Below, one piece after another: positions 1-64,000 of a stretch of DNA of 64,000 bases. Origin of the DNA: Nitrospirota bacterium (GTDB lineage: Bacteria; Nitrospirota; Thermodesulfovibrionia; Thermodesulfovibrionales; UBA9159); contig JAJYIF010000010.1 of assembly GCA_021790195.1 (NCBI GenBank), positions 53,890 through 117,889 of the forward strand, in the 5' to 3' direction. Each line of letters starts with the position of its first letter. The first letter of the stretch is position 1. A program made the translations under genes and the position numbers. The notes under the pieces are model-generated. The model did not search any database. It saw only the letters and a list, made by a program, of their open reading frames with translations, and was not told the DNA's origin.

Positions 1-593
1 AACTTCTCCGGTATCTTCTCGATGCCGGCCTTTACTTTCGACGACTCGCGCTTTCCCGGAAGCACAATGCCCTTGACATGTGAAACCCTGGTCGTCGTAC
101 GAAGAAGGACCGGCGTATCGAAATCCTCGCTTATCCGGAACGCGATCTTGACGAATTCCTTGGCCTCTGCCGGGTCAGAAGGCTCCAGCATCGGGACCTT
201 TGCGGCAAAGGCATAGTTCCTGTTGTCCTGCTCATTCTGGGAGCTGTGCATCTCCGGGTCATCAGCCGTGACAATGACCAGTCCGCCCCTCACGCCTGTG
301 TAAGCCGCCGTAAAGAGCGGGTCTGCGGCAATATTGAGACCGACGTGCTTCATGGAGGCCATGGCCCTCACGCCGGCAAACGAAGCGCCCAGGGCCACTT
401 CCACAGCTACTTTCTCATTCGGGGACCATTCCGCATACACACCTTTGTATTTCGAGATGTTCTCGATTATCTCGGTTGAAGGCGTTCCGGGATATGCGGA
501 TGCGACCCTGACCCCTGACTCATATGCGCCGAGGGCTATCGCTTCATTCCCGGAAAGAAAAACTCTTTTCTCAATATCTGTTTTAGATTTCAT
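1..593 (-). CDS. iorA: Indolepyruvate:ferredoxin oxidoreductase, alpha subunit (5' part only)
   Basis: The gene runs off the left edge; 197 N-terminal codons are present from the ATG at 593. The protein starts MKSKTDIEKRVFLSGNEAIA and continues with the AYPGTPSTEI and EWSPNEKVAVEVALGAS blocks and the DDPEMHSSQNEQDNR segment, which are typical of the N-terminal pyruvate:ferredoxin-oxidoreductase-like domain of IorA. With IorB, the family oxidatively decarboxylates aryl pyruvates to aryl-acetyl-CoA, reducing ferredoxin, in anaerobes (or runs in reverse for aromatic amino-acid synthesis). The C-terminal ferredoxin domain and iorB would lie outside the window. No strong Shine-Dalgarno is visible before the ATG. 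Confidence 0.9.
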   Translation of the reverse strand, partial: MKSKTDIEKRVFLSGNEAIALGAYESGVRVASAYPGTPSTEIIENISKYKGVYAEWSPNEKVAVEVALGASFAGVRAMASMKHVGLNIAADPLFTAAYTGVRGGLVIVTADDPEMHSSQNEQDNRNYAFAAKVPMLEPSDPAEAKEFVKIAFRISEDFDTPVLLRTTTRVSHVKGIVLPGKRESSKVKAGIEKIPEK

Positions 594-638
594 ATACAAA
601 AAATCCGGAGATTAGGTTATCACACCAACCCGTCATTT

Positions 639-1442
639 TCAACCGCCGGCCGACCTTAGCAGATTGTCGGCATTCCCGCTCAGAATCAGACCTTCCAGCT
701 CCTCTCCGAGATCAAGTCCCCTGAGAAGGGACAAGGTCTTGCCCTGGTCCGTCCAGGGGGAATCGGTCCCGAAAAGAATATAGCCGGGGGGATGGCCAAG
801 GATCATCTTCTTAGCCCTGTCCCCGGGCAGATACTCAAGGGAAAAAGATATCTCCATAAAGACCGGTTTCCCTATCAATAATTCTTCCACCTCCTGCCAC
901 TGTTCCCACGAGCCGAGATGGGTCGTCACCAATTTGAGCTCGGGGAAGGCATCTTTGACTTTCACGATCTTCAGGGGGTCCGCCTTCTTTATCCTCGGAA
1001 AGGCGAAGTCGAAGCCGGTGTGGACCACCATGATCAGGTTTTCTTTGCTTATCCCTTCATATATAGGGAAAAGCCGCTCATCGTCGAGATTGAAATCCTG
1101 ATAATACGGATGAAATTTCACCCCCTTGAACCCCTCGCCCTTTATCTGCCGGACCCTCTCCCTGAACTTGGAATCTGACGGATGAAATGAAGGGAACGGT
1201 ATGATCCTGTCCGATTTGACCTTCACAGACCATGCGAAGATCGGCTCAAATTGGGACGGCTTTGTCGCGATTGAGCAGACCACACTCCTCCCGATACCGT
1301 AACGGTCCATAGAACCCAGCAATGACGCTATCTTTCCATTAAGGCAGGCATTGACTCCGCCTTCCCTTTCCAGTGTCTTCATCGCTCTTTCCGCCAGGTC
1401 ATCGGGGAAGGCATGGGTATGAAAATCCACAATTCCTCTCAC
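639..1442 (-). CDS. Amidohydrolase-2 family metal-dependent hydrolase
   Basis: 267 aa. The N-terminal DFHTHAFPDD carries the HxH metal motif of the TIM-barrel amidohydrolase superfamily. GVKFHPYYQ and VVHTGFDFAFP supply further barrel-end histidines, and FGTDSPW near the C-terminus carries the conserved metal-binding Asp. Length and motif order fit the Amidohydro_2 (PF04909) group, which contains decarboxylases and hydrolases of small ring compounds; the substrate cannot be read from the sequence. It sits 45 nt upstream of iorA on the same strand, so co-transcription is possible. No signal peptide is visible, so the protein is probably cytoplasmic. Confidence 0.8.
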   Translation of the reverse strand: MRGIVDFHTHAFPDDLAERAMKTLEREGGVNACLNGKIASLLGSMDRYGIGRSVVCSIATKPSQFEPIFAWSVKVKSDRIIPFPSFHPSDSKFRERVRQIKGEGFKGVKFHPYYQDFNLDDERLFPIYEGISKENLIMVVHTGFDFAFPRIKKADPLKIVKVKDAFPELKLVTTHLGSWEQWQEVEELLIGKPVFMEISFSLEYLPGDRAKKMILGHPPGYILFGTDSPWTDQGKTLSLLRGLDLGEELEGLILSGNADNLLRSAGG

Positions 1443-1660
1443 AGCTTGAGTATTATATGACAGTCTGGACGCGTTTTAAAAGACAGGCGGCGTACAAAGC
1501 GAGATTTATTAATTATATTTATAAGCCGATTAGGAAAATATACTTGAACTGCATGTTCCCTAACGCTTATTATTTCGGCGGGTGGAGAACGCTTTCCTAA
1601 ACAGAGCGCAGAACGAAAAACCGTGACATTTAATCTATTTCAATTAAAAGGAGGAGAAGC

Positions 1661-3049
1661 ATGAAGAAGTATCTCTTAAGGGCTTTCTTATTAGCAGCCG
1701 TAAGTATTGTTTTTGTCGCAAACGCCTACGCCGAGATCAAAGTTGACTACGGTGCGGCCTTCAGACTCAGGCAGGAGATATGGGACGATGCCGTGGATTT
1801 GGGCACCAGCCAGGCCGACAGGAATTTTATCCGTCTCAGAACCTCCGTATGGGGCAAAGCCGACTTTACGCCGGACCTGGGCGCATACTTGAGACTCACT
1901 AACGAAGCAAAGGATTACGCCTTAGGCCCTTTTAAGGCATATAAAACGAATCCGAACAGGGACAACCTCGATCCTGACGAGCTTGTCATCGACAACCTTT
2001 ATGCCGATGCCAAGAATGTATTCGGTCTTCCTGTAGATCTCAGGATAGGCAGGCAGGATTTTATAGGCGTCTATGGCGAAGGGTTCCTCTTTATGGACGG
2101 CACACCCGGCGACGGATCCAGGACATTTTATTTCAACGCGGCAAGGGTCAACGTCAAGGTGAATCCCTGTTTCAATTTCGATCTGACCTATATCACCGAC
2201 CCGAAGACGGATATTTATATGCCGTCCATACATCCGGCGGTGCGCGGCCCTTTATATGTCGACAATAAGAAACTCCTGACCGGCTCCAACGAGCAGGCAT
2301 TTCTTGTCTATGGCAGGGGCAAGTTGCTGGACAATCTCACAATCGAGCCTTATTACGTGTATAAGACAGAGCAGCCCATAAACGGCGGAATCGACCTCAC
2401 GAAGCTTAAGCTGAACACGATCGGAGCAAGGGCCCTTTATTCGATCAACTCCTGGAATTTCGGAGGGGAATTTGCGCACCAGTGGGGCGAGTACGACAGC
2501 GGAAGAGACAGGACCGGCAACGGCGGCTACGTCTTCGTGAACCGCAAATACGATGCCATAACCTGGAAACCGGAATTTGATCTTCGCTATGTGTACCTTT
2601 CCGGCAACAAGAGCAGTTTTGACGTGGCCCATCCGGGCAACGACAAGGTTAACACATGGGACCCCCTCTTCTCCAGAAACCCGTACTGGAACGAGCTCCT
2701 CATTTACACCCTCGTCGGAGAGACCGCGAAGTTCGGCGGGCCGATCCCCGGATACTGGACAAACATGGAGATAGCGAAGGCGACGTTCAAACTGAACTTC
2801 ACTCCTACTACGAATCTTGCTCTCGCGTATCAGTATCTCTGGGCTCCCGAAAGCACGAAGGGTCTCAATCCGGCTTTGTTCTCCAACAGCGGCACCTCGA
2901 GAGGACATCTTCCGACCGCCATTCTGAATCACGCATTCTCTAAGAATATCGACGGGATGCTTCAGCTCGAATACTTTGTGCCCGAGGGATTCTACGCAGT
3001 TAAGGACAATGCTACGTTTTTCAGGTGGCAGCTGCAGTTCAGGATATAA
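1661..3049 (+). CDS. Alginate-export-type outer-membrane beta-barrel porin
   Basis: 462 aa, with a clean signal peptide (MKKYLLRAFLLAAVSIVFVA, then NAYA and predicted cleavage). The mature part is rich in alternating aromatic and charged strands (for example LRLRTSVWGKADF, DLRIGRQDF) and ends in an aromatic-rich strand FRWQLQFRI, typical of Gram-negative outer-membrane barrels. The segments FRLRQEIWDD and LRIGRQ match what is known of the alginate_exp/porin family. Start chosen because AAAAGGAGGAG lies immediately upstream. It stands alone, followed by an inverted repeat that probably terminates it. The substrate is unknown; the family name does not prove alginate transport. Confidence 0.75.
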   Translation: MKKYLLRAFLLAAVSIVFVANAYAEIKVDYGAAFRLRQEIWDDAVDLGTSQADRNFIRLRTSVWGKADFTPDLGAYLRLTNEAKDYALGPFKAYKTNPNRDNLDPDELVIDNLYADAKNVFGLPVDLRIGRQDFIGVYGEGFLFMDGTPGDGSRTFYFNAARVNVKVNPCFNFDLTYITDPKTDIYMPSIHPAVRGPLYVDNKKLLTGSNEQAFLVYGRGKLLDNLTIEPYYVYKTEQPINGGIDLTKLKLNTIGARALYSINSWNFGGEFAHQWGEYDSGRDRTGNGGYVFVNRKYDAITWKPEFDLRYVYLSGNKSSFDVAHPGNDKVNTWDPLFSRNPYWNELLIYTLVGETAKFGGPIPGYWTNMEIAKATFKLNFTPTTNLALAYQYLWAPESTKGLNPALFSNSGTSRGHLPTAILNHAFSKNIDGMLQLEYFVPEGFYAVKDNATFFRWQLQFRI

Positions 3050-3063
3050 TCTCCTTTCAATAT

Positions 3064-3104
3064 CTCAGGGAGAGAGACCGCATTTCGCGGACTCTCTCCC
3101 TGAG
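3064..3104 (+). terminator. Inverted repeat after the porin gene
   Basis: CTCAGGGAGAGAG pairs with CTCTCTCCCTGAG around a short CG-rich loop, giving a 13-bp stem 15 nt after the porin stop codon. There is no long T-tract, so intrinsic termination would be imperfect; it may also stabilise the mRNA 3' end. Confidence 0.55.
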
Positions 3105-3259
3105 AATACCGCAAGAATCCTCCTTCATTCCATTTCGAATCCAAACCGTTAATGACCTATTCGGAGGCCTGAAAAGGGGGACCACCGTATAGCGCAAGCC
3201 CGCTCTTTATCAAAAGGCCGCATTCGGGTTAAAATGTTGTCCTGATAACCAGATTAGCT

Positions 3260-4570
3260 TTGTCCTCGAAAGAGATGGAAAAGCCAGATGACCTCCCCGA
3301 TATGATGTCCGGCCCGGGTACCAGCCCAAGAGGGACTCGCCCGATGTCGGTCTGGTCGGTCCTAATCGGCGCCATTGCCGTCGTACTCATAACCGCAATC
3401 ACCATATATGTTCTTCGTCAGCAGGCCGACAAGAGCCAGAAGACAGTGGCCTTCCTTGTCCGTCTTCAGGGAGACCTGAACCAATTGAATACATTGGAGT
3501 GGCAGATCGTAGGCGCCAAGAGAATCTCTCCGAGGACCTCGATCGAGATGCAGAAGGCAGGCGACCAGGCGAGACTCACATTAAGTGAATTGAAGCTTGT
3601 CAATCCCGATGAAAAAAGGGTCCAGGATATTATCGAGGCATACAACGAGTATGAGACTACTCTCCGTGAGGAGTCGCAAACCATTGTTGCGCGCCTGTTC
3701 GAGCAGTCAAGGGTGGTGGACCGCGTGCGTGTGGACCCTGCTTTCCAGAGACTTAACGAAACGGTTGCGCGTGCCATAGTAATATACGGTCTTCAGGAGA
3801 AGCAAAAAGACAACTCGGCGTTTCTGGTCTCCATACTGATCTTTGTTGTTGCCGCTGTGCTGGTCAGTCTGCTGTTCCGGCGGTTCGAAAAGGCCCGCCT
3901 GACAGTCGAGCTGATGAATGCCGAGAGAAAGGTGTTGCGCAGCCTTTCGGCGCATCTCGAAAGCGTCAGGGAAGACGAAAGAATGAGGATCGCCCGTGAG
4001 ATCCACGACGAGCTGGGTCAGGTACTGACGGCCCTGAAGATGGACCTTGCCTATCTGACGGTCAAGAAGGCGGACCCCTCCCTCGATGAGAAGACGAAAC
4101 CGATGCTCGAAATGATCGATTCCACAATCCAAACAGTGAAAAGGATATCTTCGGAATTGAGGCCCGGAGTGCTGGACGACCTGGGACTCATCGCAGCAAT
4201 AGAATGGCAGGCGTGCGAGTTCCAAAAAAGGACCGGGATCGAGTGTGCGGTAAGCTTCAGCCCCAAGCACATTATTCTGGATAGGGACCGCGCCACCGCA
4301 ATATTCCGCATCTTTCAGGAGGCCGTGACAAATGTGATCCGCCATGCGGAAGCGACAAGAGTCGATATAAGGCTTGAGGAAAAAGATGGACAGATAGTGC
4401 TTTGCGTCAACGACAACGGCAAGGGTGTCACCGAGGAGCAGATATCCAGCCCCTCGTCGTTCGGTCTCGTGGGGATCCGGGAGAGGGCCTACTTTGCCGG
4501 CGGGAAGGTCAAGATCAGCGGCGTACCGGACAGAGGGACGTCTTTAGAAGTGGTTATACCAAGCGTGTGA
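3260..4570 (+). CDS. Membrane sensor histidine kinase, NarX/DegS (HisKA_3) type
   Basis: 436 aa from a TTG start at 3260; an ATG at 3275 is an equally possible start. Transmembrane helices lie at about residues 33-52 and 187-207, flanking a roughly 130-residue helical sensor region resembling four-helix-bundle chemosensory input domains. The cytoplasmic part has a HisKA_3 dimerisation helix with REIHDELGQVLTALK (phospho-acceptor H249) and an HATPase_c domain with EAVTNVIRHAEA (N box) and NDNGKGV (G1 box). Such kinases phosphorylate LuxR-type (NarL) response regulators. No partner is adjacent, since fabH converges 18 nt downstream, so this is an orphan kinase here and its signal is unknown. 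Confidence 0.85.
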   Translation: MSSKEMEKPDDLPDMMSGPGTSPRGTRPMSVWSVLIGAIAVVLITAITIYVLRQQADKSQKTVAFLVRLQGDLNQLNTLEWQIVGAKRISPRTSIEMQKAGDQARLTLSELKLVNPDEKRVQDIIEAYNEYETTLREESQTIVARLFEQSRVVDRVRVDPAFQRLNETVARAIVIYGLQEKQKDNSAFLVSILIFVVAAVLVSLLFRRFEKARLTVELMNAERKVLRSLSAHLESVREDERMRIAREIHDELGQVLTALKMDLAYLTVKKADPSLDEKTKPMLEMIDSTIQTVKRISSELRPGVLDDLGLIAAIEWQACEFQKRTGIECAVSFSPKHIILDRDRATAIFRIFQEAVTNVIRHAEATRVDIRLEEKDGQIVLCVNDNGKGVTEEQISSPSSFGLVGIRERAYFAGGKVKISGVPDRGTSLEVVIPSV

Positions 4571-4587
4571 CGGCGCACACATTCCTC

Positions 4588-5568
4588 TCACCATCTGATC
4601 AGCGCCGATGCCCAGGTGAGTCCGCCCCCGAAGGCTTCGAGGAGGATATAATCTCCGTCCCTCACCCTTCCACACCTTACGGCTTCGTCGAGAGCAAACG
4701 GTATTGAGGCGGCGGAGGTGTTTCCATAGCGATCGAGATTCACTGCGACTTTGTCCATCGGGAGGCCTATCCTACTGGCAGTTGCCTGAATTATCCTGAG
4801 ATTTGCCTGGTGCGGCACAAGGAGAGCAAGGTCCGCTGGCTTCAGCTTGTTCTCGTCGAGGGTTTCGAGGACAAGACCTTCCAGCGTCCTTACGGCGATC
4901 TTGAACGTCTCATTGCCTTTCATCTTTATGAAGTGCTGCTTCTTCCTGAGCGTTTCTTTTGAGGCCGGATACCTCGATCCGCCCCCGGGCGTGTGCAGAA
5001 GGTCCCACATGCTGCCGTCGGAATGTATCTTCGTGCACAGGATCCCCCTGTCTTCGTTGACGGCCTCCAATATCGCCGCACCGGCTGCGTCCCCGAAAAG
5101 CACGCAGGTCGTCCTGTCCTCCCAGTCGGTAAACTTTGTGAGAACCTCCGCGCCGACTACCAGCACCCTCCTATATGCCCCGCTCTTGATGAAGGCGTTG
5201 GCGACAGACAGGCCGTATATGAAGCCGGAGCAAGCGGCATTTACGTCGAAGGCGGCCGCCCTCTTCGCCTCGAGCCTGTCCTGCAATATGCACGCAGTGG
5301 CCGGCAGCGACATGTCCCCGGTCACTGTTGCAACTATGATCAGCTCGATGTCCCTGGCCTTCAGTCCTGAACCCTTGAGCGCCTCCCTCGCGGCCACATA
5401 CGCAAGATCGGAAGCTGCCTGCTTCTCATCCGCAATCCTGCGCTCCTTGATGCCGGTCCTCTCGGTGATCCATTCGTCGGATGTATCGACCATCTTCTCA
5501 AGGTCGAAATTCGTGAGGACCTTTTCGGGAGCGTACGAGCCCGTGGCTATGATCCTCGCCCGTATCAT
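4588..5568 (-). CDS. fabH: Beta-ketoacyl-ACP synthase III
   Basis: 326 aa. It condenses an acyl-CoA primer with malonyl-ACP to start fatty-acid synthesis. The catalytic triad is visible: C113 in VNAACSGF, H253 in VPHQANLR and N283 in RYGNTSAAS. The length is standard. It is the last gene of the DUF177-rpmF-plsX-fabH operon and overlaps plsX by 4 nt, indicating translational coupling. The order rpmF-plsX-fabH is conserved widely in bacteria. Confidence 0.97.
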   Translation of the reverse strand: MIRARIIATGSYAPEKVLTNFDLEKMVDTSDEWITERTGIKERRIADEKQAASDLAYVAAREALKGSGLKARDIELIIVATVTGDMSLPATACILQDRLEAKRAAAFDVNAACSGFIYGLSVANAFIKSGAYRRVLVVGAEVLTKFTDWEDRTTCVLFGDAAGAAILEAVNEDRGILCTKIHSDGSMWDLLHTPGGGSRYPASKETLRKKQHFIKMKGNETFKIAVRTLEGLVLETLDENKLKPADLALLVPHQANLRIIQATASRIGLPMDKVAVNLDRYGNTSAASIPFALDEAVRCGRVRDGDYILLEAFGGGLTWASALIRW

Positions 5569-6578
5569 ACCGACCCCGGCCTGACTTGATAAGCCTCGAT
5601 TTCTTCCGTTATGGCCCCGTATACCTTCTTCCTGGAAAATTCCGAAGCCACCTTGAGAGCATTTCTTATGGCCTTCGAAGAAGACCTCCCGTGGCTGATT
5701 ATGCAGGTGCCGTTTATGCCGAGGAGGGGCGCACCGCCGTATTCCGCATAATCTGTCTTCTTCTTGAAATTCTTCAGGGCGGGCTTCATCAAGAGATAGG
5801 CGATCCTCCCGGCGGCTACCTCAGCTATCTCCCTCTTGAGCATCTTCATAATGACCTCAGCCAGGCCTTCGCTGGTCTTGAGAACTATGTTCCCTATAAA
5901 GCCGTCGCATACTACAACGTCGGCGTCGCCGGAAAAGATGTCCTTACCCTCTATGTTGCCGATAAACCGCATCTCTGAATCCTTCAGGAGCTTAAACGTC
6001 TCCTTTGTGAGAAGGTTGCCTTTTGTGTCCTCTTCGCCGATGCTCAAAAGCGCAACCTTCGGCTCTGGATTGCTGAACATCGCCCTGCAGTAAGCGTTCC
6101 CCATCAAGGCGAACTGGAGGAGGTTTTTCGGCGCGCAATCGACATTTGCTCCTGCATCTACCAGAATAAAAGGTCTCTTTAGCGTCGGCATTAGAGTAGC
6201 AATAGCGGGCCGTTCGACTCCCTTTGACGCCCCGAGAAGCAAAAGAGATATTGCCATCGCGACTCCGGAATGGCCCGCGCTCACGACCGCGTCGGCGTCC
6301 TGGCTCCTGACAAGCTCCACCGCCTTCCTTATGGAAGAATCCTTCTTCTTTCTTACGGCGGCCAGGGCTGGTTCATCCATCCCCACGGTCTGGGACGCAT
6401 GCTTTATATGAAGTCTGTTAAGCGGGAATCTCTTCCCGGAAAGTTCTCTCTTTATGGAAGGTTCATCGCCGACAAGAACGATATCAATATCTTCACTCTC
6501 ATTGATCGTTTCAACGGCCCCCTCGACGGTAACAGCGGGGGCAAAATCGCCCCCCATAGCATCAAGGGCAACTTTCAT
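5565..6578 (-). CDS. plsX: Phosphate acyltransferase PlsX
   Basis: 337 aa, beginning MKVALDAMGGDFAPAVTVEG, the typical PlsX N-terminus. The family makes acyl-phosphate from acyl-ACP, feeding PlsY in phosphatidate synthesis. GHSGVAMAISLLLLG, DAGANVDCAPKNLLQFA and YAEYGGAPLLGINGTCIISHG are diagnostic blocks. It overlaps rpmF upstream by 4 nt and fabH downstream by 4 nt, so the three are translated in series. Confidence 0.97.
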   Translation of the reverse strand: MKVALDAMGGDFAPAVTVEGAVETINESEDIDIVLVGDEPSIKRELSGKRFPLNRLHIKHASQTVGMDEPALAAVRKKKDSSIRKAVELVRSQDADAVVSAGHSGVAMAISLLLLGASKGVERPAIATLMPTLKRPFILVDAGANVDCAPKNLLQFALMGNAYCRAMFSNPEPKVALLSIGEEDTKGNLLTKETFKLLKDSEMRFIGNIEGKDIFSGDADVVVCDGFIGNIVLKTSEGLAEVIMKMLKREIAEVAAGRIAYLLMKPALKNFKKKTDYAEYGGAPLLGINGTCIISHGRSSSKAIRNALKVASEFSRKKVYGAITEEIEAYQVRPGSV

Positions 6579-6760
6579 TCCTTCTCGACGATTTCGAGAA
6601 TCTTGCGCCCGTCATAAGAGCCGCAGCTCTGACAGACCCTGTGGGACTCCTTCAGCTCCTTGCACTCCGGACAGGCGCTGAGATTGGGCATCTGTCCCTT
6701 CCAGCTTGCCCTCCTCTTGTCCCTTCTTGTTCTCGTATGTCTATGCGTAGGATTTGCCAC
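6575..6760 (-). CDS. rpmF: 50S ribosomal protein L32
   Basis: 61 aa, starting MANPTHRHTRTRRDKRRASW, the family signature. The C-terminal half has the zinc-ribbon cysteines CPEC and CQSC, so this is the Zn-binding (C+) form of L32. It lies between the DUF177 gene (3-nt gap) and plsX (4-nt overlap). Confidence 0.97.
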   Translation of the reverse strand: MANPTHRHTRTRRDKRRASWKGQMPNLSACPECKELKESHRVCQSCGSYDGRKILEIVEKE

Positions 6761-6763
6761 TTC

Positions 6764-7276
6764 TTACTCCTTTCCTTTATCGAAGAATTTCTTTAAAACA
6801 GCCAATCTCGGGTCAGGTCCGTTCGACGCACATGAGCATGCCCCGACGTTCAGGTCCGCGCCGCACCGTGGACACAGCCCCTTGCAGGACTCACTGCATA
6901 GCGGTTTCATGGGAACGGTGAGGATTATCTGTTCCGTGACCAGTTCCTCAATGTCCAGCTCGTCCCCTTTATAAAATCCCATATCGAGTTCATCTTCCTT
7001 GACCTCATGTTTGTCTTCTCCCTTGAGCTCTTCCACAGGGTGATAAACTACATTTACACTTGCCTCAATTTCCTTAGGGAACCTGGCCAGACATCTGCTG
7101 CACTGTAGCTCAACGCCCGCGACAATGCCGCCCTTCACAAAGACCTCGGGACCCGCCTTCTCGATCCTCAGTTTAGTCCTGACGGGAGTCAATAACTGGA
7201 TGGCGTTCGATGCGACCGTCTCTTCGAAGTCAAGATCAAGCCCCTCATCGGTTATTTCGGACAACACTATCTTCAT
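6764..7276 (-). CDS. YceD/DUF177 family protein
   Basis: 170 aa. The N-terminal half holds CSRCLARF, typical of the DUF177 (YceD, PF02620) family, and the C-terminus has CSESCKGLCPRCGADLN, a likely metal-binding Cys cluster. The family is almost always directly upstream of rpmF, as here. In E. coli and plants it is linked to 23S rRNA accumulation or processing. It opens a four-gene operon with rpmF, plsX and fabH. Confidence 0.9.
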   Translation of the reverse strand: MKIVLSEITDEGLDLDFEETVASNAIQLLTPVRTKLRIEKAGPEVFVKGGIVAGVELQCSRCLARFPKEIEASVNVVYHPVEELKGEDKHEVKEDELDMGFYKGDELDIEELVTEQIILTVPMKPLCSESCKGLCPRCGADLNVGACSCASNGPDPRLAVLKKFFDKGKE

Positions 7277-7421
7277 TATGAAAGACCATCCAAGACTGTA
7301 ATTATAACAGAAAATTGAAAGAGGTTGTCAAATTTCGCAGCGCCCTGACGGTAGGAAGATACGAGATTTAAGGACCGCAGCAGACAAAAATAAAGAACTC
7401 TCATAATACTATAAATATTCC

Positions 7422-7450
7422 TTGACATGGTATATATGTTTTGATAACAT
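7422..7450 (+). promoter_or_regulatory. Sigma-70-type promoter for the hydrogenase operon
   Basis: TTGACA at 7422-7427 and TAACAT at 7445-7450 are separated by exactly 17 nt. The element lies 132 nt upstream of the small-subunit ATG, in the AT-rich divergent space between the DUF177 gene and the hydrogenase genes. No sigma-54 -24/-12 element was noticed. Confidence 0.6.
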
Positions 7451-7582
7451 TTTGTCAGAAAGAAGGAGATTAGGAGGATTGAAGGCCTGTCCGAACGGTA
7501 TGGTCTTTATTTAAGTATAGCGCAACGAGGGTTATGGGCTTTTCTCGCGATGAATGTTTCAAAACCACGGAGGTGAATCTTC

Positions 7583-8671
7583 ATGAGCACTGTCAGAGAT
7601 GACCAAAGTATCTGGGAGGGACTTTCGAAGAAAGGCGTTTCGAGAAGAGACTTCATGAAGTTCTGTTCAACCATGGCTGCCACGCTGGCACTGCCATCCA
7701 GCTTTGTCCCCCGGATTGCAGAGGCGCTCGAGAAGAAACAGAAGCCGTATGCCGTATGGCTCGAATTCCAGGACTGCGCGGGAGACACCGAGTCCATCTT
7801 GCGCGCAACAAAACCTACCATTGCTCAGATAGTCCTTGATGTGATCTCTTTGGAATATCATGAGACGATCATGGCAGGCGCGGGAAAAGCTGCGGAAAAG
7901 GCTAGGGACGACGTAGTAAAGAACCAGAAAGGCAAGTATATCGCCATCGTCGAAGGGGCCATTCCGACAAAAGACGGCGGCATCTACTGCACTATAGCAG
8001 GCAGGACGGCACTCGACATTGCAAAGGAAGTCTGCGGCAACGCTGCCTTCACTATTAACGTCGGCTCCTGCTCCTGCTGGGGCGGCGTTCCGAGCGCAAA
8101 TCCGAACCCCACGGGGGCGGTGGGCACCGGCGAGGCGGTATCGGGAATAACCTATGTGAACATCCCGGGCTGCGCACACAATGTTGAGAACGCAACCGCC
8201 ACGATAGTCCACTATCTGACTTTCGGATCTCTCCCGCCCGTAGACAGCCACCACCGTCCGCTCTTCGGCTATGGCAAGAGGATCCATGACAACTGCGAGA
8301 GACGCGCACACTTCGATGCGGGCCAGTTCGTGAGGAAGTGGGGAGACGAAGGCCACAGGCGCGGCTGGTGCCTTTACGAGATGGGCTGCAAGGGGCCGGA
8401 GGCCTATTACAACTGCCCCACCGTGAAATATAATTCCGGAACATGCTGGCCTGTCCAGGCCGGACATCCCTGCATGGCCTGCGCGGCAGATCATAACTGG
8501 GACGCCTTCGGACCGATCTACAAGAGACTCGAGAATGTTCCAGGAGCAGGTTATCAGACATCTGCAGATAAGATAGGTCTTGGTGTTGCAGCGGTAGCGG
8601 CAGCCGGTGTCGCAGCCCATGCAATTGCAAGGGCTGTAAAGGGCAAACCCAAAGACGAGGAAGATAAATAA
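7583..8671 (+). CDS. hyaA: [NiFe] hydrogenase small subunit, Tat-exported, membrane-anchored
   Basis: 362 aa; electron-transfer subunit of a group 1 type uptake hydrogenase. A Tat signal is present (SRRDFMKF, residues 20-27), with a C-terminal hydrophobic anchor at about 331-350, so the enzyme faces the periplasm. Cluster ligands: distal H235, C238, C263, C269; medial C278, C297, C300 with P290 kept (WPVQAGHPC), which implies [3Fe-4S]. Proximal ligands are C65, C163 and C197, but the fourth ligand position is D68 (DCAGDTES instead of CxxC). Asp at this position is known from actinobacterial-type (group 1h) hydrogenase of Ralstonia. C165 (GSCSCWGG) and C288 (TCWP) are extra cysteines close to cluster ligands. 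GGAGGTG precedes the ATG. Confidence 0.95.
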   Translation: MSTVRDDQSIWEGLSKKGVSRRDFMKFCSTMAATLALPSSFVPRIAEALEKKQKPYAVWLEFQDCAGDTESILRATKPTIAQIVLDVISLEYHETIMAGAGKAAEKARDDVVKNQKGKYIAIVEGAIPTKDGGIYCTIAGRTALDIAKEVCGNAAFTINVGSCSCWGGVPSANPNPTGAVGTGEAVSGITYVNIPGCAHNVENATATIVHYLTFGSLPPVDSHHRPLFGYGKRIHDNCERRAHFDAGQFVRKWGDEGHRRGWCLYEMGCKGPEAYYNCPTVKYNSGTCWPVQAGHPCMACAADHNWDAFGPIYKRLENVPGAGYQTSADKIGLGVAAVAAAGVAAHAIARAVKGKPKDEEDK

Positions 8672-8687
8672 ATAAAGGAGGATTGGA

Positions 8688-10397
8688 ATGGCTAAGATCG
8701 CGATTGACCCCATCACGAGGATTGAAGGACATCTAAGAATCGAGGCCCAGGTCGAAGGCGGCAAGGTCACGGACGCATGGTCATCCGGGACCATGTTCAG
8801 AGGAATCGAGATCATCCTGAAGGGCAGGGACCCGAGGGAGTGCTGGGCGTTAACCTCGCGAATATGAGGGGTTTGAACAACGGTCCACGCACAGAGCTCC
8901 GTGAGAGCCGTGGAAAATGCAGTAGGCGCAACGATTCCTGATAACGCAAGGATCATAAGAAATCTTATTAACGGCATTCAGTACGTCCAGGACCATGTCA
9001 TACATTTTTACCACCTCCATGCCCTGGATTGGGTGGACGTGGTCAGCGCACTGAAGGCCGATCCTGTGAAAACAGCCGCGCTGGCCCAATCCATATCGGA
9101 CTGGCATAATTCGAGCCACAGTTATTTCAAGGATATTCAGACCAGGATCAAGACATTTGTGGAAAGCGGCCAGCTCGGTCCCTTTGCAAGCGGCTATTGG
9201 GGACATCCCGCATACAAGCTGCCCGCCGAAGCGGACCTTATGGCAGTGGCCCACTATCTTGAAGCCCTCGACTGGCAGAAAGACGTCATAAGGATGCAGG
9301 CGTTACTCGGTGCCAAAAACCCTCATCCGCAGACATGGCTTGTAGGCGGCATGGCCATACCGGTCGATCCCAACAGCCAGAATGCCATTAACGCCGGAAG
9401 CATCGCGTTCATGAAGGAGCTTTCGAAGAAGGCCCTCGCGTTTGTCGAGAAGGTCTATATCCCGGATTTGCTTGCCGTGGCCTCCTTCTATAAAGAATGG
9501 GCCACTGTAGGGGGCGGAGTAGGTAACTATCTCAGCTACGGAGAGTTCCAAAACGACAATGTCAGCAACACAACGAACTGCTGGCTCCCGCAGGGTTTCA
9601 TAAGGAACAAGAACCTGGCAAAAGTCGAGCCGGTCGATCAGATAAAGGTCGCCGAAGACGTGGCCCGTGCCTGGTATAAGTACAGCGGCGGAGACCAGAA
9701 GGCACTGCACCCTTATGAAGGAGAAACGAATCCGGACTATACCGGCCCCAAGCCGCCCTATGAATTCCTTGACACCGACAAGAAGTACAGCTGGGTCAAG
9801 GGAGTGGGATATGACGGCCTCAGGACAGAGGTTGGGCCGCTTTCGAGAATGCTCGTCGCATACGGCTCAGGTCACAAGAGGATCAAGGAAGTGGTGGACA
9901 TGGTTCTCCAGAAGCTCGGCGTTGGACCAGCGGCCCTTTTTTCGACTCTCGGCAGGACTGCTGCGCGGGGCGTAGAGACGCTGGTTACAGCGGAAATGCT
10001 GCCGGTATGGATTGACGACCTTGCGGCGAAGATCAAGAGCGGAGACCTCCGCATTCATAACAACGATAAATGGGACCCTTCGACATGGCCGAAGGAGGCC
10101 AAAGGATACGGTTTCCATGAGGCACCCCGCGGCGCTCTCTGCCACTGGGTGGTGATCAAAGACGGCAAGGTCGCAAACTATCAGTGCGTGGTCCCGAGCA
10201 CATGGAATGCGGGACCCCGGGATGCCAAAGGCCAGCGCGGACCATATGAATCAGCACTGCTCGACACGCCGGTCAAAGACCCGAATAAACCTCTGGAGAT
10301 ATTGAGAACAATCCATTCCTTTGACCCCTGCATGGCCTGCGCAATACATGTCCTGGATGCCAACAGGGACGAGATAATCAAGGTCAGGGTCGTATAG
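8688..10397 (+). CDS. hyaB: [NiFe] hydrogenase large subunit with two in-frame TGA codons at the N-terminal CxxC (putative UxxU selenoprotein)
   Basis: 569 codons if TGA at 8865-8867 (codon 60) and 8874-8876 (codon 63) are read through. The start ATG follows AAAGGAGGATTGGA, and the protein begins MAKIAIDPITRIEGHLRIEA, the family N-terminus. Around the TGAs the frame reads RI-(TGA)-GV-(TGA)-TTVHA, against the family motif RxCGxCxxxH: both nickel-ligand cysteines, and nothing else, are TGA. The frame then runs uninterrupted for 506 codons to DPCMACAIH (C548, C551, H554), followed by a 15-residue tail that HyaD would remove. Selenocysteine is the likeliest reading; Cys insertion by a UCA-anticodon tRNA or a doubly mutated gene are alternatives. 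Starting from the GTG at 8901 would lose 71 residues, including both ligands. Confidence 0.85.
8884..8914 (+). promoter_or_regulatory. Candidate bacterial SECIS hairpin inside hyaB
   Basis: TCCACG (8884-8889) pairs with CGTGGA (8909-8914), and inside it GCTC (8896-8899) pairs with GAGC (8905-8908) around the loop CGTGA. A 6-nt bulge lies on the 5' side. The loop begins 32 nt after the first TGA and 23 nt after the second, within the 16-37 nt spacing known for bacterial SECIS elements, and its second base is G as the bacterial consensus asks. Stem stability was judged by eye only. Confidence 0.5.
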
Positions 10398-10405
10398 GAG
10401 GAGCC

Positions 10406-11047
10406 ATGATTAAGAGGATTTATGTCTGGGAGTTTCCCGTAAGGTTGACTCACTGGCTGAACGTACTGAGCATATTGGCGCTGGCAGTGACCGGGATATA
10501 TATCGGCGCTCCTTATCTCTTCGCCGTGAACGAAAACCAGTTCATCATGGCAAAGATGCGGTATGTCCACTTTATCTCCTCATATGTCTTCACTGTGAGC
10601 TTCCTTGTGAGGATTTACTGGATGTTTGCCGGCAATAAGTTCTCACGGTGGAGACAATTTGTCCCTATAAGCAAAGAGCGGCTTGAAACCTTGTATGGCG
10701 CCACCGCTTACTACTGCTTTCTGAGAGAAAAATGTCCTAGAGTGATAGGGCATACCGCGCTTGCGGGCGTTACGTACCTGCTGCTCTTCATCCTTTTCCT
10801 CATCGAGATACTGACAGGGTTCGCCCTTTACTCGCAAAGTCACATAGGCGCTTTCTGGACGCTCATGGGAGGGTGGCTTTTTGCTGTCATGGGAGAAGGA
10901 ACAGTCCGTCTCGTACACCATATGATTACATGGCTTATAGCGGTGTTCGTTATTGTTCATATCTACATCGCCTGGCTTAATGACCTTTCCGAGAGGAACG
11001 GTCTCATGAGCTCGATATTCAGCGGATACAAGTCAGTTGAGGAATAA
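10406..11047 (+). CDS. hyaC: Hydrogenase cytochrome b subunit
   Basis: 213 aa integral membrane protein with four hydrophobic helices. RLTHWLNV, MRYVHFISSYVF and VRLVHHMITW / VIVHIYIAW supply the histidines expected to bind two b-type hemes. The family anchors the small subunit and passes electrons from H2 to the quinone pool. It starts 8 nt after hyaB with GGAGG before the ATG and overlaps the maturation protease by 11 nt. Its presence indicates a respiratory H2-uptake role. Confidence 0.92.
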   Translation: MIKRIYVWEFPVRLTHWLNVLSILALAVTGIYIGAPYLFAVNENQFIMAKMRYVHFISSYVFTVSFLVRIYWMFAGNKFSRWRQFVPISKERLETLYGATAYYCFLREKCPRVIGHTALAGVTYLLLFILFLIEILTGFALYSQSHIGAFWTLMGGWLFAVMGEGTVRLVHHMITWLIAVFVIVHIYIAWLNDLSERNGLMSSIFSGYKSVEE

Positions 11048-11552
11048 GGGCAGACCGGATATTGCCGTACTGGGACTCGGAAACATTCTCTTAAAGGATG
11101 AGGGAGTCGGGGTCAAGGTGGCGGAATTGCTGAAGGAGAGGTTTGCCTTCTCTCCCGAAGTGGAGATTATCGACGGCGGAACTCTGGGCCTCGACCTCCT
11201 TCCCCTCATCGAAGACAGGGGAAAAGTCCTTATCATTGATGCCGTTGATTTCGGGAAAGAGCCAGGATTTATTGCATCAATAGAAGACGATGATATACCA
11301 TCGGTCCTTTCGGCTAAAATGTCCGTGCACAGCATAGGTCTCTCCGACGTCCTCTTTGCGGCGAAATTACTCGGCATAACGCCAGGGAAGCTTTGCCTTA
11401 TAGGCGTACAGCCGCAGTCCCTCGATGTCGGGCTTGATCTCACAGACTGCATCGGTGATAAAATAGAACGACTCATCGACATGGCTATAAACAAGCTGAA
11501 GGAGTGGAATGTAGAATGTGCCTCGCTGTCCCCTCAGAGATTGTCTGCATAA
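11037..11552 (+). CDS. hyaD: Hydrogenase maturation endopeptidase
   Basis: 171 aa from a TTG at 11037 that overlaps the hyaC end. VLGLGNILLKDEGVG is the family N-terminal motif with the metal-binding acidic residue; DGGTLGLDLLPL and HSIGLSDVLF carry the other two nickel-sensing ligands (Asp and His). This protease removes the C-terminal tail of the large subunit after the DPCxxCxxH histidine once nickel is in place. The adjacent large subunit still encodes such a tail, which argues the system is functional. Confidence 0.9.
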   Translation: MRNKGRPDIAVLGLGNILLKDEGVGVKVAELLKERFAFSPEVEIIDGGTLGLDLLPLIEDRGKVLIIDAVDFGKEPGFIASIEDDDIPSVLSAKMSVHSIGLSDVLFAAKLLGITPGKLCLIGVQPQSLDVGLDLTDCIGDKIERLIDMAINKLKEWNVECASLSPQRLSA

Positions 11553-11770
11553 ACGATTTCGTCGCCACCGTAGATGTTCATGGCGCAAGGAGAGAGATAA
11601 GCCTCCTGCTCCTGCCCGAACCGGTTGAGGTGGGGGATTTCGTCATCGTCCATGCCGGCTTTGCGATCCAGAAGATCGACAGAGAGGCGGGCAATGAGGC
11701 GCTCAGGATGATAAGAGAGCTGGTTGAGTCAGAGGAATTCCAGGAACAGTACAAAGAAGATTTCGTGTAG
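11516..11770 (+). CDS. hypC: Hydrogenase assembly chaperone HypC
   Basis: 84 aa when started at the ATG at 11516, giving MCLAVPSEIV. HypC needs Cys directly after the initiator Met, so this start is chosen over one four codons earlier; GGAGTGG lies about 9 nt upstream. HypC/HybG/HupF proteins carry the Fe(CN)2CO unit with HypD and dock on the large-subunit precursor through this Cys and the N-terminal CxxC of the subunit. That docking site is the place where the adjacent large subunit has TGA codons. It overlaps hyaD by 37 nt. Other hyp genes are not in the window. Confidence 0.92.
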   Translation: MCLAVPSEIVCINDFVATVDVHGARREISLLLLPEPVEVGDFVIVHAGFAIQKIDREAGNEALRMIRELVESEEFQEQYKEDFV

Positions 11771-12372
11771 TGAAGAGATATGTCCTTTCCATAACGGGCG
11801 CAAGCGGTTCGGTCTTCGGAATCAGGGTCCTCGAAAATCTCGTCGGTAAGTCTGAAGTCCATTTGATCATCTCCTCCCACTCATTTTCGATAATCAGACA
11901 CGAGACTGGATTGGACTGGAGCGGCAAAACCGACGCTGCCGTCCAGAGCAGGATACGGGCGTATTTTAGATCAAAGAGGATCTTCTATCACAATGAGCGT
12001 GATCTCTCGGCCCCTCTTTCGAGCGGCTCTTTCCTGACGGACGGCATGCTGGTCGTCCCGTGCTCGATGAAGACGCTTTCCGGCATCGCCCAGGGCTATG
12101 CAGACAACCTGACGGAGAGATCTGCAGATGTGACGATGAAAGAAGGCAGGCCTTTGCTTCTCGCGCCGAGGGAGATGCCTTTCAGCGCTATTCATCTCGA
12201 AAATATGCTGAAACTGGCGAGACTCGGAGTGAGGATAGCCCCGCCGGTCCCGGCGTTCTATCACAAACCTAATGACCTTGATGACATCGTGGATTTTGTT
12301 GCCGGGAAGATTCTTGACTCTTTAGGCGTACGGCATAATCTTTTTAAGAGATGGGGCGGTCAGCCGGCTTGA
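11770..12372 (+). CDS. ubiX: Flavin prenyltransferase UbiX
   Basis: 200 aa from a GTG whose first base is the last base of the hypC stop. VLSITGASGSVFGIRVLE is the FMN-binding N-terminus; VVPCSMKTLSGIAQGYADNL, LLLAPREMPFSAIHLENMLKL and PAFYHKP are diagnostic UbiX blocks. The enzyme prenylates FMN to make the cofactor of UbiD-type decarboxylases. It is translationally coupled to hypC, which may tie quinone biosynthesis to the hydrogenase operon, but no ubiD is in view. It converges on and overlaps the next minus-strand gene by 29 nt. Confidence 0.93.
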   Translation: MKRYVLSITGASGSVFGIRVLENLVGKSEVHLIISSHSFSIIRHETGLDWSGKTDAAVQSRIRAYFRSKRIFYHNERDLSAPLSSGSFLTDGMLVVPCSMKTLSGIAQGYADNLTERSADVTMKEGRPLLLAPREMPFSAIHLENMLKLARLGVRIAPPVPAFYHKPNDLDDIVDFVAGKILDSLGVRHNLFKRWGGQPA

Positions 12373-13396
12373 TCTTTACGTCCACGGTCATGCCGAGTCT
12401 GAAAGGCGCCTTTTCCCTGAAGTCGATCTTCACCTGCACGATCTTCATGTCCAGGTTTCTGGCAGGGTTGTTAGGCCTAACCTTTCTCACCCCTGCATAG
12501 TCCGATATCTCCCTCACAACACCCTTAAAGACCTTGCCTTGATATGCGTAAGAGGTCACGTCGACCGGATCGCCCACCTGCATCCTGCCTATATCCGTCT
12601 CATCGACCTCCGCGTTCACCCTTAGCTTATCCACGTCAGCTACAGCTACGATGTAAGGCTGCACGTCCTTGTTCACCATTTCTCCCTTTTGGACATATTT
12701 CCGGATCACTTTTCCAGAAATCGGGGAAGTGATGTACGTCTTTTCCAAAAGTCTGTTGTAATACTCAACTGCTGCATCGGCCTGTTTGACCGCATCCCCG
12801 AGCAGACTCATCGTCTCGGGCTTGGGCCCTTTTTCAAGAAGTCTTTTTTCTTCAGAGGCCTTCTTCACCCTAGCAGCGGAAGTCTTTGCGCTCGTCTCCT
12901 TTTGATCCAGCAGCTGTCTCGACACGGCCCCTTTCCTAAAAAGCTCCCTGTATCTTTCGAGACTTCTCTTGTTATATTCCATTTCCGCCGTAGCGTCTTC
13001 CAGTGCGGCATCAGCGCCTCTGATCTCTTCCTCCCGGGCGCCGGAAGCCACCTCCTTCAGCTTCGCCTTTGAAACCTCAAGCTCCGCCCTGGCCTCCTTG
13101 AGCTTTGCCTGAATGTCTCCATTTTCGAGTCTTGCAACTATCTCGCCTTTTCTGACGTAACTACCTTCTTCAACCGGGATCTCCGCTATTCTTCCGTCGA
13201 TCTCGCTTCCGACCTCGACCTCGCAGCCAGGCATCGCTTCCACTTTTCCCTCAGCGGCTACATAGCGCACCGACGAGTTCTCCGGCGCAACCGCCGCCTG
13301 AGGAGAGCGTGCCGGAGCGCCCGCTCTCCGCCAGAATACGGCATAACCGGACATCGCAATGAGCGCCAATACTGCTGCGATGATAATCTTTTTCAT
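12344..13396 (-). CDS. Membrane-fusion (HlyD/DevB/MacA-like) subunit of an exporter
   Basis: 350 aa. An N-terminal signal anchor (residues about 2-20) is followed by a lipoyl-like half (EVEVGSEIDGRIAEIPVEEG), a long Lys/Glu/Ala-rich coiled coil (about 110-200), the second lipoyl half (TSPISGKVIRKYVQKGEMV) and a beta-barrel domain. It would bridge the inner-membrane ABC permease to the cell exterior. It overlaps the ATPase gene by 4 nt. The gene set (adaptor, ATPase, FtsX-like permease) matches DevBCA and MacAB exporters; the substrate is unknown. Confidence 0.85.
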   Translation of the reverse strand: MKKIIIAAVLALIAMSGYAVFWRRAGAPARSPQAAVAPENSSVRYVAAEGKVEAMPGCEVEVGSEIDGRIAEIPVEEGSYVRKGEIVARLENGDIQAKLKEARAELEVSKAKLKEVASGAREEEIRGADAALEDATAEMEYNKRSLERYRELFRKGAVSRQLLDQKETSAKTSAARVKKASEEKRLLEKGPKPETMSLLGDAVKQADAAVEYYNRLLEKTYITSPISGKVIRKYVQKGEMVNKDVQPYIVAVADVDKLRVNAEVDETDIGRMQVGDPVDVTSYAYQGKVFKGVVREISDYAGVRKVRPNNPARNLDMKIVQVKIDFREKAPFRLGMTVDVKIKPADRPIS

Positions 13397-14067
13397 TCCT
13401 TTATCCTCCCATCTTCCAAAAAAACCGCTCTGTGTGCAAAGCCTTCCGCCTTGGGGTCATGACTTACAATGACGATGCCCTTGCCGAAGTCCTCGGCCAA
13501 CGCCCTGAGAAGCCTCAGGACGTCCATGCCTGTCTTCGAATCGAGATTGGCCGTTGGTTCATCGGCAAGGATCACAGGCGGATCGCCGGCCAAGGCCCGT
13601 GCAAAAGCAACCCTTTGTTTCTCACCTCCGCTCATGTCCGAAGGATAAAAATCCGACCTTTTCCCAAGCCCGACTTTATCGAGAAGCTCCAGGGCCTCTG
13701 TCTTCAGCCTCTTTTTGTCATGATTTTTCAATCTAAGTACTAGCTCCACATTTTCAGCCGCCTTCAGAGACGGGAAAAGATTAAAAGACTGAAAGACAAA
13801 TCCGAAGAAGCGTTTCCGTATATCCGGGAGCGCGTCGCTGCCCAGTCCGCTCACAGTCCTGCCGTCCAAAACTACATCGCCCTGCGACGGATGCAAAATG
13901 CAGCCCATTATAGAAAGCAAGGTCGTCTTGCCCGAACCGGACGGCCCCATAATAAGAAGCAGCTCTCGCCTCTTCAGGGCAAGTGTAACAGAATCCACGG
14001 CGACGACCCGGTTGTCTCCTTCTCCATACACCTTTGTGACATTCTTCGTTTCAAGGATTGTATCCAT
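13393..14067 (-). CDS. ABC transporter ATPase (LolD/DevA/MacB type)
   Basis: 224 aa nucleotide-binding subunit. Walker A GPSGSGKTT, signature MSGGEKQRVAFARAL, Walker B VILADEPTANLD and the H-loop VSHDPKAE are all present. Length and motif context match the small stand-alone ATPases that pair with FtsX-fold permeases for lipoprotein or peptide extrusion rather than import. It lies between the permease (7-nt gap) and the HlyD-type gene (4-nt overlap). Confidence 0.93.
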   Translation of the reverse strand: MDTILETKNVTKVYGEGDNRVVAVDSVTLALKRRELLLIMGPSGSGKTTLLSIMGCILHPSQGDVVLDGRTVSGLGSDALPDIRKRFFGFVFQSFNLFPSLKAAENVELVLRLKNHDKKRLKTEALELLDKVGLGKRSDFYPSDMSGGEKQRVAFARALAGDPPVILADEPTANLDSKTGMDVLRLLRALAEDFGKGIVIVSHDPKAEGFAHRAVFLEDGRIKE

Positions 14068-14074
14068 GCCGACC

Positions 14075-15202
14075 TCACATCCTGAAGACCGTCACCGGGT
14101 CCAATGTCCGCACTTTTCTCACCGAAAAGAAGGCCGAGAGCAAACAGGTTGAAAGAACCACGAAAAAAATTATACCGAAGAGGACCGGGCTCAGATACAG
14201 GCTTACGCCCGCTTTTTCGATGCCGCTCCTGGCGAGCATAATGAGCGTCGAGCCGACGCCAAAGCCTATCACGGCATTTATACAGACCTGAGTGAATATG
14301 ACGCAATAAATATCCCGGTTCCTGGCTCCGAGGGCCTTTAGTGTGCCGAATTCCCTCAAGTGCTCCATGGTATTGGCATAGACCGTCTGCCCGACAATGG
14401 CCCCGCCCACGATCAGGCCGAGGATCGCGGTCAGGAAGAAACCCATTCCTATCCCGGTCTGTATGGTCCAATAGGCAATAGTTCTGTAAATAAAACCGTC
14501 CTTCGTCATCACGTCATTGTTCATCATCGTCTTTCCCAGCATATCGGCCACCTGCTCCCTGTTCGTCCCATACCTGAGTTTTGCGACTATATACGATGTC
14601 TGTCCGCTCTTGACAAGGCCCTGGAAAGACTGGGCCGTATTATATGACATGAACACGACCGGCGCAGTAGTGAAACTCTTGATACCCTCCGATAGCCCCA
14701 CCAGTTCGAACCTCCTGTCGTTGAGCTCCCAGACAGTGCCTTTTTCGAGAGCTCCGAGTCTTTTTTGGGAGGTCACATCGGCTATCATATAATTGCCGCC
14801 CTTCGCGTCCGAAGGACTACCGGCGACCATGGACCATGGGGCGCCCACGCCTGTGTCGGGATTAAACCCTATTATCTGTACCTGCTCCTTGCCGCCGTTG
14901 GAAAGCTTCAGGAATCCCCATGTCATTATCAGCCTGTCCGCCCATAGCACCTCGGGCAAGGCCCTGACTCTGCTGATCCACTCCTCGGGGAAGGGATTTG
15001 TGAAGTCGAAATTCTGTATGTTCTTTGAAGCTACCCATATGTCGGCATCCGTGTGCCGGATTATCGCTGTGGCGTTGCCCATCATTCCGATGTACATCGA
15101 TACCTGGGCAAGCGTCAGGACGGCAGAAAATATTATCCCCGTCAATGTTATGACGAGTCTGCCCCTCTCGTGAAAAAGCGTCTTCCATGCGAGCCAGTAC
15201 AT
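14075..15202 (-). CDS. FtsX/DevC-like ABC permease
   Basis: 375 aa. One N-terminal helix (about residues 15-40) is followed by a large extracytoplasmic domain (about 45-250), then three helices with the FtsX-family core FGTLKALGARNRDIYCVI in the first cytoplasmic loop. This topology is that of MacB/DevC/LolC permeases. The start overlaps the TetR stop by 1 nt, so the repressor and exporter are one transcript. Confidence 0.88.
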   Translation of the reverse strand: MYWLAWKTLFHERGRLVITLTGIIFSAVLTLAQVSMYIGMMGNATAIIRHTDADIWVASKNIQNFDFTNPFPEEWISRVRALPEVLWADRLIMTWGFLKLSNGGKEQVQIIGFNPDTGVGAPWSMVAGSPSDAKGGNYMIADVTSQKRLGALEKGTVWELNDRRFELVGLSEGIKSFTTAPVVFMSYNTAQSFQGLVKSGQTSYIVAKLRYGTNREQVADMLGKTMMNNDVMTKDGFIYRTIAYWTIQTGIGMGFFLTAILGLIVGGAIVGQTVYANTMEHLREFGTLKALGARNRDIYCVIFTQVCINAVIGFGVGSTLIMLARSGIEKAGVSLYLSPVLFGIIFFVVLSTCLLSAFFSVRKVRTLDPVTVFRM

Positions 15203-15873
15203 CAGCCCTTAGCCCTCAACCCGTTCAGTACGAGACCCAGAGCCTCGTTCAGCATCTTTTCGAGCTCAATGCCCGCTATCTCCTCACGGTACACCGGGTC
15301 CTGTTCATAGCTCATGATGATCCCGTTGACGGTGGCCCAGAGAATGTTTGCAACGGCCCAGGGATCGACCTTTCTGTAAATCCCCCTTTTGATTCCTTTC
15401 CGCACCAGGTCTCCGACGATCCCGAGGCATTGCCGCGCCGTCTCCATGCAGTCCTTGAGCAAATCGTCCGATACGCGCGCCCTCAGGTCCGGCTGGCTGC
15501 TCAGGAACATGATCCTGAAATATTTCCGGTTCTTCAGATAAAAACCATAATAGGCGCTCAGGGCATGTTCAACGAGCATGCCGTCGCCGCCATCGATGTC
15601 CTTAAGCCTTCCGAGCTCTCTCCCGAGCAACTTCATGCCCTCCGCCATGATCGAGATATAGATCTCTTCCTTGCTCCCGAAATACAGGTAGATCGTCCCC
15701 TTCGCAAGACGACAGCGCTCCGCTATCTCATCCACCGTCGCGTCCATGAAGCCCTTGTGAAAGAAGACTTCCCTTGCGGCCTTAAGGATGACCCTCCTCC
15801 GCGCCTCGTGCTCCTTCCGCCTTCTCTCGCTTCTTATTATCTGACTGTTATTCATAATATGACTGTTGGTCAT
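15202..15873 (-). CDS. TetR-family repressor heading the exporter operon
   Basis: 223 aa. The N-terminal HTH reads VILKAAREVFFHKGFMDATV, with AERCRLAKGTIYLYFGSKEE, the canonical TetR DNA-binding domain; the remaining helical part is the ligand domain. It is the first gene of the four-gene exporter operon and presumably represses its own operon. The first 12 residues are a duplicated hexapeptide (MTNSHI/MNNSQI), so either Met could be the true start. Confidence 0.9.
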   Translation of the reverse strand: MTNSHIMNNSQIIRSERRRKEHEARRRVILKAAREVFFHKGFMDATVDEIAERCRLAKGTIYLYFGSKEEIYISIMAEGMKLLGRELGRLKDIDGGDGMLVEHALSAYYGFYLKNRKYFRIMFLSSQPDLRARVSDDLLKDCMETARQCLGIVGDLVRKGIKRGIYRKVDPWAVANILWATVNGIIMSYEQDPVYREEIAGIELEKMLNEALGLVLNGLRAKG

Positions 15874-15876
15874 TAT
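15841..15876 (-). repeat. 18-bp tandem duplication with palindrome at the TetR start
   Basis: On the plus strand, CTGACTGTTATTCATAAT (15841-15858) is followed by ATGACTGTTGGTCATTAT (15859-15876), a near-perfect 18-bp tandem copy. The second copy contains the palindrome ATGAC-N5-GTCAT (15859-15873) over the first start codon. It could be an autoregulatory operator; being coding, it may also be simple replication slippage. Confidence 0.45.
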
Positions 15877-16040
15877 ATTAGGCCGGGCTAATGTTTGTCA
15901 AGATTTCTTTCAGAGTGTCCCGGAAAACGGGAACCTTTTGATAATTTCCGCGTATTAATATAAAATCGACCACATAAAAAAGATTTTTTATGGAAGACAA
16001 AGTGACATCATAACTCTTCCCACAGAAAGGATACAAAATC

Positions 16041-16688
16041 ATGAAGAATCGCACTCATGAAAGCACTTCCGACAAAACCTTGAGGAAGAAGTCGGTCTTC
16101 AGAGAATACGCGGAATCGATTGTGTTCGCGCTCGTCCTCGCCTTCTTCATCAGGACCTTTATAGTGCAATCCTTTAATATCCCATCCGGCTCCATGGAGA
16201 ACACCCTCCAGGTCGGTGACTATATAATGGTGAACAAATTTATCTACGGCACAAAACTCCCTTTTACAAACAGGAGGGTCCTCAAGATCCGCAACCCTCA
16301 ACGTGGAGACATAATAGTCTTCAGGTGCCCTGAAGTACAGGACAAGGATCTGATCAAACGGGTCATCGGCACGCCGGGCGACCGCATCCAGATCGTAAAC
16401 AAGCAAGTCTTTATAAACGGAAGCCCCTATTTGAATCCGGCTGAAATCCACAAAGACAACCATATAATCCCCGGGAAACGGGGCCCGCGAGACAATACTG
16501 CTGCGATAACGGTCCCGAAGGACTCCTATTTTGTGATGGGAGATAACCGCGACAACTCCTATGACAGCCGTTTCTGGGGTTTTGTGAGCAAAAGAAATAT
16601 CAAAGGCCTGGCATTCATAAAATATTGGTCCTGGGACAAAGAACTCTCGCGTGTTCGCTGGGGCAATATATTCACTCTTGTCCGTTAG
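16041..16688 (+). CDS. lepB: Signal peptidase I
   Basis: 215 aa. One N-terminal membrane helix (about residues 24-42) is followed by NIPSGSMENTL (catalytic S51), DLIKRVIGTPGD (general-base K106) and MGDNRDNSYDSRFWG, the three family boxes. The enzyme removes Sec and Tat signal peptides at the outer face of the inner membrane. GAAAGGA precedes the ATG. It is divergent from the TetR gene. Confidence 0.95.
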   Translation: MKNRTHESTSDKTLRKKSVFREYAESIVFALVLAFFIRTFIVQSFNIPSGSMENTLQVGDYIMVNKFIYGTKLPFTNRRVLKIRNPQRGDIIVFRCPEVQDKDLIKRVIGTPGDRIQIVNKQVFINGSPYLNPAEIHKDNHIIPGKRGPRDNTAAITVPKDSYFVMGDNRDNSYDSRFWGFVSKRNIKGLAFIKYWSWDKELSRVRWGNIFTLVR

Positions 16689-16740
16689 CGGGTCATCGAA
16701 GAGCCCCGCAGAAGGAAGTTTGATACTTCTCGACTCTTTG

Positions 16741-16769
16741 TTGACAATAGCCGCTTGCGCCGATTAAAT
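16741..16769 (+). promoter_or_regulatory. Promoter upstream of the PlsC-like gene
   Basis: TTGACA (16741-16746) and TTAAAT (16764-16769) are 17 nt apart. The -10 ends 9 nt before the ATG at 16779, so the predicted leader is only about 2 nt, and no Shine-Dalgarno sequence is present. Confidence 0.5.
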
Positions 16770-16778
16770 TAGCCTGTA

Positions 16779-17573
16779 ATGGAGCATGAACATTTGATGG
16801 AACTAAAGTACAAGGACGGCTCATATGAGACCCGGCACAGAAAGATCTCTCTCTTCGCGAGGATCTTCCCTACAATAACTTTTTATCGTTATATCTTCGC
16901 TGTGATATTGGAGGCTAGCAGCAAGGCGAAACGCGGCAGATACGATAATGCAGAGTGGTGTAGGAGCAGCTATACGGTGCTGAAGGCACTCGAAAAGATC
17001 GGCGTCAAAGTGGAGATTGCTGGCGTTGACAACTTCAGGAAGATCAGCGGCCCGTGCGTCTTTGTGGCAAACCATATGAGCACTCTCGAAACATTCGTTC
17101 TTCCCATAATCATCGCGCCCTTCAAGCCTGTAACGTTTGTTGTGAAGAAGAGCCTTGTCGATTATCCAGTCTTCGGACACGTGATGCGCTCAAGAGATCC
17201 GATAAAAGTCGGTAGAACGAATCCGCGCGAGGACCTAAAAACGGTACTCGACGGAGGGACAGAAAGACTTATATCGGGGACGTCAGTAATAATATTTCCA
17301 CAGACCACGCGGTATCCGGACTTCGACCCTAAGACCTTTAACACAATCGGTATTAAACTCGCAAAGAAGGCGGACGTTCCAGTAGTGCCGGTGGCGCTGA
17401 AGACTGATGCCTGGGGCAACGGAAGGCTTCTTAAGGATTTCGGTAAGATGACGCCCTCAAAACGCGTATATTTCGCATTCGGCAAACCTCTGCACGTCAA
17501 GGACAGGGGAGCAGAGGAACACAAAAAGATCACAGATTTTATAGGCGACAAGATCGAGGAGTGGCGCTCCTAA
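16779..17573 (+). CDS. PlsC-like 1-acylglycerol-phosphate acyltransferase family protein
   Basis: 264 aa. VFVANHMSTLETFVLP is the acyltransferase motif I, but the usual HX4D is HX4E here. Motif II is seen as RDPIKVGR, and motif III is IFPQTTRYPDF, where most family members have FPEGTR. Motif IV is DVPVVPVAL. The fold is therefore clear but the catalytic boxes are divergent, so the acyl acceptor may not be lysophosphatidate. No signal sequence is visible. Confidence 0.75.
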   Translation: MEHEHLMELKYKDGSYETRHRKISLFARIFPTITFYRYIFAVILEASSKAKRGRYDNAEWCRSSYTVLKALEKIGVKVEIAGVDNFRKISGPCVFVANHMSTLETFVLPIIIAPFKPVTFVVKKSLVDYPVFGHVMRSRDPIKVGRTNPREDLKTVLDGGTERLISGTSVIIFPQTTRYPDFDPKTFNTIGIKLAKKADVPVVPVALKTDAWGNGRLLKDFGKMTPSKRVYFAFGKPLHVKDRGAEEHKKITDFIGDKIEEWRS

Positions 17574-17636
17574 CTGTTGCAACCCGCCCCTTTTCGATGT
17601 AACCTGATTGTAAGGCAGTCGAAAGGGGGTGAGAGC

Positions 17637-17909
17637 GTGAAAAGGTCTCTATCGCTATTAGTAACGATGGGCTTCTTATTAGTCATATCTTCAGGCTGCG
17701 CAACCAGGGATTACGTCAGGCAGCAGATAGAACCTTTGCTGGACAGAGTCAGCAAGGCCGAGGCAATGGCCCAGGAAGCAAAGAAAACGGCAGAGGAATG
17801 CTGCGAGAAATCAGAAGGCGCGGCCAACAGAGCGGAGGAGGCGGCAAAGAAGGCTGAGGCCGCCGCTGAAAAAGCAAAGAAGTCCTTTGAGTTACAGCAA
17901 AGGAAATAA
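17637..17909 (+). CDS. Small Ala-rich coiled-coil lipoprotein (Lpp-like)
   Basis: 90 aa from a GTG at 17637, chosen because AAAGGGGG lies 6-8 nt upstream and because this start gives a proper signal peptide. The lipobox is VISSGC (lipid-modified C21). After it, a continuous heptad region with Ala at core positions (AKKTAEECCEKSEGAANRAE) forms an alanine-zipper coiled coil to the C-terminus, like Lpp. It is probably outer-membrane anchored; peptidoglycan attachment is suggested only by the final RK. Confidence 0.7.
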   Translation: MKRSLSLLVTMGFLLVISSGCATRDYVRQQIEPLLDRVSKAEAMAQEAKKTAEECCEKSEGAANRAEEAAKKAEAAAEKAKKSFELQQRK

Positions 17910-17966
17910 CAGGCGAAGTCAGCGCCCGCTTGTGGCAAAATGTGCCCAAAGTCTCCGCAAGCACTG

Positions 17967-17975
17967 TGATATAAT
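17967..17975 (+). promoter_or_regulatory. Extended -10 promoter element for the radical SAM gene
   Basis: TGATATAAT matches the extended -10 consensus TGnTATAAT, 17 nt before the chosen ATG. No convincing -35 is seen, as is common for extended -10 promoters. Confidence 0.45.
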
Positions 17976-17992
17976 TTTCCTTGGAGAGTCTT

Positions 17993-19114
17993 ATGGACAC
18001 AATCGAGAAGTTGAAAGTCCTCTCCGAGGATTCCCAGTATGATCTTGCTTGCGCCTGCGGAACGGGAAAGAATGACCACCGCAAGAGAAGCCGGGACGGC
18101 AAATGGCTCTATCCCATCGCCATGCCGCAGGGGGGCTATTCTGTTCTCCTGAAGACCCTTCTCTCAAACTCCTGTGCGAACGACTGCAAATATTGTCCCT
18201 TTCGCGCGGAAACAAATGTGAGGCGGTGCACTCTCCATCCCGAAGAGGTCGCCAGGGCTTTCATGGAATATTACAGGAGGAAGAAGGTCTTCGGTCTCTT
18301 TCTGAGTTTAGCAGTCATCGGAGATGCCGACTACACGATGGAAAAGATCAACACCGTCGCCAGACTTCTGAGATATAAGCACGACTTTAAAGGCTATATT
18401 CATCTGAAGATCATCCCGGGGGCGTCCGATGCTGCAATTGAGGACACCCTCTCTCTTGCAAGCGCAGCGTCCCTTAATATTGAAACCCCCGGCGGCAAAC
18501 ACTTCAGCCTGCTTTCGGATAAGAAAGTGTATGAAAGGGATATTATCAGACCGCTGAGGCTGATGGGAAGGCTGACGGCAAGTGGTATGAGATATTCACG
18601 GGTCAAATGTACGACGCAATTTATTGTAGGCGCCTCAGATGAAACGGATTCCGAGATTGTAGATTCAGTGTTTAAGCTTTACGACAGGATGAATTTCAAG
18701 AGGGTCTATTTTTCGGCATATCAGAAAGGACTGGGCAGTCCTCACATCCCGGGCGAAAGACGCTTCCTCACGAGTCCTGAAGAGACTTTTATGCGAGAGC
18801 ACCGTCTGTATCAGGTCGATTTCTTGGTGCGTAAGTATGGGTTTGAACGGAATGATGTTCTCCTCGATGGGAGCGGCAATCTGAAATTGGATAAGGACCC
18901 AAAGGAGGTCTGGGCGGACGCGCACCCGGAGTTTTACCCGGTCAGGATCAATACCGGCTATAAAGAGGCCCTGCTCCGGGTGCCGGGGCTCGGGCCGGAA
19001 ACAGTCGGCAAGATAATCGAGGTGCGAAGAGAAAGAAAGATCTCCGCTCTGAGTGATTTTGGTGTGAAGGGAAAAAGGGCGGGAAAGATAAAGAGCTATG
19101 TCATTTTTGAGTAA
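17993..19114 (+). CDS. Putative DNA modification/repair radical SAM protein
   Basis: 373 aa from the ATG at 17993, preceded by TTGGAGAG; a TTG at 17981 would overlap that site. The 4Fe-4S/SAM motif is CANDCKYC (CX3CX2C), with QGGYSVLLKTLLSN before it. NIETPGGKHFSLLSDKK and YFSAYQKGLGSPH match the family that usually pairs with a uracil-DNA-glycosylase-like protein. The C-terminal helix-hairpin-helix RVPGLGPETVGKIIEVRRER suggests DNA binding. No UDG partner is adjacent. The reaction is unknown. Confidence 0.8.
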   Translation: MDTIEKLKVLSEDSQYDLACACGTGKNDHRKRSRDGKWLYPIAMPQGGYSVLLKTLLSNSCANDCKYCPFRAETNVRRCTLHPEEVARAFMEYYRRKKVFGLFLSLAVIGDADYTMEKINTVARLLRYKHDFKGYIHLKIIPGASDAAIEDTLSLASAASLNIETPGGKHFSLLSDKKVYERDIIRPLRLMGRLTASGMRYSRVKCTTQFIVGASDETDSEIVDSVFKLYDRMNFKRVYFSAYQKGLGSPHIPGERRFLTSPEETFMREHRLYQVDFLVRKYGFERNDVLLDGSGNLKLDKDPKEVWADAHPEFYPVRINTGYKEALLRVPGLGPETVGKIIEVRRERKISALSDFGVKGKRAGKIKSYVIFE

Positions 19115-19833
19115 GATATCTCCCTTCTGCCATATACTGATTTTTTCGCATCCGCCTTGCCATAAGGTCTCTTGACAACTTCATAAACCATATCGTTAAG
19201 GGTATCATAAGCGGATAGCTTTCCGTACCAGTAGGCTCCGGTATCAACGCAGACCATATTTCGGACCTTTTTGACGTCTCTATGCGGGCGGTGCCCCACG
19301 ATTAGCGTCTTTGGTCCCTGATAATCAAAACCCCTGTTCCAGATAAGATCATGCACAGATACGCTCCGAAGACTCTTTACACCTGCAGGAACGCCCCCAT
19401 GCATGAATATGTGACTTTTGGTCTCGTAATAGGGCATAAGGGACCCTATGAAAGGCACTAATATTTTCTTGGCAAGCCTTTCACCGCCAAAACTTTTAAG
19501 CGTCTCCCTCCCCCCATATTTGAACCACCCCTCTCCGTATTCTTTCTTAGCCGCAAGGTCGCGTTCAGGCTGGATTAGAAATCTGTATGCCATCTCTTCG
19601 TGGTTGCCGAGGAGCAGGATTATGTTATTGGGATATCTCTCCTTTAGTTCCTGCAGGCATAGAACCACTTTCATGCTATTTACAGAAAGATCAATATAGT
19701 CGCCCAGGAAAATGAGTCTGTCTTTTGCCGGATCAAACCGGATGACATTTTCTATTAGCTCCTTCAGGAGGTCAAAACATCCGTGAATATCGCTAAGACA
19801 AAGATTTCTTTTATGGACTGTAGGCTGAAACAA
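19096..19833 (-). CDS. Calcineurin-like metallophosphoesterase
   Basis: 245 aa. The motif series is complete: DIHGCFD (DxH), LGDYID (GDxxD), LLGNHEE (GNHE), MHGGVPAG and VGHRPHRD (GHTxP-like). This order and spacing fit the PPP-type Ser/Thr phosphatase or diadenosine-tetraphosphatase-like branch. The substrate cannot be told. The 3' end overlaps the radical SAM gene convergently by 19 nt. Confidence 0.85.
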   Translation of the reverse strand: MFQPTVHKRNLCLSDIHGCFDLLKELIENVIRFDPAKDRLIFLGDYIDLSVNSMKVVLCLQELKERYPNNIILLLGNHEEMAYRFLIQPERDLAAKKEYGEGWFKYGGRETLKSFGGERLAKKILVPFIGSLMPYYETKSHIFMHGGVPAGVKSLRSVSVHDLIWNRGFDYQGPKTLIVGHRPHRDVKKVRNMVCVDTGAYWYGKLSAYDTLNDMVYEVVKRPYGKADAKKSVYGRREISYSKMT

Positions 19834-19927
19834 ATCTCTCCGTTATCTCAACCCCGAGTGCTTATTTATAACACAATCGCAAAACTCATGTCTATGGATA
19901 AAGATCTTTGAACTTTATAGTTCCGAT

Positions 19928-21277
19928 TTAAACCTTTACCTGGATCACCGGCAACCCAAGCCTCTGCCTATTGTTTTCTCCCTTAAATAAATTATCCTTT
20001 CTTTTAGGGATATTTTCCCTATCTCCTTCATGTTGTACTTGACGTTTTGTGGGCAGGCTTGCAGCGTGATGGACGGTGTATTTGCCGAATTTTTCCGACA
20101 ATTGATCAACAGCACTGTAAACCTTGACCGCCTTTTCTATCTCTGCCTGATCGTCAAAGAGAGAATACTGAATCCTGCCTTCTGCTTTAAGGTCGGCGAG
20201 CACAACCCCTGTCTGGCGATAGAACCTTCCGGTTCTATAAAGTCGATAGAAGCCTTCCCGCAGAGGCCCGAAAAGGTCTGAAGGAAAGGCTGTGGGGCGG
20301 GTCAATTTCATCTCAACTCCGGTGTCCTTAAATTCCTGCGTCCTGAGAAATACAATAAGCCGGCCGGCCATGAGTTTATGGCGGCGCGCCTTTGCGCAGG
20401 CATTCTCCAGGTTCCTCGAAAGCTGGGCAAAGACAAAGATCTCATCGCCCGAGGGAGGGGTAAAGGTCCTTGCCTTGCTGATGGATTGATAACTGCCCTT
20501 AGATTCTGTTACAACGGGATAAACTGATATGCCGTTCAGTTCCTGCCATATATCATAATACGGCTTGGAGAAATGTCTGCAAATGAATTCCTCATCTTTC
20601 CTTACAAATTGAAGGGCGGTGGTTATCCCAAGTTTTTTTAGGAACGCCGTCGTATTCGGCCCGATCCCCCATACCTTTTCGACCGGCAGTTTTTCGAGAT
20701 AGTGATGTATCTCCTTTCCGGGCATAAGGGTGAGCCCGTGCGGCTTGTTATGCTTTGAAGCTATCTTCGCAAGCACCTTCGAGAGGCTTACCCCGACAGA
20801 CACCGTGATTCCCAGCTCTGTCTCGACAGCCTCCTGCATCTTTTGGGCGATCACGCCATATGGACCATGGAAACTCCTCCTCAGTCCGGTAAGATCGACA
20901 AATGCCTCGTCTATAGAGTATTCCTCCACATCAGGGGAGAAGCGCCTCAGGATCTCGAACATGCGGAGAGAGAAGAGACTGTAAGTCTCGTAGTCCGAAG
21001 AGACGACGATAATATCCGGGCAAATCTTTCTTATTTCGGAGAGACTCATTCCCCTCTGCACCCCCCTCGCCTTCGCCTCGTAACTGGCGGCTGCCACAAT
21101 CCCGCGCTCCTTGCCGGTTATCACGGGTTTTCCCCTGAGTTCAGGATGTACCGCCTGCTCGCAGGACGCAAAGAAGGCGTCTGCGTCCAGGTGAAGGATC
21201 GCCCTCGGCCAGGAATGGATAGTGATGGGTGATGTAGACATAAGATTATTGAGCGACGTGTCGGCATCATATTTCAT
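19928..21277 (-). CDS. dinB: DNA polymerase IV (Y-family)
   Basis: 449 aa from the ATG at 21277, chosen because AGAGGTGG precedes it; an upstream ATG at 21292 has no such site. ILHLDADAFFASCEQAVHP carries the first catalytic Asp and the steric-gate region, and EEYSIDEAFVDLTGL the second acidic motif. A helix-hairpin-helix (VEKVWGIGPNTTAFLKKLG) and the little-finger domain follow. It extends a little beyond typical DinB, with a basic C-terminal tail. It does translesion synthesis; lexA lies 4.5 kb upstream on the same strand. Confidence 0.93.
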   Translation of the reverse strand: MKYDADTSLNNLMSTSPITIHSWPRAILHLDADAFFASCEQAVHPELRGKPVITGKERGIVAAASYEAKARGVQRGMSLSEIRKICPDIIVVSSDYETYSLFSLRMFEILRRFSPDVEEYSIDEAFVDLTGLRRSFHGPYGVIAQKMQEAVETELGITVSVGVSLSKVLAKIASKHNKPHGLTLMPGKEIHHYLEKLPVEKVWGIGPNTTAFLKKLGITTALQFVRKDEEFICRHFSKPYYDIWQELNGISVYPVVTESKGSYQSISKARTFTPPSGDEIFVFAQLSRNLENACAKARRHKLMAGRLIVFLRTQEFKDTGVEMKLTRPTAFPSDLFGPLREGFYRLYRTGRFYRQTGVVLADLKAEGRIQYSLFDDQAEIEKAVKVYSAVDQLSEKFGKYTVHHAASLPTKRQVQHEGDRENIPKRKDNLFKGENNRQRLGLPVIQVKV

Positions 21278-21314
21278 GTATCCACCTCTCATGTATACGT
21301 GTGATCGTTTTTAG

Positions 21315-22007
21315 CTATCGCTTCGTCGTATGCTTAACTAAAATAATCCAGAGGTGTGCAAGCTCAAATTCTTTCGGCAATAGATGTCTTCTCTTCAGCT
21401 GTTGTCTTGTTTGAAATGGGGGCGTTGAAGTAAAGTCAAACGCAATATCCGGATAATCAGGTAAGATTTTTCTTTGATGTTCATTGACCTCAGTAAGAAT
21501 ATCATGCGGCTCCATGCTTATTATATAACCTATCATCATCCCTGAAGATGCCCGCTTGCCGTATTCATGCGTGCCGGAATCGAACCTTATGATTCCATTT
21601 TTTACATAGTTCTCATTGAGATTCCACGATGGGCTTGTAGGATATCCAAGACATTTACACTCTACATGAAACAATATTTCATGTTCATCCACTGACACCG
21701 CGAGTGGATTGGAACACTTACAAGTAAAATCAGGGCGTTTGCGAATCTTACCTCCTTTGAGTTCGTCTTCCAAAACCGGCTGAACAGGCCCCTCCCAGGT
21801 CGGCGTCCTAACATCGATGTTCCTCAATTTGGCAAGCTCAAAGCAAGCTCGATTCACGCAAAGGCAAAGCCTTTCTGAAATCGCATCTTCGTCTCCGGCA
21901 ATATCCGCTTGTGACAGTTCGAAAAGTGCGATGGAAAAAACTTCAAGATAGAGGCGCTCGTGTCGTTTCCATAATCGTGCAAAAGGGGGAAGCGAACGCC
22001 GGGCCAT
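21315..22007 (-). CDS. PD-(D/E)XK-like nuclease partner of the adjacent methyltransferase
   Basis: 230 aa. RPDFTC (D93) followed 22 residues later by FHVECKCLG (E116, K118) reads as a PD-(D/E)XK active site. The gene overlaps the methyltransferase stop by 1 nt, which argues for a restriction-modification pair. ENYVKNGIIRFDSGTHEYGK and MMIGYIISMEPHDI have the look of a conserved core but I do not recognise a named family. Four cysteines near 47-54 and 97-99 are of unknown meaning. Recognition sequence unknown. Confidence 0.6.
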   Translation of the reverse strand: MARRSLPPFARLWKRHERLYLEVFSIALFELSQADIAGDEDAISERLCLCVNRACFELAKLRNIDVRTPTWEGPVQPVLEDELKGGKIRKRPDFTCKCSNPLAVSVDEHEILFHVECKCLGYPTSPSWNLNENYVKNGIIRFDSGTHEYGKRASSGMMIGYIISMEPHDILTEVNEHQRKILPDYPDIAFDFTSTPPFQTRQQLKRRHLLPKEFELAHLWIILVKHTTKR

Positions 22008-25000
22008 TATCGATATTCCGCTTTACTTTCTCTGGTATCGACCATTCGCTTGCAGAGCGTGGCATCAGCGTCTTCCCTGGCAAGACTCCGTTTCCAGAAA
22101 CGTTTTTCGTTGCGCTTTATAATGATGATTCCTCTTTGAGAGACTACATGCACCACCCCATCCAGTACCATGCGGGAAGTCCCCATAGGCTGCGGCAGAT
22201 TACGGCCCAGTTCCTCAAGAATGTATCCCCACGAATCGGCTTTCAGACTGAGATCCCAGGGATCACCCTTGTCCGCCGAGAAAAATTCTACGGCAACCAT
22301 GTTGCCGTGTGCGCCGACATGTACTTCTGCGCGCATTTCTTCGTCGTCTTCAAGATATGCATTCCATCGGCGGCAGAAGATGTGAATATATTTTTCGATC
22401 CATGACAAATCACCATCTGTGGTAGCAGTCATTGCGCCTATGCTGTCAAACGGCTTATAGAAGAAGGGCAATGTCACTTCGCAGCAGTCTCGAATCAGGT
22501 CTCTCTGCTCTTCGTTCAATCCGTAAAGCGTAAAGATGGCATCATCGAGTTCTGCCTCCCATTTCTGCCTTTTTCCTTCGATCTTTTTTTCGGAAACTCC
22601 GTTTGGATGAAGAATATCTCGTTTTTGAGGGTGATAGTCCCGAAGTTTATCGACTACGGCAATGAGTTTCTTTGTCATCGGGTTGGACTTATTAAGGACA
22701 ACTGGCAATTGAAGCAGCTCATCTTCCAGGTGTATTTCATGATGCCAAAGACCCCAATTTGACGCTGTCATAAAAAAGAAGTAGCGGGATAGGGACGACC
22801 ACAAAATACCAAGGATAGTTTTATATTGCCACTCCTCCGGCGATAAAAGCTTGATTCCGTTAATCGCATTTGTAAAACAGAATGGTTCACTCTCATATCT
22901 GGCAATAATGCGGCCTTTATCAAAAGACTTTTCCTCTATGCCGCGTTGAATTAAAAGACGAGAGCCATTATATACATCCAGTACGCCAAATCTGTGTGCC
23001 TTAAGCGGAGGCTTGGAAAATTGCAATGGATCGTAATTAGAAAAACTATCAACGACCAAATTGTCGAATGCTTGAAGTATATCCGCCTTTTTGTCAGCCG
23101 ATGCAATCTTAAAGCCTTGACCTGATTTATTGCGAGCCGAATATTCAATTAACTTTTTATGTTTTTTAAGAAAATCAATTAACTCCTTATCAGCAGATCT
23201 ACCGAACCAAAATTGCTTCCAGACGGATGAATCAGCCAAATCCGCGTCACGTATTATTTGCAAATCGTATTTTGAGAAGGTCACGGCTTGAACTTTAGTG
23301 ATCTTGGTCACCTGTTTGGCAGACCAATACTGTATGGGCTTATTATGCTGCTTTTCTTTATTGAACTGCAGAAAGAGAAAGGGAGAATCTGCACCCTTGA
23401 AAAAAAACTTTCTTACATGGGTAAAGTTGAATACTTCATTCAATCTCACCAAGTCAAGCCATTGCTTCTTGAAGTCTTGCGTTTTAGTGCCGTGCTTGAA
23501 CAGTACCCCGGCAGACACCAACATCCCAGCCATGCCGCCTTCTTTCAAAAAATCGAACGCTCGCCAGAGGAATGCCTGTGACGGCTCTTTGTCGCCGACA
23601 GGTTTTTTATTCTCAGCACACCATGCCAGCATCACTTTTTGCCGGGCCTGAGTCTCCGGGTCTGCCTTTCTCCCGGGTTCGCCCCAGGGAGGATTACCGA
23701 CAACTATATCGGCGCACCCCTGTCCGAAACGCTCTTTCCACGTCGGAGTCGCTTCAATGCGGTTTGTGTCAAATGCATTTTCAGACAATATGCAATGAAA
23801 ATGGTTGACTGACCGGCTTGATGACGCAACCAGGTTAGGCAGTTTATTACCCAGTTTGATCTGTTGATCGATTGCAGGCGGTTCAAGATAATGGAGCATT
23901 GAGAGATAGAGGCTGAATGCCGTTATCTTTGCAGCTTCTTCATTCGCTTCGATTCCGCCGATCTGCTCTTTCAGAATGTCCTTCAGCTCATCAAAGGTGA
24001 GAGGTTGTCGTTTTCTGTACCAGTTATACCGCACAATGCGGCGGAATGCCTCGACAAGAAAAATGCCTGAACCGCACGCAGGATCGAGAATTCGAGGGTT
24101 CTTCATCAAAACATTCGGGGTCAAAACACGCGAGAGAACGAATTCTGCCAGGACCGGCGGTGTGTAATATGCCCCTTCCTGACGAGCCTTGCTCTTCTTC
24201 GCATCTTCGTTTGCTGAACTATGATAAAACTCTTCATAAATAGAACTGATAAGATCGATCGGAATGATATCGAATTGGTAGGAATAGAAGAAAAGCTTCT
24301 TCTCTATCCCGGCATTGCCATACAAGAGATCCTGTATAGATATCAGATGCTTCTGAGTAACTATTTGCTCTTCTTCGTCTACATCCGGAAACATGTCGCC
24401 ATTGAAGTCACGGGCCAGAGTTCTGAATAAAGCATAAGTAAAGTCCTTATTGGCAAGTACTCGTGGATAGAATATCTTTTTTCCTGACAAATCATATCTG
24501 GATCGAAATTGCTGTTTGAGCAGCAAATCAGTCCAGCCAGCCTTTTGACCCGCAACCTTTCGGAAATATTTTTCGGTCAGTACTCCGCGATCCTCCAGGT
24601 ATCGAATGAAAATTGAGCGTCCGATCAGCGCATGAGCAAAGCGCACATTGTCCCCGGAAAGACCGGCATCGATAAGCTCTTTGCGGACAATCTTCAGATC
24701 GCGGATAAGCGCCTTGTCTGCGCGATTATGCAAGTCGCCGAAGCGTGTATCTCCAAAGATACGACCGGATTCAATATTGTCCCGATGGAACTTCTGAATT
24801 TCTGCCGATGTTTTAGCAAGATCGCGAAGTAATTCCAGATGGTTGAGTTTCTTCCATTCGGCCTCTTTGCTTATGTCGACCGGCTTTTGGGCAAGATCAT
24901 AGACTATAACTTCACCTGGAGTTGCAAGAAACAGCAGTCTTGGACGTGCGAGGCTCCATGCCTTATTGAAAGCCTTTACTTTCTCCCTAAGATCCGCGCT

Positions 25001-25198
25001 ACATTCGGCAAACACCGCCACAGGGTTATTTTCAACAAAGAAGATTTTTTCGGCCCCTGCTCTTTTGGCCGCCGCCAGCCATTCCCCTTTTTCTATCCAA
25101 TCGACACGACTGCGGCATAAGGCAGGGTCATTCGTCGCTGTTAACAGATCCCCGGAAGCAAGGTCAAGTTCTTTATATAATAAATCCAGAATTTTCAC
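22007..25198 (-). CDS. N6-adenine DNA methyltransferase, large Eco57I-like R-M protein
   Basis: 1063 aa. Motif I ILDPACGSGIFLVEAF (about residues 370-385) and motif IV NPPWGEPG (502-508) define a gamma-class N6-adenine methyltransferase. YYTPPVLAEFVL before motif I is typical of type I/IIG-like enzymes. The N-terminal 300 residues (with SIFIRYLEDRGVLTEKYF) and the C-terminal target-recognition-like half (HEIHLEDELLQLPV) fit the Eco57I/Type IIG-related family. No nuclease motif was recognised in it; the neighbouring small nuclease probably cleaves. A 6-nt gap separates it from the AbrB-like gene upstream. Confidence 0.85.
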   Translation of the reverse strand: MKILDLLYKELDLASGDLLTATNDPALCRSRVDWIEKGEWLAAAKRAGAEKIFFVENNPVAVFAECSADLREKVKAFNKAWSLARPRLLFLATPGEVIVYDLAQKPVDISKEAEWKKLNHLELLRDLAKTSAEIQKFHRDNIESGRIFGDTRFGDLHNRADKALIRDLKIVRKELIDAGLSGDNVRFAHALIGRSIFIRYLEDRGVLTEKYFRKVAGQKAGWTDLLLKQQFRSRYDLSGKKIFYPRVLANKDFTYALFRTLARDFNGDMFPDVDEEEQIVTQKHLISIQDLLYGNAGIEKKLFFYSYQFDIIPIDLISSIYEEFYHSSANEDAKKSKARQEGAYYTPPVLAEFVLSRVLTPNVLMKNPRILDPACGSGIFLVEAFRRIVRYNWYRKRQPLTFDELKDILKEQIGGIEANEEAAKITAFSLYLSMLHYLEPPAIDQQIKLGNKLPNLVASSSRSVNHFHCILSENAFDTNRIEATPTWKERFGQGCADIVVGNPPWGEPGRKADPETQARQKVMLAWCAENKKPVGDKEPSQAFLWRAFDFLKEGGMAGMLVSAGVLFKHGTKTQDFKKQWLDLVRLNEVFNFTHVRKFFFKGADSPFLFLQFNKEKQHNKPIQYWSAKQVTKITKVQAVTFSKYDLQIIRDADLADSSVWKQFWFGRSADKELIDFLKKHKKLIEYSARNKSGQGFKIASADKKADILQAFDNLVVDSFSNYDPLQFSKPPLKAHRFGVLDVYNGSRLLIQRGIEEKSFDKGRIIARYESEPFCFTNAINGIKLLSPEEWQYKTILGILWSSLSRYFFFMTASNWGLWHHEIHLEDELLQLPVVLNKSNPMTKKLIAVVDKLRDYHPQKRDILHPNGVSEKKIEGKRQKWEAELDDAIFTLYGLNEEQRDLIRDCCEVTLPFFYKPFDSIGAMTATTDGDLSWIEKYIHIFCRRWNAYLEDDEEMRAEVHVGAHGNMVAVEFFSADKGDPWDLSLKADSWGYILEELGRNLPQPMGTSRMVLDGVVHVVSQRGIIIIKRNEKRFWKRSLAREDADATLCKRMVDTRESKAEYR

Positions 25199-25204
25199 TT
25201 ATAC

Positions 25205-25504
25205 TTATCTCCCCAAAATCCTATGCCTTTTACCATACGCTTCCTTATAAAGCAGCTTTTTTTCTTCTTCAAGCCCCTTGAGCAGCTCTTTTTCTGAAAG
25301 TCCCGCCGCTTTCATTATCCTTTTAATCTGTCTCCGGGCTTCATCGAGTTCAAGTCTTTTAGGGGTAACGATAACCGAATCACCCACCGGGACGATAGAA
25401 ACCACCTGCCCTTCTTCAAGATGACTCGACTCCCTTATTTTCTTTGGGATCGTCAACTGACCACGTGCTTTTATATGTGCTATAGCTGTTTTTACGCTCT
25501 CCAT
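25205..25504 (-). CDS. AbrB/SpoVT-type DNA-binding protein
   Basis: 99 aa from the ATG at 25504 with AAGGGG upstream. ARGQLTIPKKIRESSHLEEGQVVSI is the swapped-hairpin AbrB domain, followed by a helical tail (residues about 50-95). Small AbrB-like proteins act as antitoxins or as local regulators. Here it directly precedes the methyltransferase-nuclease pair, so a controller role for the restriction system is the simplest inference; no toxin gene is adjacent. Confidence 0.75.
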   Translation of the reverse strand: MESVKTAIAHIKARGQLTIPKKIRESSHLEEGQVVSIVPVGDSVIVTPKRLELDEARRQIKRIMKAAGLSEKELLKGLEEEKKLLYKEAYGKRHRILGR

Positions 25505-25582
25505 CAACCCCTTCTGATGTTCTAATTTTCGAATTTAGAATATCAGGATTCAAAATAATCCACAATAGCGTTTTTCAGCGTC

Positions 25583-25762
25583 TCACCGCGAGCGGTCCTC
25601 GACCAACTTCTGGAGCTTATACGCAGCAATGTGGGCCTTGATAACCGTTGCGTTTGTCTGCCTGTATCTGCGGAAAAAAGTCCATGTGCCGTAAAGCGCG
25701 CAAAGCGCCATGATCAGATAAAGAAGCCCTTCAAGAAACTTCAGAATGAATCCATCAACCAT
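25583..25762 (-). CDS. Small one-helix membrane protein
   Basis: 59 aa, starting MVDGFILKFLEGLLYLIMAL and ending KLQKLVEDRSR, preceded by a strong AGGAGG. One hydrophobic helix (about residues 5-30) is followed by a basic, helical tail. I do not recognise the family. It lies between lexA and the AbrB-like gene on the same strand; with its good ribosome-binding site it is likely a real small gene. Confidence 0.6.
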   Translation of the reverse strand: MVDGFILKFLEGLLYLIMALCALYGTWTFFRRYRQTNATVIKAHIAAYKLQKLVEDRSR

Positions 25763-25832
25763 CTTATTGTTCCTCCTTGTGATTTATCAAAAAGTTAGTC
25801 TCGCGCCATTGACGTTAGGCTCGTTGTTCCTG

Positions 25833-26426
25833 TCACCTGTATTTCCTCACCACCGCGGTCACCACGCCCGCGATTTTCAATTCCTTTTTGGGTCTTATAG
25901 GCTGATACTTCGGGTTTGCGGGGATAAGGGTCACGCTCTCCCCCGTCTTCCTCAGGTATTTCATGGTCCAATCGCCGTCTACCTCGGCAATGACAATATC
26001 CCCGCTCTTTGGAGGCTGTCCTTTGTCGACCAGCACCATATCCCCGGGAAGAATGCCCGCGCCGGACATAGAGTCCCCGGAGACCTTGAGCAGGAAAGTG
26101 GCCTCGCGGTTTTGTATAAGGAACTCGTCAAGCGAAAGGGTGTCTGTCAGCTCTTCCTCGGCAGGGCTTGGAAAGCCTGCCTCAACAGTGCCCAACAGTT
26201 TTACCGAAAAGGCAATCGATCCGGGTATAAGCCTGCCCTTTGGGTCTTTCTCAAGGACTTTAAGCTGCTCAAGCCTGTTAACGAGTTTATAGACTGCGTT
26301 TTTCGACTTCAACCCGACCATCTCTCCGATCTCGGAAAAACTCGGCATCCTGCCTCTTTCATGATAGAAGCGCGATATATCCCTGATCCTGGACCGCAGC
26401 TTATCTTCCCCCGATTTCATTTTCAT
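25833..26426 (-). CDS. lexA: LexA-family SOS repressor
   Basis: 197 aa from the ATG at 26426. Winged-helix domain MPSFSEIGEMVGLKSKNAVY; self-cleavage site A83-G84 in VEAGFPS; catalytic S119 in SGDSMSGAGI and K156 in WTMKYLRK. The upstream in-frame codons are rejected because a consensus promoter (TTGACA-N17-TATAAT) ends 6 nt before this ATG. With so short a spacing, and no Shine-Dalgarno, the transcript is probably leaderless. A LexA-box-like sequence lies within the promoter, suggesting autorepression. Confidence 0.9.
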   Translation of the reverse strand: MKMKSGEDKLRSRIRDISRFYHERGRMPSFSEIGEMVGLKSKNAVYKLVNRLEQLKVLEKDPKGRLIPGSIAFSVKLLGTVEAGFPSPAEEELTDTLSLDEFLIQNREATFLLKVSGDSMSGAGILPGDMVLVDKGQPPKSGDIVIAEVDGDWTMKYLRKTGESVTLIPANPKYQPIRPKKELKIAGVVTAVVRKYR

Positions 26427-26432
26427 GTTTTT

Positions 26433-26461
26433 ATTATAGGTGAACGAACGTTTACTGTCAA
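26433..26461 (-). promoter_or_regulatory. lexA promoter with embedded LexA-box-like operator
   Basis: Read on the minus strand, TTGACA (26461-26456) and TATAAT (26438-26433) are perfect hexamers 17 nt apart. Between them, the plus strand at 26442-26453 reads GAACGAACGTTT, resembling the Gram-positive-type LexA box (GAAC-N4-GTTC). The -10 ends 6 nt from the ATG. Confidence 0.7.
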
Positions 26462-26479
26462 GACAAAATGAAAAGTTCC

Positions 26480-26800
26480 TATAATCTACATCACGCAAAG
26501 TCGCAAAGTGCGCAAAGATACAAGACAAATTAGCTTACCTGCGTCAAGAATCTTTTACCATGAAGCTGCGAGGAAACGACCCTTCTCGCGCAAAGGCGCG
26601 AAAGCGCAAAGAAAAGACATTTGCTTCACACAAAGACACAGAGGCACAAGGGAAAACTCATAAATGCATTTTAGAAAACCAAAACAGGACAAGCGAAGTA
26701 CCCTTGCTTGTAGCTTTGTGGTCAGATGCTTCTTGGAAGAGTAATTCTTTCTTCGCGCCTTTGCGTCTCTGCGCGAAAATCAGCTTCCGGGCGGGTCCGA
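26480..26800. repeat. Non-coding repeat-rich spacer
   Basis: About 300 bases between lexA and the sigma-54 activator without a credible gene. It is built of CGCAAAG-type words (CGCAAAGTCGCAAAGTGCGC at 26494 onwards, CGCGCAAAGGCGCGAAAGCG near 26588) and, in the reverse sense, CTTCGCGCCTTTGCGTCTCT near 26752, so the ends could pair. CACACAAAGACACAGAGGCA near 26628 recurs in similar form near 30093. It looks like a dispersed intergenic repeat, not a regulator. Confidence 0.5.
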
Positions 26801-26805
26801 CAACC

Positions 26806-28338
26806 TTATCCGGCTTCCTGGATATTGTATTTCTTGATCTTGTATCCTATCTGTCGCGAGGTTATCCCCAACAATCGCGCAGCCCTCGACTGGACCCATC
26901 CAGTCCTTTTGAGGGCATCGAGGATCTTTGTCTTTTCGATATCCTCGATCGCGGAAGGAAGGGCGTCTTTCGTAAGGGCCGCATATCTCGCCTTCAAGGT
27001 CCGGTCCTTTATATTCAGAGGCAGATCATTTGCCGTGACCGTCTTTCCCCTCGACATCACAACCATCCTCTCCAGGCTGTTTTCGAGTTCCCTCACATTG
27101 CCCGGCCAGTCATATTCCATAAAGAAATTCAGCACCTCGGGGGCAATACCGACCGATTTACGGTTCTCTTCGTTATATTTCTTCAGAAAGTGGTCCACAA
27201 GGACAGGGATGTCCTCCTTCCTTTCGCGGAGAGAGGGAAGAAATATCGGGACAACATTCAAGCGATAATACAGGTCTTCCCTGAATTTTCCGCCCGAAAC
27301 AAGGTCCTCGAGATTTCTGCCTGTCGCTGCTATGAGCCTTACATCGACCTTTATCGTCCTTTCGCCGCCCACCCTTTCGAACTCCTTTTCTTGCAGGACC
27401 CGTAATATCTTCGGCTGGAGGGCCAAAGGAAGGTCCCCGATCTCATCCAGGAAAATGGTCCCGCCGTCGGCGAGTTCAAACCGGCCCTTCCGCATCGACA
27501 TGGCTCCCGTGAAGGCGCCTTTTTCGTGTCCGAACAGCTCGGACTCAAGAAGTCCCTCCGGGATAGAGGCACAGTTGAATTTTATGAAAGGGCCCTTTAC
27601 CCTCAGGCTCATGTAATGGATCGCCTTTGCGACCAACTCTTTTCCAGTCCCGCTTTCGCCCCTCAAAAGCACATTCGCCTTTGAAGGCGCCACCTGGTGG
27701 ATCGCCTCGAAGACCTCCTGCATCCTGTCGGACTGACCTATGATGTTTTCCACCCTGTACTTGCCCTTCAGCTGACGCGTAAGGTTCTCCTTTTCCTCTA
27801 AAAACGCTTCCCTCTCTTTTTCGACTTCCCGGTGCAGTTTCACCGATTGAGCAACAAGCGAGGCGATGATCTTCAGGAGCCTCAGGTCCTCCTCGAAGGA
27901 TATGGCCCTCGAGCCGAAAAGTCTGTCGACGCTCAGCACTCCCAATATCTCATCTTTGAACTTTATCGGCACGCAGAGAAAGGCTATGTTCTCCTTTTTG
28001 ATCATCTTCCTGGCGCCCGTTTTATTGAGGAACAGGGGCTCGTCGCCTATGTTGGGAATAACGATGGGCGAGCCGAGTTTGGCCACCCTCCCTATGATCC
28101 CCTCCCCAAGCCTGTACCTGCCCCTTTTTATCTCCTCCTCCGACATGCCATGGGCCGCGATGATGGAAACCTCCCCTTCGCCGCGCAGCGCTACAGTGCC
28201 CCTCTTCATGTCAAGGTATTCGGAAAGCACCTTCATGACACCCCTGAGGTTGGATTTCAGATTCAGAGACGACCCGAGAAGCTTGCTTATCTCGTAAAGA
28301 GCTGTGATTTCGACCTTCTCGCTGTAGTTGCGGGCCAT
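26806..28338 (-). CDS. Sigma-54-dependent activator with GAF sensor (NifA-like)
   Basis: 510 aa. N-terminal GAF domain (about 10-170), short coiled linker, AAA+ domain (about 195-425) with [14 protein letters not shown] (Walker A), [19 protein letters not shown] (sigma-54-contacting GAFTGA) and [12 protein letters not shown] (Walker B), then a Fis-type HTH ([20 protein letters not shown]). This is the domain order of NifA and relatives. The last helices [12 protein letters not shown] also match NifA. No nif gene is in the window, so the signal and targets are open. It is divergent from metK across 73 nt. Confidence 0.88.
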
Positions 28339-28358
28339 GCATAAGTTTAATTGACTTA

Positions 28359-28372
28359 TTACAAAAATGTAA
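28359..28372. promoter_or_regulatory. Perfect 14-bp palindrome between the activator gene and metK
   Basis: TTACAAAAATGTAA is a perfect inverted repeat (TTACA-N4-TGTAA) placed just upstream of the candidate metK -35. It is a plausible operator for either divergent gene, but no protein can be assigned. Confidence 0.4.
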
Positions 28373-28376
28373 AGTA

Positions 28377-28405
28377 TTAGACTTTTTGGAAGTTTTTGGT
28401 ATCAT
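28377..28405 (+). promoter_or_regulatory. Candidate metK promoter
   Basis: TTAGAC (28377-28382) and TATCAT (28400-28405) are spaced by 17 nt. The -10 ends 6 nt before the metK ATG, as for lexA, with no Shine-Dalgarno, so the mRNA may be leaderless. Confidence 0.4.
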
Positions 28406-28411
28406 GTCTGT

Positions 28412-29614
28412 ATGATCGTTGTAGAGAAATACAAAGGGACGGCGGTCGCCGGGCAGCGCGTGGAGATAGTCGAGAGAAAAGGAACAGGCCATCCCGACTT
28501 TATGTGCGATTCCATAATGGAGGCCATTTCCATCGCGCTTTCCGAAGGATACATGAGGAGCTTCGGCACAATCCTGCACCATAACATCGACAAAGGTCTC
28601 CTTGCCGCGGGGAAGACCGTAAAGGTATTCGGAGGCGGCAGGGTTATGAAACCTCTCGAACTCACGATCGGCGACAGGGCCACATTCAGGGCGGCAGGCA
28701 AGGTCATCCCTGTTGCAGACATAGCCGTGAAAGCGGCAAAGGGCTGGGTCAAGGAGAACATGCGGTTCGTCGATCCGGAGGAACATCTTAAATATCGCAT
28801 CGTTCTTGCTCCGGGATCTGAAGAGCTTACGGACATCTTCTTGAGACCCGGAAGGGTCAGGCCCGCCAACGATACTTCCGCGGCTGTCGGATATTTTCCG
28901 TTGAGTCCCGCCGAGAAGTCTGTCCTTGAACTGGAGCGATATCTGAATTCAAAAATATTCAAGAAGAGATATCCCGAGACGGGCGAGGATATTAAAGTTA
29001 TGGGACTGAGGAGGAGAGATTCCCTGGACGTGACAGTGGCCATGCCGTTGATCTCCGGCTTCGTCAAGTCCGAAAAGGAGTATTTCGAAAGAAAAGATGT
29101 AATTTGCAAGGACATGATTCGATTCATGATGCGATATGAAGGCTTTGGAAAGGTTGAGGTCCATTTCAATACTCTGGATGAAAGAGGCAGAGGGCTTGGA
29201 GGCATTTATTTGAGCCTCCTCGGCACCTCGGCGGAAGATGCTGATTCCGGTCAGGTGGGCCGGGGCAACAGGGTAAACGGTCTCATTTCTATGAACAGGC
29301 CTATGGGCACCGAGGCGGCTGCGGGGAAGAATCCCGTCAGTCATGTGGGGAAGATATACAATGTCCTTTCCCATTCCATAGCGCGAAAAGTTTACGAGGA
29401 GGTCGAAGGTCTGAAGGAGGTCTATATCCTCTTGCTGAGCAGGATAGGAACGCCCATAGACAGGCCGCAAGTCGCTTCGGCGCAGGTGCTGACAGAAGAT
29501 AGCGTGAGGTTGAGGGACGTTTCGGACAAGATCGGCGACATTATCGAAAGGGAGCTTGCAGGCATCGGAAGGTTCTGTGTTGATTTGAGCAAAGGGAAAT
29601 ATCCTATCTGTTAA
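28412..29614 (+). CDS. Archaeal-type methionine adenosyltransferase
   Basis: 400 aa. The beginning MIVVEKYKGTAVAGQRVEIV, then GTGHPDFMCDSIME, FGGGRVMKPLELTIGDRATF, AVGYFPLSPAEKSVLELE and GRGNRVNGLISMNRPMGTEA are the signature of the archaeal AdoMet synthetase family (PF01941), not the bacterial MetK. It makes S-adenosylmethionine from methionine and ATP. The family occurs in some bacteria; horizontal origin is inferred. Convergent with the release-factor-like gene, 7 nt apart. Confidence 0.93.
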   Translation: MIVVEKYKGTAVAGQRVEIVERKGTGHPDFMCDSIMEAISIALSEGYMRSFGTILHHNIDKGLLAAGKTVKVFGGGRVMKPLELTIGDRATFRAAGKVIPVADIAVKAAKGWVKENMRFVDPEEHLKYRIVLAPGSEELTDIFLRPGRVRPANDTSAAVGYFPLSPAEKSVLELERYLNSKIFKKRYPETGEDIKVMGLRRRDSLDVTVAMPLISGFVKSEKEYFERKDVICKDMIRFMMRYEGFGKVEVHFNTLDERGRGLGGIYLSLLGTSAEDADSGQVGRGNRVNGLISMNRPMGTEAAAGKNPVSHVGKIYNVLSHSIARKVYEEVEGLKEVYILLLSRIGTPIDRPQVASAQVLTEDSVRLRDVSDKIGDIIERELAGIGRFCVDLSKGKYPIC

Positions 29615-29621
29615 AACCCGC

Positions 29622-30041
29622 CTATTCTTCTCCTTTCCCGCTGTATGAGCGAAGTTTTTTCTTTTCAGAGACGATTCTCTTCTCGGCAAGCATCTTCTCC
29701 TTGGCCCTCTTGGAGCGCTTTCTCTTCTGGCGCCTGATCTTCTCTATCCTCTGCCTCTCTTCGCTTTCCGTCCCCTTTATCGTCTCTTCGATCTTTCTCG
29801 CGAGGATGACCCTCGCCCTGTACCGGTTCAGGCCCTGCGACCGCTCCTCCTGACATTTCACTTCGATAGCGGTAGGGGTATGCTTAAGGTGAACACACGT
29901 AGCCACCTTGTTCACGTTCTGCCCCCCTCTGCCGCCGGAGCGTACAAAGGATTCCTCTATGTCTTCTTCCCGGATATTCAAGGCAACCATCTTGTCCCGT
30001 AATTCTTTCTCTTTTGCCTGACTGACCGGAAACATTCCCAT
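29622..30041 (-). CDS. Release-factor-like peptidyl-tRNA hydrolase (RF-1 domain)
   Basis: 139 aa from the ATG at 30041 (or 30035). SGGRGGQNVNKVATCVHL holds the GGQ motif that hydrolyses peptidyl-tRNA in the ribosome. The C-terminal tail is very basic (RRQKRKRSKRAKEKMLAEKR), as in ArfB/YaeJ and PrfH-type proteins that enter stalled ribosomes. There is no codon-recognition domain, so a ribosome-rescue role is likely. A longer in-frame extension to 30098 has no supporting site. Confidence 0.8.
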   Translation of the reverse strand: MGMFPVSQAKEKELRDKMVALNIREEDIEESFVRSGGRGGQNVNKVATCVHLKHTPTAIEVKCQEERSQGLNRYRARVILARKIEETIKGTESEERQRIEKIRRQKRKRSKRAKEKMLAEKRIVSEKKKLRSYSGKGEE

Positions 30042-30092
30042 GAAGATATATTGAAACACTTTTGCCGGGCTGTCAATCCGTAAAAAACCCGA

Positions 30093-30225
30093 CCACAAAG
30101 GACACAGAGTAACGGAGGGAAAAAGAATATGCTACGGTTCAGGAAACCTGTTGCCGACCTGCAACTCTTCATATGAGCAAGTATTTATCTTCTTTGCGCT
30201 CTTTGCGGCTTTGCGCGATCAACCG
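30093..30225. repeat. Second copy of the CACAAAG / CTTTGCG intergenic repeat
   Basis: ACCACAAAGGACACAGAGTA near 30093 and CTTTGCGCTCTTTGCGGCTT near 30195 repeat, in the same order and sense, the words at 26628 and 26752. It lies between the release-factor-like gene and the zincin gene; no open frame is credible here. Confidence 0.45.
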
Positions 30226-30276
30226 GCAGCTGTTATTCCGATAATCGTTTGACGATGTTTCCTGTAAAATAGATCT

Positions 30277-30657
30277 ATGGCCTTCAGGGTAAGCAGGGAG
30301 CATTTCGAGGAACTGGCGGAAAAGGCGCTCGACAGATTGCCGGATAGATACAGGAAGTACTTTACGAACATCTCTGTCACCATAGAGGACTACCCGGGCG
30401 AGGAGGACAGGCAGCGCCTTTCGTCAAGGGGCGAGCTCCTGCTCGGGCTTTTCAGCGGCGCACCGCATCCGCGAGAAGGAGGGTTCTTTGATATCCCCTA
30501 TCCGCTGCCGGACAGGATAATCCTCTTCCAGAAGAATATCGAGACAATCTGCTCCTCAGAAAAGGAGCTCATTGAGCAGATTGAGGCGACACTCGTTCAT
30601 GAGGTCGGGCATTACTTCGGACTTTCGGAAAAGGAGCTCAGGGAATATGAGAAATGA
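30277..30657 (+). CDS. Zincin-like metallopeptidase family protein (PF06262 type)
   Basis: 126 aa. VHEVGHYFGLSEKELREYE at the C-terminus carries the HExxH zinc motif in the short form characteristic of the minimal zincin family, and FSGAPHPREGGFF and PDRIILFQKNIE are also usual there. No signal peptide, so cytoplasmic; function and substrate are unknown. TAAAAT lies 6 nt before the ATG and there is no Shine-Dalgarno. Confidence 0.75.
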   Translation: MAFRVSREHFEELAEKALDRLPDRYRKYFTNISVTIEDYPGEEDRQRLSSRGELLLGLFSGAPHPREGGFFDIPYPLPDRIILFQKNIETICSSEKELIEQIEATLVHEVGHYFGLSEKELREYEK

Positions 30658-30732
30658 TTGCCGGACAGACCGCTCCGGTGTATTTGCCTGTTTGGCGATT
30701 TCTTGGGAAAGGTCCCTTGTTCCGCACCTCTT

Positions 30733-31404
30733 CTATTTTTTCTGAAGTTTGTCCAGGGCTGTCTTTGCCTGATTCTTCACTACCGGATCGATATCGCTTA
30801 CGGCTATACGCTGCAGGTCCGGAATTGCACGCGGGTCCCCGATTTCTCCAAGGGCGTTTACTGCGCTCAGCCTGATGCTTACATGTTGGTCGCTCAATGC
30901 GCTCAGGATCAAGGGAACCGCTTTCGCGCTTCTTATTCTCCCCAGCGACTGAATAGATGCTTCCCTGGTAAGAAGCTCCTGGTCGCCTATACCCCTGATA
31001 AGCGCGTCAACGACGCGGGCATCGCCCCTGAAACTGCCGAGAGCAACGGCGGCGTATGTCTTTATGGCCGGACAATCCCAATTCAAGGTTGCGTCATTAA
31101 AGATCGGCAGAAGGATTTCTATAGCCCTCGGGTCCCCTGCCTCGCCAAGGAGTTCGATCGCCGTAATCTTGACAGAGGTGCGCTCCGATCTCGTATTTGC
31201 GACCGCAAGCAGCAGGTTCACGGTGTTTTCATCCTTCGAATTCCTCAGTTTCTGCACGGTGGCAAGACGGACTTCCCAGTCCATGTTATTCAGGTCTTCC
31301 CTGATCTTTTGAAGGCTGTCGGCTGCGGACACTGTCGAAGGCACAACCGTAGCCGCGGCAAGAACCAGAAAAGCAAAAACCCTTCCGAAAAACGGATATG
31401 CCAC
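30733..31404 (-). CDS. Exported HEAT-repeat protein
   Basis: 223 aa with a signal peptide (MAYPFFGRVFAFLVLAAATV, then VPSTVSA). The rest is about five HEAT/PBS-lyase-like helical repeats, for example EVRLATVQKLRNSKDENTVN, AVALGSFRGDARVVDALIRG and SIRLSAVNALGEIGDPRAIP. Such arrays mediate protein-protein contact, here in the periplasm. It is 44 nt downstream of the PilZ gene on the same strand and probably co-transcribed. Confidence 0.8.
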   Translation of the reverse strand: MAYPFFGRVFAFLVLAAATVVPSTVSAADSLQKIREDLNNMDWEVRLATVQKLRNSKDENTVNLLLAVANTRSERTSVKITAIELLGEAGDPRAIEILLPIFNDATLNWDCPAIKTYAAVALGSFRGDARVVDALIRGIGDQELLTREASIQSLGRIRSAKAVPLILSALSDQHVSIRLSAVNALGEIGDPRAIPDLQRIAVSDIDPVVKNQAKTALDKLQKK

Positions 31405-31448
31405 CTATCATCCCTCCTTTCAGCAGTAGCAGCCGCTACGCCTTTCGG

Positions 31449-31766
31449 TCAACCTGCCTGGTTGATATTGGCGACCAGTTTCCTGATACGCTTTTTCTGC
31501 TCATCATTGAGGTCGATAAACATTATGCCCATTCCGATCCCGGGTTGGCAGTACTTGACCTTCGCCTTAACGGTTATCTTGTCTTCCGTAAGCGGAATGC
31601 CGACTTCAATCACGTCATCCACCTCAAAAATCTGGATCGCTGAGACAAAAAGACCGCCCTCACTTATATCATTGGTTGTACATAATTTCGCCCCGTCGAT
31701 CACTACGTCTTCACGAAAGGGCAGCCTTTCGCTCGTTCTTCTCTCATCCGCACCACCGTCGGTCAT
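31449..31766 (-). CDS. PilZ-domain protein
   Basis: 105 aa single-domain protein. RTSERLPFREDV is a variant of the RxxxR c-di-GMP-binding box and TNDISEGGLFV matches the (D/N)xSxxG box. A beta-barrel-like remainder (ITVKAKVKYCQPGIGMGIMF) completes the domain. It may be a c-di-GMP effector for motility or surface functions; no target gene is adjacent except the HEAT protein. Confidence 0.82.
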   Translation of the reverse strand: MTDGGADERRTSERLPFREDVVIDGAKLCTTNDISEGGLFVSAIQIFEVDDVIEVGIPLTEDKITVKAKVKYCQPGIGMGIMFIDLNDEQKKRIRKLVANINQAG

Positions 31767-32022
31767 GGCTTAATTATACAACAAATGAAGAACCCAGCGG
31801 CAAGCTGCGAAAGATGCGCCTGTCTGCCCTGTCTGCCGTCAGGCAGGCGTCAGGCAGGCTCGCTATCCGATTCATCAAAAGTACAGAATCTCTCTTGCTC
31901 TCACAAGGATTTCGGCCGGGCAGAGGGTCGCTGCCGTCCTAATGCGTTTGAAAGGTTCTCTGCAACAATCGTCTCCAAGTGCTTGTCGAAGGGTCGGCTT
32001 ATCAGGTACAATTCTATACATT

Positions 32023-32823
32023 ATGAAACAATATACGACGGTCCATCCTCTCTTCATGTCTTTCTACTCAAAGTCCTTGTACAGGGATGTGGGCGCCAAT
32101 TGGAGAAAGATTTCGTATGTTTATCTCCTTCTCCTGTTGTCCATATGTCTTATCCCCATAATGTTCAAGACCCACCAGATGGTCTCTGACTACATTCATG
32201 CGAAGGCGCCTGATATCGTGAAACAGATACCCGTGATTACGATATCCAAGGGCGAAGTGACCGCGGACGTGAATATGCCTTACGTAATCAAGGATCCCGA
32301 AAATAACAGCCCCCTCGTCATAATCGATACGACAGGTAAGACAACTACCCTGACCGGTTCGAGCGCCCTTGTCCTTTTGACGAAGAAGAGCCTGATGGTC
32401 AGGAAGGACAAAACAGAGACGCGAACGTTTGACCTGTCGGGGATAGAGAGCCTTACGATCAATCAATCTGTTGCATATGACTGGATCGAGACCTTCCTGG
32501 ACTACTTTGTATTTGTTCTTTATCCCTTCTCCCTCCTTTTTGCCTTCATTTTCCGGATTGTGCAGGCATTGCTTTTTGCATTAATAGGCGCCGTCATGTC
32601 GGCAAGATTGAAAGCAAATTTGAAGCTGTCATCTCTTATGAGCCTTGCAATTGTGTCTATGACGCCATCTATAATGCTCGATGCTGCATATAATTATGCC
32701 GACGTCTCGGTCCCTTCATGGTGGCTGGCCAACTTTATTATAGCCCTCGGCTACTTCTTCTTCGCCTTCAGGGCTGCACTCGAAAGACCTTCAGAGCGCC
32801 AGAACGGCTCCGCTCATTCATAG
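32023..32823 (+). CDS. DUF1189-like integral membrane protein
   Basis: 266 aa from the ATG at 32023; earlier in-frame codons look non-coding. FMSFYSKSLYRDVGANWRKI and a following membrane helix, a soluble domain with NMPYVIKDPENNSPLVIIDT, and four C-terminal helices with AYDWIETFLDYFVFVLYPF resemble the DUF1189 family. Function unknown. Upstream (31800-31870) is a CTGTCTGCC/GGCAGGC-rich stretch without a gene. Confidence 0.7.
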   Translation: MKQYTTVHPLFMSFYSKSLYRDVGANWRKISYVYLLLLLSICLIPIMFKTHQMVSDYIHAKAPDIVKQIPVITISKGEVTADVNMPYVIKDPENNSPLVIIDTTGKTTTLTGSSALVLLTKKSLMVRKDKTETRTFDLSGIESLTINQSVAYDWIETFLDYFVFVLYPFSLLFAFIFRIVQALLFALIGAVMSARLKANLKLSSLMSLAIVSMTPSIMLDAAYNYADVSVPSWWLANFIIALGYFFFAFRAALERPSERQNGSAHS

Positions 32824-32949
32824 TCAACACAACTGCTCCACAGCCGGTTTTCACTAATCCCGGCTTCCCGATCATGATATCTTGTCGATTTCAAAAAAGT
32901 TTTGAGTCGTGCCTGCCCGTCATGCAACAAAGTCTATGAATGATCCGGA

Positions 32950-33786
32950 TCAGAAGATATTGAAGGGCGAGGGCATGAAGGTTATGATGAAGATCACAAG
33001 CGCGGAAATCCCGATAAACGTTCTCCTTCTGTCAAGCGGAATCTCCCAGTAAATAACAGGGGGATGTTTTACCCCGAGCACGACCATTATGACGCCCCAA
33101 AAAGCCCAACCCTCCCAGGAGAACAACCCCAGCAGGAGAAGGAGGACCACCAGGATTATGGATACGGATTTATGTCTCTCGCCAAGAAAGGCATAGGCAA
33201 TATGGCCGCCATCGAGTTGACCAACGGGTATGAGATTCAAGGACGTGACAAAGAGCCCTATCCAGCCCGCAAAGGCAACGGGATGCAGAAGGATCTCATG
33301 GGCCTCCGGCGTGGGACCGAGGATGATACGCGAAAGCAGCGAAAAGAGCAGGGAATCGCCGAGTCCCAGAGATCCCTCGGTGTTCTTGATGGCTACTATG
33401 CTCGAAAACTTCAGCCCGATGATACAGGCTACGACAGAAAGAAGAAAACCCGCGATCGGCCCTGCTGCGCCTATATCTATCAAGGCCCTTCTCGTCATTA
33501 TCGGAGATTTCATTTTTATAAAGGCGCCGAAGGTCCCTATGAGAGAAGGCGCGGGAATGAAATAAGGAAGCGTGGCCTTCGTATGATGTTTCCTTGAAGC
33601 AAAATAATGGGAGAGCTCGTGACCGAGGAGGATTGTCATAAGGGTCAGGGAAAAGGGCAGACCTTCATATATCCTCAACGGCTCCCTGAAGATATTTACG
33701 CCTTTCTGAAAGAAGGCTCCCGCAGCCATGGTGGAAAGAAAAGTTAGAATAAACAGTAAAAGATGAAGATAGGGGAACTTCCTCAT
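32950..33786 (-). CDS. Site-2-protease-type (M50) membrane metalloprotease
   Basis: 278 aa with several helices. LLGHELSHYFASRKH is the zinc HExxH motif in a membrane helix and IPVGQLDGGHIAYAFLG supplies the third ligand (LDGG). The topology and GTFGAFIKMKSP loop match bacterial/plant EGY-like S2P homologues that lack a PDZ domain. It overlaps rimO by 4 nt. Substrate unknown. Confidence 0.88.
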   Translation of the reverse strand: MRKFPYLHLLLFILTFLSTMAAGAFFQKGVNIFREPLRIYEGLPFSLTLMTILLGHELSHYFASRKHHTKATLPYFIPAPSLIGTFGAFIKMKSPIMTRRALIDIGAAGPIAGFLLSVVACIIGLKFSSIVAIKNTEGSLGLGDSLLFSLLSRIILGPTPEAHEILLHPVAFAGWIGLFVTSLNLIPVGQLDGGHIAYAFLGERHKSVSIILVVLLLLLGLFSWEGWAFWGVIMVVLGVKHPPVIYWEIPLDRRRTFIGISALVIFIITFMPSPFNIF

Positions 33787-35204
33787 GCTGTTACCTCGCC
33801 CTTCAGATCGTAATCATAGGCATCCTTGATTTCGACATTGATAAACTCACCGGCCTTCAACAAGTCCCGGCGCGAAGAACGTGCGGCGCGGCGACGCGGG
33901 GTTTCCCTGGGTTCACCGCTACCGGTTATTGACTCAGTGTCCCCATGTCCCCGTGTCCCCGTGTCATTCTTGATAAGGACCACTCCGTCTATCTCCGGGG
34001 CCTGGGAGGAAAGGCGGGCAACGGCGGCATCTACCCCGACTTCATCCACAATGGCCCTGAGCCTCTTCCCGACAAGGGACATATTCTTCTCAAGTGAGAT
34101 CCGGGACTGGAGCTTCATGATCTTGTCGCGTCTCATCTTCGCGGCCCTCGGAGGGACGCTGCCCTTCAATTTTGCTGCGCGAGTCCCCTCCTCCTTTGAA
34201 TACGTGAAGACGCCCAACCTCTCAAACCGCATCTCCTCGACAAAATTCCTCAGTCCCATAAAATCTTCTTCGCTCTCGCCGGGGAAACCGACCATGAAAG
34301 TCGTCCGGAGCGCTGCATCGGGTACCGCCTCCCGTATCCGCCCAATCAAATTAGTATAAGACCTCCTTGTCCCCGACCGTCCCATCGCCCTAAGTATATC
34401 GTCCTCTGAATGCTGAAGGGGGATATCCAGATACTTGCAGATTTTTTCATTGCCGGCAATTGCCGATATCAGCTTGTCGCTTATCGAAGAAGGGTAGAGA
34501 TAGAGCAGACGCACCCAGAAATCCCCTTCGATAGAGGAGATGTCCTTGATCAGTGCCGGCAGGTCATAGCCTTTGAACTCCCTTCCATAACTCGCCGTGT
34601 CCTGCGCAACGACAACCAGCTCCTTCACGCCCGATCTTATATGCCGTTCGGCGGTTCCCAGGATCTTGTCGGGCTCAAGACTTCTGTATGGTCCTCTTAT
34701 GGAAGGAATCACGCAATATGCGCATCCCCTGCTGCAGCCCTCCGCGATCTTGAGATAAGCATAGCCTACGGACCTGTAAGAAGCGGACGAGGAAACGCAG
34801 GGAACCGGTGACGCAGGGAATCTTTTCCGCCGCTTCGCCGCGTCCCCCCGTCTCCGTTTCACTGTCAGTTTGCAATACTCGACTATCTTGTCCTCTTCGC
34901 CCACTCCCCACACTGCGTCGATTTCCGGAATCTCGTTCGCAAGCTCTTTTCCGTATCTCTTTGCAAGGCAGCCAAAGACGAGCAGCCTCTTGCCTTCTTC
35001 CTTTATGTGCCGCAATTTGAGGATCTCTTCTATCGATTCCCTTTTGGCTTCTTCTATGAAGCCGCAGGTATTGACGAGAACGACCTCAGCGTCCGACGCG
35101 TCGGCCGAATAACGAAAACCCTCCTTCGCCAGGGCCGCAAGGAGGTCCTCACTGTCGACGAGGTTCTTCGGACACCCGAGACTGACCAGCGCGACTTTAG
35201 GCAT
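33783..35204 (-). CDS. rimO: Ribosomal protein S12 methylthiotransferase with two in-frame insertions
   Basis: 473 aa, about 30-40 longer than usual. The UPF0004 domain (LVSLGCPKNLVDSE, NTCGFIEEAKRES, FGCLAKRYG) carries three Cys for one cluster; the radical SAM motif is CSRGCAYC; a TRAM domain ends the protein. It adds a methylthio group to Asp of S12. Two low-complexity Arg-rich stretches (about residues 115-140 and 415-445) interrupt the domain linker and the TRAM region, and are coded by repeat-like DNA. Overlaps DUF2062 by 8 nt and M50 by 4 nt. Confidence 0.93.
   Translation of the reverse strand: MPKVALVSLGCPKNLVDSEDLLAALAKEGFRYSADASDAEVVLVNTCGFIEEAKRESIEEILKLRHIKEEGKRLLVFGCLAKRYGKELANEIPEIDAVWGVGEEDKIVEYCKLTVKRRRGDAAKRRKRFPASPVPCVSSSASYRSVGYAYLKIAEGCSRGCAYCVIPSIRGPYRSLEPDKILGTAERHIRSGVKELVVVAQDTASYGREFKGYDLPALIKDISSIEGDFWVRLLYLYPSSISDKLISAIAGNEKICKYLDIPLQHSEDDILRAMGRSGTRRSYTNLIGRIREAVPDAALRTTFMVGFPGESEEDFMGLRNFVEEMRFERLGVFTYSKEEGTRAAKLKGSVPPRAAKMRRDKIMKLQSRISLEKNMSLVGKRLRAIVDEVGVDAAVARLSSQAPEIDGVVLIKNDTGTRGHGDTESITGSGEPRETPRRRAARSSRRDLLKAGEFINVEIKDAYDYDLKGEVTA
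33868..33965 (-). repeat. Repeat-like insertion in the rimO TRAM region
   Basis: About 98 nt coding NDTGTRGHGDTESITGSGEP and an Arg-rich tail. The DNA shows near-tandem GACACGGGGACACGGGGACA. It separates GVVLIKN from LLKAGEFINVEI, which are adjacent in typical RimO TRAM domains. Confidence 0.55.
34785..34862 (-). repeat. Repeat-like insertion before the rimO radical SAM domain
   Basis: About 78 nt coding KRRRGDAAKRRKRFPASP and following residues, with GGAGACGGGGGGACGCGGCG-type DNA similar in composition and words (ACCGGT, CAGGGAA, ACGCGGCG) to the other rimO insertion. Confidence 0.45.
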
Positions 35205-35625
35205 TCTCCCGCTTCGTCAGACGATAAATAAGAAGATAGCTGACTATCGACGAAACAGTGGCCACGATCGCGGTGCCTACGATAAACGGCATAAGCAAAG
35301 GACTGAAGTCGTGCAGCAGCATAGTGAAGGTTATATGCTTCCAGTCGATGACCGGAAGTATATGGTTCAAGCGCAGGCACTTGGCGCCGAGCCAGGTGCT
35401 GAACGTGTAAATGGGGATTATTGTCCACGGGTTCGTGATATAGACGCCGGCAATCGTAACGACCCTGTTCAATCCGAAGAGATACGCGATGACGATGCCC
35501 AGTACCGTATGGACCCCGAATAGCGGTGACATTCCTATAAAGATTCCAACGGCAAAGGCCATGGATATGCGGTGCGGCGTATCATTAACGCTCAGTATAA
35601 GACTCAGCTTATCCCTTAGCGCCAA
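35197..35625 (-). CDS. DUF2062 membrane protein
   Basis: 142 aa. HRISMAFAVGIFIGMSPLFG, then VHTVLGIVIAYLFGLNRVVT and ITNPWTIIPIYTFSTWLGAK, are the conserved DUF2062 core, with three to four membrane helices. Function is unknown. It overlaps thiL by 10 nt and rimO by 8 nt within the operon. Confidence 0.85.
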   Translation of the reverse strand: MALRDKLSLILSVNDTPHRISMAFAVGIFIGMSPLFGVHTVLGIVIAYLFGLNRVVTIAGVYITNPWTIIPIYTFSTWLGAKCLRLNHILPVIDWKHITFTMLLHDFSPLLMPFIVGTAIVATVSSIVSYLLIYRLTKRENA

Positions 35626-36599
35626 TGCTGATACCCCTCTGGCGAAAAAGATCTCTTCGTCCCGTCTCTTTCCACGACCGTCCTCTCTGAATCGGTAATT
35701 TCACCTATACAGTGAGCGCCAGCAACCCTTCTTTTTGGGGAAGCCGTAAAAAGGATCTCATAATCCTCTCCTCCAGCCGTGGCAAGGAGTTCGGGCTCCA
35801 AATTCAGGAAATATGCCGCCTTCTTCATCTGGGAGGAAATAGGGAGCTGCATCATGTGTATCCTTGCACCCACCCTGCTTTCGTCACAGAGCCTCCAAAG
35901 GTCTATCAGCAACCCATCGCTCACATCGATCATGGCCGTGGCAACGCCGGATATCTTTCCCGGCCTCCTCGCCTCCGGCAGAAGGTGGCGCGTGAGGAGC
36001 GGGCGCATCGTCTCCCATCCAAGCGGCCTATTTGTCCGATCTCCCCGCTCTATGTGAATCGGCTTTTTGATGGCCTTCAATAGTTCAAGACCGCAGGCGG
36101 AGTCGCCGAGATTCCCGGTCACATATATCCTGTCGCCCGGCCTCGCCCCGGAACGGGTCACCGGTTTACGGGCATATCCCACAAGGGTCGCTGAGATTGA
36201 AAGAGCTTTCGAAGAAGAGAGATCACCGCCGATAAGCGCAAGGCGATAACGGCCCATGGCCTTCCGGACACCTTCAAAGAACGATTCCAGCATCTCCTCG
36301 TCGGTGCTTCCAGGAGCGGCAACATCGAGAAGGACAAAGCGCGGCGCGCCTCCCATCGCATAAATGTCGCTCACATTCACCGATACTATTTTGAAACCGA
36401 GCTGAAAGTATGTTGTGAAAGCGAGATCAAAGTGGACCCCTTCGGCCATCATGTCGGTGGTCAGAAGAAGCGGATAATCGCGCGGGACAATTATCGCCGA
36501 ATCGTCGCCGATACCCGCAATCAGGTCCTTTGCGTTGACCCGGAACCTCTCCCTTATCCTCTGAAGAAGCGACAGCTCCCCTGTATCGGCTAACCTCAT
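35616..36599 (-). CDS. thiL: Thiamine-monophosphate kinase
   Basis: 327 aa from the ATG at 36599 (MRLADTGELSLLQRIRERF); the open frame upstream lacks family similarity. GIGDDSAII, LLTTDMMAEGVHFD, VSVNVSDIYAMGGAPR, IGGDLSSSKALSIS and MIDVSDGLLIDL are the ATP/Mg and substrate motifs. It phosphorylates ThMP to ThDP. First gene of the thiL-DUF2062-rimO-M50 overlap series. Confidence 0.95.
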   Translation of the reverse strand: MRLADTGELSLLQRIRERFRVNAKDLIAGIGDDSAIIVPRDYPLLLTTDMMAEGVHFDLAFTTYFQLGFKIVSVNVSDIYAMGGAPRFVLLDVAAPGSTDEEMLESFFEGVRKAMGRYRLALIGGDLSSSKALSISATLVGYARKPVTRSGARPGDRIYVTGNLGDSACGLELLKAIKKPIHIERGDRTNRPLGWETMRPLLTRHLLPEARRPGKISGVATAMIDVSDGLLIDLWRLCDESRVGARIHMMQLPISSQMKKAAYFLNLEPELLATAGGEDYEILFTASPKRRVAGAHCIGEITDSERTVVERDGTKRSFSPEGYQHWR

Positions 36600-36623
36600 A
36601 TCTTTGCCGGAACGTCCAAAATT

Positions 36624-36678
36624 AATCCCCCTTCGATCCATCTGCATAGTCCGCGATAACGGTCGATTAAGGGGGATT
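36624..36678. repeat. Inverted repeat AATCCCCCTT...AAGGGGGATT
   Basis: Perfect 10-bp arms (36624-36633 and 36669-36678) around 35 nt, in the gap between lon and thiL. Arms of this type end many small dispersed elements; it could also form a terminator for lon. Confidence 0.55.
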
Positions 36679-36711
36679 CGAAATCTTTGTTGTGATGGAG
36701 ATCTATGACGG

Positions 36712-39081
36712 CTACTTTCCCTTTTTCCCCTTGTTTGTTTTAAGGGCGACCTTGAGAACATCATCCATCGTATCGGCAAAGATGAATTCCATGTCCTTCT
36801 TTATATATTTCGGGATATCTTCGAGGTCCTTTTTGTTCCTCGAAGGTATAATGACGCGCCTGATACCCATCCTTTTCGCCGCAAGAGTCTTTTCTTTAAG
36901 GCCGCCGATGGGAAGCACTCTTCCTCGAAGCGTCACCTCCCCGGTCATCGCAACGCTCTTGTTCACCGGTTTTGCGGTAAGCGCCGAGGCGATGGCCGTG
37001 GCCATAGTTATTCCCGCAGAGGGGCCGTCCTTGGGAATTGCGCCTGCCGGAACATGGATATGCAAATCGATGCGCGAAAACACATCGTCACCGATCCCGA
37101 GCTTCTTCGCTCTCGAGCGGACATAACTCAAGGCGGCCTGGGCTGATTCCTTCATCACGTCGCCGAGCTGTCCTGTAAGGGTCAGTCCGCCTTTGCCTTT
37201 CATGGTGGTCGCCTCTACATAAATGATATCTCCTCCGGTCTCGGTCCAGGCGAGGCCCGTGGAAACGCCCACTTCGTCTTTCTCCATCTCCTCCTCGGGC
37301 AGGAATTTTGCCACACCGAGAAACTTATGAAGATTGCGGGGGGTAATCATAAACTTCTTCTGCTCGCCTTCCGCTATCCTCTTTGCGACCTTTCTGCAGA
37401 GGTTGGCGATTTCCCTTTCTAGGTTCCTCACCCCGGCCTCGCGCGTGTACTGAGAGATGACCTGCAGAAGCGCAGCATCCGTCATGTCCAGGATCTTCTT
37501 GGTAATGCCGTGCTCTTCCAACTGTTTAGGGACAAGATAGTTCTTGGCTATACCGAGCTTTTCTTCCGCTGTGTAACCGGAAAGATAGATTATCTCCATC
37601 CTGTCCCGCAAGGGGCCCGGGATTGTGTCCACAAGGTTTCCGGTCGTAATAAACATGACTCTCGACAGGTCGAAAGGAACGCCTAGATAGTGGTCGACAA
37701 AGGCGTTGTTCTGTTCAGGGTCCAGGACTTCCAGAAGGGCCGAAGAAGGGTCTCCCCTGAAGTCCATGCCTATCTTGTCCACCTCGTCGAGCATAAAGAC
37801 GGGGTTATTCGTCCCGGCCTGTTTTATTCCCTGGATGATCCTTCCCGGAAGTGCTCCGACATATGTCCTCCTGTGGCCCCGGATCTCGGCCTCGTCCCTC
37901 ACTCCTCCCAGAGACATCCGCACGAATTCCCTGCCGAGGGACCTCGCAATGGACTTTCCGAGAGATGTCTTTCCCACTCCAGGGGGTCCTATAAAGCAGA
38001 GGATGGGTCCCTTCATCTTCTCCTTCAGCTTCCTCACGCTCAGATATTCGAGAATACGCTCTTTCACCTTTTCGAGGTCATAATGGTCTTTATTCAACAC
38101 TTTTTCGGCCGCCCTGATGTCGAGCTTGTCCTTGGTGCCCTTGGACCAAGGGATCTCGACCATCCATTCAAGATAAGTCCTCACGGTTGCGGCCTCCGCG
38201 CTGTCGGGATGCATCTTTGCGAGCCGCTTCAGCTGTTTTTCGGCCTCCTTCATGACCTTCTCGGGCATCTTAGCGTCTTCCACCTTTTTCCTGAACTCGT
38301 TTATCTCTTCCGCCCTCTCATCGATCTCGCCGAGTTCCTTCTGTATGGCCTTCAACTGCTCGCGCAGAAAATATTCCCTCTGTGTCTTGTCGATTTCCCC
38401 CCTCGCCTCTGTCTGGATCTTCTGCTGCACTATCAGCAGTTCTATCTCCCTGCTGAGTATATCGCTCACCCGTTTCAACCTTATGACCGGATCGATGATC
38501 TCGAGCACCTCCTGGGCCTGCTCGGTCTTGAGACCGAGATTGGATGCGACGAGATCCGCAAGCCTGCCCGGATCGTCGAGGTTCTCGACGACCACCATGA
38601 TATCGGGCAGGATCGTTTTCCCGAGGGAAACAACCTTGTCCAATTGCTCCTTGACGGTCCTGATGATAGCCTCCGTCTCTATCGTCATCTCCTCCAATTT
38701 CTGGTCAGTTATCTTTTCGATAGTGGCGCGATAGAAGGGCTCTGTCTGTGTAAAACCGAGTACCCTTGCCTTGCTCACGCCCTGCACCAGGATCTTCACT
38801 CTTCCGTCAGGCAGCTTGAGCATCCTCATTATGATTCCCACGGTGCCGATAGAATACAGGTCATCGGGGGTCGGGTTCTCTATATTCAAGTCCCTCTGTG
38901 TGACCAGCACTACCATCCTGTTCGTATTCAGCGCGTGGTCGATCGATTTTATGGACATCTCCCTGCCCACGAACAAAGGCAGAATCATATAAGGGAAGAC
39001 CACTATGTCCCTGACAGGGAGGACCGGCAGGGAATCGGGAATCTCTATTTCTTTCTCGTCCTTTTTTTCCACTTCAGCCAT
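36712..39081 (-). CDS. lon: ATP-dependent protease Lon
   Basis: 789 aa, standard LonA length. N-terminal substrate domain ([20 protein letters not shown]), long coiled coil, AAA+ module with [15 protein letters not shown] (Walker A), and a C-terminal protease domain with [11 protein letters not shown] (catalytic Ser) and the catalytic Lys in [14 protein letters not shown]. It degrades misfolded and regulatory proteins. Downstream of hsp20 (38-nt gap) on the same strand, a sensible stress pairing. Confidence 0.97.
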
Positions 39082-39119
39082 ATTCTATCAAACACTCCCT
39101 CTCTGGGAAACTCGTCCCT

Positions 39120-39485
39120 TTATTTCTCTATCTTTATTTTGATAACCCTGCCGCTGATCTTCGGAAAGGTCAGGGTCACCACCCCATCATTATATGAAGC
39201 CTTGCCTTCGTGCGTTATCACCGGAACCGGGATCTTCACGATCCTCCTGAAACTCTCAAAGCTCCTTTCCATACACAGGTACCTGAACATCTTCTCTTCG
39301 CGTACTTCCTTCTTTATTCCCTCTATTATAATAATATCTTCATATACCTTTATCAGCACGTCTTCGGGATCTATACCCGGAAGGTCGACTTCGAGGACAA
39401 GGTTGCCGTCCGTTTCGTACAGGTCCAGTAACGGAAGAGACCCTGTTGTTTCCCTCTGAAAATAGACCGCGTGCCTGATGGTCAT
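39120..39485 (-). CDS. Small heat-shock protein, Hsp20 family
   Basis: 121 aa alpha-crystallin-domain protein. LVLEVDLPGIDPEDVLIKVY begins the domain, and ASYNDGVVTLTFPKI is the family C-terminal A-x-x-x-x-G-V-L-like motif (GVVTLTFPK). The N-terminal arm is short. It holds unfolding proteins for chaperones or proteases. It is 3 nt downstream of galU and 38 nt upstream of lon. Confidence 0.9.
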   Translation of the reverse strand: MTIRHAVYFQRETTGSLPLLDLYETDGNLVLEVDLPGIDPEDVLIKVYEDIIIIEGIKKEVREEKMFRYLCMERSFESFRRIVKIPVPVITHEGKASYNDGVVTLTFPKISGRVIKIKIEK

Positions 39486-39488
39486 ATA

Positions 39489-40397
39489 CTATCCTCTGGT
39501 CTTCTCGCACCCGTGCAGACCGTCGATTCCGATCCTCTGGGCAATCTCGCGTATATAGGCCTTGAAGGGGCCGGACACCTCGCTGTTCTTCAGCGCCAGG
39601 TCCAGCGTCGCCTTAAGGAACCCTACCTTGTCCCCGGCGTCATACCTCTTCCCGGTGATACGATAGCCGTAAATCGTGCGTTTCCTCAGAAGCGACTTCA
39701 GGGCATCTGTAAGCTGTATCTCACCCCCCGCCCCCGCCTTCTGCCTGTCAAGAATTCTAAAAATATCCGGGGTGAGGATGTACCTTCCTATTATAGCAAG
39801 GTTGGAGGGCGCCTCTTCAGCCTTCGGCTTCTCGACCAGATTACTGATCCTGAAAATCTCTCCTTCCATTACGCCGTCGACGACTCCGTATCTGGAAACC
39901 TCCGACGTCGGCACTTCTTCCAGGGCCACTATCGGGCACTCCACCTCCTCATACACCCTGATCATTTCTTTCAGCAGCGAATAGTCAGGGTCTATCACAT
40001 CGTCGCTCAGAATAACGGCAAATGCCTCATCCTTGACAAAAGGCTTTGCACAAAGTATCGCATGCCCGAGACCGAGCGCGACCCTCTGCCTGATGTATGC
40101 GAAGTTGATATGGCTCAGCTTGTTTATCTCCCTAAGCAGCTTTTCCTTGCCGGTGCTTTTCAGCTTCTCCTCGAGCTCATAGGCGCTGTCAAAATGGTCT
40201 TCAATAGCCCTCTTGTGTTTACCGGTGATAATGATGAAATCTTCTATGCCGCAGTTGATCGCCTCCTCAACTGCATACTGGATCATCGGCTTGTCCACTA
40301 TCGGAAGCATCTCCTTGGGAGATGCCTTAGTAGCGGGCAAAAATCTCGTTCCGAGGCCCGCAGCCGGTAATAATGCCTTTTTTATCTTCCGCTCCAT
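39489..40397 (-). CDS. galU: UTP-glucose-1-phosphate uridylyltransferase
   Basis: 302 aa. ALLPAAGLGTRFLPATKASP with the pyrophosphorylase loop, then EMLPIVDKPMIQYAVEEA and VILSDDVIDPDYSLL (metal-binding) and VEKPKAEEAPSN are diagnostic for GalU. It makes UDP-glucose for surface polysaccharides. Length is standard. First gene of galU-hsp20-lon. Confidence 0.96.
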   Translation of the reverse strand: MERKIKKALLPAAGLGTRFLPATKASPKEMLPIVDKPMIQYAVEEAINCGIEDFIIITGKHKRAIEDHFDSAYELEEKLKSTGKEKLLREINKLSHINFAYIRQRVALGLGHAILCAKPFVKDEAFAVILSDDVIDPDYSLLKEMIRVYEEVECPIVALEEVPTSEVSRYGVVDGVMEGEIFRISNLVEKPKAEEAPSNLAIIGRYILTPDIFRILDRQKAGAGGEIQLTDALKSLLRKRTIYGYRITGKRYDAGDKVGFLKATLDLALKNSEVSGPFKAYIREIAQRIGIDGLHGCEKTRG

Positions 40398-40429
40398 TTT
40401 TTCTACGCCTCCGAAACGCCTTATTCCAG

Positions 40430-40514
40430 TGCCGGAGATCGGACTCGAACCGATACGCGCCTAAGGCGCGAGGGATTTTAAGTCCCTTGCGTCTACCAAT
40501 TCCGCCACTCCGGC
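40430..40514 (-). tRNA. tRNA-Leu (anticodon UAA)
   Basis: 85 nt on the minus strand from GCCGGAG at 40514 to CTCCGGCA at 40430. Acceptor arms pair (GCCGGAG/CTCCGGC). The D-arm TGGCGGAATTGGTAGACGC, the anticodon stem GGGACT-TAA-AATCCC, the long variable arm (CGCGCCTTAGGCGCG) and the T arm CGGTTCGAGTCCG are class II tRNA-Leu. 3' CCA is not encoded. Confidence 0.97.
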
Positions 40515-40598
40515 AATCCATAATTCTAAAGGATTCCGGAATGTTTGGTCAAATGATCCGCTCTACGACGCATGAAAGGATCCTGTCGGGAACAACTG

Positions 40599-41018
40599 TC
40601 AGGACGCCGGAGCAACGCCCCTCTTTTTCAGGAAGATACCAAGTAGTTTGTCTACACTCCTTATATGCTCGATCCACCACTGACTAAGAAAAAAACCGAT
40701 CCGGGCCGCGGCATCTATAGTCAAGCCTGCAGATTCGAGCTCTTTCTTCTCGCCGCGGATCTTCTCTATAAACTGGCTGTGCTTCTGTTTATGCGACAAA
40801 TAGTCCGGATATTCATATTCGAGCATATACCTTTCTTCAAGGCCGAAATGCATAATCGTGTAGTCGTCCAGGAACTTTATCAGATCGCCGATCTCTTCCC
40901 TGCCCTTTCCGCGTTTCATGGCCTCAAGGAGGCCATTTGCCCGGATAAACAGCTCTTTGTGCTGTGAGTCGATCTCCTGAACACCCACCGATAGATCTTC
41001 TGTCCACTGAAGCCGCAA
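40599..41018 (-). CDS. Bacteriohemerythrin
   Basis: 139 aa. LSVGVQEIDSQHKELF (H20), MHFGLEERYMLEYEYPDYLS with H/E ligands, HKQKHSQF and WWIEHIRSVD give the His/Glu/Asp set of a di-iron O2-binding hemerythrin. Single-domain form, probably for oxygen binding or delivery. It stands alone upstream of tRNA-Leu. Confidence 0.93.
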   Translation of the reverse strand: MRLQWTEDLSVGVQEIDSQHKELFIRANGLLEAMKRGKGREEIGDLIKFLDDYTIMHFGLEERYMLEYEYPDYLSHKQKHSQFIEKIRGEKKELESAGLTIDAAARIGFFLSQWWIEHIRSVDKLLGIFLKKRGVAPAS

Positions 41019-41089
41019 ATAGAATTCCCCTCTCAGGAAGCAATCTTTTGATTGATTATATCAATTTCGACGCCGCTTTCAATGGAAGA

Positions 41090-41112
41090 TCCTTGAGTGC
41101 CTCACTCAAGGA
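41090..41112 (-). terminator. Perfect 10-bp hairpin after the PpiC operon
   Basis: TCCTTGAGTG (41090-41099) pairs perfectly with CACTCAAGGA (41103-41112) with a 3-nt loop, 47 nt after the stop of the minus-strand PpiC-TPR gene. No T-tract follows, so strength is uncertain. Confidence 0.5.
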
Positions 41113-41158
41113 GAGGCGAGAAGAGAGCCATAGGGTGACATCATGGAATGTTGGGGCG

Positions 41159-42334
41159 TTATTCACGCACAATCTTGATTGAATCTTCTTTCCTCCTCAA
41201 TTCATCCACCCAATGCCTTACGAACTCTTTAACGGCATCCTCGCCGCCCGGACTGCCCGCAGTCATCCTGTATGAATTGTCCTGGACGGGCTTCAGTATC
41301 AGGAAACCGTCCCTCTTCCAGACAACACTGACCTCTCCCTCTTTCAACCCTTTGACGCTGTCCTTGAGCCAGCCCTGCAGGTCCCTCACCTTCATTGCAG
41401 AAAACGTGACAGAGTCTGAATAAAGTTTGGCTATATCCTTGAAAGACTCGCCCCTTCTTGCGCGTTCCTGCAACGCTGAGGCAAGGGCCACTCTCTTGTT
41501 ACTGCCGGTCCCGGCGTATTTGACAACCAGGACTTCGAGAGACCTCTCTTCAGACATGTTCTCCATCTTCCGGCTGATAAGGTTGCGGATAGCAAGGTAT
41601 CTGCCCGCAAGGTCCGTCTCCTCTGCCGTGAGCTTAAACTTTTCGGCCAGTCCCTTCAATTCTTCCCGTGAGGCGGTTACGTCGGAGCTTCTCGCCTCGT
41701 TGTACAGGACTTCTTCGCTTATAAAGTCCTCAAGGGAATTCCCGCTCAGCCATGCTATCTTCCGGATATCCGCTTTAGTCATGGCAGCCAAGAAACTGCT
41801 CATGAACCCGGAAACCTGAGACTCATCGTATTTCTTGCCTCTGACAATTAAAACAACAGGCTTTCTTTCGGCCGGACTCCCCGCTGCCGTTGCCTTCTCT
41901 TTTGCTGCACTTCCGGTGCCCGTCCCGCTCTTCCCGGCGCTCTGCTTCTCGCTTTCCCTGGCTGTCGCCATTGCCTCTTCCTTATCCACATACCTGACAT
42001 ACGGACTTTCTGGGAATCTCCGCCTGATTTCAGAAAAGACCTTGCGGGCGTCGTCATACGCCCTTAATTGGAGCAAGGATTTTCCGGTCCAGAACAGAGC
42101 AGCGTCCGCGGCTGAACTATCAGGAAACTCCTTAAGAAATTCTCTGAGAGTTCCCGCGGCTTTCTGGGGCCGATACGAAAGGTAATATTCATAGCCCTTA
42201 TTGAAGAGATCGAATTCGCGACGGGAGGCTCCGGCGTCCGCGGCAACAAAAAACGCTGCTCCAAAACAAATAATAACAAGAATCCTGCCGATTGCTCCGG
42301 CTCTCAGTTTATCTTTATCGAAGCCTTTTCCCAT
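41159..42334 (-). CDS. Exported TPR plus PpiC-like protein
   Basis: 391 aa from the ATG at 42334, which gives a basic N-terminus followed by a signal helix (RILVIICFGAAFFVAADAGA); upstream in-frame codons overlap surA heavily. The N-terminal part is TPR-like (YYLSYRPQKAAGTLREFLKE, ALFWTGKSLLQLRAYDDARK), then an Ala/Lys/Ser-rich linker, then a C-terminal PpiC-type domain (VRDLQGWLKDSVKGLKEGEV, VVWKRDGFLILKPVQD). Probable periplasmic chaperone or peptidyl-prolyl isomerase; it overlaps the upstream SurA gene by 31 nt. Confidence 0.75.
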   Translation of the reverse strand: MGKGFDKDKLRAGAIGRILVIICFGAAFFVAADAGASRREFDLFNKGYEYYLSYRPQKAAGTLREFLKEFPDSSAADAALFWTGKSLLQLRAYDDARKVFSEIRRRFPESPYVRYVDKEEAMATARESEKQSAGKSGTGTGSAAKEKATAAGSPAERKPVVLIVRGKKYDESQVSGFMSSFLAAMTKADIRKIAWLSGNSLEDFISEEVLYNEARSSDVTASREELKGLAEKFKLTAEETDLAGRYLAIRNLISRKMENMSEERSLEVLVVKYAGTGSNKRVALASALQERARRGESFKDIAKLYSDSVTFSAMKVRDLQGWLKDSVKGLKEGEVSVVWKRDGFLILKPVQDNSYRMTAGSPGGEDAVKEFVRHWVDELRRKEDSIKIVRE

Positions 42335-43242
42335 AGCGACTTCATCCACCCATTGAATATCTTTTCTCTTCTCTGCTGCCTCAATTGTTTCTCTATATCG
42401 GCCCTCACCTGTTCGAGCGGCTTGACCGACCGCTCCGTCCTGTTGATCAATTTCAATATATATACCCCGTTCTTTACCCACAAAGGTCCGCTGATTTCAC
42501 CTCTCTTCATCGAAAAGACCTTGTTTTCGAGCTGGGGGATAAGGTCTCCCCTTCCGAACTCGCCCAGCCGTCCGCCTTTGTTCCTCAGATCGTCATCATC
42601 GTTCCGGTCCACCAGTAGTTCAAAACTCTCTCCCTGCTCCAACTGCGCGGATATCTTCAATGCCTTGCGTTTCAGGTCGGTGATCTCAGTGACGGTCGCA
42701 TCGTCATTCAACCTGAGGAAGATCGCCTCCAGATCCACCCTGTCCGTACCGGTCATATACTTACCCCTGTTCGCCTCGTAGAAGTCCTTCACCTCTTTGT
42801 CCGTGACGATGACCTTTGAATCCACCTCCGTCTCGATAAGCTTAAGGACCATTAATCTCTCTTTCAAAAGCTTTCTGTAACTGCCCATGTCCATGCCCTC
42901 TCTCTTGATCTGCTTTTCCATCTCCTCCTGCGACATCGAATTGTCCTTTTTGAGCCCTTCGATCATTCTGTCTATCTCAGGATCGCCGATCTCTATCCCT
43001 TTTCTCTTGGCCTCATGGACAAGGACCTTTTCCTCCATCATCTTTTTCAGCACGCCCTCGTCCACGACATCAGGGCTTATTGGCGCGCCGAGGCTTTTCA
43101 GATACCACTGATAATCCAAAAGGGTAATAACTTCGTCATCGACACTTGCTAGGATCTTATTGACAGTGAAGGCATATGACCGGCTCTGGAATTGCAGAAG
43201 GACAGCGAAGATAAACACCGAGGCGAAAATAAACCTCGCCAT
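42304..43242 (-). CDS. SurA-like periplasmic chaperone/PPIase
   Basis: 312 aa from the ATG at 43242 (MARFIFASVF), chosen because GGGG lies 6 nt upstream and it gives a compact signal peptide ending SYAF. The N-domain VNKILASVDDEVITLLDYQW, EMEKQIKREGMDMGSYRKLL and DKEVKDFYEANRGKY match SurA; one PpiC domain follows (GGRLGEFGRGDLIPQLENKV, GPLWVKNGVYILKLINRTER). Escorts outer-membrane proteins. Confidence 0.85.
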   Translation of the reverse strand: MARFIFASVFIFAVLLQFQSRSYAFTVNKILASVDDEVITLLDYQWYLKSLGAPISPDVVDEGVLKKMMEEKVLVHEAKRKGIEIGDPEIDRMIEGLKKDNSMSQEEMEKQIKREGMDMGSYRKLLKERLMVLKLIETEVDSKVIVTDKEVKDFYEANRGKYMTGTDRVDLEAIFLRLNDDATVTEITDLKRKALKISAQLEQGESFELLVDRNDDDDLRNKGGRLGEFGRGDLIPQLENKVFSMKRGEISGPLWVKNGVYILKLINRTERSVKPLEQVRADIEKQLRQQRREKIFNGWMKSLWEKASIKIN

Positions 43243-43362
43243 CGGCACCCCAGCTTTCTTCGCGCCCATGAGTAAAGTCTATCAAAAAGAGGATGAAAAA
43301 ATCTGCCGATGCAATCTATTCTTCCCGTCTGAATCGGCCAGCGAGCGAATACGATAGATATA

Positions 43363-43461
43363 TTAACTCATTACGATAAGAACCCTGTGTCTCAGCGCGT
43401 CCTGCAAGGCCTTCGCCCGCTCAACCGTCACCGGCCAGAGTTCCAGCCTCTTAACCGGCAC
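43363..43461 (-). pseudogene. Possible remnant of an endonuclease V-like gene
   Basis: A 32-codon frame right after the mtaD stop, in the same phase, reads VKRLELWPVTVERAKALQDA then LRHRVLIVMS and stops. WPVTVERAKALQDALRHRV resembles the N-terminal start of endonuclease V (W-x-x-x-x-x-x-A-x-x-x-Q-x-x-L). The rest of such a gene is missing. Too short for a firm call. Confidence 0.3.
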
Positions 43462-43479
43462 GCCCGGTTCTAATCCGGC

Positions 43480-44805
43480 CTAACCCTTCTTTATCCTCTC
43501 CGCCCACCTCTTAGCCTTGTCCATTATCTCCGATTCGCTGCCGTCCAGGAGCTGCCCGTTATCTATGACGGTCTTCCCGCCCACCATCACGGTCTCCACA
43601 TCGGAGGCCCTCATCGAATACACGATATGCGAATAGATGTCATAGACCGGAGACAGGTGTGGTTTCATAAGATTCAGCACCACGAGGTCCGCCGCCTTTC
43701 CTTTTTCGATGCTTCCGGTGGTCCGCTCCAGACCAAGGACCCCGGCGCCCCACCGGGTCGCCATGAGCAGGGCCGTCTTTGCATCGAGTACCGTCGGATT
43801 GCTTGTCAGGGCCTTATGCACTTTTGCTGTAGTGGACATTTCGCTCAGGATATTCAGGTCATTGTTGCTTGCGGCCCCGTCGGTGCCATAGGTGACCTTA
43901 ATCCCGGACATGAGCATAGCCACGACAGGCGCAAAACCGGCGGCAAGCTTCAGGTTGCTCTCCATGCAATGTGAAACGCCTACGCCCCTCTTCGCCAACA
44001 AGTCAATCTCGTTGTCCTCGACCCAGACACAATGTACCGCCAAGACATTCTTATCCAGGAAACCAATCTCTTCAAGATGCTCGACCGGCTTCCTCCCATA
44101 TCTTGCCTTCATCTCGCCCACCTCCCACTCTGTCTCTGAAAGATGGATATGAAGAAGAAGATCGTACTTCTCCGCAAGTTTCTTGGCCTTTTTCAGGGTA
44201 TCAGGACCACAGGTGTAAGCTGAATGAGGCGCGATGCACGGAGTGATGAGGTCGTCCCCTTTCCAGTCCACGACAAACCTCTCCGCCTTTTCAAAGTATT
44301 CGTCAACCGTCTTCGCCGAGACAGTAGGGAAATCGATGACGCCCGAACCGAGGACGGCCCTCACGCCCATTCGTCTTGCGGAGACAGCAGCGGCCTCCTC
44401 AAAAAAATACATGTCGTTGAATGTGGTAATCCCGGCCTTCAGCATCTCGAGACAGGCAAGCTCAACAGCGTCTGAAACGAATTCGGGGCTCAGCCATTTG
44501 GCCTCTGCCGGCCAGATGTGCTTTTCGAGCCATTCCTTTAAGGGCAGGTCGTCTGCAAGACCCCTGAAGTAGACCATGGCCGCATGCGTGTGGGTATTTA
44601 TAAGGCCCGGTATGACGACCCTTCCACTTCCTCCCACGATATTGTCGGACGCATAGCGCGAAATTATTTCGTCGTATCCGGCGACATCGACGATCTTACC
44701 CCGATCAACGGCAACCGCGCCGTTCGCTATAACAGTCATCCCGGCGTCGATAGGAAGGACATAATCGCCGCAGATTATACAATCAACCTTTTCCTTGTCT
44801 TTCAT
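43480..44805 (-). CDS. mtaD: 5-methylthioadenosine/S-adenosylhomocysteine deaminase
   Basis: 441 aa from the ATG at 44805; a TTG eight codons earlier is possible. PGLINTHTHAAMVYFRGLAD (HxH metal motif), SETEWEVGEMKARYGRKPVE, LAVHCVWVEDNEIDLLAKRG and TYGTDGAASNNDLNILSEM are the MtaD/SAH-deaminase motifs. It removes the by-products of AdoMet use, converting SAH to S-inosylhomocysteine. Functionally linked to the metK of this window. Confidence 0.93.
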   Translation of the reverse strand: MKDKEKVDCIICGDYVLPIDAGMTVIANGAVAVDRGKIVDVAGYDEIISRYASDNIVGGSGRVVIPGLINTHTHAAMVYFRGLADDLPLKEWLEKHIWPAEAKWLSPEFVSDAVELACLEMLKAGITTFNDMYFFEEAAAVSARRMGVRAVLGSGVIDFPTVSAKTVDEYFEKAERFVVDWKGDDLITPCIAPHSAYTCGPDTLKKAKKLAEKYDLLLHIHLSETEWEVGEMKARYGRKPVEHLEEIGFLDKNVLAVHCVWVEDNEIDLLAKRGVGVSHCMESNLKLAAGFAPVVAMLMSGIKVTYGTDGAASNNDLNILSEMSTTAKVHKALTSNPTVLDAKTALLMATRWGAGVLGLERTTGSIEKGKAADLVVLNLMKPHLSPVYDIYSHIVYSMRASDVETVMVGGKTVIDNGQLLDGSESEIMDKAKRWAERIKKG

Positions 44806-44906
44806 AGATATGGACTCATCCTCCAGCAATCACCAATCCGCCGCAATTTCCGACGACGTTTATTATATACACCACCCGGAAAGTTCGTCAAAAAGACCGG
44901 ACAAAA

Positions 44907-44934
44907 AAACCCTGCGGCCTGCCGCAGGGTTTTT
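44907..44934 (-). terminator. Bidirectional intrinsic terminator after asd
   Basis: CCCTGCGGC (44910-44918) pairs with GCCGCAGGG (44921-44929). T-tracts lie on both sides (AAAAAAA before, TTTTT after), so it can terminate in either direction; the minus-strand asd ends 24 nt away. Confidence 0.85.
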
Positions 44935-44957
44935 CTAATCACACTGATGCTACGCTA

Positions 44958-45977
44958 CTATGCCATTTCTACCAGTTTCTCGGCTATCTGCACCGCGTTC
45001 AGGGCTGCGCCCTTTCTGAGGTTGTCCGAGACGATCCACATGTTGAGGCCGTTATCTATGCTCTCGTCCTCCCTGATCCGGCCCACATACGTCTCGTCCT
45101 TCCCCGCGCAGTCTATGGCGAGGGGATAGATGTTCTTCTCCGGGGCATCATACACGATCACTCCCGGCGCTGAAGAGAGGAGAGCCCTCGCCTCATCAGC
45201 GCTCAGTTTCTTCCCGGTCTCGATATTAAGGCTCTCGGAATGTCCCCGGAATACAGGTACCCGCACGGTCGTGGCGGTCACACGTATGGAATTGTCTCCC
45301 ATGATCTTCTTTGTCTCGTTCACCATCTTCATCTCTTCCTTGGTGTATCCGTTTTCGAGGAACTTGTCTATGTGGGGGAGACAGTTAAACGCTATCTGGT
45401 GAGGATAGACCTTACATTTGATGTCCCTGAAATTCAAAAGGTCCGTCGTCTGCTGCAGCAATTCATCCATCGCCTTCTTCCCCGTGCCCGAGACAGCCTG
45501 AAAGGTAGTGACCACCACTCTCTTTATCTTTGCCGCGTCGTGGATCGGCTTCAGGACGACAACCATCTGTATCGTCGAGCAGTTCGGGTTTGCGATTATC
45601 CCCTTATGTTTCTTGAGATCGCCGGCGTTCACCTCCGGCACAACAAGCGGGATATCCGGCGCCATCCTCCACTGACTCGAATTGTCCACCACGACACAGC
45701 CCGATTTTGCCGCAACGGGCGCCCATGTCTTCGAGCGCTCGGCTCCTGCAGAGAAAAGCGCGATGTCGATCCCCTTAAAGGAGTCTTCTTTCAGGGTCTC
45801 GACTGCAATCTCGCTCCCTTCGAATTCCAAGGTCTTTCCCTCGGACCTTTCGGATGCAAAGAGCCTCAATTTCTGCACCGGGAACTCCCTCTGCTCGAGG
45901 GTTGCGATCATCTCGTTTCCTACAGCGCCCGTGGCCCCCACCACGGCAACAACATATCTCTCCTTCTTCTTAAGCAT
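44958..45977 (-). CDS. asd: Aspartate-semialdehyde dehydrogenase
   Basis: 339 aa. VAVVGATGAVGNEMI is the NADP-binding start, NPNCSTIQMVV carries the catalytic Cys, and VVTTFQAVSGTGKKAMDEL and RVPVFRGHSESLNIETG are the usual active-site blocks. Supplies aspartate semialdehyde for lysine (dapB here) and threonine (thrC here). Downstream of leuD on the same strand across 222 nt in which I see no gene. Confidence 0.97.
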   Translation of the reverse strand: MLKKKERYVVAVVGATGAVGNEMIATLEQREFPVQKLRLFASERSEGKTLEFEGSEIAVETLKEDSFKGIDIALFSAGAERSKTWAPVAAKSGCVVVDNSSQWRMAPDIPLVVPEVNAGDLKKHKGIIANPNCSTIQMVVVLKPIHDAAKIKRVVVTTFQAVSGTGKKAMDELLQQTTDLLNFRDIKCKVYPHQIAFNCLPHIDKFLENGYTKEEMKMVNETKKIMGDNSIRVTATTVRVPVFRGHSESLNIETGKKLSADEARALLSSAPGVIVYDAPEKNIYPLAIDCAGKDETYVGRIREDESIDNGLNMWIVSDNLRKGAALNAVQIAEKLVEMA

Positions 45978-46199
45978 TCTGTTTCTCCTTAATTCATATA
46001 TCTTACAAGCAATACAATGATCTAGGAAAAATTAAGCAACCGGACTTCTGAAGAATGCTTCACCGCGATACCATATTAAATCTTCCACGGTCTTTATGAC
46101 CTCAAAAGCCTTACATTTATGGAAATGCGGTCATGAGCTTATTTATGAGAATTCATCGCATGTGAAGCTTCTGAAGCAGGTCGGTTGCCTGTCGTCATT

Positions 46200-46715
46200 C
46201 TATGCTATTTTCCCCAGCTTCCTCTTCGTCCATTCTATCAGTCCGCCGGCGGAAATAAGTTCCTGCATGAAGGGAGGGATCGGCTTTGCGGAGTACTCCT
46301 CATTCCTTGTCTTGTTGCGAATAATCCCCTTGTCTGCGTCGATCTCGACGATGTCCCCTTCCCTTATGCCTTCCGATGCCTCAACGGACTCGAAGATCGG
46401 CAGGCCGATATTGAAAGAATTGCGGTAAAAGATCCTCGCAAAACTCTTCGCTATAACGCCCTGGAGCCCCGCGGCCTTGATAGCTATGGGAGCGTGTTCC
46501 CGGGACGATCCGCAGCCGAAATTCTTTCCGGCAACCATGATATCGCCCTTTTGCGCCTTCTTCGGGAAGTCCTTGTCGGCGTCTTCCATGACATGCTTTG
46601 CGAGTTCCAGAGGGTCCGATGTATTCAAATACCGGGCCGGGATGATCGCATCCGTATCAACATCGTCGCCGAACCTCCACACCCTGCCTTTAAGTATCAT
46701 TCCGTCCTCCGACAA
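46200..46715 (-). CDS. leuD: 3-isopropylmalate dehydratase small subunit
   Basis: 171 aa. [20 protein letters not shown] and [20 protein letters not shown] are the swivelling-domain motifs of LeuD; the size is that of the short (archaeal/anaerobe-like) LeuD form rather than the 200-aa enterobacterial one. Works with LeuC in leucine synthesis; leuC is not in the window. Confidence 0.94.
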
Positions 46716-46834
46716 TCAAAAACTTTTTTGTATTATAAACACTCCTGCGACCTAAAATCCAGGCGCTCAGCGCTCTATAATCCGAGTCGGAAGAGCGTAG
46801 ACATCCGCGTAACCGGTTCAGCATATTTGAAGTG

Positions 46835-47524
46835 TCATCGCGTATATCTTGCGAGCACCTCTTTCAATTTCTTTACCACAGCAGGCGCCCTCAGCGCTTT
46901 ATCAGTAAAGACCTCTCTCGCACGGAGACCGTCCTTCCCGTAGAAGGCGTCGTCTGCTTCGTCGTCTATCTGAAGGGAGGCGCCTTCCAGGGATATGCCC
47001 GCGAACAGCCCCCGGCTCCTGGAGTAAGAGTATATTTCAGCTTTGAGCTGAACGTCTGTTGCGGCCTCAGCCTGTCTGCCCACCGGCCCTGCCGCAACAG
47101 CGGCATCGGCCCCAAGCGTAAACTTGCTTTTCAATAAACTGTTCACGCCCTTCCTCGACTTGAAGACAAGGATCACGTCTGTAGACTCGGCCCCGATCTG
47201 CCAGCCCACGCTGCCCCCGGTAATGCTTACGAAGGCGGGATTGCTCCACGCCCCGTTCTCGCGAACGACCACTATCCCGGTGCCGTGCTTGCCGCCGATT
47301 ATAAAGCCTGCCTTAATAACGCCGGGGATTATGGCTATGCCTTTTGCATTTCTGAGCAGGGCCGGCGGAATGCCCCTCTCCGGAATAGACATAATCTGAT
47401 CGAGCACCTCGATACTGTCGTTGATCTTCGAAGTCCCCTTATTCGCAGCTGAAGAACGCGAGGGATTGAACATTACAGACAAAGCCAAAGCCACCGTCAG
47501 AACGACTATTGCGCGCAATCTCAT
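46835..47524 (-). CDS. Exported SYLF/YSC84-like lipid-binding protein
   Basis: 229 aa from the ATG at 47524, chosen for AAAGGAGGAAG upstream and the signal peptide (MRLRAIVVLTVALALSVMF). LLRNAKGIAIIPGVIKAGFI, GTGIVVVRENGAWSNPAFVS and GGSVGWQIGAESTDVILVFK are the SYLF (Ysc84) domain core. The family binds phosphoinositides in eukaryotes; bacterial members are periplasmic with unknown role. Confidence 0.87.
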   Translation of the reverse strand: MRLRAIVVLTVALALSVMFNPSRSSAANKGTSKINDSIEVLDQIMSIPERGIPPALLRNAKGIAIIPGVIKAGFIIGGKHGTGIVVVRENGAWSNPAFVSITGGSVGWQIGAESTDVILVFKSRKGVNSLLKSKFTLGADAAVAAGPVGRQAEAATDVQLKAEIYSYSRSRGLFAGISLEGASLQIDDEADDAFYGKDGLRAREVFTDKALRAPAVVKKLKEVLARYTR

Positions 47525-47669
47525 AATAACTTCCTCCTTTCGAGTAATATCCCTCATTATACCAGCGCAGTCGTTAGAGAAGCCATACCCGATGGGGCAT
47601 GAAAGTCCGGTGACCCGCCTTACCATTTGAAAGCATCTCTTTCGTTAAGTTATATTAAAAATTACCACT

Positions 47670-50237
47670 ATGCAGGACTCTATCATAATAAAGGGCGCGC
47701 GGGAACACAATCTAAAAAACATCTCGGTCTCCATTCCGAGAGAGAAGATAACCGTGATAACAGGACCTTCAGGCTCAGGCAAATCGTCCCTCGCCATAGA
47801 CACTATTTACGCTGAGGGGCAGAGACGTTACGTAGAAAGCCTCTCTGCCTACGCCCGGCAATTCCTCGAACAACTCCAAAAGCCGGACGTGGATTCTATC
47901 GAGGGCCTTTCCCCCTCCATCGCCATCAACCAGAAGACGGTCTCAAAGAGTCCACGTTCCACGCTCGGCACGATCACAGAGATTTATGATTATATGCGCG
48001 TCCTCTATACCCGGATAGGAAAGCCGGTCTGCTACAACTGCGGGGGGCCGATTTCTACGCAGGACGTCCAGACTATAATCGATTCCGTGACGGCGATGCC
48101 TGAGGGGACTCGGCTTCAGGTACTCGCCCCCATCGTAAAAGACCGGAAAGGCGAATACAGGAAAGAGCTCGCAGATATGAAAAACGAGGGGTTTCTGAGG
48201 GCAAGGATAGACGGTCACATGGTGGACCTGACAGAAGAGATATCCCTCAAGAAACAGAAGAGACATACGATAGAGATCGTTGTCGACAGGCTGATAATAA
48301 AGCACGGCGTCGAAAAGAAGATACGCTCCGCAATAGACACCGCCCTTAAATACGCCGATACTGTCGTCATCAACCTCGTGAAGGAACAGAATGATGTCCC
48401 TTTCAGCAAAACGGCTGCTTGTCTAAAATGCGGCGCCAGCTTTCCGGACATCAATCCCAGGCTCTTCTCCTTCAACAGCACTTACGGGGCCTGTCCGCGA
48501 TGCCGCGGGCTCGGCGTTCTGGGCCTGCAGGACATGGACGACCTCCCGGGCGTGTTCGAAGCAGGTGACGGCGAAGACAATATTCAGGGCGCTCCCGAAG
48601 AATTGAAGCGCTGCAAATCCTGCGGGGGCCTGAGATTGAGAAAGGAAGGCCTGAGTGTCAAGTTGCAGGAACTGAACATCGGCGAGTTTTCGTCTCTCAC
48701 TGTTGAGGAGGCGCTTTCCTTTATACGAGCGCTGAGACTCACCGAGAGGGAGAGGCTGATAGCGGCGCGCGTCTTGAAGGAGGTAAGGGACAGGCTCTCC
48801 TTTCTGCTCAAGGTCGGCCTCGGTTACCTCACACTCGACAGGATGTCGCTCACTCTCTCCGGGGGCGAGGCGCAAAGGATAAGACTCGCCACGCAGATGG
48901 GCTCTTCGCTGACCGGCGTACTCTACGTCCTCGATGAGCCGAGCATTGGGCTTCATCCAAGAGACTGCGCGAGGCTGCTGGAAAGCCTTTCTTCCATAAG
49001 AGATGGGGGGAATACCGTCATCGTAGTTGAGCATGACGAGGAGACGATGAGGTGGGCGGACCACATTATCGACATGGGACCTGGGGCCGGGGCAAGGGGC
49101 GGTTGGATCGTGGCCGCCGGCGCGCCCAAGGCGATCGAGCATGACGAAAGGTCCCTCACCGGCAGATATCTGAGGGGCGAGCTCTGCATACCTCTTCCTC
49201 CGAGGAGGAGAAAGCCTGCGGGTTTTGTAGAGATCGAAGGGGCCGCGGAGTTCAATCTGAAGAACATAAACATTAGGGTCCCGCTTAAGACCCTCACATG
49301 CGTTACCGGCGTCTCCGGCTCCGGCAAGAGCACCCTGGTGATCGAGATACTTTATAAATCACTGATGAGAAGACTGCATTCGAGCCGCGCGTTGCCCGGG
49401 AAACACCGTGCCGTCAGAGGGGTCGAGAAGATCGCTAATGTGATATGCGTCGACCAGTCGCCTCTGGGAAAGACGCCGCGTTCGAACCCAGCGACCTACA
49501 CGGGCATCTTCGCCCCGGTCAGGGAGCTGTTTGCCCAGGTCGCAGAATCCAGGGTCAGGGGCTTTTCAGCCTCCAGGTTCAGCTTCAATATCGAAGGGGG
49601 GAGATGCGAGAAATGCCGGGGAGGCGGGCTGCTGAAGGCGGTCATGCACTTCCTGCCGGACGCATACGTGCAATGTGATATGTGCAAGGGCAAGCGGTAC
49701 AACAAGGAGACATTGCAGATCAGGTACAGGGACAGGGACATCTCAGAAGTGCTCAGGATGACGGTCTCTGAGGCGCTCGAATTCTTCGGATCTATCCCGC
49801 TCATAAGACAAAAACTCGAGATACTCGAAGATGTCGGTCTCGGCTATCTCCAGCTCGGCCAGCCCGCTCCCACGCTCTCCGGAGGAGAAGCGCAGAGGTT
49901 GCGTCTTTCGAGGGAGCTGGCGAAAAAGTCGGCCGATAGTACTCTCTATATCCTCGATGAGCCGACAACGGGTCTGCACTTTGTCGACATTCAAAGACTC
50001 CTCGACGTGCTGAACAGTCTCGTTGAAAGGGGCGACACCGTTATAGTAATAGAGCACAATCTCGATGTGATAAAATCGGCGGACTATGTTATCGATCTCG
50101 GGCCCGAAGGAGGGGAAAGCGGAGGCCGTCTTATCGCCGAAGGGACGCCTGAAGAAATCACGCTCGTTCCCGGCTCGTACACGGGCAGTTTCCTGCGAAG
50201 AAAACTCTCACCGGATACAATGAAAGTCGCGTCATGA
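47670..50237 (+). CDS. uvrA: Excinuclease ABC subunit A, compact form
   Basis: 855 aa, about 90 less than usual. Both ABC modules are present ([20 protein letters not shown] and [10 protein letters not shown]; signatures [14 protein letters not shown] and [14 protein letters not shown]), as are the zinc modules (CLKCG...[12 protein letters not shown]...CDMC). The UvrB-binding region is retained. Only about 30 residues lie between [10 protein letters not shown] and CKSCGG, where about 120 form the DNA-contacting insertion domain in other UvrAs. UvrA recognises bulky DNA lesions. Overlaps apbE by 4 nt. Confidence 0.95.
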
Positions 50238-51283
50238 AAAGAGAGTTCCAAGTTCAACGTTCCAAGTTCCAAGTTCACTGCTTGCTGGCGGCCTTATGCT
50301 GTATTTTGATTGTTTCGCTTCTTTCCTGTTCTTTTAAGAAGGACCAGATCTACCGAAAGACGATGATTCTCATGGATACGCTAATCACGATCAATGTGGT
50401 TTCGGATTCCTCAGATAAGGCGTCAAAGGCCATGGACAGGGCCTTTGACGAGATCGGCAAGCTCGACAAACTCCTCAACTTCTTTTCCTCTTCGAGCGAG
50501 CTTTCGATGATAAACAGGAATGCAGGGATCTCGGCGGTCAAGGTCTCGCCCGAGACCCTTGAGGTCATAGAGGATGCAATCTTCGTGTCCGAAAAAACAG
50601 GCGGCGCCTTCGATTCTACGATCGGCCCCGAGATATCTTTGTGGGACTTCCACACCCGGAAGATGCCGGATGACAAGACCGTCAAGGAAAGACTGCCTCT
50701 TGTGGACTACAAGCTGATCAGGATCGACAGGAACAAGTCGACCGTATATCTGGAGAAGAAGGGGATGCTTATAGACCTCGGCGCCATTGCCAAGGGATAT
50801 GCGGCGGACAAGGCAGTAGAAGAGCTGAAGAGACAGGGGATCACGTCAGGCCTGGTATCCTGCGCCGGCGATATCAGGGCCTTCGGTCTCAAGCCTGACG
50901 GCAAGCCCTGGAAGATCGGGATAAAGAATCCGAGGCCCGCTAACAAAGAGGACGAGATAATGGCCACCGTCGGGCTATCGGATATGGCGATCTCGACGTC
51001 CGGGGACTATGAGAGGTTCTTTATTTCCAACGGAAGGCGCTACCATCATATCCTTGACCCTAAGACGGGTTATTCGGCAGAAGGATGCCGGAGCGTCACT
51101 GTCATCGCAAGATACGGCTTTCAGACTGATGCATTCTCGACCGGAGTCTTCGTACTCGGGCCGAGGAAAGGTATGGAGTTATTGAGGCAGATGGGCTTCG
51201 AAGGCGTGATCGTCGATAAGGACGGCGGCATAGAGACCACTCCGGGACTGAAGGGCAGGATTGAGTTTAAGGGAAACAATTAA
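50234..51283 (+). CDS. apbE: FMN transferase ApbE lipoprotein
   Basis: 349 aa. Signal and lipobox VSLLSC; then LINTTITIN-like MDTLITINVVSDSS, IDLGAIAKGYAADKAVEEL, ISTSGDYERFF and YHHILDPKTGYSAEGCRSVT, the FAD-binding and catalytic blocks. Family members attach FMN covalently to Thr of target proteins. The first residues (REFQVQRSKFQVH) are coded by a TTCCAAG repeat. It heads a set with NusG_II and Gx-transporter genes. Confidence 0.93.
   Translation: MKREFQVQRSKFQVHCLLAALCCILIVSLLSCSFKKDQIYRKTMILMDTLITINVVSDSSDKASKAMDRAFDEIGKLDKLLNFFSSSSELSMINRNAGISAVKVSPETLEVIEDAIFVSEKTGGAFDSTIGPEISLWDFHTRKMPDDKTVKERLPLVDYKLIRIDRNKSTVYLEKKGMLIDLGAIAKGYAADKAVEELKRQGITSGLVSCAGDIRAFGLKPDGKPWKIGIKNPRPANKEDEIMATVGLSDMAISTSGDYERFFISNGRRYHHILDPKTGYSAEGCRSVTVIARYGFQTDAFSTGVFVLGPRKGMELLRQMGFEGVIVDKDGGIETTPGLKGRIEFKGNN
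50244..50277. repeat. AGTTCCAAGTTC short repeats in the apbE leader
   Basis: Three to four copies of the word GTTCCAAGTTC are packed within 34 nt inside the first apbE codons. Such TTCCAAG repeats are usually intergenic; here they were apparently absorbed into the coding start. Confidence 0.5.
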
Positions 51284-51653
51284 CGGCACAACGGCGGGAG
51301 ACCGTGTCCTCTTCATATTTCTGCTCCTTGTGTCTTTCATCGGCATCTTCTTTATCAAAGAGGTGCTTCCACGGGGCAATGAGGTCGTAATAGAGGTCGA
51401 AGGAAGGGTCGCTTACGAGTATCCCCTGGACTCCGACAGGACAGTTAAGGTCGAGAGCAGATATGGCCATCTTACCGTGGAGATACGAAAAGGGAAGGTC
51501 AGGGTTGTGGACGCCTCCTGCCCCAATAAGCTCTGCGAGCATCAGGGCTGGGTCTCTTCGGGAGCAATAGTCTGCCTTCCAAACAGGATATCTATACTGG
51601 TCGGAAGCCAGGAGAAACCAAAGGACGGGGCGGTCGATGCAACAGCAGGATAA
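51261..51653 (+). CDS. NusG domain II-containing membrane-anchored protein
   Basis: 130 aa. One N-terminal helix (about residues 15-33) then a NusG_II-like beta domain, with DASCPNKLCEHQGWVSSG, the conserved Cys pair of this family. Overlaps apbE by 23 nt and the Gx gene by 17 nt. The apbE-NusG_II-Gx cluster is a recurrent arrangement in anaerobes; its role, perhaps linked to flavinylated extracytoplasmic electron transfer, is inferred. Confidence 0.85.
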   Translation: MSLRETINGTTAGDRVLFIFLLLVSFIGIFFIKEVLPRGNEVVIEVEGRVAYEYPLDSDRTVKVESRYGHLTVEIRKGKVRVVDASCPNKLCEHQGWVSSGAIVCLPNRISILVGSQEKPKDGAVDATAG

Positions 51654-52170
51654 ATACCGCATAGCCCTGCTTTCGGCCTACGCCCTCGCGCTTCACGGAT
51701 TTGAAAGCCTCATACCTATGCCCATCCCATGGCTAAGGATAGGCCTCGCAAACATAATAACCATCACGGCCTTTATCCTCCTCGGGTTCAGAGCGGCCCT
51801 GATGGTGACGCTGGTGAGAGTTGTGATCGCCTCTATCTTTACAGGTTCTTTCCTCGGTCCCGGCTTTATGCTGAGCATGGGCGGAGGATTGGCGAGCATA
51901 CTGGCCATGGGGGCCGTCTTCTATGTGGCCCCGGGATTGTTCGGTCCTGTGGGCCTGAGTCTGATCGGCGCCCTCTTCCACAACCTCTCGCAGCTCTTCC
52001 TCGCATATCTGCTTTTTATCCGGAAGATAGAGCCGGTGCTTTTCATTGCGCCGGTTCTCATCATGATCGGCACCATAGCCGGGTTGGTCAACGGACTTGC
52101 GGCCGACCTTCTTATCAAAGGCTTGAAAAATGGCGGGGATAAAATCCAAAATACAGCGGAATGGAAGTAG
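51637..52170 (+). CDS. Gx-transporter / heptaprenyl-diphosphate-synthase-component-I-like membrane protein
   Basis: 177 aa with about five helices. [40 protein letters not shown] and [19 protein letters not shown] match the PF07456 family (older name heptaprenyl diphosphate synthase component I), now seen as small-molecule transporter S components. Overlaps its neighbours on both sides. Confidence 0.85.
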
Positions 52171-52370
52171 TCTGTCCTACATGCAAGAAGAAGACGACCT
52201 GGGAAGAGAACCCCTGGAGGCCCTTCTGTTCGGAGAGATGCAAGCTCTTCGACCTCGGGAAATGGGCCTCTGAGGAATACAAGATTGAGGGCAAGAAGGA
52301 AGAAGAGGAAGACGAGGGAGGGCAAAAAGAGGAAAAGTCCTCGAAGAAATCGAGCTTAGAAGACCAATGA
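52161..52370 (+). CDS. yacG: YacG-like zinc-ribbon protein
   Basis: 69 aa. [20 protein letters not shown] then [20 protein letters not shown] gives the CX2C...CX3C zinc site and the LGKW box of YacG, an inhibitor of DNA gyrase in E. coli. The C-terminal third is a Lys/Glu/Ser-rich acidic-basic tail. It overlaps the Gx gene by 10 nt. Confidence 0.9.
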
Positions 52371-52389
52371 TCTTAAGAGGAGGTTTCTT

Positions 52390-53193
52390 ATGGTAAGAAT
52401 AGCTGTAGCCGGGGCCGCGGGGAGGATGGGAAACAGGATCGTCGTTCTTTCCCAGGAATATGAATCAGTCAAGCTTGCCGCTGCCTTCGAAAGAAAAGGG
52501 CATAAGGACATAGGCAAGGACATAGGGGTGCTCACAGGCATAGGGGAAAAATGCATCCCGATACAGGACGGCATCGGCAAGTCGCTCGATGAGGCTGATG
52601 TAGTCATTGACTTTACCCACGTCGATTCGACCATCGCAAACCTTAGGGCCGCGTCTTCGCAGGGAAAGGCCATGGTGATCGGCACCACGGGCTTCTCAAA
52701 GGAGCAGCTCACTGAAATCAAAGCGCTTACGAAGAACGTTCCGTGCGTGTTGGCCTCGAATATGAGTCTCGGCGTCAACCTCCTCCTGAAGGTCCTGCAG
52801 GATGTGGCCAGGGCGCTCGGCGACGACTACGACATAGAGATCATAGAAGCCCACCACAGGATGAAAAAAGACGCCCCGAGCGGCACCGCGATGAAGATGG
52901 CGCAGGTGATAGCAGATGCGGTAAACAGAAACCTCGATGAAGTCGCCGTCTATGCAAGAAAAGGCATGATCGGGGAGAGGACAAGGAAAGAGATTGGGAT
53001 TCAGACCATACGCGCAGGCGACATTGTGGGCGAACACACCGTCATCTTCGGCGGACTCGGAGAGAGGATCGAGATAACTCACAAGGCTTCGAGCCGGGAC
53101 ACTTTTGCCAGGGGCGCGCTGAAGGCGGCCACATGGGTTTACGGCAGGCCCGCAGGTCTTTATGATATGCAGGACGTGCTTGGGTTGAAGTAA
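52390..53193 (+). CDS. dapB: 4-hydroxy-tetrahydrodipicolinate reductase
   Basis: 267 aa. VRIAVAGAAGRMGNRIV (NAD(P)H binding), TTGFSKEQL, SNMSLGVNLLLKVLQDVARA, IEAHHRMKKDAPSGTAMKMA (catalytic His/Lys) and FGGLGERIEITHKASSRDTF are the family motifs. Lysine/diaminopimelate pathway. AGAGGAGG lies before the ATG, 19 nt after yacG. Confidence 0.97.
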   Translation: MVRIAVAGAAGRMGNRIVVLSQEYESVKLAAAFERKGHKDIGKDIGVLTGIGEKCIPIQDGIGKSLDEADVVIDFTHVDSTIANLRAASSQGKAMVIGTTGFSKEQLTEIKALTKNVPCVLASNMSLGVNLLLKVLQDVARALGDDYDIEIIEAHHRMKKDAPSGTAMKMAQVIADAVNRNLDEVAVYARKGMIGERTRKEIGIQTIRAGDIVGEHTVIFGGLGERIEITHKASSRDTFARGALKAATWVYGRPAGLYDMQDVLGLK

Positions 53194-53227
53194 CCCTGGA
53201 ATTGCAAATAAGGAAGGAGATAAGTTA

Positions 53228-53959
53228 TTAGGAAGCCTTGGAACTCGGCATCCTATTCCAGAGCAGGAAAATAGAAATCAGGACGCAGCCTTCCCCGGCG
53301 AGAAAGAGATTCCAATTGAACGCGCCCGGCACATGCGCTGCAATGACTTTCTGAAAAAGAGGGTCGCTCCCCAGCGAAAGGAATCGCGCAAGAAAACCGC
53401 CCTGGACAACAATCTTTCCGTAATCCCATACAAAACTGAGAAAGATAAGCACTGCGCCAATAGACAATAGTACCCATTGAAGCGTAGGAAATGCGACAAG
53501 GTGTCCCTTACCCTGAAGTCTCCAGATACTCAACGAAATCACCACCATCGATAAAGAACAAATTATCGGGGCGAGGACAGGCCCGCTCCAGATGACCGGG
53601 ATAAGGAAGAGTATGTCCCATGTGAACAATGACGGAGGCCAGCCGAGGAGCACCTTTAACCAGACGTAATAGAAGATGTCCCATATACCGAAACAATAAA
53701 GAACGCACGCCGTTCTTTCGGGACGTTTCCCGTCCGCGATCATCCCCACGGAAACGAGCATTATGAGTGTCGAGATTTCGCGCAATGACTCGAACGAGAC
53801 GGCCTGCGCGCTCATCGCCCTGAGCGGGAAAGAAAAGCCTGCGGGATAATAGATCTGCCGCAGGTAAACAACCACCATAGCTTCAAGGAAGCCCATCGCA
53901 ATGCTGAAGGCAGCGAGGGAAATGAGCTTGCTTCTTATTCGACTTTCGAAAGAATACAT
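53228..53959 (-). CDS. Multi-helix membrane protein of unknown function
   Basis: 243 aa with about six to seven hydrophobic helices (for example AAFSIAMGFLEAMVVVYLRQ, DIFYYVWLKVLLGWPPSLFT, VIWSGPVLAPIICSLSMVVI). FLEAMVVVYLRQIYYPAGFSFP has a conserved look with an Arg/Tyr in a membrane region. I do not recognise the family. It stands alone between convergent dapB and divergent fumC. Confidence 0.7.
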   Translation of the reverse strand: MYSFESRIRSKLISLAAFSIAMGFLEAMVVVYLRQIYYPAGFSFPLRAMSAQAVSFESLREISTLIMLVSVGMIADGKRPERTACVLYCFGIWDIFYYVWLKVLLGWPPSLFTWDILFLIPVIWSGPVLAPIICSLSMVVISLSIWRLQGKGHLVAFPTLQWVLLSIGAVLIFLSFVWDYGKIVVQGGFLARFLSLGSDPLFQKVIAAHVPGAFNWNLFLAGEGCVLISIFLLWNRMPSSKAS

Positions 53960-54101
53960 CCGGCTTCTACTTTAATGAAATTATAACCTTTTATCCAGGG
54001 GACCGCTCTGAATTCCTGCCGGGTATCGAGTGCGAGTAAGCGTGTCTCCAGCCCAGATTCCTGTAGAAATGAATCGGAAGATGCTATATACTTATTTCAC
54101 A

Positions 54102-55511
54102 ATGGATTCTTACAGGGTCGAAAAGGATTCTCTCGGAGAGGTTAAGGTCCCGAAGAATGCCTATTGGGGTGCGCAGACCCAGAGGGCCATCGAGAATTTC
54201 CCGGTAAGCGGGATGGTGTTCCCCGATGTATTCATACGGTCGCTCGCCCTCATTAAGCGGTCCTGCGCAAGCGTGAACCTGGGACTCGGTCTACTTGACA
54301 GGAAGCGCTGCGGCGCCATAATCAAGGCATGCGATGAAATCATAAACGGTAAGATGTGCGACCAGTTCCCCGTCGACATATTCCAGACCGGCTCCGGCAC
54401 ATCTACAAATATGAACGCCAATGAGGTGATCGCCACTCGCGCGAACGAGATACTCACCGGGAGGAAGAATACAAAGTCCCCGGTCCATCCAAATGATCAT
54501 GTGAACATGGGACAGTCCTCCAATGATGTCATACCGACTGCGATACATGTCTCTGCGTGTATCCAGGCAGAAGATCTCCTCCTGCCCTCGCTCGATGGGC
54601 TTTACAGGGAAATCAGAAAGAAACAGGCAAATTATAAATCAGCTGTGAAGACAGGAAGGACACATCTCATGGACGCCATGCCCGTAACTTTGGCGCAGGA
54701 AATGTCGGGCTGGGCGTCACAAGTAGGACATTCCGTCAAGAGCGTCAAAGGCGCATTGCCGGGACTTTCTGAACTGGCGATAGGAGGGACTGCGGTGGGT
54801 ACGGGTATAAATACTCATCCCGACTTCGGCGCCAAGGTCTCGAAAACCCTGTCACAGCTCACAAAGATAAAATTCAGGGAGGCCATGAACCATTTTGAGG
54901 CGCAGGCAGCCCAGACCGCTGTTACGGAAATGTCGGGCCGGCTCAAGGCTGCCGCTACCGGTCTCATAAAGATATCGAACGACCTGAGATGGATGAACAG
55001 CGGTCCCATTGCCGGGATCGCCGAGATAAGACTTCAGTCTCTGCAGCCCGGCTCATCGATCATGCCCGGAAAGGTGAACCCTGTGGTCCCCGAAGCAGTG
55101 CGGATGGTCTGCGTTCAGGTCATCGGAAACGATGCGGTCATTTCCCTTTCGAATGCCCTCGGGGAGTTCCAGCTGAACGTGATGCTGCCGGTGATAGCTC
55201 ATAACATCATTCAGTCCATTACAATCCTTGCAAATGCCTCAAGGCTGCTCGCTGAAAAGGCGATAAAGACCCTTGAAGTGAACGAGACACACATGGCCGA
55301 ACTTCTGCAGAGAAACCCGATAATCGCAACGGTGCTTAATCCGGCGATTGGATACGACAAGGCGGCTGAAGTAGTGAAGAGGGCCTTGAAGGAGAAGAAA
55401 ACGGTAAAACAGGTTGCGGTCGAGATGGGACATCTCAGCGGGAAAGAGGCCGATAAGATCCTCGATCCGCTGGTCATGACGAGGCCGGTATTGCCGGGCT
55501 CGAAGAAATGA
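54102..55511 (+). CDS. fumC: Class II fumarate hydratase
   Basis: 469 aa from the ATG at 54102 (MDSYRVEKDSLGEVKVPKNA). TGSGTSTNMNANEVIA, HPNDHVNMGQSSNDVIPTAI, GRTHLMDAMPVTLAQEMSGW and GSSIMPGKVNPV are the superfamily boxes; the last is the flexible SS loop. It interconverts fumarate and malate. TATACT lies 9 nt before this ATG, without Shine-Dalgarno, so the longer frame to 54030 is not needed. Confidence 0.93.
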   Translation: MDSYRVEKDSLGEVKVPKNAYWGAQTQRAIENFPVSGMVFPDVFIRSLALIKRSCASVNLGLGLLDRKRCGAIIKACDEIINGKMCDQFPVDIFQTGSGTSTNMNANEVIATRANEILTGRKNTKSPVHPNDHVNMGQSSNDVIPTAIHVSACIQAEDLLLPSLDGLYREIRKKQANYKSAVKTGRTHLMDAMPVTLAQEMSGWASQVGHSVKSVKGALPGLSELAIGGTAVGTGINTHPDFGAKVSKTLSQLTKIKFREAMNHFEAQAAQTAVTEMSGRLKAAATGLIKISNDLRWMNSGPIAGIAEIRLQSLQPGSSIMPGKVNPVVPEAVRMVCVQVIGNDAVISLSNALGEFQLNVMLPVIAHNIIQSITILANASRLLAEKAIKTLEVNETHMAELLQRNPIIATVLNPAIGYDKAAEVVKRALKEKKTVKQVAVEMGHLSGKEADKILDPLVMTRPVLPGSKK

Positions 55512-55522
55512 GACTGTCTGCG

Positions 55523-56176
55523 TTATTGCGCGTGTTTCTCTCTTATGCTTACGCCTCTGTAAGTCTCCTCAAGCTCCCTTTGGAGTCCCTTTAAGTCGCC
55601 CTTCCCCTTCGTCCTTATAACGACCCGCCTGTAGCCTTCCTTCACCAGCTCATACGAGGTAAGGATGCTTTGGAGGCCGAAACCGTGCGCTCTTATAATG
55701 TCCGCGGCGTCCTTGATAGAGCCCGGCCTGTCCTCCATGGTCAGGTATATCCTGAGTCCTCCATATCTTACGCCGGTAATATCGATAAGGACGCGGAAGA
55801 TATCCCTGTCCGACATGATCCCCACAAGACGTCCCTCTTCGACAACCGGCAGGCAACCGACGCCGTTATCAAACATTGCAGCGGCTGCTTCTTCCACAGG
55901 CGTTTCAGGGGAAGTGGTAATGACCCTAGTCTTCATGACCTCCTTTACCCTGGCCTTTGCAAGAAGATAGTGGAGCTCGTATATATCGAGGGCGGTCGCC
56001 TTCGAGGGGGTGTATTCCTTTATGTCCCGGTCCGAAATAATGCCCCTCAGCTTATCGCCCTTCAGGACCGGAATGTGCTTTATCCCTCTCTCCTTCATTA
56101 TCTTCATCGCTTCCGAGACAGCCTCCTCCGGACCGATAGTGACAACCTTCCTCGTCATCCAGTTGGAAACAAACAT
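55523..56176 (-). CDS. CBS-pair plus ACT domain protein (AcuB-like)
   Basis: 217 aa. Two CBS domains (WMTRKVVTIGPEEAVSEAMK, then MKTRVITTSPETPVEEAAAA with GIMSDRDIF) are followed by an ACT domain (RIYLTMEDRPGSIKDAADII). AcuB-type proteins have this order. Such modules sense adenylates and amino acids; the regulated enzyme is not clear. Converges on fumC with an 11-nt gap. Confidence 0.88.
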   Translation of the reverse strand: MFVSNWMTRKVVTIGPEEAVSEAMKIMKERGIKHIPVLKGDKLRGIISDRDIKEYTPSKATALDIYELHYLLAKARVKEVMKTRVITTSPETPVEEAAAAMFDNGVGCLPVVEEGRLVGIMSDRDIFRVLIDITGVRYGGLRIYLTMEDRPGSIKDAADIIRAHGFGLQSILTSYELVKEGYRRVVIRTKGKGDLKGLQRELEETYRGVSIREKHAQ

Positions 56177-56300
56177 TTTGACCCTCCGTTTCCTTACGGC
56201 TTAAGGCAGTTTAGGACCTTCTCCGGACCCCGAAATGGCATTAACCATGACCATGTTCATACAATAGGACAACTCCGGTGCCAAATCAACAGGAGCATCG

Positions 56301-56309
56301 TGATATAAT
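56301..56309 (+). promoter_or_regulatory. Extended -10 promoter element for the receiver gene
   Basis: TGATATAAT, matching TGnTATAAT, 14 nt before the ATG at 56324; the same nonamer precedes the radical SAM gene. No clear -35. Confidence 0.45.
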
Positions 56310-56323
56310 TGAGACGAAGGGTT

Positions 56324-56746
56324 ATGAGAAAAAGAAGGGCCGTAATCTACGACGATAACGAGACCATACTTGAGTTACTCAAGGCCTTCTTCGACAAGCG
56401 GGGCTATGAAGTCCTATGCTTTAGCGAACCCGCGGGATGTCCGGTTTATGGCCACGCTGAGTCCTGCTTCAAGATGCATCGATGCGCGGACGTCGTAATA
56501 ACCGATCTGAAGATGCCGAGGATGAGCGGCATAGAGCTGCTGCGGCTGCAGGCCCAGCGGGGCTGCAAGCTGGACATAAAGAACAAGGCCATTATTTCAG
56601 GTTATCTCGACGACAAAGACATTGAGGCGATTGCGGAACTCGGTTGCATGTTCTTCAAAAAGCCCTTCGATCTTTCAGAGCTTTCGAAGTGGGTAGACGA
56701 GTGTGAAAAGCGCATGGACCTTTCGCTGCCCCTCGACAACGCCTGA
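56324..56746 (+). CDS. Stand-alone receiver domain with a Cys-rich insertion
   Basis: 140 aa from the ATG at 56324 (GAAGGG upstream). Receiver features: acidic pair D10/D11, phospho-acceptor D61 (VVITDLKMP), K112/K113 before P114. Between beta2 and beta3 lies an unusual segment with C32, C39, C48 and C54 (SEPAGCPVYGHAESCFKMHR), plus H44 and H52, longer than a normal receiver and suggestive of metal or redox binding. No output domain. Confidence 0.85.
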   Translation: MRKRRAVIYDDNETILELLKAFFDKRGYEVLCFSEPAGCPVYGHAESCFKMHRCADVVITDLKMPRMSGIELLRLQAQRGCKLDIKNKAIISGYLDDKDIEAIAELGCMFFKKPFDLSELSKWVDECEKRMDLSLPLDNA

Positions 56747-56750
56747 GCTT

Positions 56751-57965
56751 CTATAACTTTTCCTTCAGGAAGATATCCATCAGCTTGTGCCCCTCTTCGA
56801 CTTTCAGAATGTCCTTTCGGTCCGTGATAGTCTCGTCGAAGGCTGCGCCCTCATTCTTCCTCACGCTGTCGCTGTCGTAGATAACAAAGGGCACAGGCTC
56901 TCCCGTATGCGTCTTAACCTCGATCGGCGTGGCATGATCTGGCAGAAGGAGGATGCGATATGCATAGAACGCTTTCACCCCGCGTAAAATCGCGCCGACC
57001 ACAAGGGCATCAAAATCCTCAATAGCCTTGATCTTGTCGCCGCAGTTCCCGCAGTGCCCGGCCTCGTCGGGGGCCTCCACGTGAATATAAACGAAATCGA
57101 CCCTTTCAAGGGCCTTGAGGGAATGCTCCGCTTTTCCGGCATAGTTCGTATCGAGATAACCTGTAACGCCCGGGACCTTGAGTATATCAAAACCTGCGTA
57201 AAGTCCCAGCCCCTTTGTCAGATCGACCGCCGAAACCATGGCGCCGTTGATGGAATACTTGTCCCTGAACCTCGGTATGCGCGGCCTCTTCCCCTGTCCC
57301 CACAGCCAGATGCTGTTTGCCGGCCGCTTTCCTTTTGAGACGCGCTCCCTGTTGACCGGATGATTGTTCAGGACGCGCACGGAATCCATCATCAGCCTCT
57401 TCAGGAGCTCTTCACCACGGCCTGTAGGAAGATAATCGGATATATCCTTTCCAATGATATCGTGAGGAGGACTGCACTCAACGGCCTGTTCTCCGCCCCG
57501 CCATACCATTAGATGCCTGTAGCTTACTCCGGGATAGAAACTGATCTTGTCGCTGCAGAGCTCCTTGTCTATATCTTTTATGAGCACAGCGGCTTCGTCG
57601 GTAGAGACATGCCCGCCGCTGTAATCCTCCATGATGGCGTTTGTCTTTTCCTTGTTGTATTTGAGTGTGACGAGATTGCACCTGTAGGCCACATCGTCCT
57701 CCGCAAGCTCCACGCCCATGCTCGCAGCCTCGAGAGGGGCACGGCCTGTATAAAAGACCTTCGGGTCATAGCCGAGGATGCTCAGGTTCGCGATGTCCGA
57801 GCCTGGATGAAGCCCGACCGGGACCGTCCTCACAGAGCCTATGAACCCTTCCCTGGCAAGCCTGTCCATATTGGGAGTAAAGGCCTTCTGAAGAGGCGTC
57901 TTGCCCCCAAGCTCTTTCAACGGCCTGTCGGCCATTCCGTCTCCGACAATCACGATATACTTCAT
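56751..57965 (-). CDS. ApgM-family protein, probable homoserine kinase
   Basis: 404 aa of the archaeal cofactor-independent phosphoglycerate mutase family (alkaline phosphatase superfamily). [20 protein letters not shown] and [17 protein letters not shown] (Ser nucleophile) and [12 protein letters not shown] (metal ligands) are present. It overlaps the threonine synthase upstream by 4 nt. A subgroup of this family has been proposed to be a homoserine kinase because of such linkage; no thrB is in the window. Kinase role is inference. Confidence 0.88.
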
Positions 57966-59053
57966 AATATCTTTTCGACCACTTTGGAAATGATCCCGAT
58001 CTCGCCTTTTACCTTCATCGGCTGCTTAACAACAGTGAAGACGGTATCAGGGTCCTTCAGCCCGTGCCCGGTCAATGTGCAGACGACGGAACTCCCTGCT
58101 TTTAAGAGACCTTGACGATATGACTTTATGACTCCCGCGACGGATGCCGCCGAGGCGGGCTCGCAGAATATGCCCTCCGAAGAAGCTATAAGACTGTAAG
58201 CGCTCAGAATCTCTTCATCGGTAACCGAATCGATCCTTCCCCCGGATTCGTCCCTGGCCGCCTCCGCGCCCTTCCAGCTTGCAGGCTTGCCTATCCTTAT
58301 TGCGGTGGCTATGGTCTCCGGCTTCTCCACCGGATGCCCCAAAACGATCGGGGCCGCTCCCGCAGCCTGGAACCCCAGCATCTTCGGAAGTCCCGAAATC
58401 CTGCCCTTCTCGCGATATTCCCTGTATCCTCTCCAGTAAGCGGTAATGTTTCCGGCGTTGCCGACAGGGAGGGCGTGAAAGTCCGGGGCCGAGCCGAGAT
58501 CGTCGCAGACCTCGAAGGCAGCGGATTTCTGCCCCTCAAGCCGAAAAGGGTTGATGGAGTTCACGAGCGTCACCGGGTATCTCTCCACCACAGTCTTCAC
58601 GAGCTTCAAGGCCTCGTCAAAATTTCCTTCGATCTGCAGGACATGCGCGCCGTGAATGAGGGCCTGGGCGAGCTTGCCGAGCGCTATCTTCCCTTCCGGG
58701 ATAATCACAATCGCCTTTATCCCGGCCCGGGCCGCATACGCCGCGGCAGATGCGGAGGTGTTGCCTGTCGAAGCGCAGATAACGGCCTTCGAACCGGCTT
58801 CGACCGCTTTTGAGATCGCGACCGTCATTCCCCTGTCTTTGAAGGAACCCGTCGGGTTGGCTCCATCGAATTTAAGATAGAGCTCCAAGTCCATGCCCGC
58901 ACTTTTTTGCAGGTTGACGGTCCTGACAAGCGGGGTATTTCCTTCCTTCAGGGTTATCACAGGCGTCCCGTCAGAAACGGGCAGAAATTCCCTGTATTCC
59001 TCTATGATGCCCCGCCACAACATCTTTCGATTACTATATTGTCCTATTCCCAT
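57962..59053 (-). CDS. thrC: Threonine synthase
   Basis: 363 aa from the ATG at 59053 (GGAG upstream); a further ATG at 59023 ([16 protein letters not shown]) fits the family start too. [20 protein letters not shown] holds the PLP lysine, [19 protein letters not shown] and [12 protein letters not shown] the phosphate/PLP sites. It converts O-phosphohomoserine to threonine. Coupled to the putative homoserine kinase gene by a 4-nt overlap. Confidence 0.94.
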
Positions 59054-59161
59054 AATTCTCCGTATGTCGTTTATAGTGCAGGTTGTCTGCGCCTGCGCCG
59101 AAGAAAACTCCGGAAAGAGCCTCCGGGACCGGATATATCCGACACCGGCACGGTTCACCGG

Positions 59162-59398
59162 CTACTCTATAATGTCTCCCTCCACGAGCTCCACATCGAC
59201 CCCCTGATCTTTCAGCGACTGAATGCCCTTGTCGAGATTCTCCTCGGAACCTTCCAGTTCGAGCACCATCTCTCCCACGGTCTCGGTGACCCTCGCCCTT
59301 CTTATGTTGGGCATCACATCGAACTTCCTCGCCATAGAAAAAATTACAGGCTCCCTGATAAGATGCTGAGGGAAGGTCAGCTTAACACGTCTTTTCAT
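59162..59398 (-). CDS. NIL-domain protein
   Basis: 78 aa. RRVKLTFPQHLIREPVIFSM and VTETVGEMVLELEGSEENLD match the NIL domain found at the end of MetN ATPases and in NIL-ferredoxins of methionine/homocysteine synthesis. No cysteine is present, so no iron-sulfur part. It lies between moaD-like and thrC genes. Amino-acid sensing or a partner of the sulfur transfer is possible. Confidence 0.85.
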   Translation of the reverse strand: MKRRVKLTFPQHLIREPVIFSMARKFDVMPNIRRARVTETVGEMVLELEGSEENLDKGIQSLKDQGVDVELVEGDIIE

Positions 59399-59415
59399 AA
59401 AACCTCCTCATTTTA

Positions 59416-59456
59416 GTCTTCAGTCTGCAATCTGCGGCCGACAGGAGACTGAAGAC
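59416..59456. repeat. 11-bp inverted repeat between the NIL and sulfur-carrier genes
   Basis: GTCTTCAGTCT (59416-59426) and AGACTGAAGAC (59446-59456) pair perfectly around 19 nt. It fills the intergenic gap and may attenuate or process the operon mRNA. Confidence 0.6.
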
Positions 59457-59462
59457 CAGCGA

Positions 59463-59741
59463 TTAAAGCCTTCCTCCGGCAATTGCCGGCACTATCGAGA
59501 CTTCGTCGCCGTCCTTGACCACAGTGGCCTCTCCCTTGAGAAACCGTATATCTTCCTCATTCACGTAGATATTCACGAACCTGCGTATCTTGCCGGCCTC
59601 CGATATCCTCTCGCCGATGCCGGGGAACTTCTTGTCGAGGTCGGTAACGAGCTCCATTACGGTGCCTGCCACGCCCTCGACCTCTTCCTTTCCCTGAGTC
59701 AATCTCTGTAATGGTGTCGGAATCCTTACCTTTACCGCCAT
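59463..59741 (-). CDS. MoaD/ThiS-family sulfur-carrier protein with C-terminal GGRL
   Basis: 92 aa ubiquitin-like protein ending DEVSIVPAIAGGRL. In sulfur carriers the C-terminal Gly-Gly is made into a thiocarboxylate; here it is masked by two residues (Arg-Leu), which implies proteolytic trimming, as known for HcyS-type proteins of Wolinella and for QbsE. VNEEDIRFLKGEATVVKDGD is the usual pre-tail segment. Its place between threonine-synthase genes argues for amino-acid sulfur supply rather than molybdopterin. Confidence 0.85.
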   Translation of the reverse strand: MAVKVRIPTPLQRLTQGKEEVEGVAGTVMELVTDLDKKFPGIGERISEAGKIRRFVNIYVNEEDIRFLKGEATVVKDGDEVSIVPAIAGGRL

Positions 59742-59866
59742 TCTATCACCTCCAGTTTCATTATTCGTATCTCTTACCGTCCGCGCCTACCCTACACAAG
59801 TCCAACATATGCAGGACAGACCATCGTTTCTAAAGATTTTGAAGCACATTTGCCCTGCATCCAATA

Positions 59867-61111
59867 TCAGCTCCGGTCATATCCTATCTTGCTGAGTATT
59901 TCTTCGAATGACGCGAGGTTCGGCTTTATGTGGTGAGGCGAAGCAGTACGCCCTACCAACGCCTCCTGCGTCTTGAGCCCGTTGCCCGTAATGCACATGA
60001 CCGTGGACTCGTCCCTCGGTATCTTGCCGGTCTCTATAAGTTTCTTCGTACAGGCAAGCGTTACCCCTCCGGCCGTCTCCGCAAAAACACCCTCGGTCCT
60101 TGCAAGAAGTTTAATGCCCTCGACGATCTCTTCATCCGTTACATCCTCGGCATAACCGCCCGTGTCCCTGATAGCCTGGATAGCATAAAATCCATCGGCC
60201 GGATTGCCGATGGCGAGAGACTTGGCGATTGTGCTCGGTTTTACCGGCCTTATTACATCGGCCCCCTGTTTCAGGGCGGTCGAGATGGGAGAACACCCGC
60301 TTGCCTGGGCCCCGTATACCTTTGTATCGAGGCTCTTCAGCAGACCTATCTCCTTGAACTCCTTGAACGACTTCCATACCTTCGTCAGGAGCGAACCGCT
60401 CGCGCAGGGCACGACCACATTGTCGGGCGCTTTCCATCCAAGTTGCTCTATGATCTCGAAACCCTGGGTCTTCGATCCCTCCGCGTAAAAAGGCCTTATG
60501 TTTATGTTCACAAACGCCCATTTATATTTATTGGCGATTTCGCTGCAGAGTCTGTTGACCTCGTCGTAGTTGCCGTCCACCGCTACAAGGTTCGGTTCAT
60601 AAACAAGGGACGCAACAATCTTGCTCGGCTCGAGCGTCGCGGGGATAAAGACAAACCTCTGAAACCCGGCCTTTGCGCCGTGCGCCGACACAGAATGAGC
60701 AAGGTTGCCCGTAGACGCGCAGGCCACGGTATCGAATCCGAATTCCTTTGCCTTTGTAAGGGCCACCGCAACTACCCGGTCTTTAAAGGAAAGTGTGGGA
60801 TGAGCGACCGTATCGTCTTTGATATATAATTCGCTTACACCTAGTTCCTTCGCGAGATTGTCTGCCTTTATCAAAGGGGTATAGCCGGATTTAAGCCCGA
60901 CCTGGGGCTCTCCGTCTATCGGGAGAAGCTCCCTGTAGCGCCAGAGGTTCTTTTCCCTCTTCTCTATGTTCTTTCTCGTCAGTTTGCGTTTGATCTTCTT
61001 GTAGTCATAGACGACCTCTAATGGGCCGAAACAGAATTCGCAGACGTATATGGGATCGATAGGATACTCCCTGCCGCACTCTCTGCATTTAAGCCCGCGC
61101 ACATATCCCAT
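59867..61111 (-). CDS. Second threonine-synthase-like PLP enzyme with zinc ribbon
   Basis: 414 aa from the ATG at 61111, preceded by AGGAGGTGACT. N-terminal rubredoxin-like C9, C12, C24, C27 (LKCREC, YVCEFC) precede a fold-type II PLP domain with HPTLSFKDRVVAVALTKAKE (PLP Lys) and ACASTGNLAHSVSAHGAKAG. Such Zn-ribbon ThrC paralogues sometimes serve other beta/gamma replacement reactions. With a sulfur carrier next door, a cysteine- or homocysteine-forming role is possible. Confidence 0.85.
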   Translation of the reverse strand: MGYVRGLKCRECGREYPIDPIYVCEFCFGPLEVVYDYKKIKRKLTRKNIEKREKNLWRYRELLPIDGEPQVGLKSGYTPLIKADNLAKELGVSELYIKDDTVAHPTLSFKDRVVAVALTKAKEFGFDTVACASTGNLAHSVSAHGAKAGFQRFVFIPATLEPSKIVASLVYEPNLVAVDGNYDEVNRLCSEIANKYKWAFVNINIRPFYAEGSKTQGFEIIEQLGWKAPDNVVVPCASGSLLTKVWKSFKEFKEIGLLKSLDTKVYGAQASGCSPISTALKQGADVIRPVKPSTIAKSLAIGNPADGFYAIQAIRDTGGYAEDVTDEEIVEGIKLLARTEGVFAETAGGVTLACTKKLIETGKIPRDESTVMCITGNGLKTQEALVGRTASPHHIKPNLASFEEILSKIGYDRS

Positions 61112-61435
61112 AGTCACCTCCTGTTTGATCCAGTGAAAAGAGAACTTTAGGGTTAGCCACTGGAAAAATGAATTATATTTTACTCCAAATAGTGAGAAAA
61201 TTAAAGAGCGACAGATGGAATTTCCAAATTCTCATGTCCGTTATTCACGGTCGTTAATAGGACCGAGGATCCCCCGCAGACGCTTCTTGCACGGCAGGAG
61301 AAAGCGAGCTTTCGTTAAATACGAATACGCATCATTCTGCAATTTCGCAGACGTAATAACGTTTATTCGTACACTGCTTTTAAGACTTCTCTTTCTTGTA
61401 AAACTTCCGGCAAATTATGCGGCTTCCTTATTAAA
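61112..61435. other. Gene-free spacer upstream of the threonine operon
   Basis: 324 bases with no credible gene on either strand. The segment next to thrC holds CCAGTG...CACTGG (near 61129-61164), a possible long-loop hairpin in the operon leader. The remainder is AT-rich with TTTCGTTAAATACGAATACG and AATAACGTTTATTCG words. No T-box or known riboswitch pattern was recognised. Confidence 0.4.
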
Positions 61436-61732
61436 TTAAGCGTGGGCAAGGACATGTATACCAGCAAGCCGCTTACCGATGCACGCTTTTGCGATTTTTA
61501 AATCGTAAGCTGCCTGAAGATTGAGCCAGTATTGCGGTGTCTGCCTGAACGCGCGGCCGAACAACAACGCCAATTCCGCCGTTACCGGACGATCACCCTT
61601 GATTACGTGAGAAACCCGCATCGGCGATACCCCGATAGTGCGCGCGAACTCAGCCTGAGATATACCCATCGCACCCAAGATTTCTGCCAGGAATTCCCCT
61701 GGATGAATTGCAGGCAGACCATTCTTAACCAT
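61436..61732 (-). CDS. higA: HigA-family antitoxin
   Basis: 98 aa from the ATG at 61732, chosen for TGGAGG upstream. LPAIHPGEFLAEILGAMGIS then QAEFARTIGVSPMRVSHVIK is the HTH of HigA; RAFRQTPQYWLNLQAAYDLK is the family C-terminal motif. It neutralises HigB and represses the operon. It follows higB by 14 nt (toxin-first order). Confidence 0.92.
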   Translation of the reverse strand: MVKNGLPAIHPGEFLAEILGAMGISQAEFARTIGVSPMRVSHVIKGDRPVTAELALLFGRAFRQTPQYWLNLQAAYDLKIAKACIGKRLAGIHVLAHA

Positions 61733-61746
61733 TGTTTGTACCTCCA

Positions 61747-62028
61747 TTAATGATAATCAACGATTTCGACATCATAGGCATCGCCGTCTTTGAAACGGAA
61801 GCAAATGCGCCATTGGTCATTAATGCGAATACTCCATTGGCCGGCCCGATCATGAGACAATGCTTCCAGTCTGTTGGATGGCGGCATACGCAGATCGTCG
61901 TGGCTAACCGCCCCGTCTAATTGGGTCAAGCGCATTGCCGCTCGTTTCAATATATCTCGCGGCAAGCGGCGCGTTTTTCCAGTGGCAAAAAAACGTTCCG
62001 TTTCGGAAGTTGCAAATGACTGAATCAC
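61747..62028 (-). CDS. higB: HigB-family mRNA interferase toxin
   Basis: 93 aa of the RelE/HigB-1 family. MIQSFATSETERFFATGKTR, RRAAMRLTQLD-like MRLTQLDGAVSHDD and SIRINDQWRICFRFKDGDAY with the final VEIVDYH are characteristic. It cleaves mRNA at the ribosome. It sits first in the higBA pair. Confidence 0.92.
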   Translation of the reverse strand: MIQSFATSETERFFATGKTRRLPRDILKRAAMRLTQLDGAVSHDDLRMPPSNRLEALSHDRAGQWSIRINDQWRICFRFKDGDAYDVEIVDYH

Positions 62029-62196
62029 GGAATGATTATAAACAAATTGTTTATGATTGTCAAGCGGCCATTACGTTGGAGAGTAAGAGGGCTGATTGCT
62101 TATCGCCAGAAAGTCTCTCACGCCATTGGAAATCAGGGATGTGGAGCCTGTCTAAAAACTTCCTATCACAGACATCCGACAGGATGGTACTCTATT

Positions 62197-62386
62197 GGGT
62201 CAGGCTTGCAATTATGCAAATAGTCTTACCCCGGATTCTCTTCAATATCTTATTTCCATCAAGAAATGGCTCTGTGTCCCTCATTATCCCTCCAAGGCAG
62301 CGAGTCGCCTGCAGCAGTTGATGAGAACTGACAAGATACTGAGGAAAAAGGTGGAAGATGTTATTTCTCATGTCAAGACCTGACAC
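62197..62386. repeat. 190-bp repeat, copy 1
   Basis: Begins GGGTCAGGCTTGCAATTATG and ends GTCAAGACCTGACAC, the ends being imperfect inverted repeats (GTCAGGCTTG/CAAGACCTGAC). It is about 95 percent like copy 2 at 63204 by eye. In one frame it encodes RLQQLMRTDKILRKKVEDVI then SHVKT-stop, which resembles the C-terminal end of a REP-associated (Y1) transposase. Probably a remnant. Confidence 0.75.
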
Positions 62387-62515
62387 ACTGAAGTCTCTTA
62401 TTATTCTTGTTTTCCCATGCCGCTCCGTATGGGCGACAGCCAACAACTGATTTATTCTGGAGTATCCAAAGGTCAGAAATCTATGCTCTCCGACTGAATG
62501 GACCCCGTAGGCCGC
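62387..62515 (-). pseudogene. Truncated brnT-like toxin fragment
   Basis: The minus frame reads GVHSVGEHRFLTFGYSRINQ and LLAVAHTERHGKTRIIRDFS, matching the core of BrnT toxins (RxxTxG...LLVVAHTER...TRIISAR). The N-terminal half before residue about 25 is unrecognisable and the C-terminus is cut off by the 190-bp repeat at 62386. No brnA is present. Confidence 0.55.
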
Positions 62516-62600
62516 TTTCTGACGCAGGCCCCTGAAGAAACTGGACAGAATTACTGGTATCGATAAAGAGCCCGCGAAACGAATCGACACGAGTGACTTG

Positions 62601-62846
62601 TTATGCTAAGACTTTCATCTTGTCGTATAGGAATTCAGGGGCGAGGTCGGCTCCGTTGTCCCAAACGATAGTCTCAAGAACCGGGTCAACCCTGAATGCT
62701 TTGAACATTGCTAAATCCATAAGTGGCTCAAAGACTTCCCCGTAAAGCTCATCTTTAAGGTTGACTTCGCCTTCGGCGCCGTCATTAAATCGCAGCCAAA
62801 TCAAGTAATCGTGGAGATACTTGGCTTCTTTGATATGAAGTATCAT
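62601..62846 (-). CDS. DUF2442 protein
   Basis: 81 aa. MILHIKEAKYLHDYLIWLRF then NDGAEGEVNLKDELYGEVFE and a Trp-Asp-Asn-Gly-Ala-Asp motif (IVWDNGADLAPEFLYDK) are the DUF2442 hallmarks. It is 4 nt downstream of the DUF4160 gene, a pairing often noted and suspected to be toxin-antitoxin-like. Confidence 0.88.
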   Translation of the reverse strand: MILHIKEAKYLHDYLIWLRFNDGAEGEVNLKDELYGEVFEPLMDLAMFKAFRVDPVLETIVWDNGADLAPEFLYDKMKVLA

Positions 62847-62850
62847 ATTC

Positions 62851-63108
62851 TCACTCCAGTGGACTAATCCTAAGCAAGGGTTTATTTTGCTCTGCCAGTC
62901 TCCAGTCGGCCAGCAATTCCTCTTTATATTGTTCTCTCCACTCTTGAATCATATTTAATGCTCTTTGGGTAATATTGCCTGCGACTTTTCCAGTTTCAAT
63001 TTCAACCGTAATTTCCTCATCACCATATCTCGCGTGAAAATGGGGAGGATTGTGATCCCGCCAGAGAATATAAATCACTATACCAAAAAATCTGCTTATT
63101 ATAGGCAT
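62851..63108 (-). CDS. DUF4160 protein
   Basis: 85 aa. MPIISRFFGIVIYILWRDHN then PPHFHARYGDEEITVEIETG, with the PPHFH motif, is the DUF4160 signature. Together with DUF2442 it forms a two-gene cassette common in accessory regions; activity has not been shown to my knowledge. Confidence 0.88.
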   Translation of the reverse strand: MPIISRFFGIVIYILWRDHNPPHFHARYGDEEITVEIETGKVAGNITQRALNMIQEWREQYKEELLADWRLAEQNKPLLRISPLE

Positions 63109-63203
63109 CTTATATTCATTATTTTAGCATATTGAAAAGATCGTCATGCTATGAAGCTATCTCCAAAGCAAAAACGTTCGGACTTGTGTATTGGGTGTAT
63201 TGG

Positions 63204-63484
63204 GGGTCAGGCTTGCTATTATGCAAATAGTCTTACCCGGATTCTCTTCAATATCTTATTTCCATCAAGAAATGGGCTCGGTGTCCCTCATTATCCCTCC
63301 AAGGCAGCGATTCGCCTGCAGCAGTTGATGAGAACTGACAAGATACTGAGGAAAAAGGTGGAAGATGTTATTTCTCATGTCAAGACCTGACACGAAAAAG
63401 TCCTCTAGTCCGTTTAACGGGTTGACGGACTTGTTGGGACAAACCGTCAGGATTCGCCAAATGTCAATAGTCAAGTCTGACCCC
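63204..63484. repeat. 190-bp repeat, copy 2, within a larger TIR-bounded element
   Basis: 63204-63393 repeats copy 1. A further 91 nt end in CAAGTCTGACCCC (63472-63484), the imperfect inverse of GGGGTCAGGCTTG (63203-63215), so the whole may be a small non-autonomous element of about 282 bp. TGTCAATAGTCAAGTCTGAC before the end is a word typical of REP-associated elements. No intact gene inside. Confidence 0.6.
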
Positions 63485-63501
63485 ACAAACCGTCACATTG
63501 A

Positions 63502-63912
63502 TCATTCTTTGAAAGCTAGTCGTTTAAGAACTTCATCAAGAGGTAATAACACGTATAGGTGAAGAAGAGATATTAGCACAACGCTGACAAGGAAAGACAG
63601 CAATCCACGAAAAAATGTGACGCCGTGGACATTACGTAAACACTTGTAGAGGACGATAGCAGCGTAAATTAGGAATGAGGCGGCAACTATAAGGATAATG
63701 GTAACGAGTGTTCTTTGATCTTGCTGCAAATAGCTGTAGACAGACTCATTTGGTCCTATTATGAAAGGCACCCTATCAATTGTTTTAAGGTAGTACCATA
63801 TGGGAACCAATAAAATAAAGATGCCGATTGGCATATATGCGCACCATAAACAAAAGGCTGAAACTGTCGCTCTGAGATTACCCTTGCCACCGAATAAAGA
63901 GGTGGACCCCAA
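63502..63912 (-). CDS. Three-helix membrane protein, unknown
   Basis: 136 aa from a TTG at 63912; start uncertain because an IS end overlaps it. Helices at about 20-42, 68-90 and 100-125 (YMPIGIFILLVPIWYYLKTI, TLVTIILIVAASFLIYAAIV, LLSFLVSVVLISLLHLYVLL). I do not recognise it. The 5' end may have been replaced by the neighbouring insertion sequence. Confidence 0.55.
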   Translation of the reverse strand: MGSTSLFGGKGNLRATVSAFCLWCAYMPIGIFILLVPIWYYLKTIDRVPFIIGPNESVYSYLQQDQRTLVTIILIVAASFLIYAAIVLYKCLRNVHGVTFFRGLLSFLVSVVLISLLHLYVLLPLDEVLKRLAFKE

Positions 63913-63958
63913 TGGTTGGACAGTTTTGGGGCTGAATTAAGGTGGAAACCACCTGTCT

Positions 63959-64000
63959 TCATGCCGCCAGTTTTACCGGGATGCCGGGACGTGGCAGTTT
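63959..64000 (-). mobile_element. 3' edge of a transposase gene (partial)
   Basis: From the right edge the minus strand reads KLPRPGIPVKLAA-stop, and 40-50 nt later AACTGTCCAACCATTGGGGT, which looks like a terminal inverted repeat of an IS3-like element. Only 13 codons are in view, so the family is a guess. Confidence 0.35.

Follow-up and report, generated by a model that had tools for sequence, protein, structure and literature searches.

In the solved structures of [NiFe] hydrogenases, the first cysteine of each Cys pair in the large subunit is a terminal ligand of the metal site and the second a bridging ligand. The window analysed here, a stretch of 64 000 nucleotides from the genome of a Nitrospirota bacterium (an assembly of 3.3 Mb in 54 contigs), contains a large-subunit gene in which both codons of the N-terminal pair are TGA. 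Is this a damaged gene, or does it encode a metal site of another composition? We conclude that the two-UGA hydrogenase gene is real and conserved. It very probably encodes the large subunit of a group 1 uptake [NiFe] hydrogenase, with UGA60 and UGA63 both read as selenocysteine (Sec, U), and the Ni–Fe site would be held by U60 (terminal), U63 (bridging), C548 and C551.

The large-subunit gene

The gene lies on the forward strand (8688..10397; 569 codons), starting with ATG 8688 behind the ribosome-binding site AAGGAGG (8675–8681, forward strand, read directly in the window sequence) and ending with TAG at 10395–10397. Direct reading confirmed what an earlier note on this DNA had described: the frame meets TGA at exactly the two cysteine positions of the RxCGxC motif, codon 60 (8865..8867) and codon 63 (8874..8876), and then stays open for 506 sense codons, with the motif DPCMACAIH intact (residues 546–554; 10326..10352, forward strand). 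The nickel ligands of this second motif, C548 and C551, are both encoded as cysteine, and a maturation cut is predicted after His554.

When TGA is translated as cysteine, the 569-residue read-through product matches Pfam PF00374 with 776 bits over the whole profile (positions 1–508 of 508). The best solved relative is 3MYR (710 bits, aligned over 3MYR residues 4–561), and both TGA positions stand opposite the cysteines of its RICGVC motif. By motif order, U60 and U63 correspond to Cys61 and Cys64 of E. coli Hyd-2, and C548 and C551 to Cys546 and Cys549; codon 60 is thus the predicted terminal nickel ligand and codon 63 the predicted Ni–Fe bridging ligand. Homology to group 1 large subunits spans the whole chain, and the C-terminal DPCxxCxxH motif and a maturation protease are found as in that group. 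The RxCGxC motif is there too, but both of its cysteine codons are TGA, and it agrees with the group only if Sec is counted as cysteine. In-frame UGA codons at positions where homologues carry cysteine are what is expected of a bacterial selenoprotein.

Elsewhere in the window TGA is a normal stop codon, terminating 11 of the 26 open reading frames judged to be genes. These include uvrA, which the earlier note had cited for the same point, and they rule out a genome-wide recoding of TGA.

Operon and small subunit

The large-subunit gene is preceded by a [NiFe] hydrogenase small subunit with a twin-arginine signal (7583..8671; TIGR00391, 424 bits, cut-off 179.5; TIGR01409, 25 bits, cut-off 16.7; PF14720) and followed by a b-type cytochrome subunit (10406..11047; TIGR02125, 167.7 bits, cut-off 121.5), a HyaD/HybD-type maturation endopeptidase (11037..11552; TIGR00140, 164.8 bits, cut-off 151.8) and a HypC-type maturation chaperone (11504..11770; TIGR00074, 74.8 bits, cut-off 48), all on the forward strand. 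This gene order is that of uptake hydrogenases, and the exported small subunit and membrane cytochrome, both with models above their cut-offs, are those of group 1.

The small subunit itself has DCAGDTES where 1H2A has ECTGCSES, with aspartate in place of a motif cysteine that we take to be a ligand of the proximal cluster. Aspartate or asparagine stands at that position in 62 of 71 UxxU loci among the motifs listed. In a check of 20 fetched upstream stretches the motif was readable in 11. A tie between this aspartate and Sec is unsupported, because three CxxC copies are also accompanied by it.

Recurrence of the TGA pair

Both TGAs occupy the same two codons in all 30 loci that were read first, the window locus included. 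A search of 121 related genomes found a homologue in 91 (E ≤ 1e-60), with two TGAs inside every one of the 39 best-scoring rows; most relatives that carry a label are given as Nitrospirae or Nitrospirota, with Thermodesulfovibrionales named for several. Across 395 genomes of the phylum a homologue is present in 153 (E ≤ 1e-80), and among the matches listed two-TGA copies occur in 71 genomes and one-TGA copies in 26 (five of the latter genomes, G097, G188, G317, G387 and G398, lay outside the codon-level reading); G343 carries both kinds. The compared genomes are related, so these recurrence counts are not independent of one another.

A selected set of 98 copies taken from whole genomes was read at codon level and comprised 48 UxxU, 21 CxxU, 29 CxxC and no UxxC copies. 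In all, 207 copies were read (173 distinct; the automated reading missed one CxxC copy, L226). TGA stands at the codon-60 position in 157 and at the codon-63 position in 178 of these, a set partly selected for TGA. The first TGA alone (UxxC) was not seen among the 207, and the second alone (CxxU) occurs in 21. At exactly positions 60 and 63, which the earlier note had suggested checking, the homologues that were read have either TGA or cysteine codons. The C-terminal motif retains cysteine in all 156 readable copies among 178 with UU or CU (duplicates between collections included).

With one genome per species, 84 980 species were scanned for a DNA pattern that demands both TGAs. At least 119 stretches were returned, among them 109 hydrogenases with UxxU and ten that match by chance and are not hydrogenases. 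Because the TGAs were part of the pattern and only matches listed were counted, these 109 or more UxxU contigs show the spread of the trait and not its frequency. Among the matches listed, the 109 copies come from Nitrospirota, Chloroflexota (Anaerolineae, Thermoflexus and others), three genomes labelled Deltaproteobacteria and a few vaguely labelled ones; one isolate contributes two. The TGA pair therefore belongs to a family found in at least two phyla and is no lone oddity. That two chance nonsense changes would be improbable, as argued earlier from the single gene, is borne out by the presence of the pair in 30 of 30 loci read first and in 109 of the 119 matches listed for the DNA pattern.

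Scattered stops, which would have pointed to decay, are absent from the homologues read, except for a further early stop in two of the 109 UxxU copies, L066 and L104; in 20 others the locus ends before the frame does. The extra stop lies 160 codons past the motif in L104 (CP070788.1) and 424 in L066, and may reflect decay or assembly error. Some cysteine copies showed TAA or TAG in similarity searches; in those that were read, the frame is open past the C-terminal motif.

Several genomes combine forms. CxxU and CxxC copies occur together in G119 and in G046, UxxU and CxxC copies in G320, and in G343 the CxxU and UxxU copies lie about 3.9 kb apart (the loci of the mixed-form genomes are L216; L181 and L188; L183 and L189; L054 and L186). 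The genome of the window has a second hydrogenase-like stretch (L002, C21:54668-55414) that is 42% identical and contains one TAA within the match. The best 120 of 8000 database relatives (P0001–P0120, the window's own included) are 477–504 residues in length and look as if the part up to the UGAs had been removed.

History of the Sec and Cys forms

A FastTree phylogeny was built from 141 rows (the 173 distinct copies minus 26 that were not full length and six near-identical ones) with the two trait columns masked. On this tree the three states UU, CU and CC need nine changes. One clade, with 109 rows from Chloroflexota and Nitrospirota, contains 91 UU, 14 CC and four CU copies, the CxxC and CxxU copies being nested among UxxU; the nested copies read as cases in which one Sec or both were lost later. 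Another family (20 rows), about 52% identical, is mostly CxxU, with 16 CU, two CC and two UU copies. The Chloroflexota rows in the tree came from the UxxU pattern, without their cysteine relatives.

Selenocysteine machinery

Sec insertion would depend on selA, selB, selC and selD, and all four were found in the genome of the window when looked for as the earlier note had suggested. The selA and selB genes lie 744 bases apart on contig C45, and the tRNA-Sec has the anticodon UCA. The selD gene itself has an early in-frame TGA (SSCAG-TGA-ASK), presumably at the active-site position.

Across the 395 phylum genomes, SelB is present in 70 of the 71 two-TGA genomes and 25 of the 26 one-TGA genomes (together 94 of 96), against 78 of the remaining 299; in this count, genomes whose weaker matches fell outside those listed were scored as lacking TGA. 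The SelB search gave no match in two TGA-bearing genomes, G367 and G073, both drafts. In a further 20 UxxU genomes tested (17 Chloroflexota and three with the delta label), SelB was found in 19, with no match in G406 (L067). Fisher values for this association overstate independence because the genomes are related. SelB alone does not imply the TGA trait, since 33 of the 57 genomes that have a homologue but no TGA copy among the matches listed also have SelB.

The earlier note had also suggested looking for a tRNA-Cys with a UCA anticodon. None was seen, although a tRNA-Cys shaped like tRNA-Sec does exist in this genome (L013:1501-1591, that is C36:66663-66753; 64.3 bits, RF01852), called with anticodon GCA. 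Of 61 related genomes, 28 contain DNA similar to it. The anticodon was examined in 17 related loci (L254 and L255 not among them): 14 were called tRNA-Cys(GCA), three gave no call, and none had UCA. It matches the selC* tRNA-Cys of Nitrospirae described in the available text of PMC7609411, which also reports some elsewhere with an opal anticodon.

A candidate decoding signal

In both the UU (115) and CU (21) copies, synonymous codon choice is restricted around U60, from roughly codon −2 to codon +16. The constraint mostly fades beyond this range, codon +19 in UU being an exception, and is lower in the 20 CC copies. The valine at +12 is encoded by GTG in 135 of 136 Sec-type copies compared with two of 13 Cys-type copies, GTG making up 31% of the valine codons in Sec-type genes (CxxC rows lacking C[TS]TVH were left out of the codon and fold comparisons).

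The constrained region of the window gene contains a predicted hairpin, a candidate SECIS, at 8884..8914 on the forward strand, proposed from fold energy and codon constraint, with paired stems 8884-8889/8909-8914 and 8896-8899/8905-8908 and the loop CGUGA at 8900-8904. Its fold energy is −11.5 kcal/mol (z −1.53; equalled in stability by 18 of 200 shuffles), and its loop is 23 nt from UGA63 and 32 nt from UGA60. In the UU copies the best hairpin within nt 20–50 has the Val +12 codon in its apical loop. This loop starts at nt 35 in 99 of 115 copies, with GGU (40), CGUGA (36) and CGUGC (22) as loop sequences; at three stem pairs, 30, 12 and three of the 99 copies have changed on both sides, mostly between clades. 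The nt 35 loop also occurs in eight of the 21 CU copies; a different stem, whose loop is at nt 30, is formed in 11. The gap from UGA63 to the loop comes to 17–23 nt, and the UGA-to-loop gap in the E. coli formate dehydrogenase mRNA is close to this range.

Mean fold-energy z-scores against synonymous recoding are −1.25 for UxxU (36 rows, the first 36 after thinning), −1.34 for CxxU (13) and −0.72 for CxxC (17). The UxxU stem register is paired at 0.74 in UxxU (best slid control 0.53) and at 0.35 in CxxU (slid 0.68). RNAalifold on the UxxU copies found no clean shared hairpin and the registers differ by clade; a single consensus SECIS for all Sec copies was therefore rejected, and the codon constraint is given more weight. 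The 5′ hairpin at nt 3–26 from U60, which surrounds UGA63, is no evidence for a second SECIS, because the Cys forms pair as well (0.81) as the Sec forms (0.88 and 0.80). A SECIS hairpin downstream of the UGAs is thus likely, not proven: the codon constraint fits it, but the fold z-scores are modest and the UU register fails in CU.

Alternative readings

Selection on the gene bears on whether it is read through at all. In five comparisons of the window gene with close relatives, pN/pS is 0.05–0.12 before the UGAs and 0.09–0.15 after them (dS partly saturated), and these low values on both sides indicate that both parts are kept as protein. Together with the recurrence of the same two codons in many separate assemblies, this rules out a sequencing error or a pseudogene. 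The same evidence bears on a restart at GTG 8901, which would give a 498-residue protein and would suit the lengths of the 120 database relatives, all as if starting after the TGAs; yet purifying selection acts strongly on the stretch upstream of the TGAs and the short product would lack two of the four metal ligands. We give error, decay or restart hardly any credence and regard the short database entries as presumably a product of gene callers stopping at UGA.

If the frame is read through, the residue could still be cysteine or another, inserted by a suppressor-like tRNA such as the tRNA-Cys shaped like tRNA-Sec, and the enzyme would then be an ordinary CxxC hydrogenase. The presence of that tRNA in the genome and in related ones, and the opal forms reported for its kind, speak for this. 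Its anticodon GCA, however, pairs with UGC and UGU and not with UGA, its occurrence is patchy (15 two-TGA genomes of the 61, for example G017, have no match at the threshold used), and TGA copies accompany SelB, with a true tRNA-Sec(UCA) in the window's own genome. We consider cysteine insertion very unlikely. Slightly less credible still is a reading in which only the bridging UGA63 is efficiently decoded as Sec and UGA60 is slow or regulated, making the gene partly a selenium-gated switch. The excess of CxxU over UxxC (21 to none among the 207 copies read) and the shorter distance of UGA63 from the hairpin loop would suit it, but UGA60 is kept across phyla, and a UGA60 acting mainly as a stop would be expected to revert to cysteine, as seems to have happened in the nested CxxU set. 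With neither error nor decay to account for the gene, a double selenocysteine appears by far the best reading. The earlier proposal that both N-terminal ligands are Sec is supported by the machinery and by homologues with TGA or cysteine at these positions, from which we infer selenium in the protein.

Relation to known hydrogenases and selenoproteins

The classical [NiFeSe] hydrogenase HysA has one Sec, in the C-terminal motif. To our knowledge, bacterial selenium hydrogenases have been described with a single Sec, at the C-terminal terminal position, and we know of no natural enzyme described as using the N-terminal terminal and bridging positions for Sec. Engineering work by Evans et al. 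in 2021 reportedly singled out the C-terminal terminal position as special. By sequence, the window gene shares with HysA (5JSU, 1CC1) the large-subunit superfamily and Sec as a nickel ligand (predicted here), but HysA carries its Sec in the C-terminal motif, where the window gene has both cysteines, and the TGAs are in the N-terminal pair. The cysteines in all 156 readable UU and CU copies likewise depart from the classical HysA signature DPUxxC, and the HysA-type NCBIfam models score below their cut-offs (NF045518, 396 against 780; NF033181, 544.1 against 600).

Group 1 [NiFe] hydrogenases (3MYR, E. coli Hyd-1 and Hyd-2) have the same fold, motifs and operon, with small subunit, cytochrome, protease and HypC; their N-terminal motif is CxxC, whereas the window gene has TGA at both positions. 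According to the available text of a 2024 JACS paper (PMC11212049), the HysA Sec is at the equivalent of Hyd-2 Cys546, and Sec has been put at each of the four nickel-coordinating cysteines of E. coli hydrogenase (Hyd-2 61, 64, 546 and 549). Those Hyd-1 and Hyd-2 variants carry one Sec each, introduced in the laboratory by amber recoding, in contrast to two predicted, natural ones at the equivalents of 61 and 64.

The archaeal F420-type alpha subunits (FrhA, VhuU) are hydrogenase selenoproteins too, but of another group and with UxxC and one Sec, which is how hydrogenase alpha subunits appear in the available part of a 2026 review (PMC13188914). Selenoproteins with UxxU in the accessible text of PMC13188914 and PMC9312934 are Prx-like, mercuric-reductase-like and FmdB-like; they have a Sec pair two residues apart as here, but are not hydrogenases, and no UxxU hydrogenase appears in the selenoprotein lists of these texts. 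Our search of the open literature (subscription journals and preprints being outside its scope) found no hydrogenase described as carrying Sec in its N-terminal motif, including the accessible text of PMC9723677, PMC9751293, PMC9469722, PMC4730141, PMC9961374, PMC6258894, PMC13111528, PMC8406227 and PMC8318568; a text search of PMC5330540 had no hit.

Proposed model and implications

In the model that we propose, SelB with Sec-tRNA(UCA) would decode both UGAs by way of hairpin structure just downstream, either one hairpin for both or two overlapping ones. The twin-arginine route would export the two subunits together, the large one would be trimmed after His554, and electrons from H2 would be passed to the b-type cytochrome. 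The Ni–Fe site would hold one terminal and one bridging selenolate, and selenium would tune resistance to oxygen or sulfide, or proton transfer, at the metal site. These genes quite probably represent a widespread and long-lived class of [NiFeSe] hydrogenase, with terminal and bridging Sec in UxxU, a bridging-only form in CxxU, returns to CxxC, and two UGAs nine bases apart.

Because the best 120 of 8000 database relatives look cut off at the UGAs, such enzymes are likely to be annotated without their N-terminal metal-binding part. How a ribosome would pass a second UGA nine bases after the first is a pointed question for decoding. If the reading is true, nature has produced a metal site in which Sec replaces both N-terminal cysteines and one of the two Sec bridges Ni and Fe. 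Such a site would bear on oxygen and sulfide tolerance and on proton transfer, and the CxxU and CxxC relatives that occur in nature, in some cases within one genome, would allow the forms to be compared.
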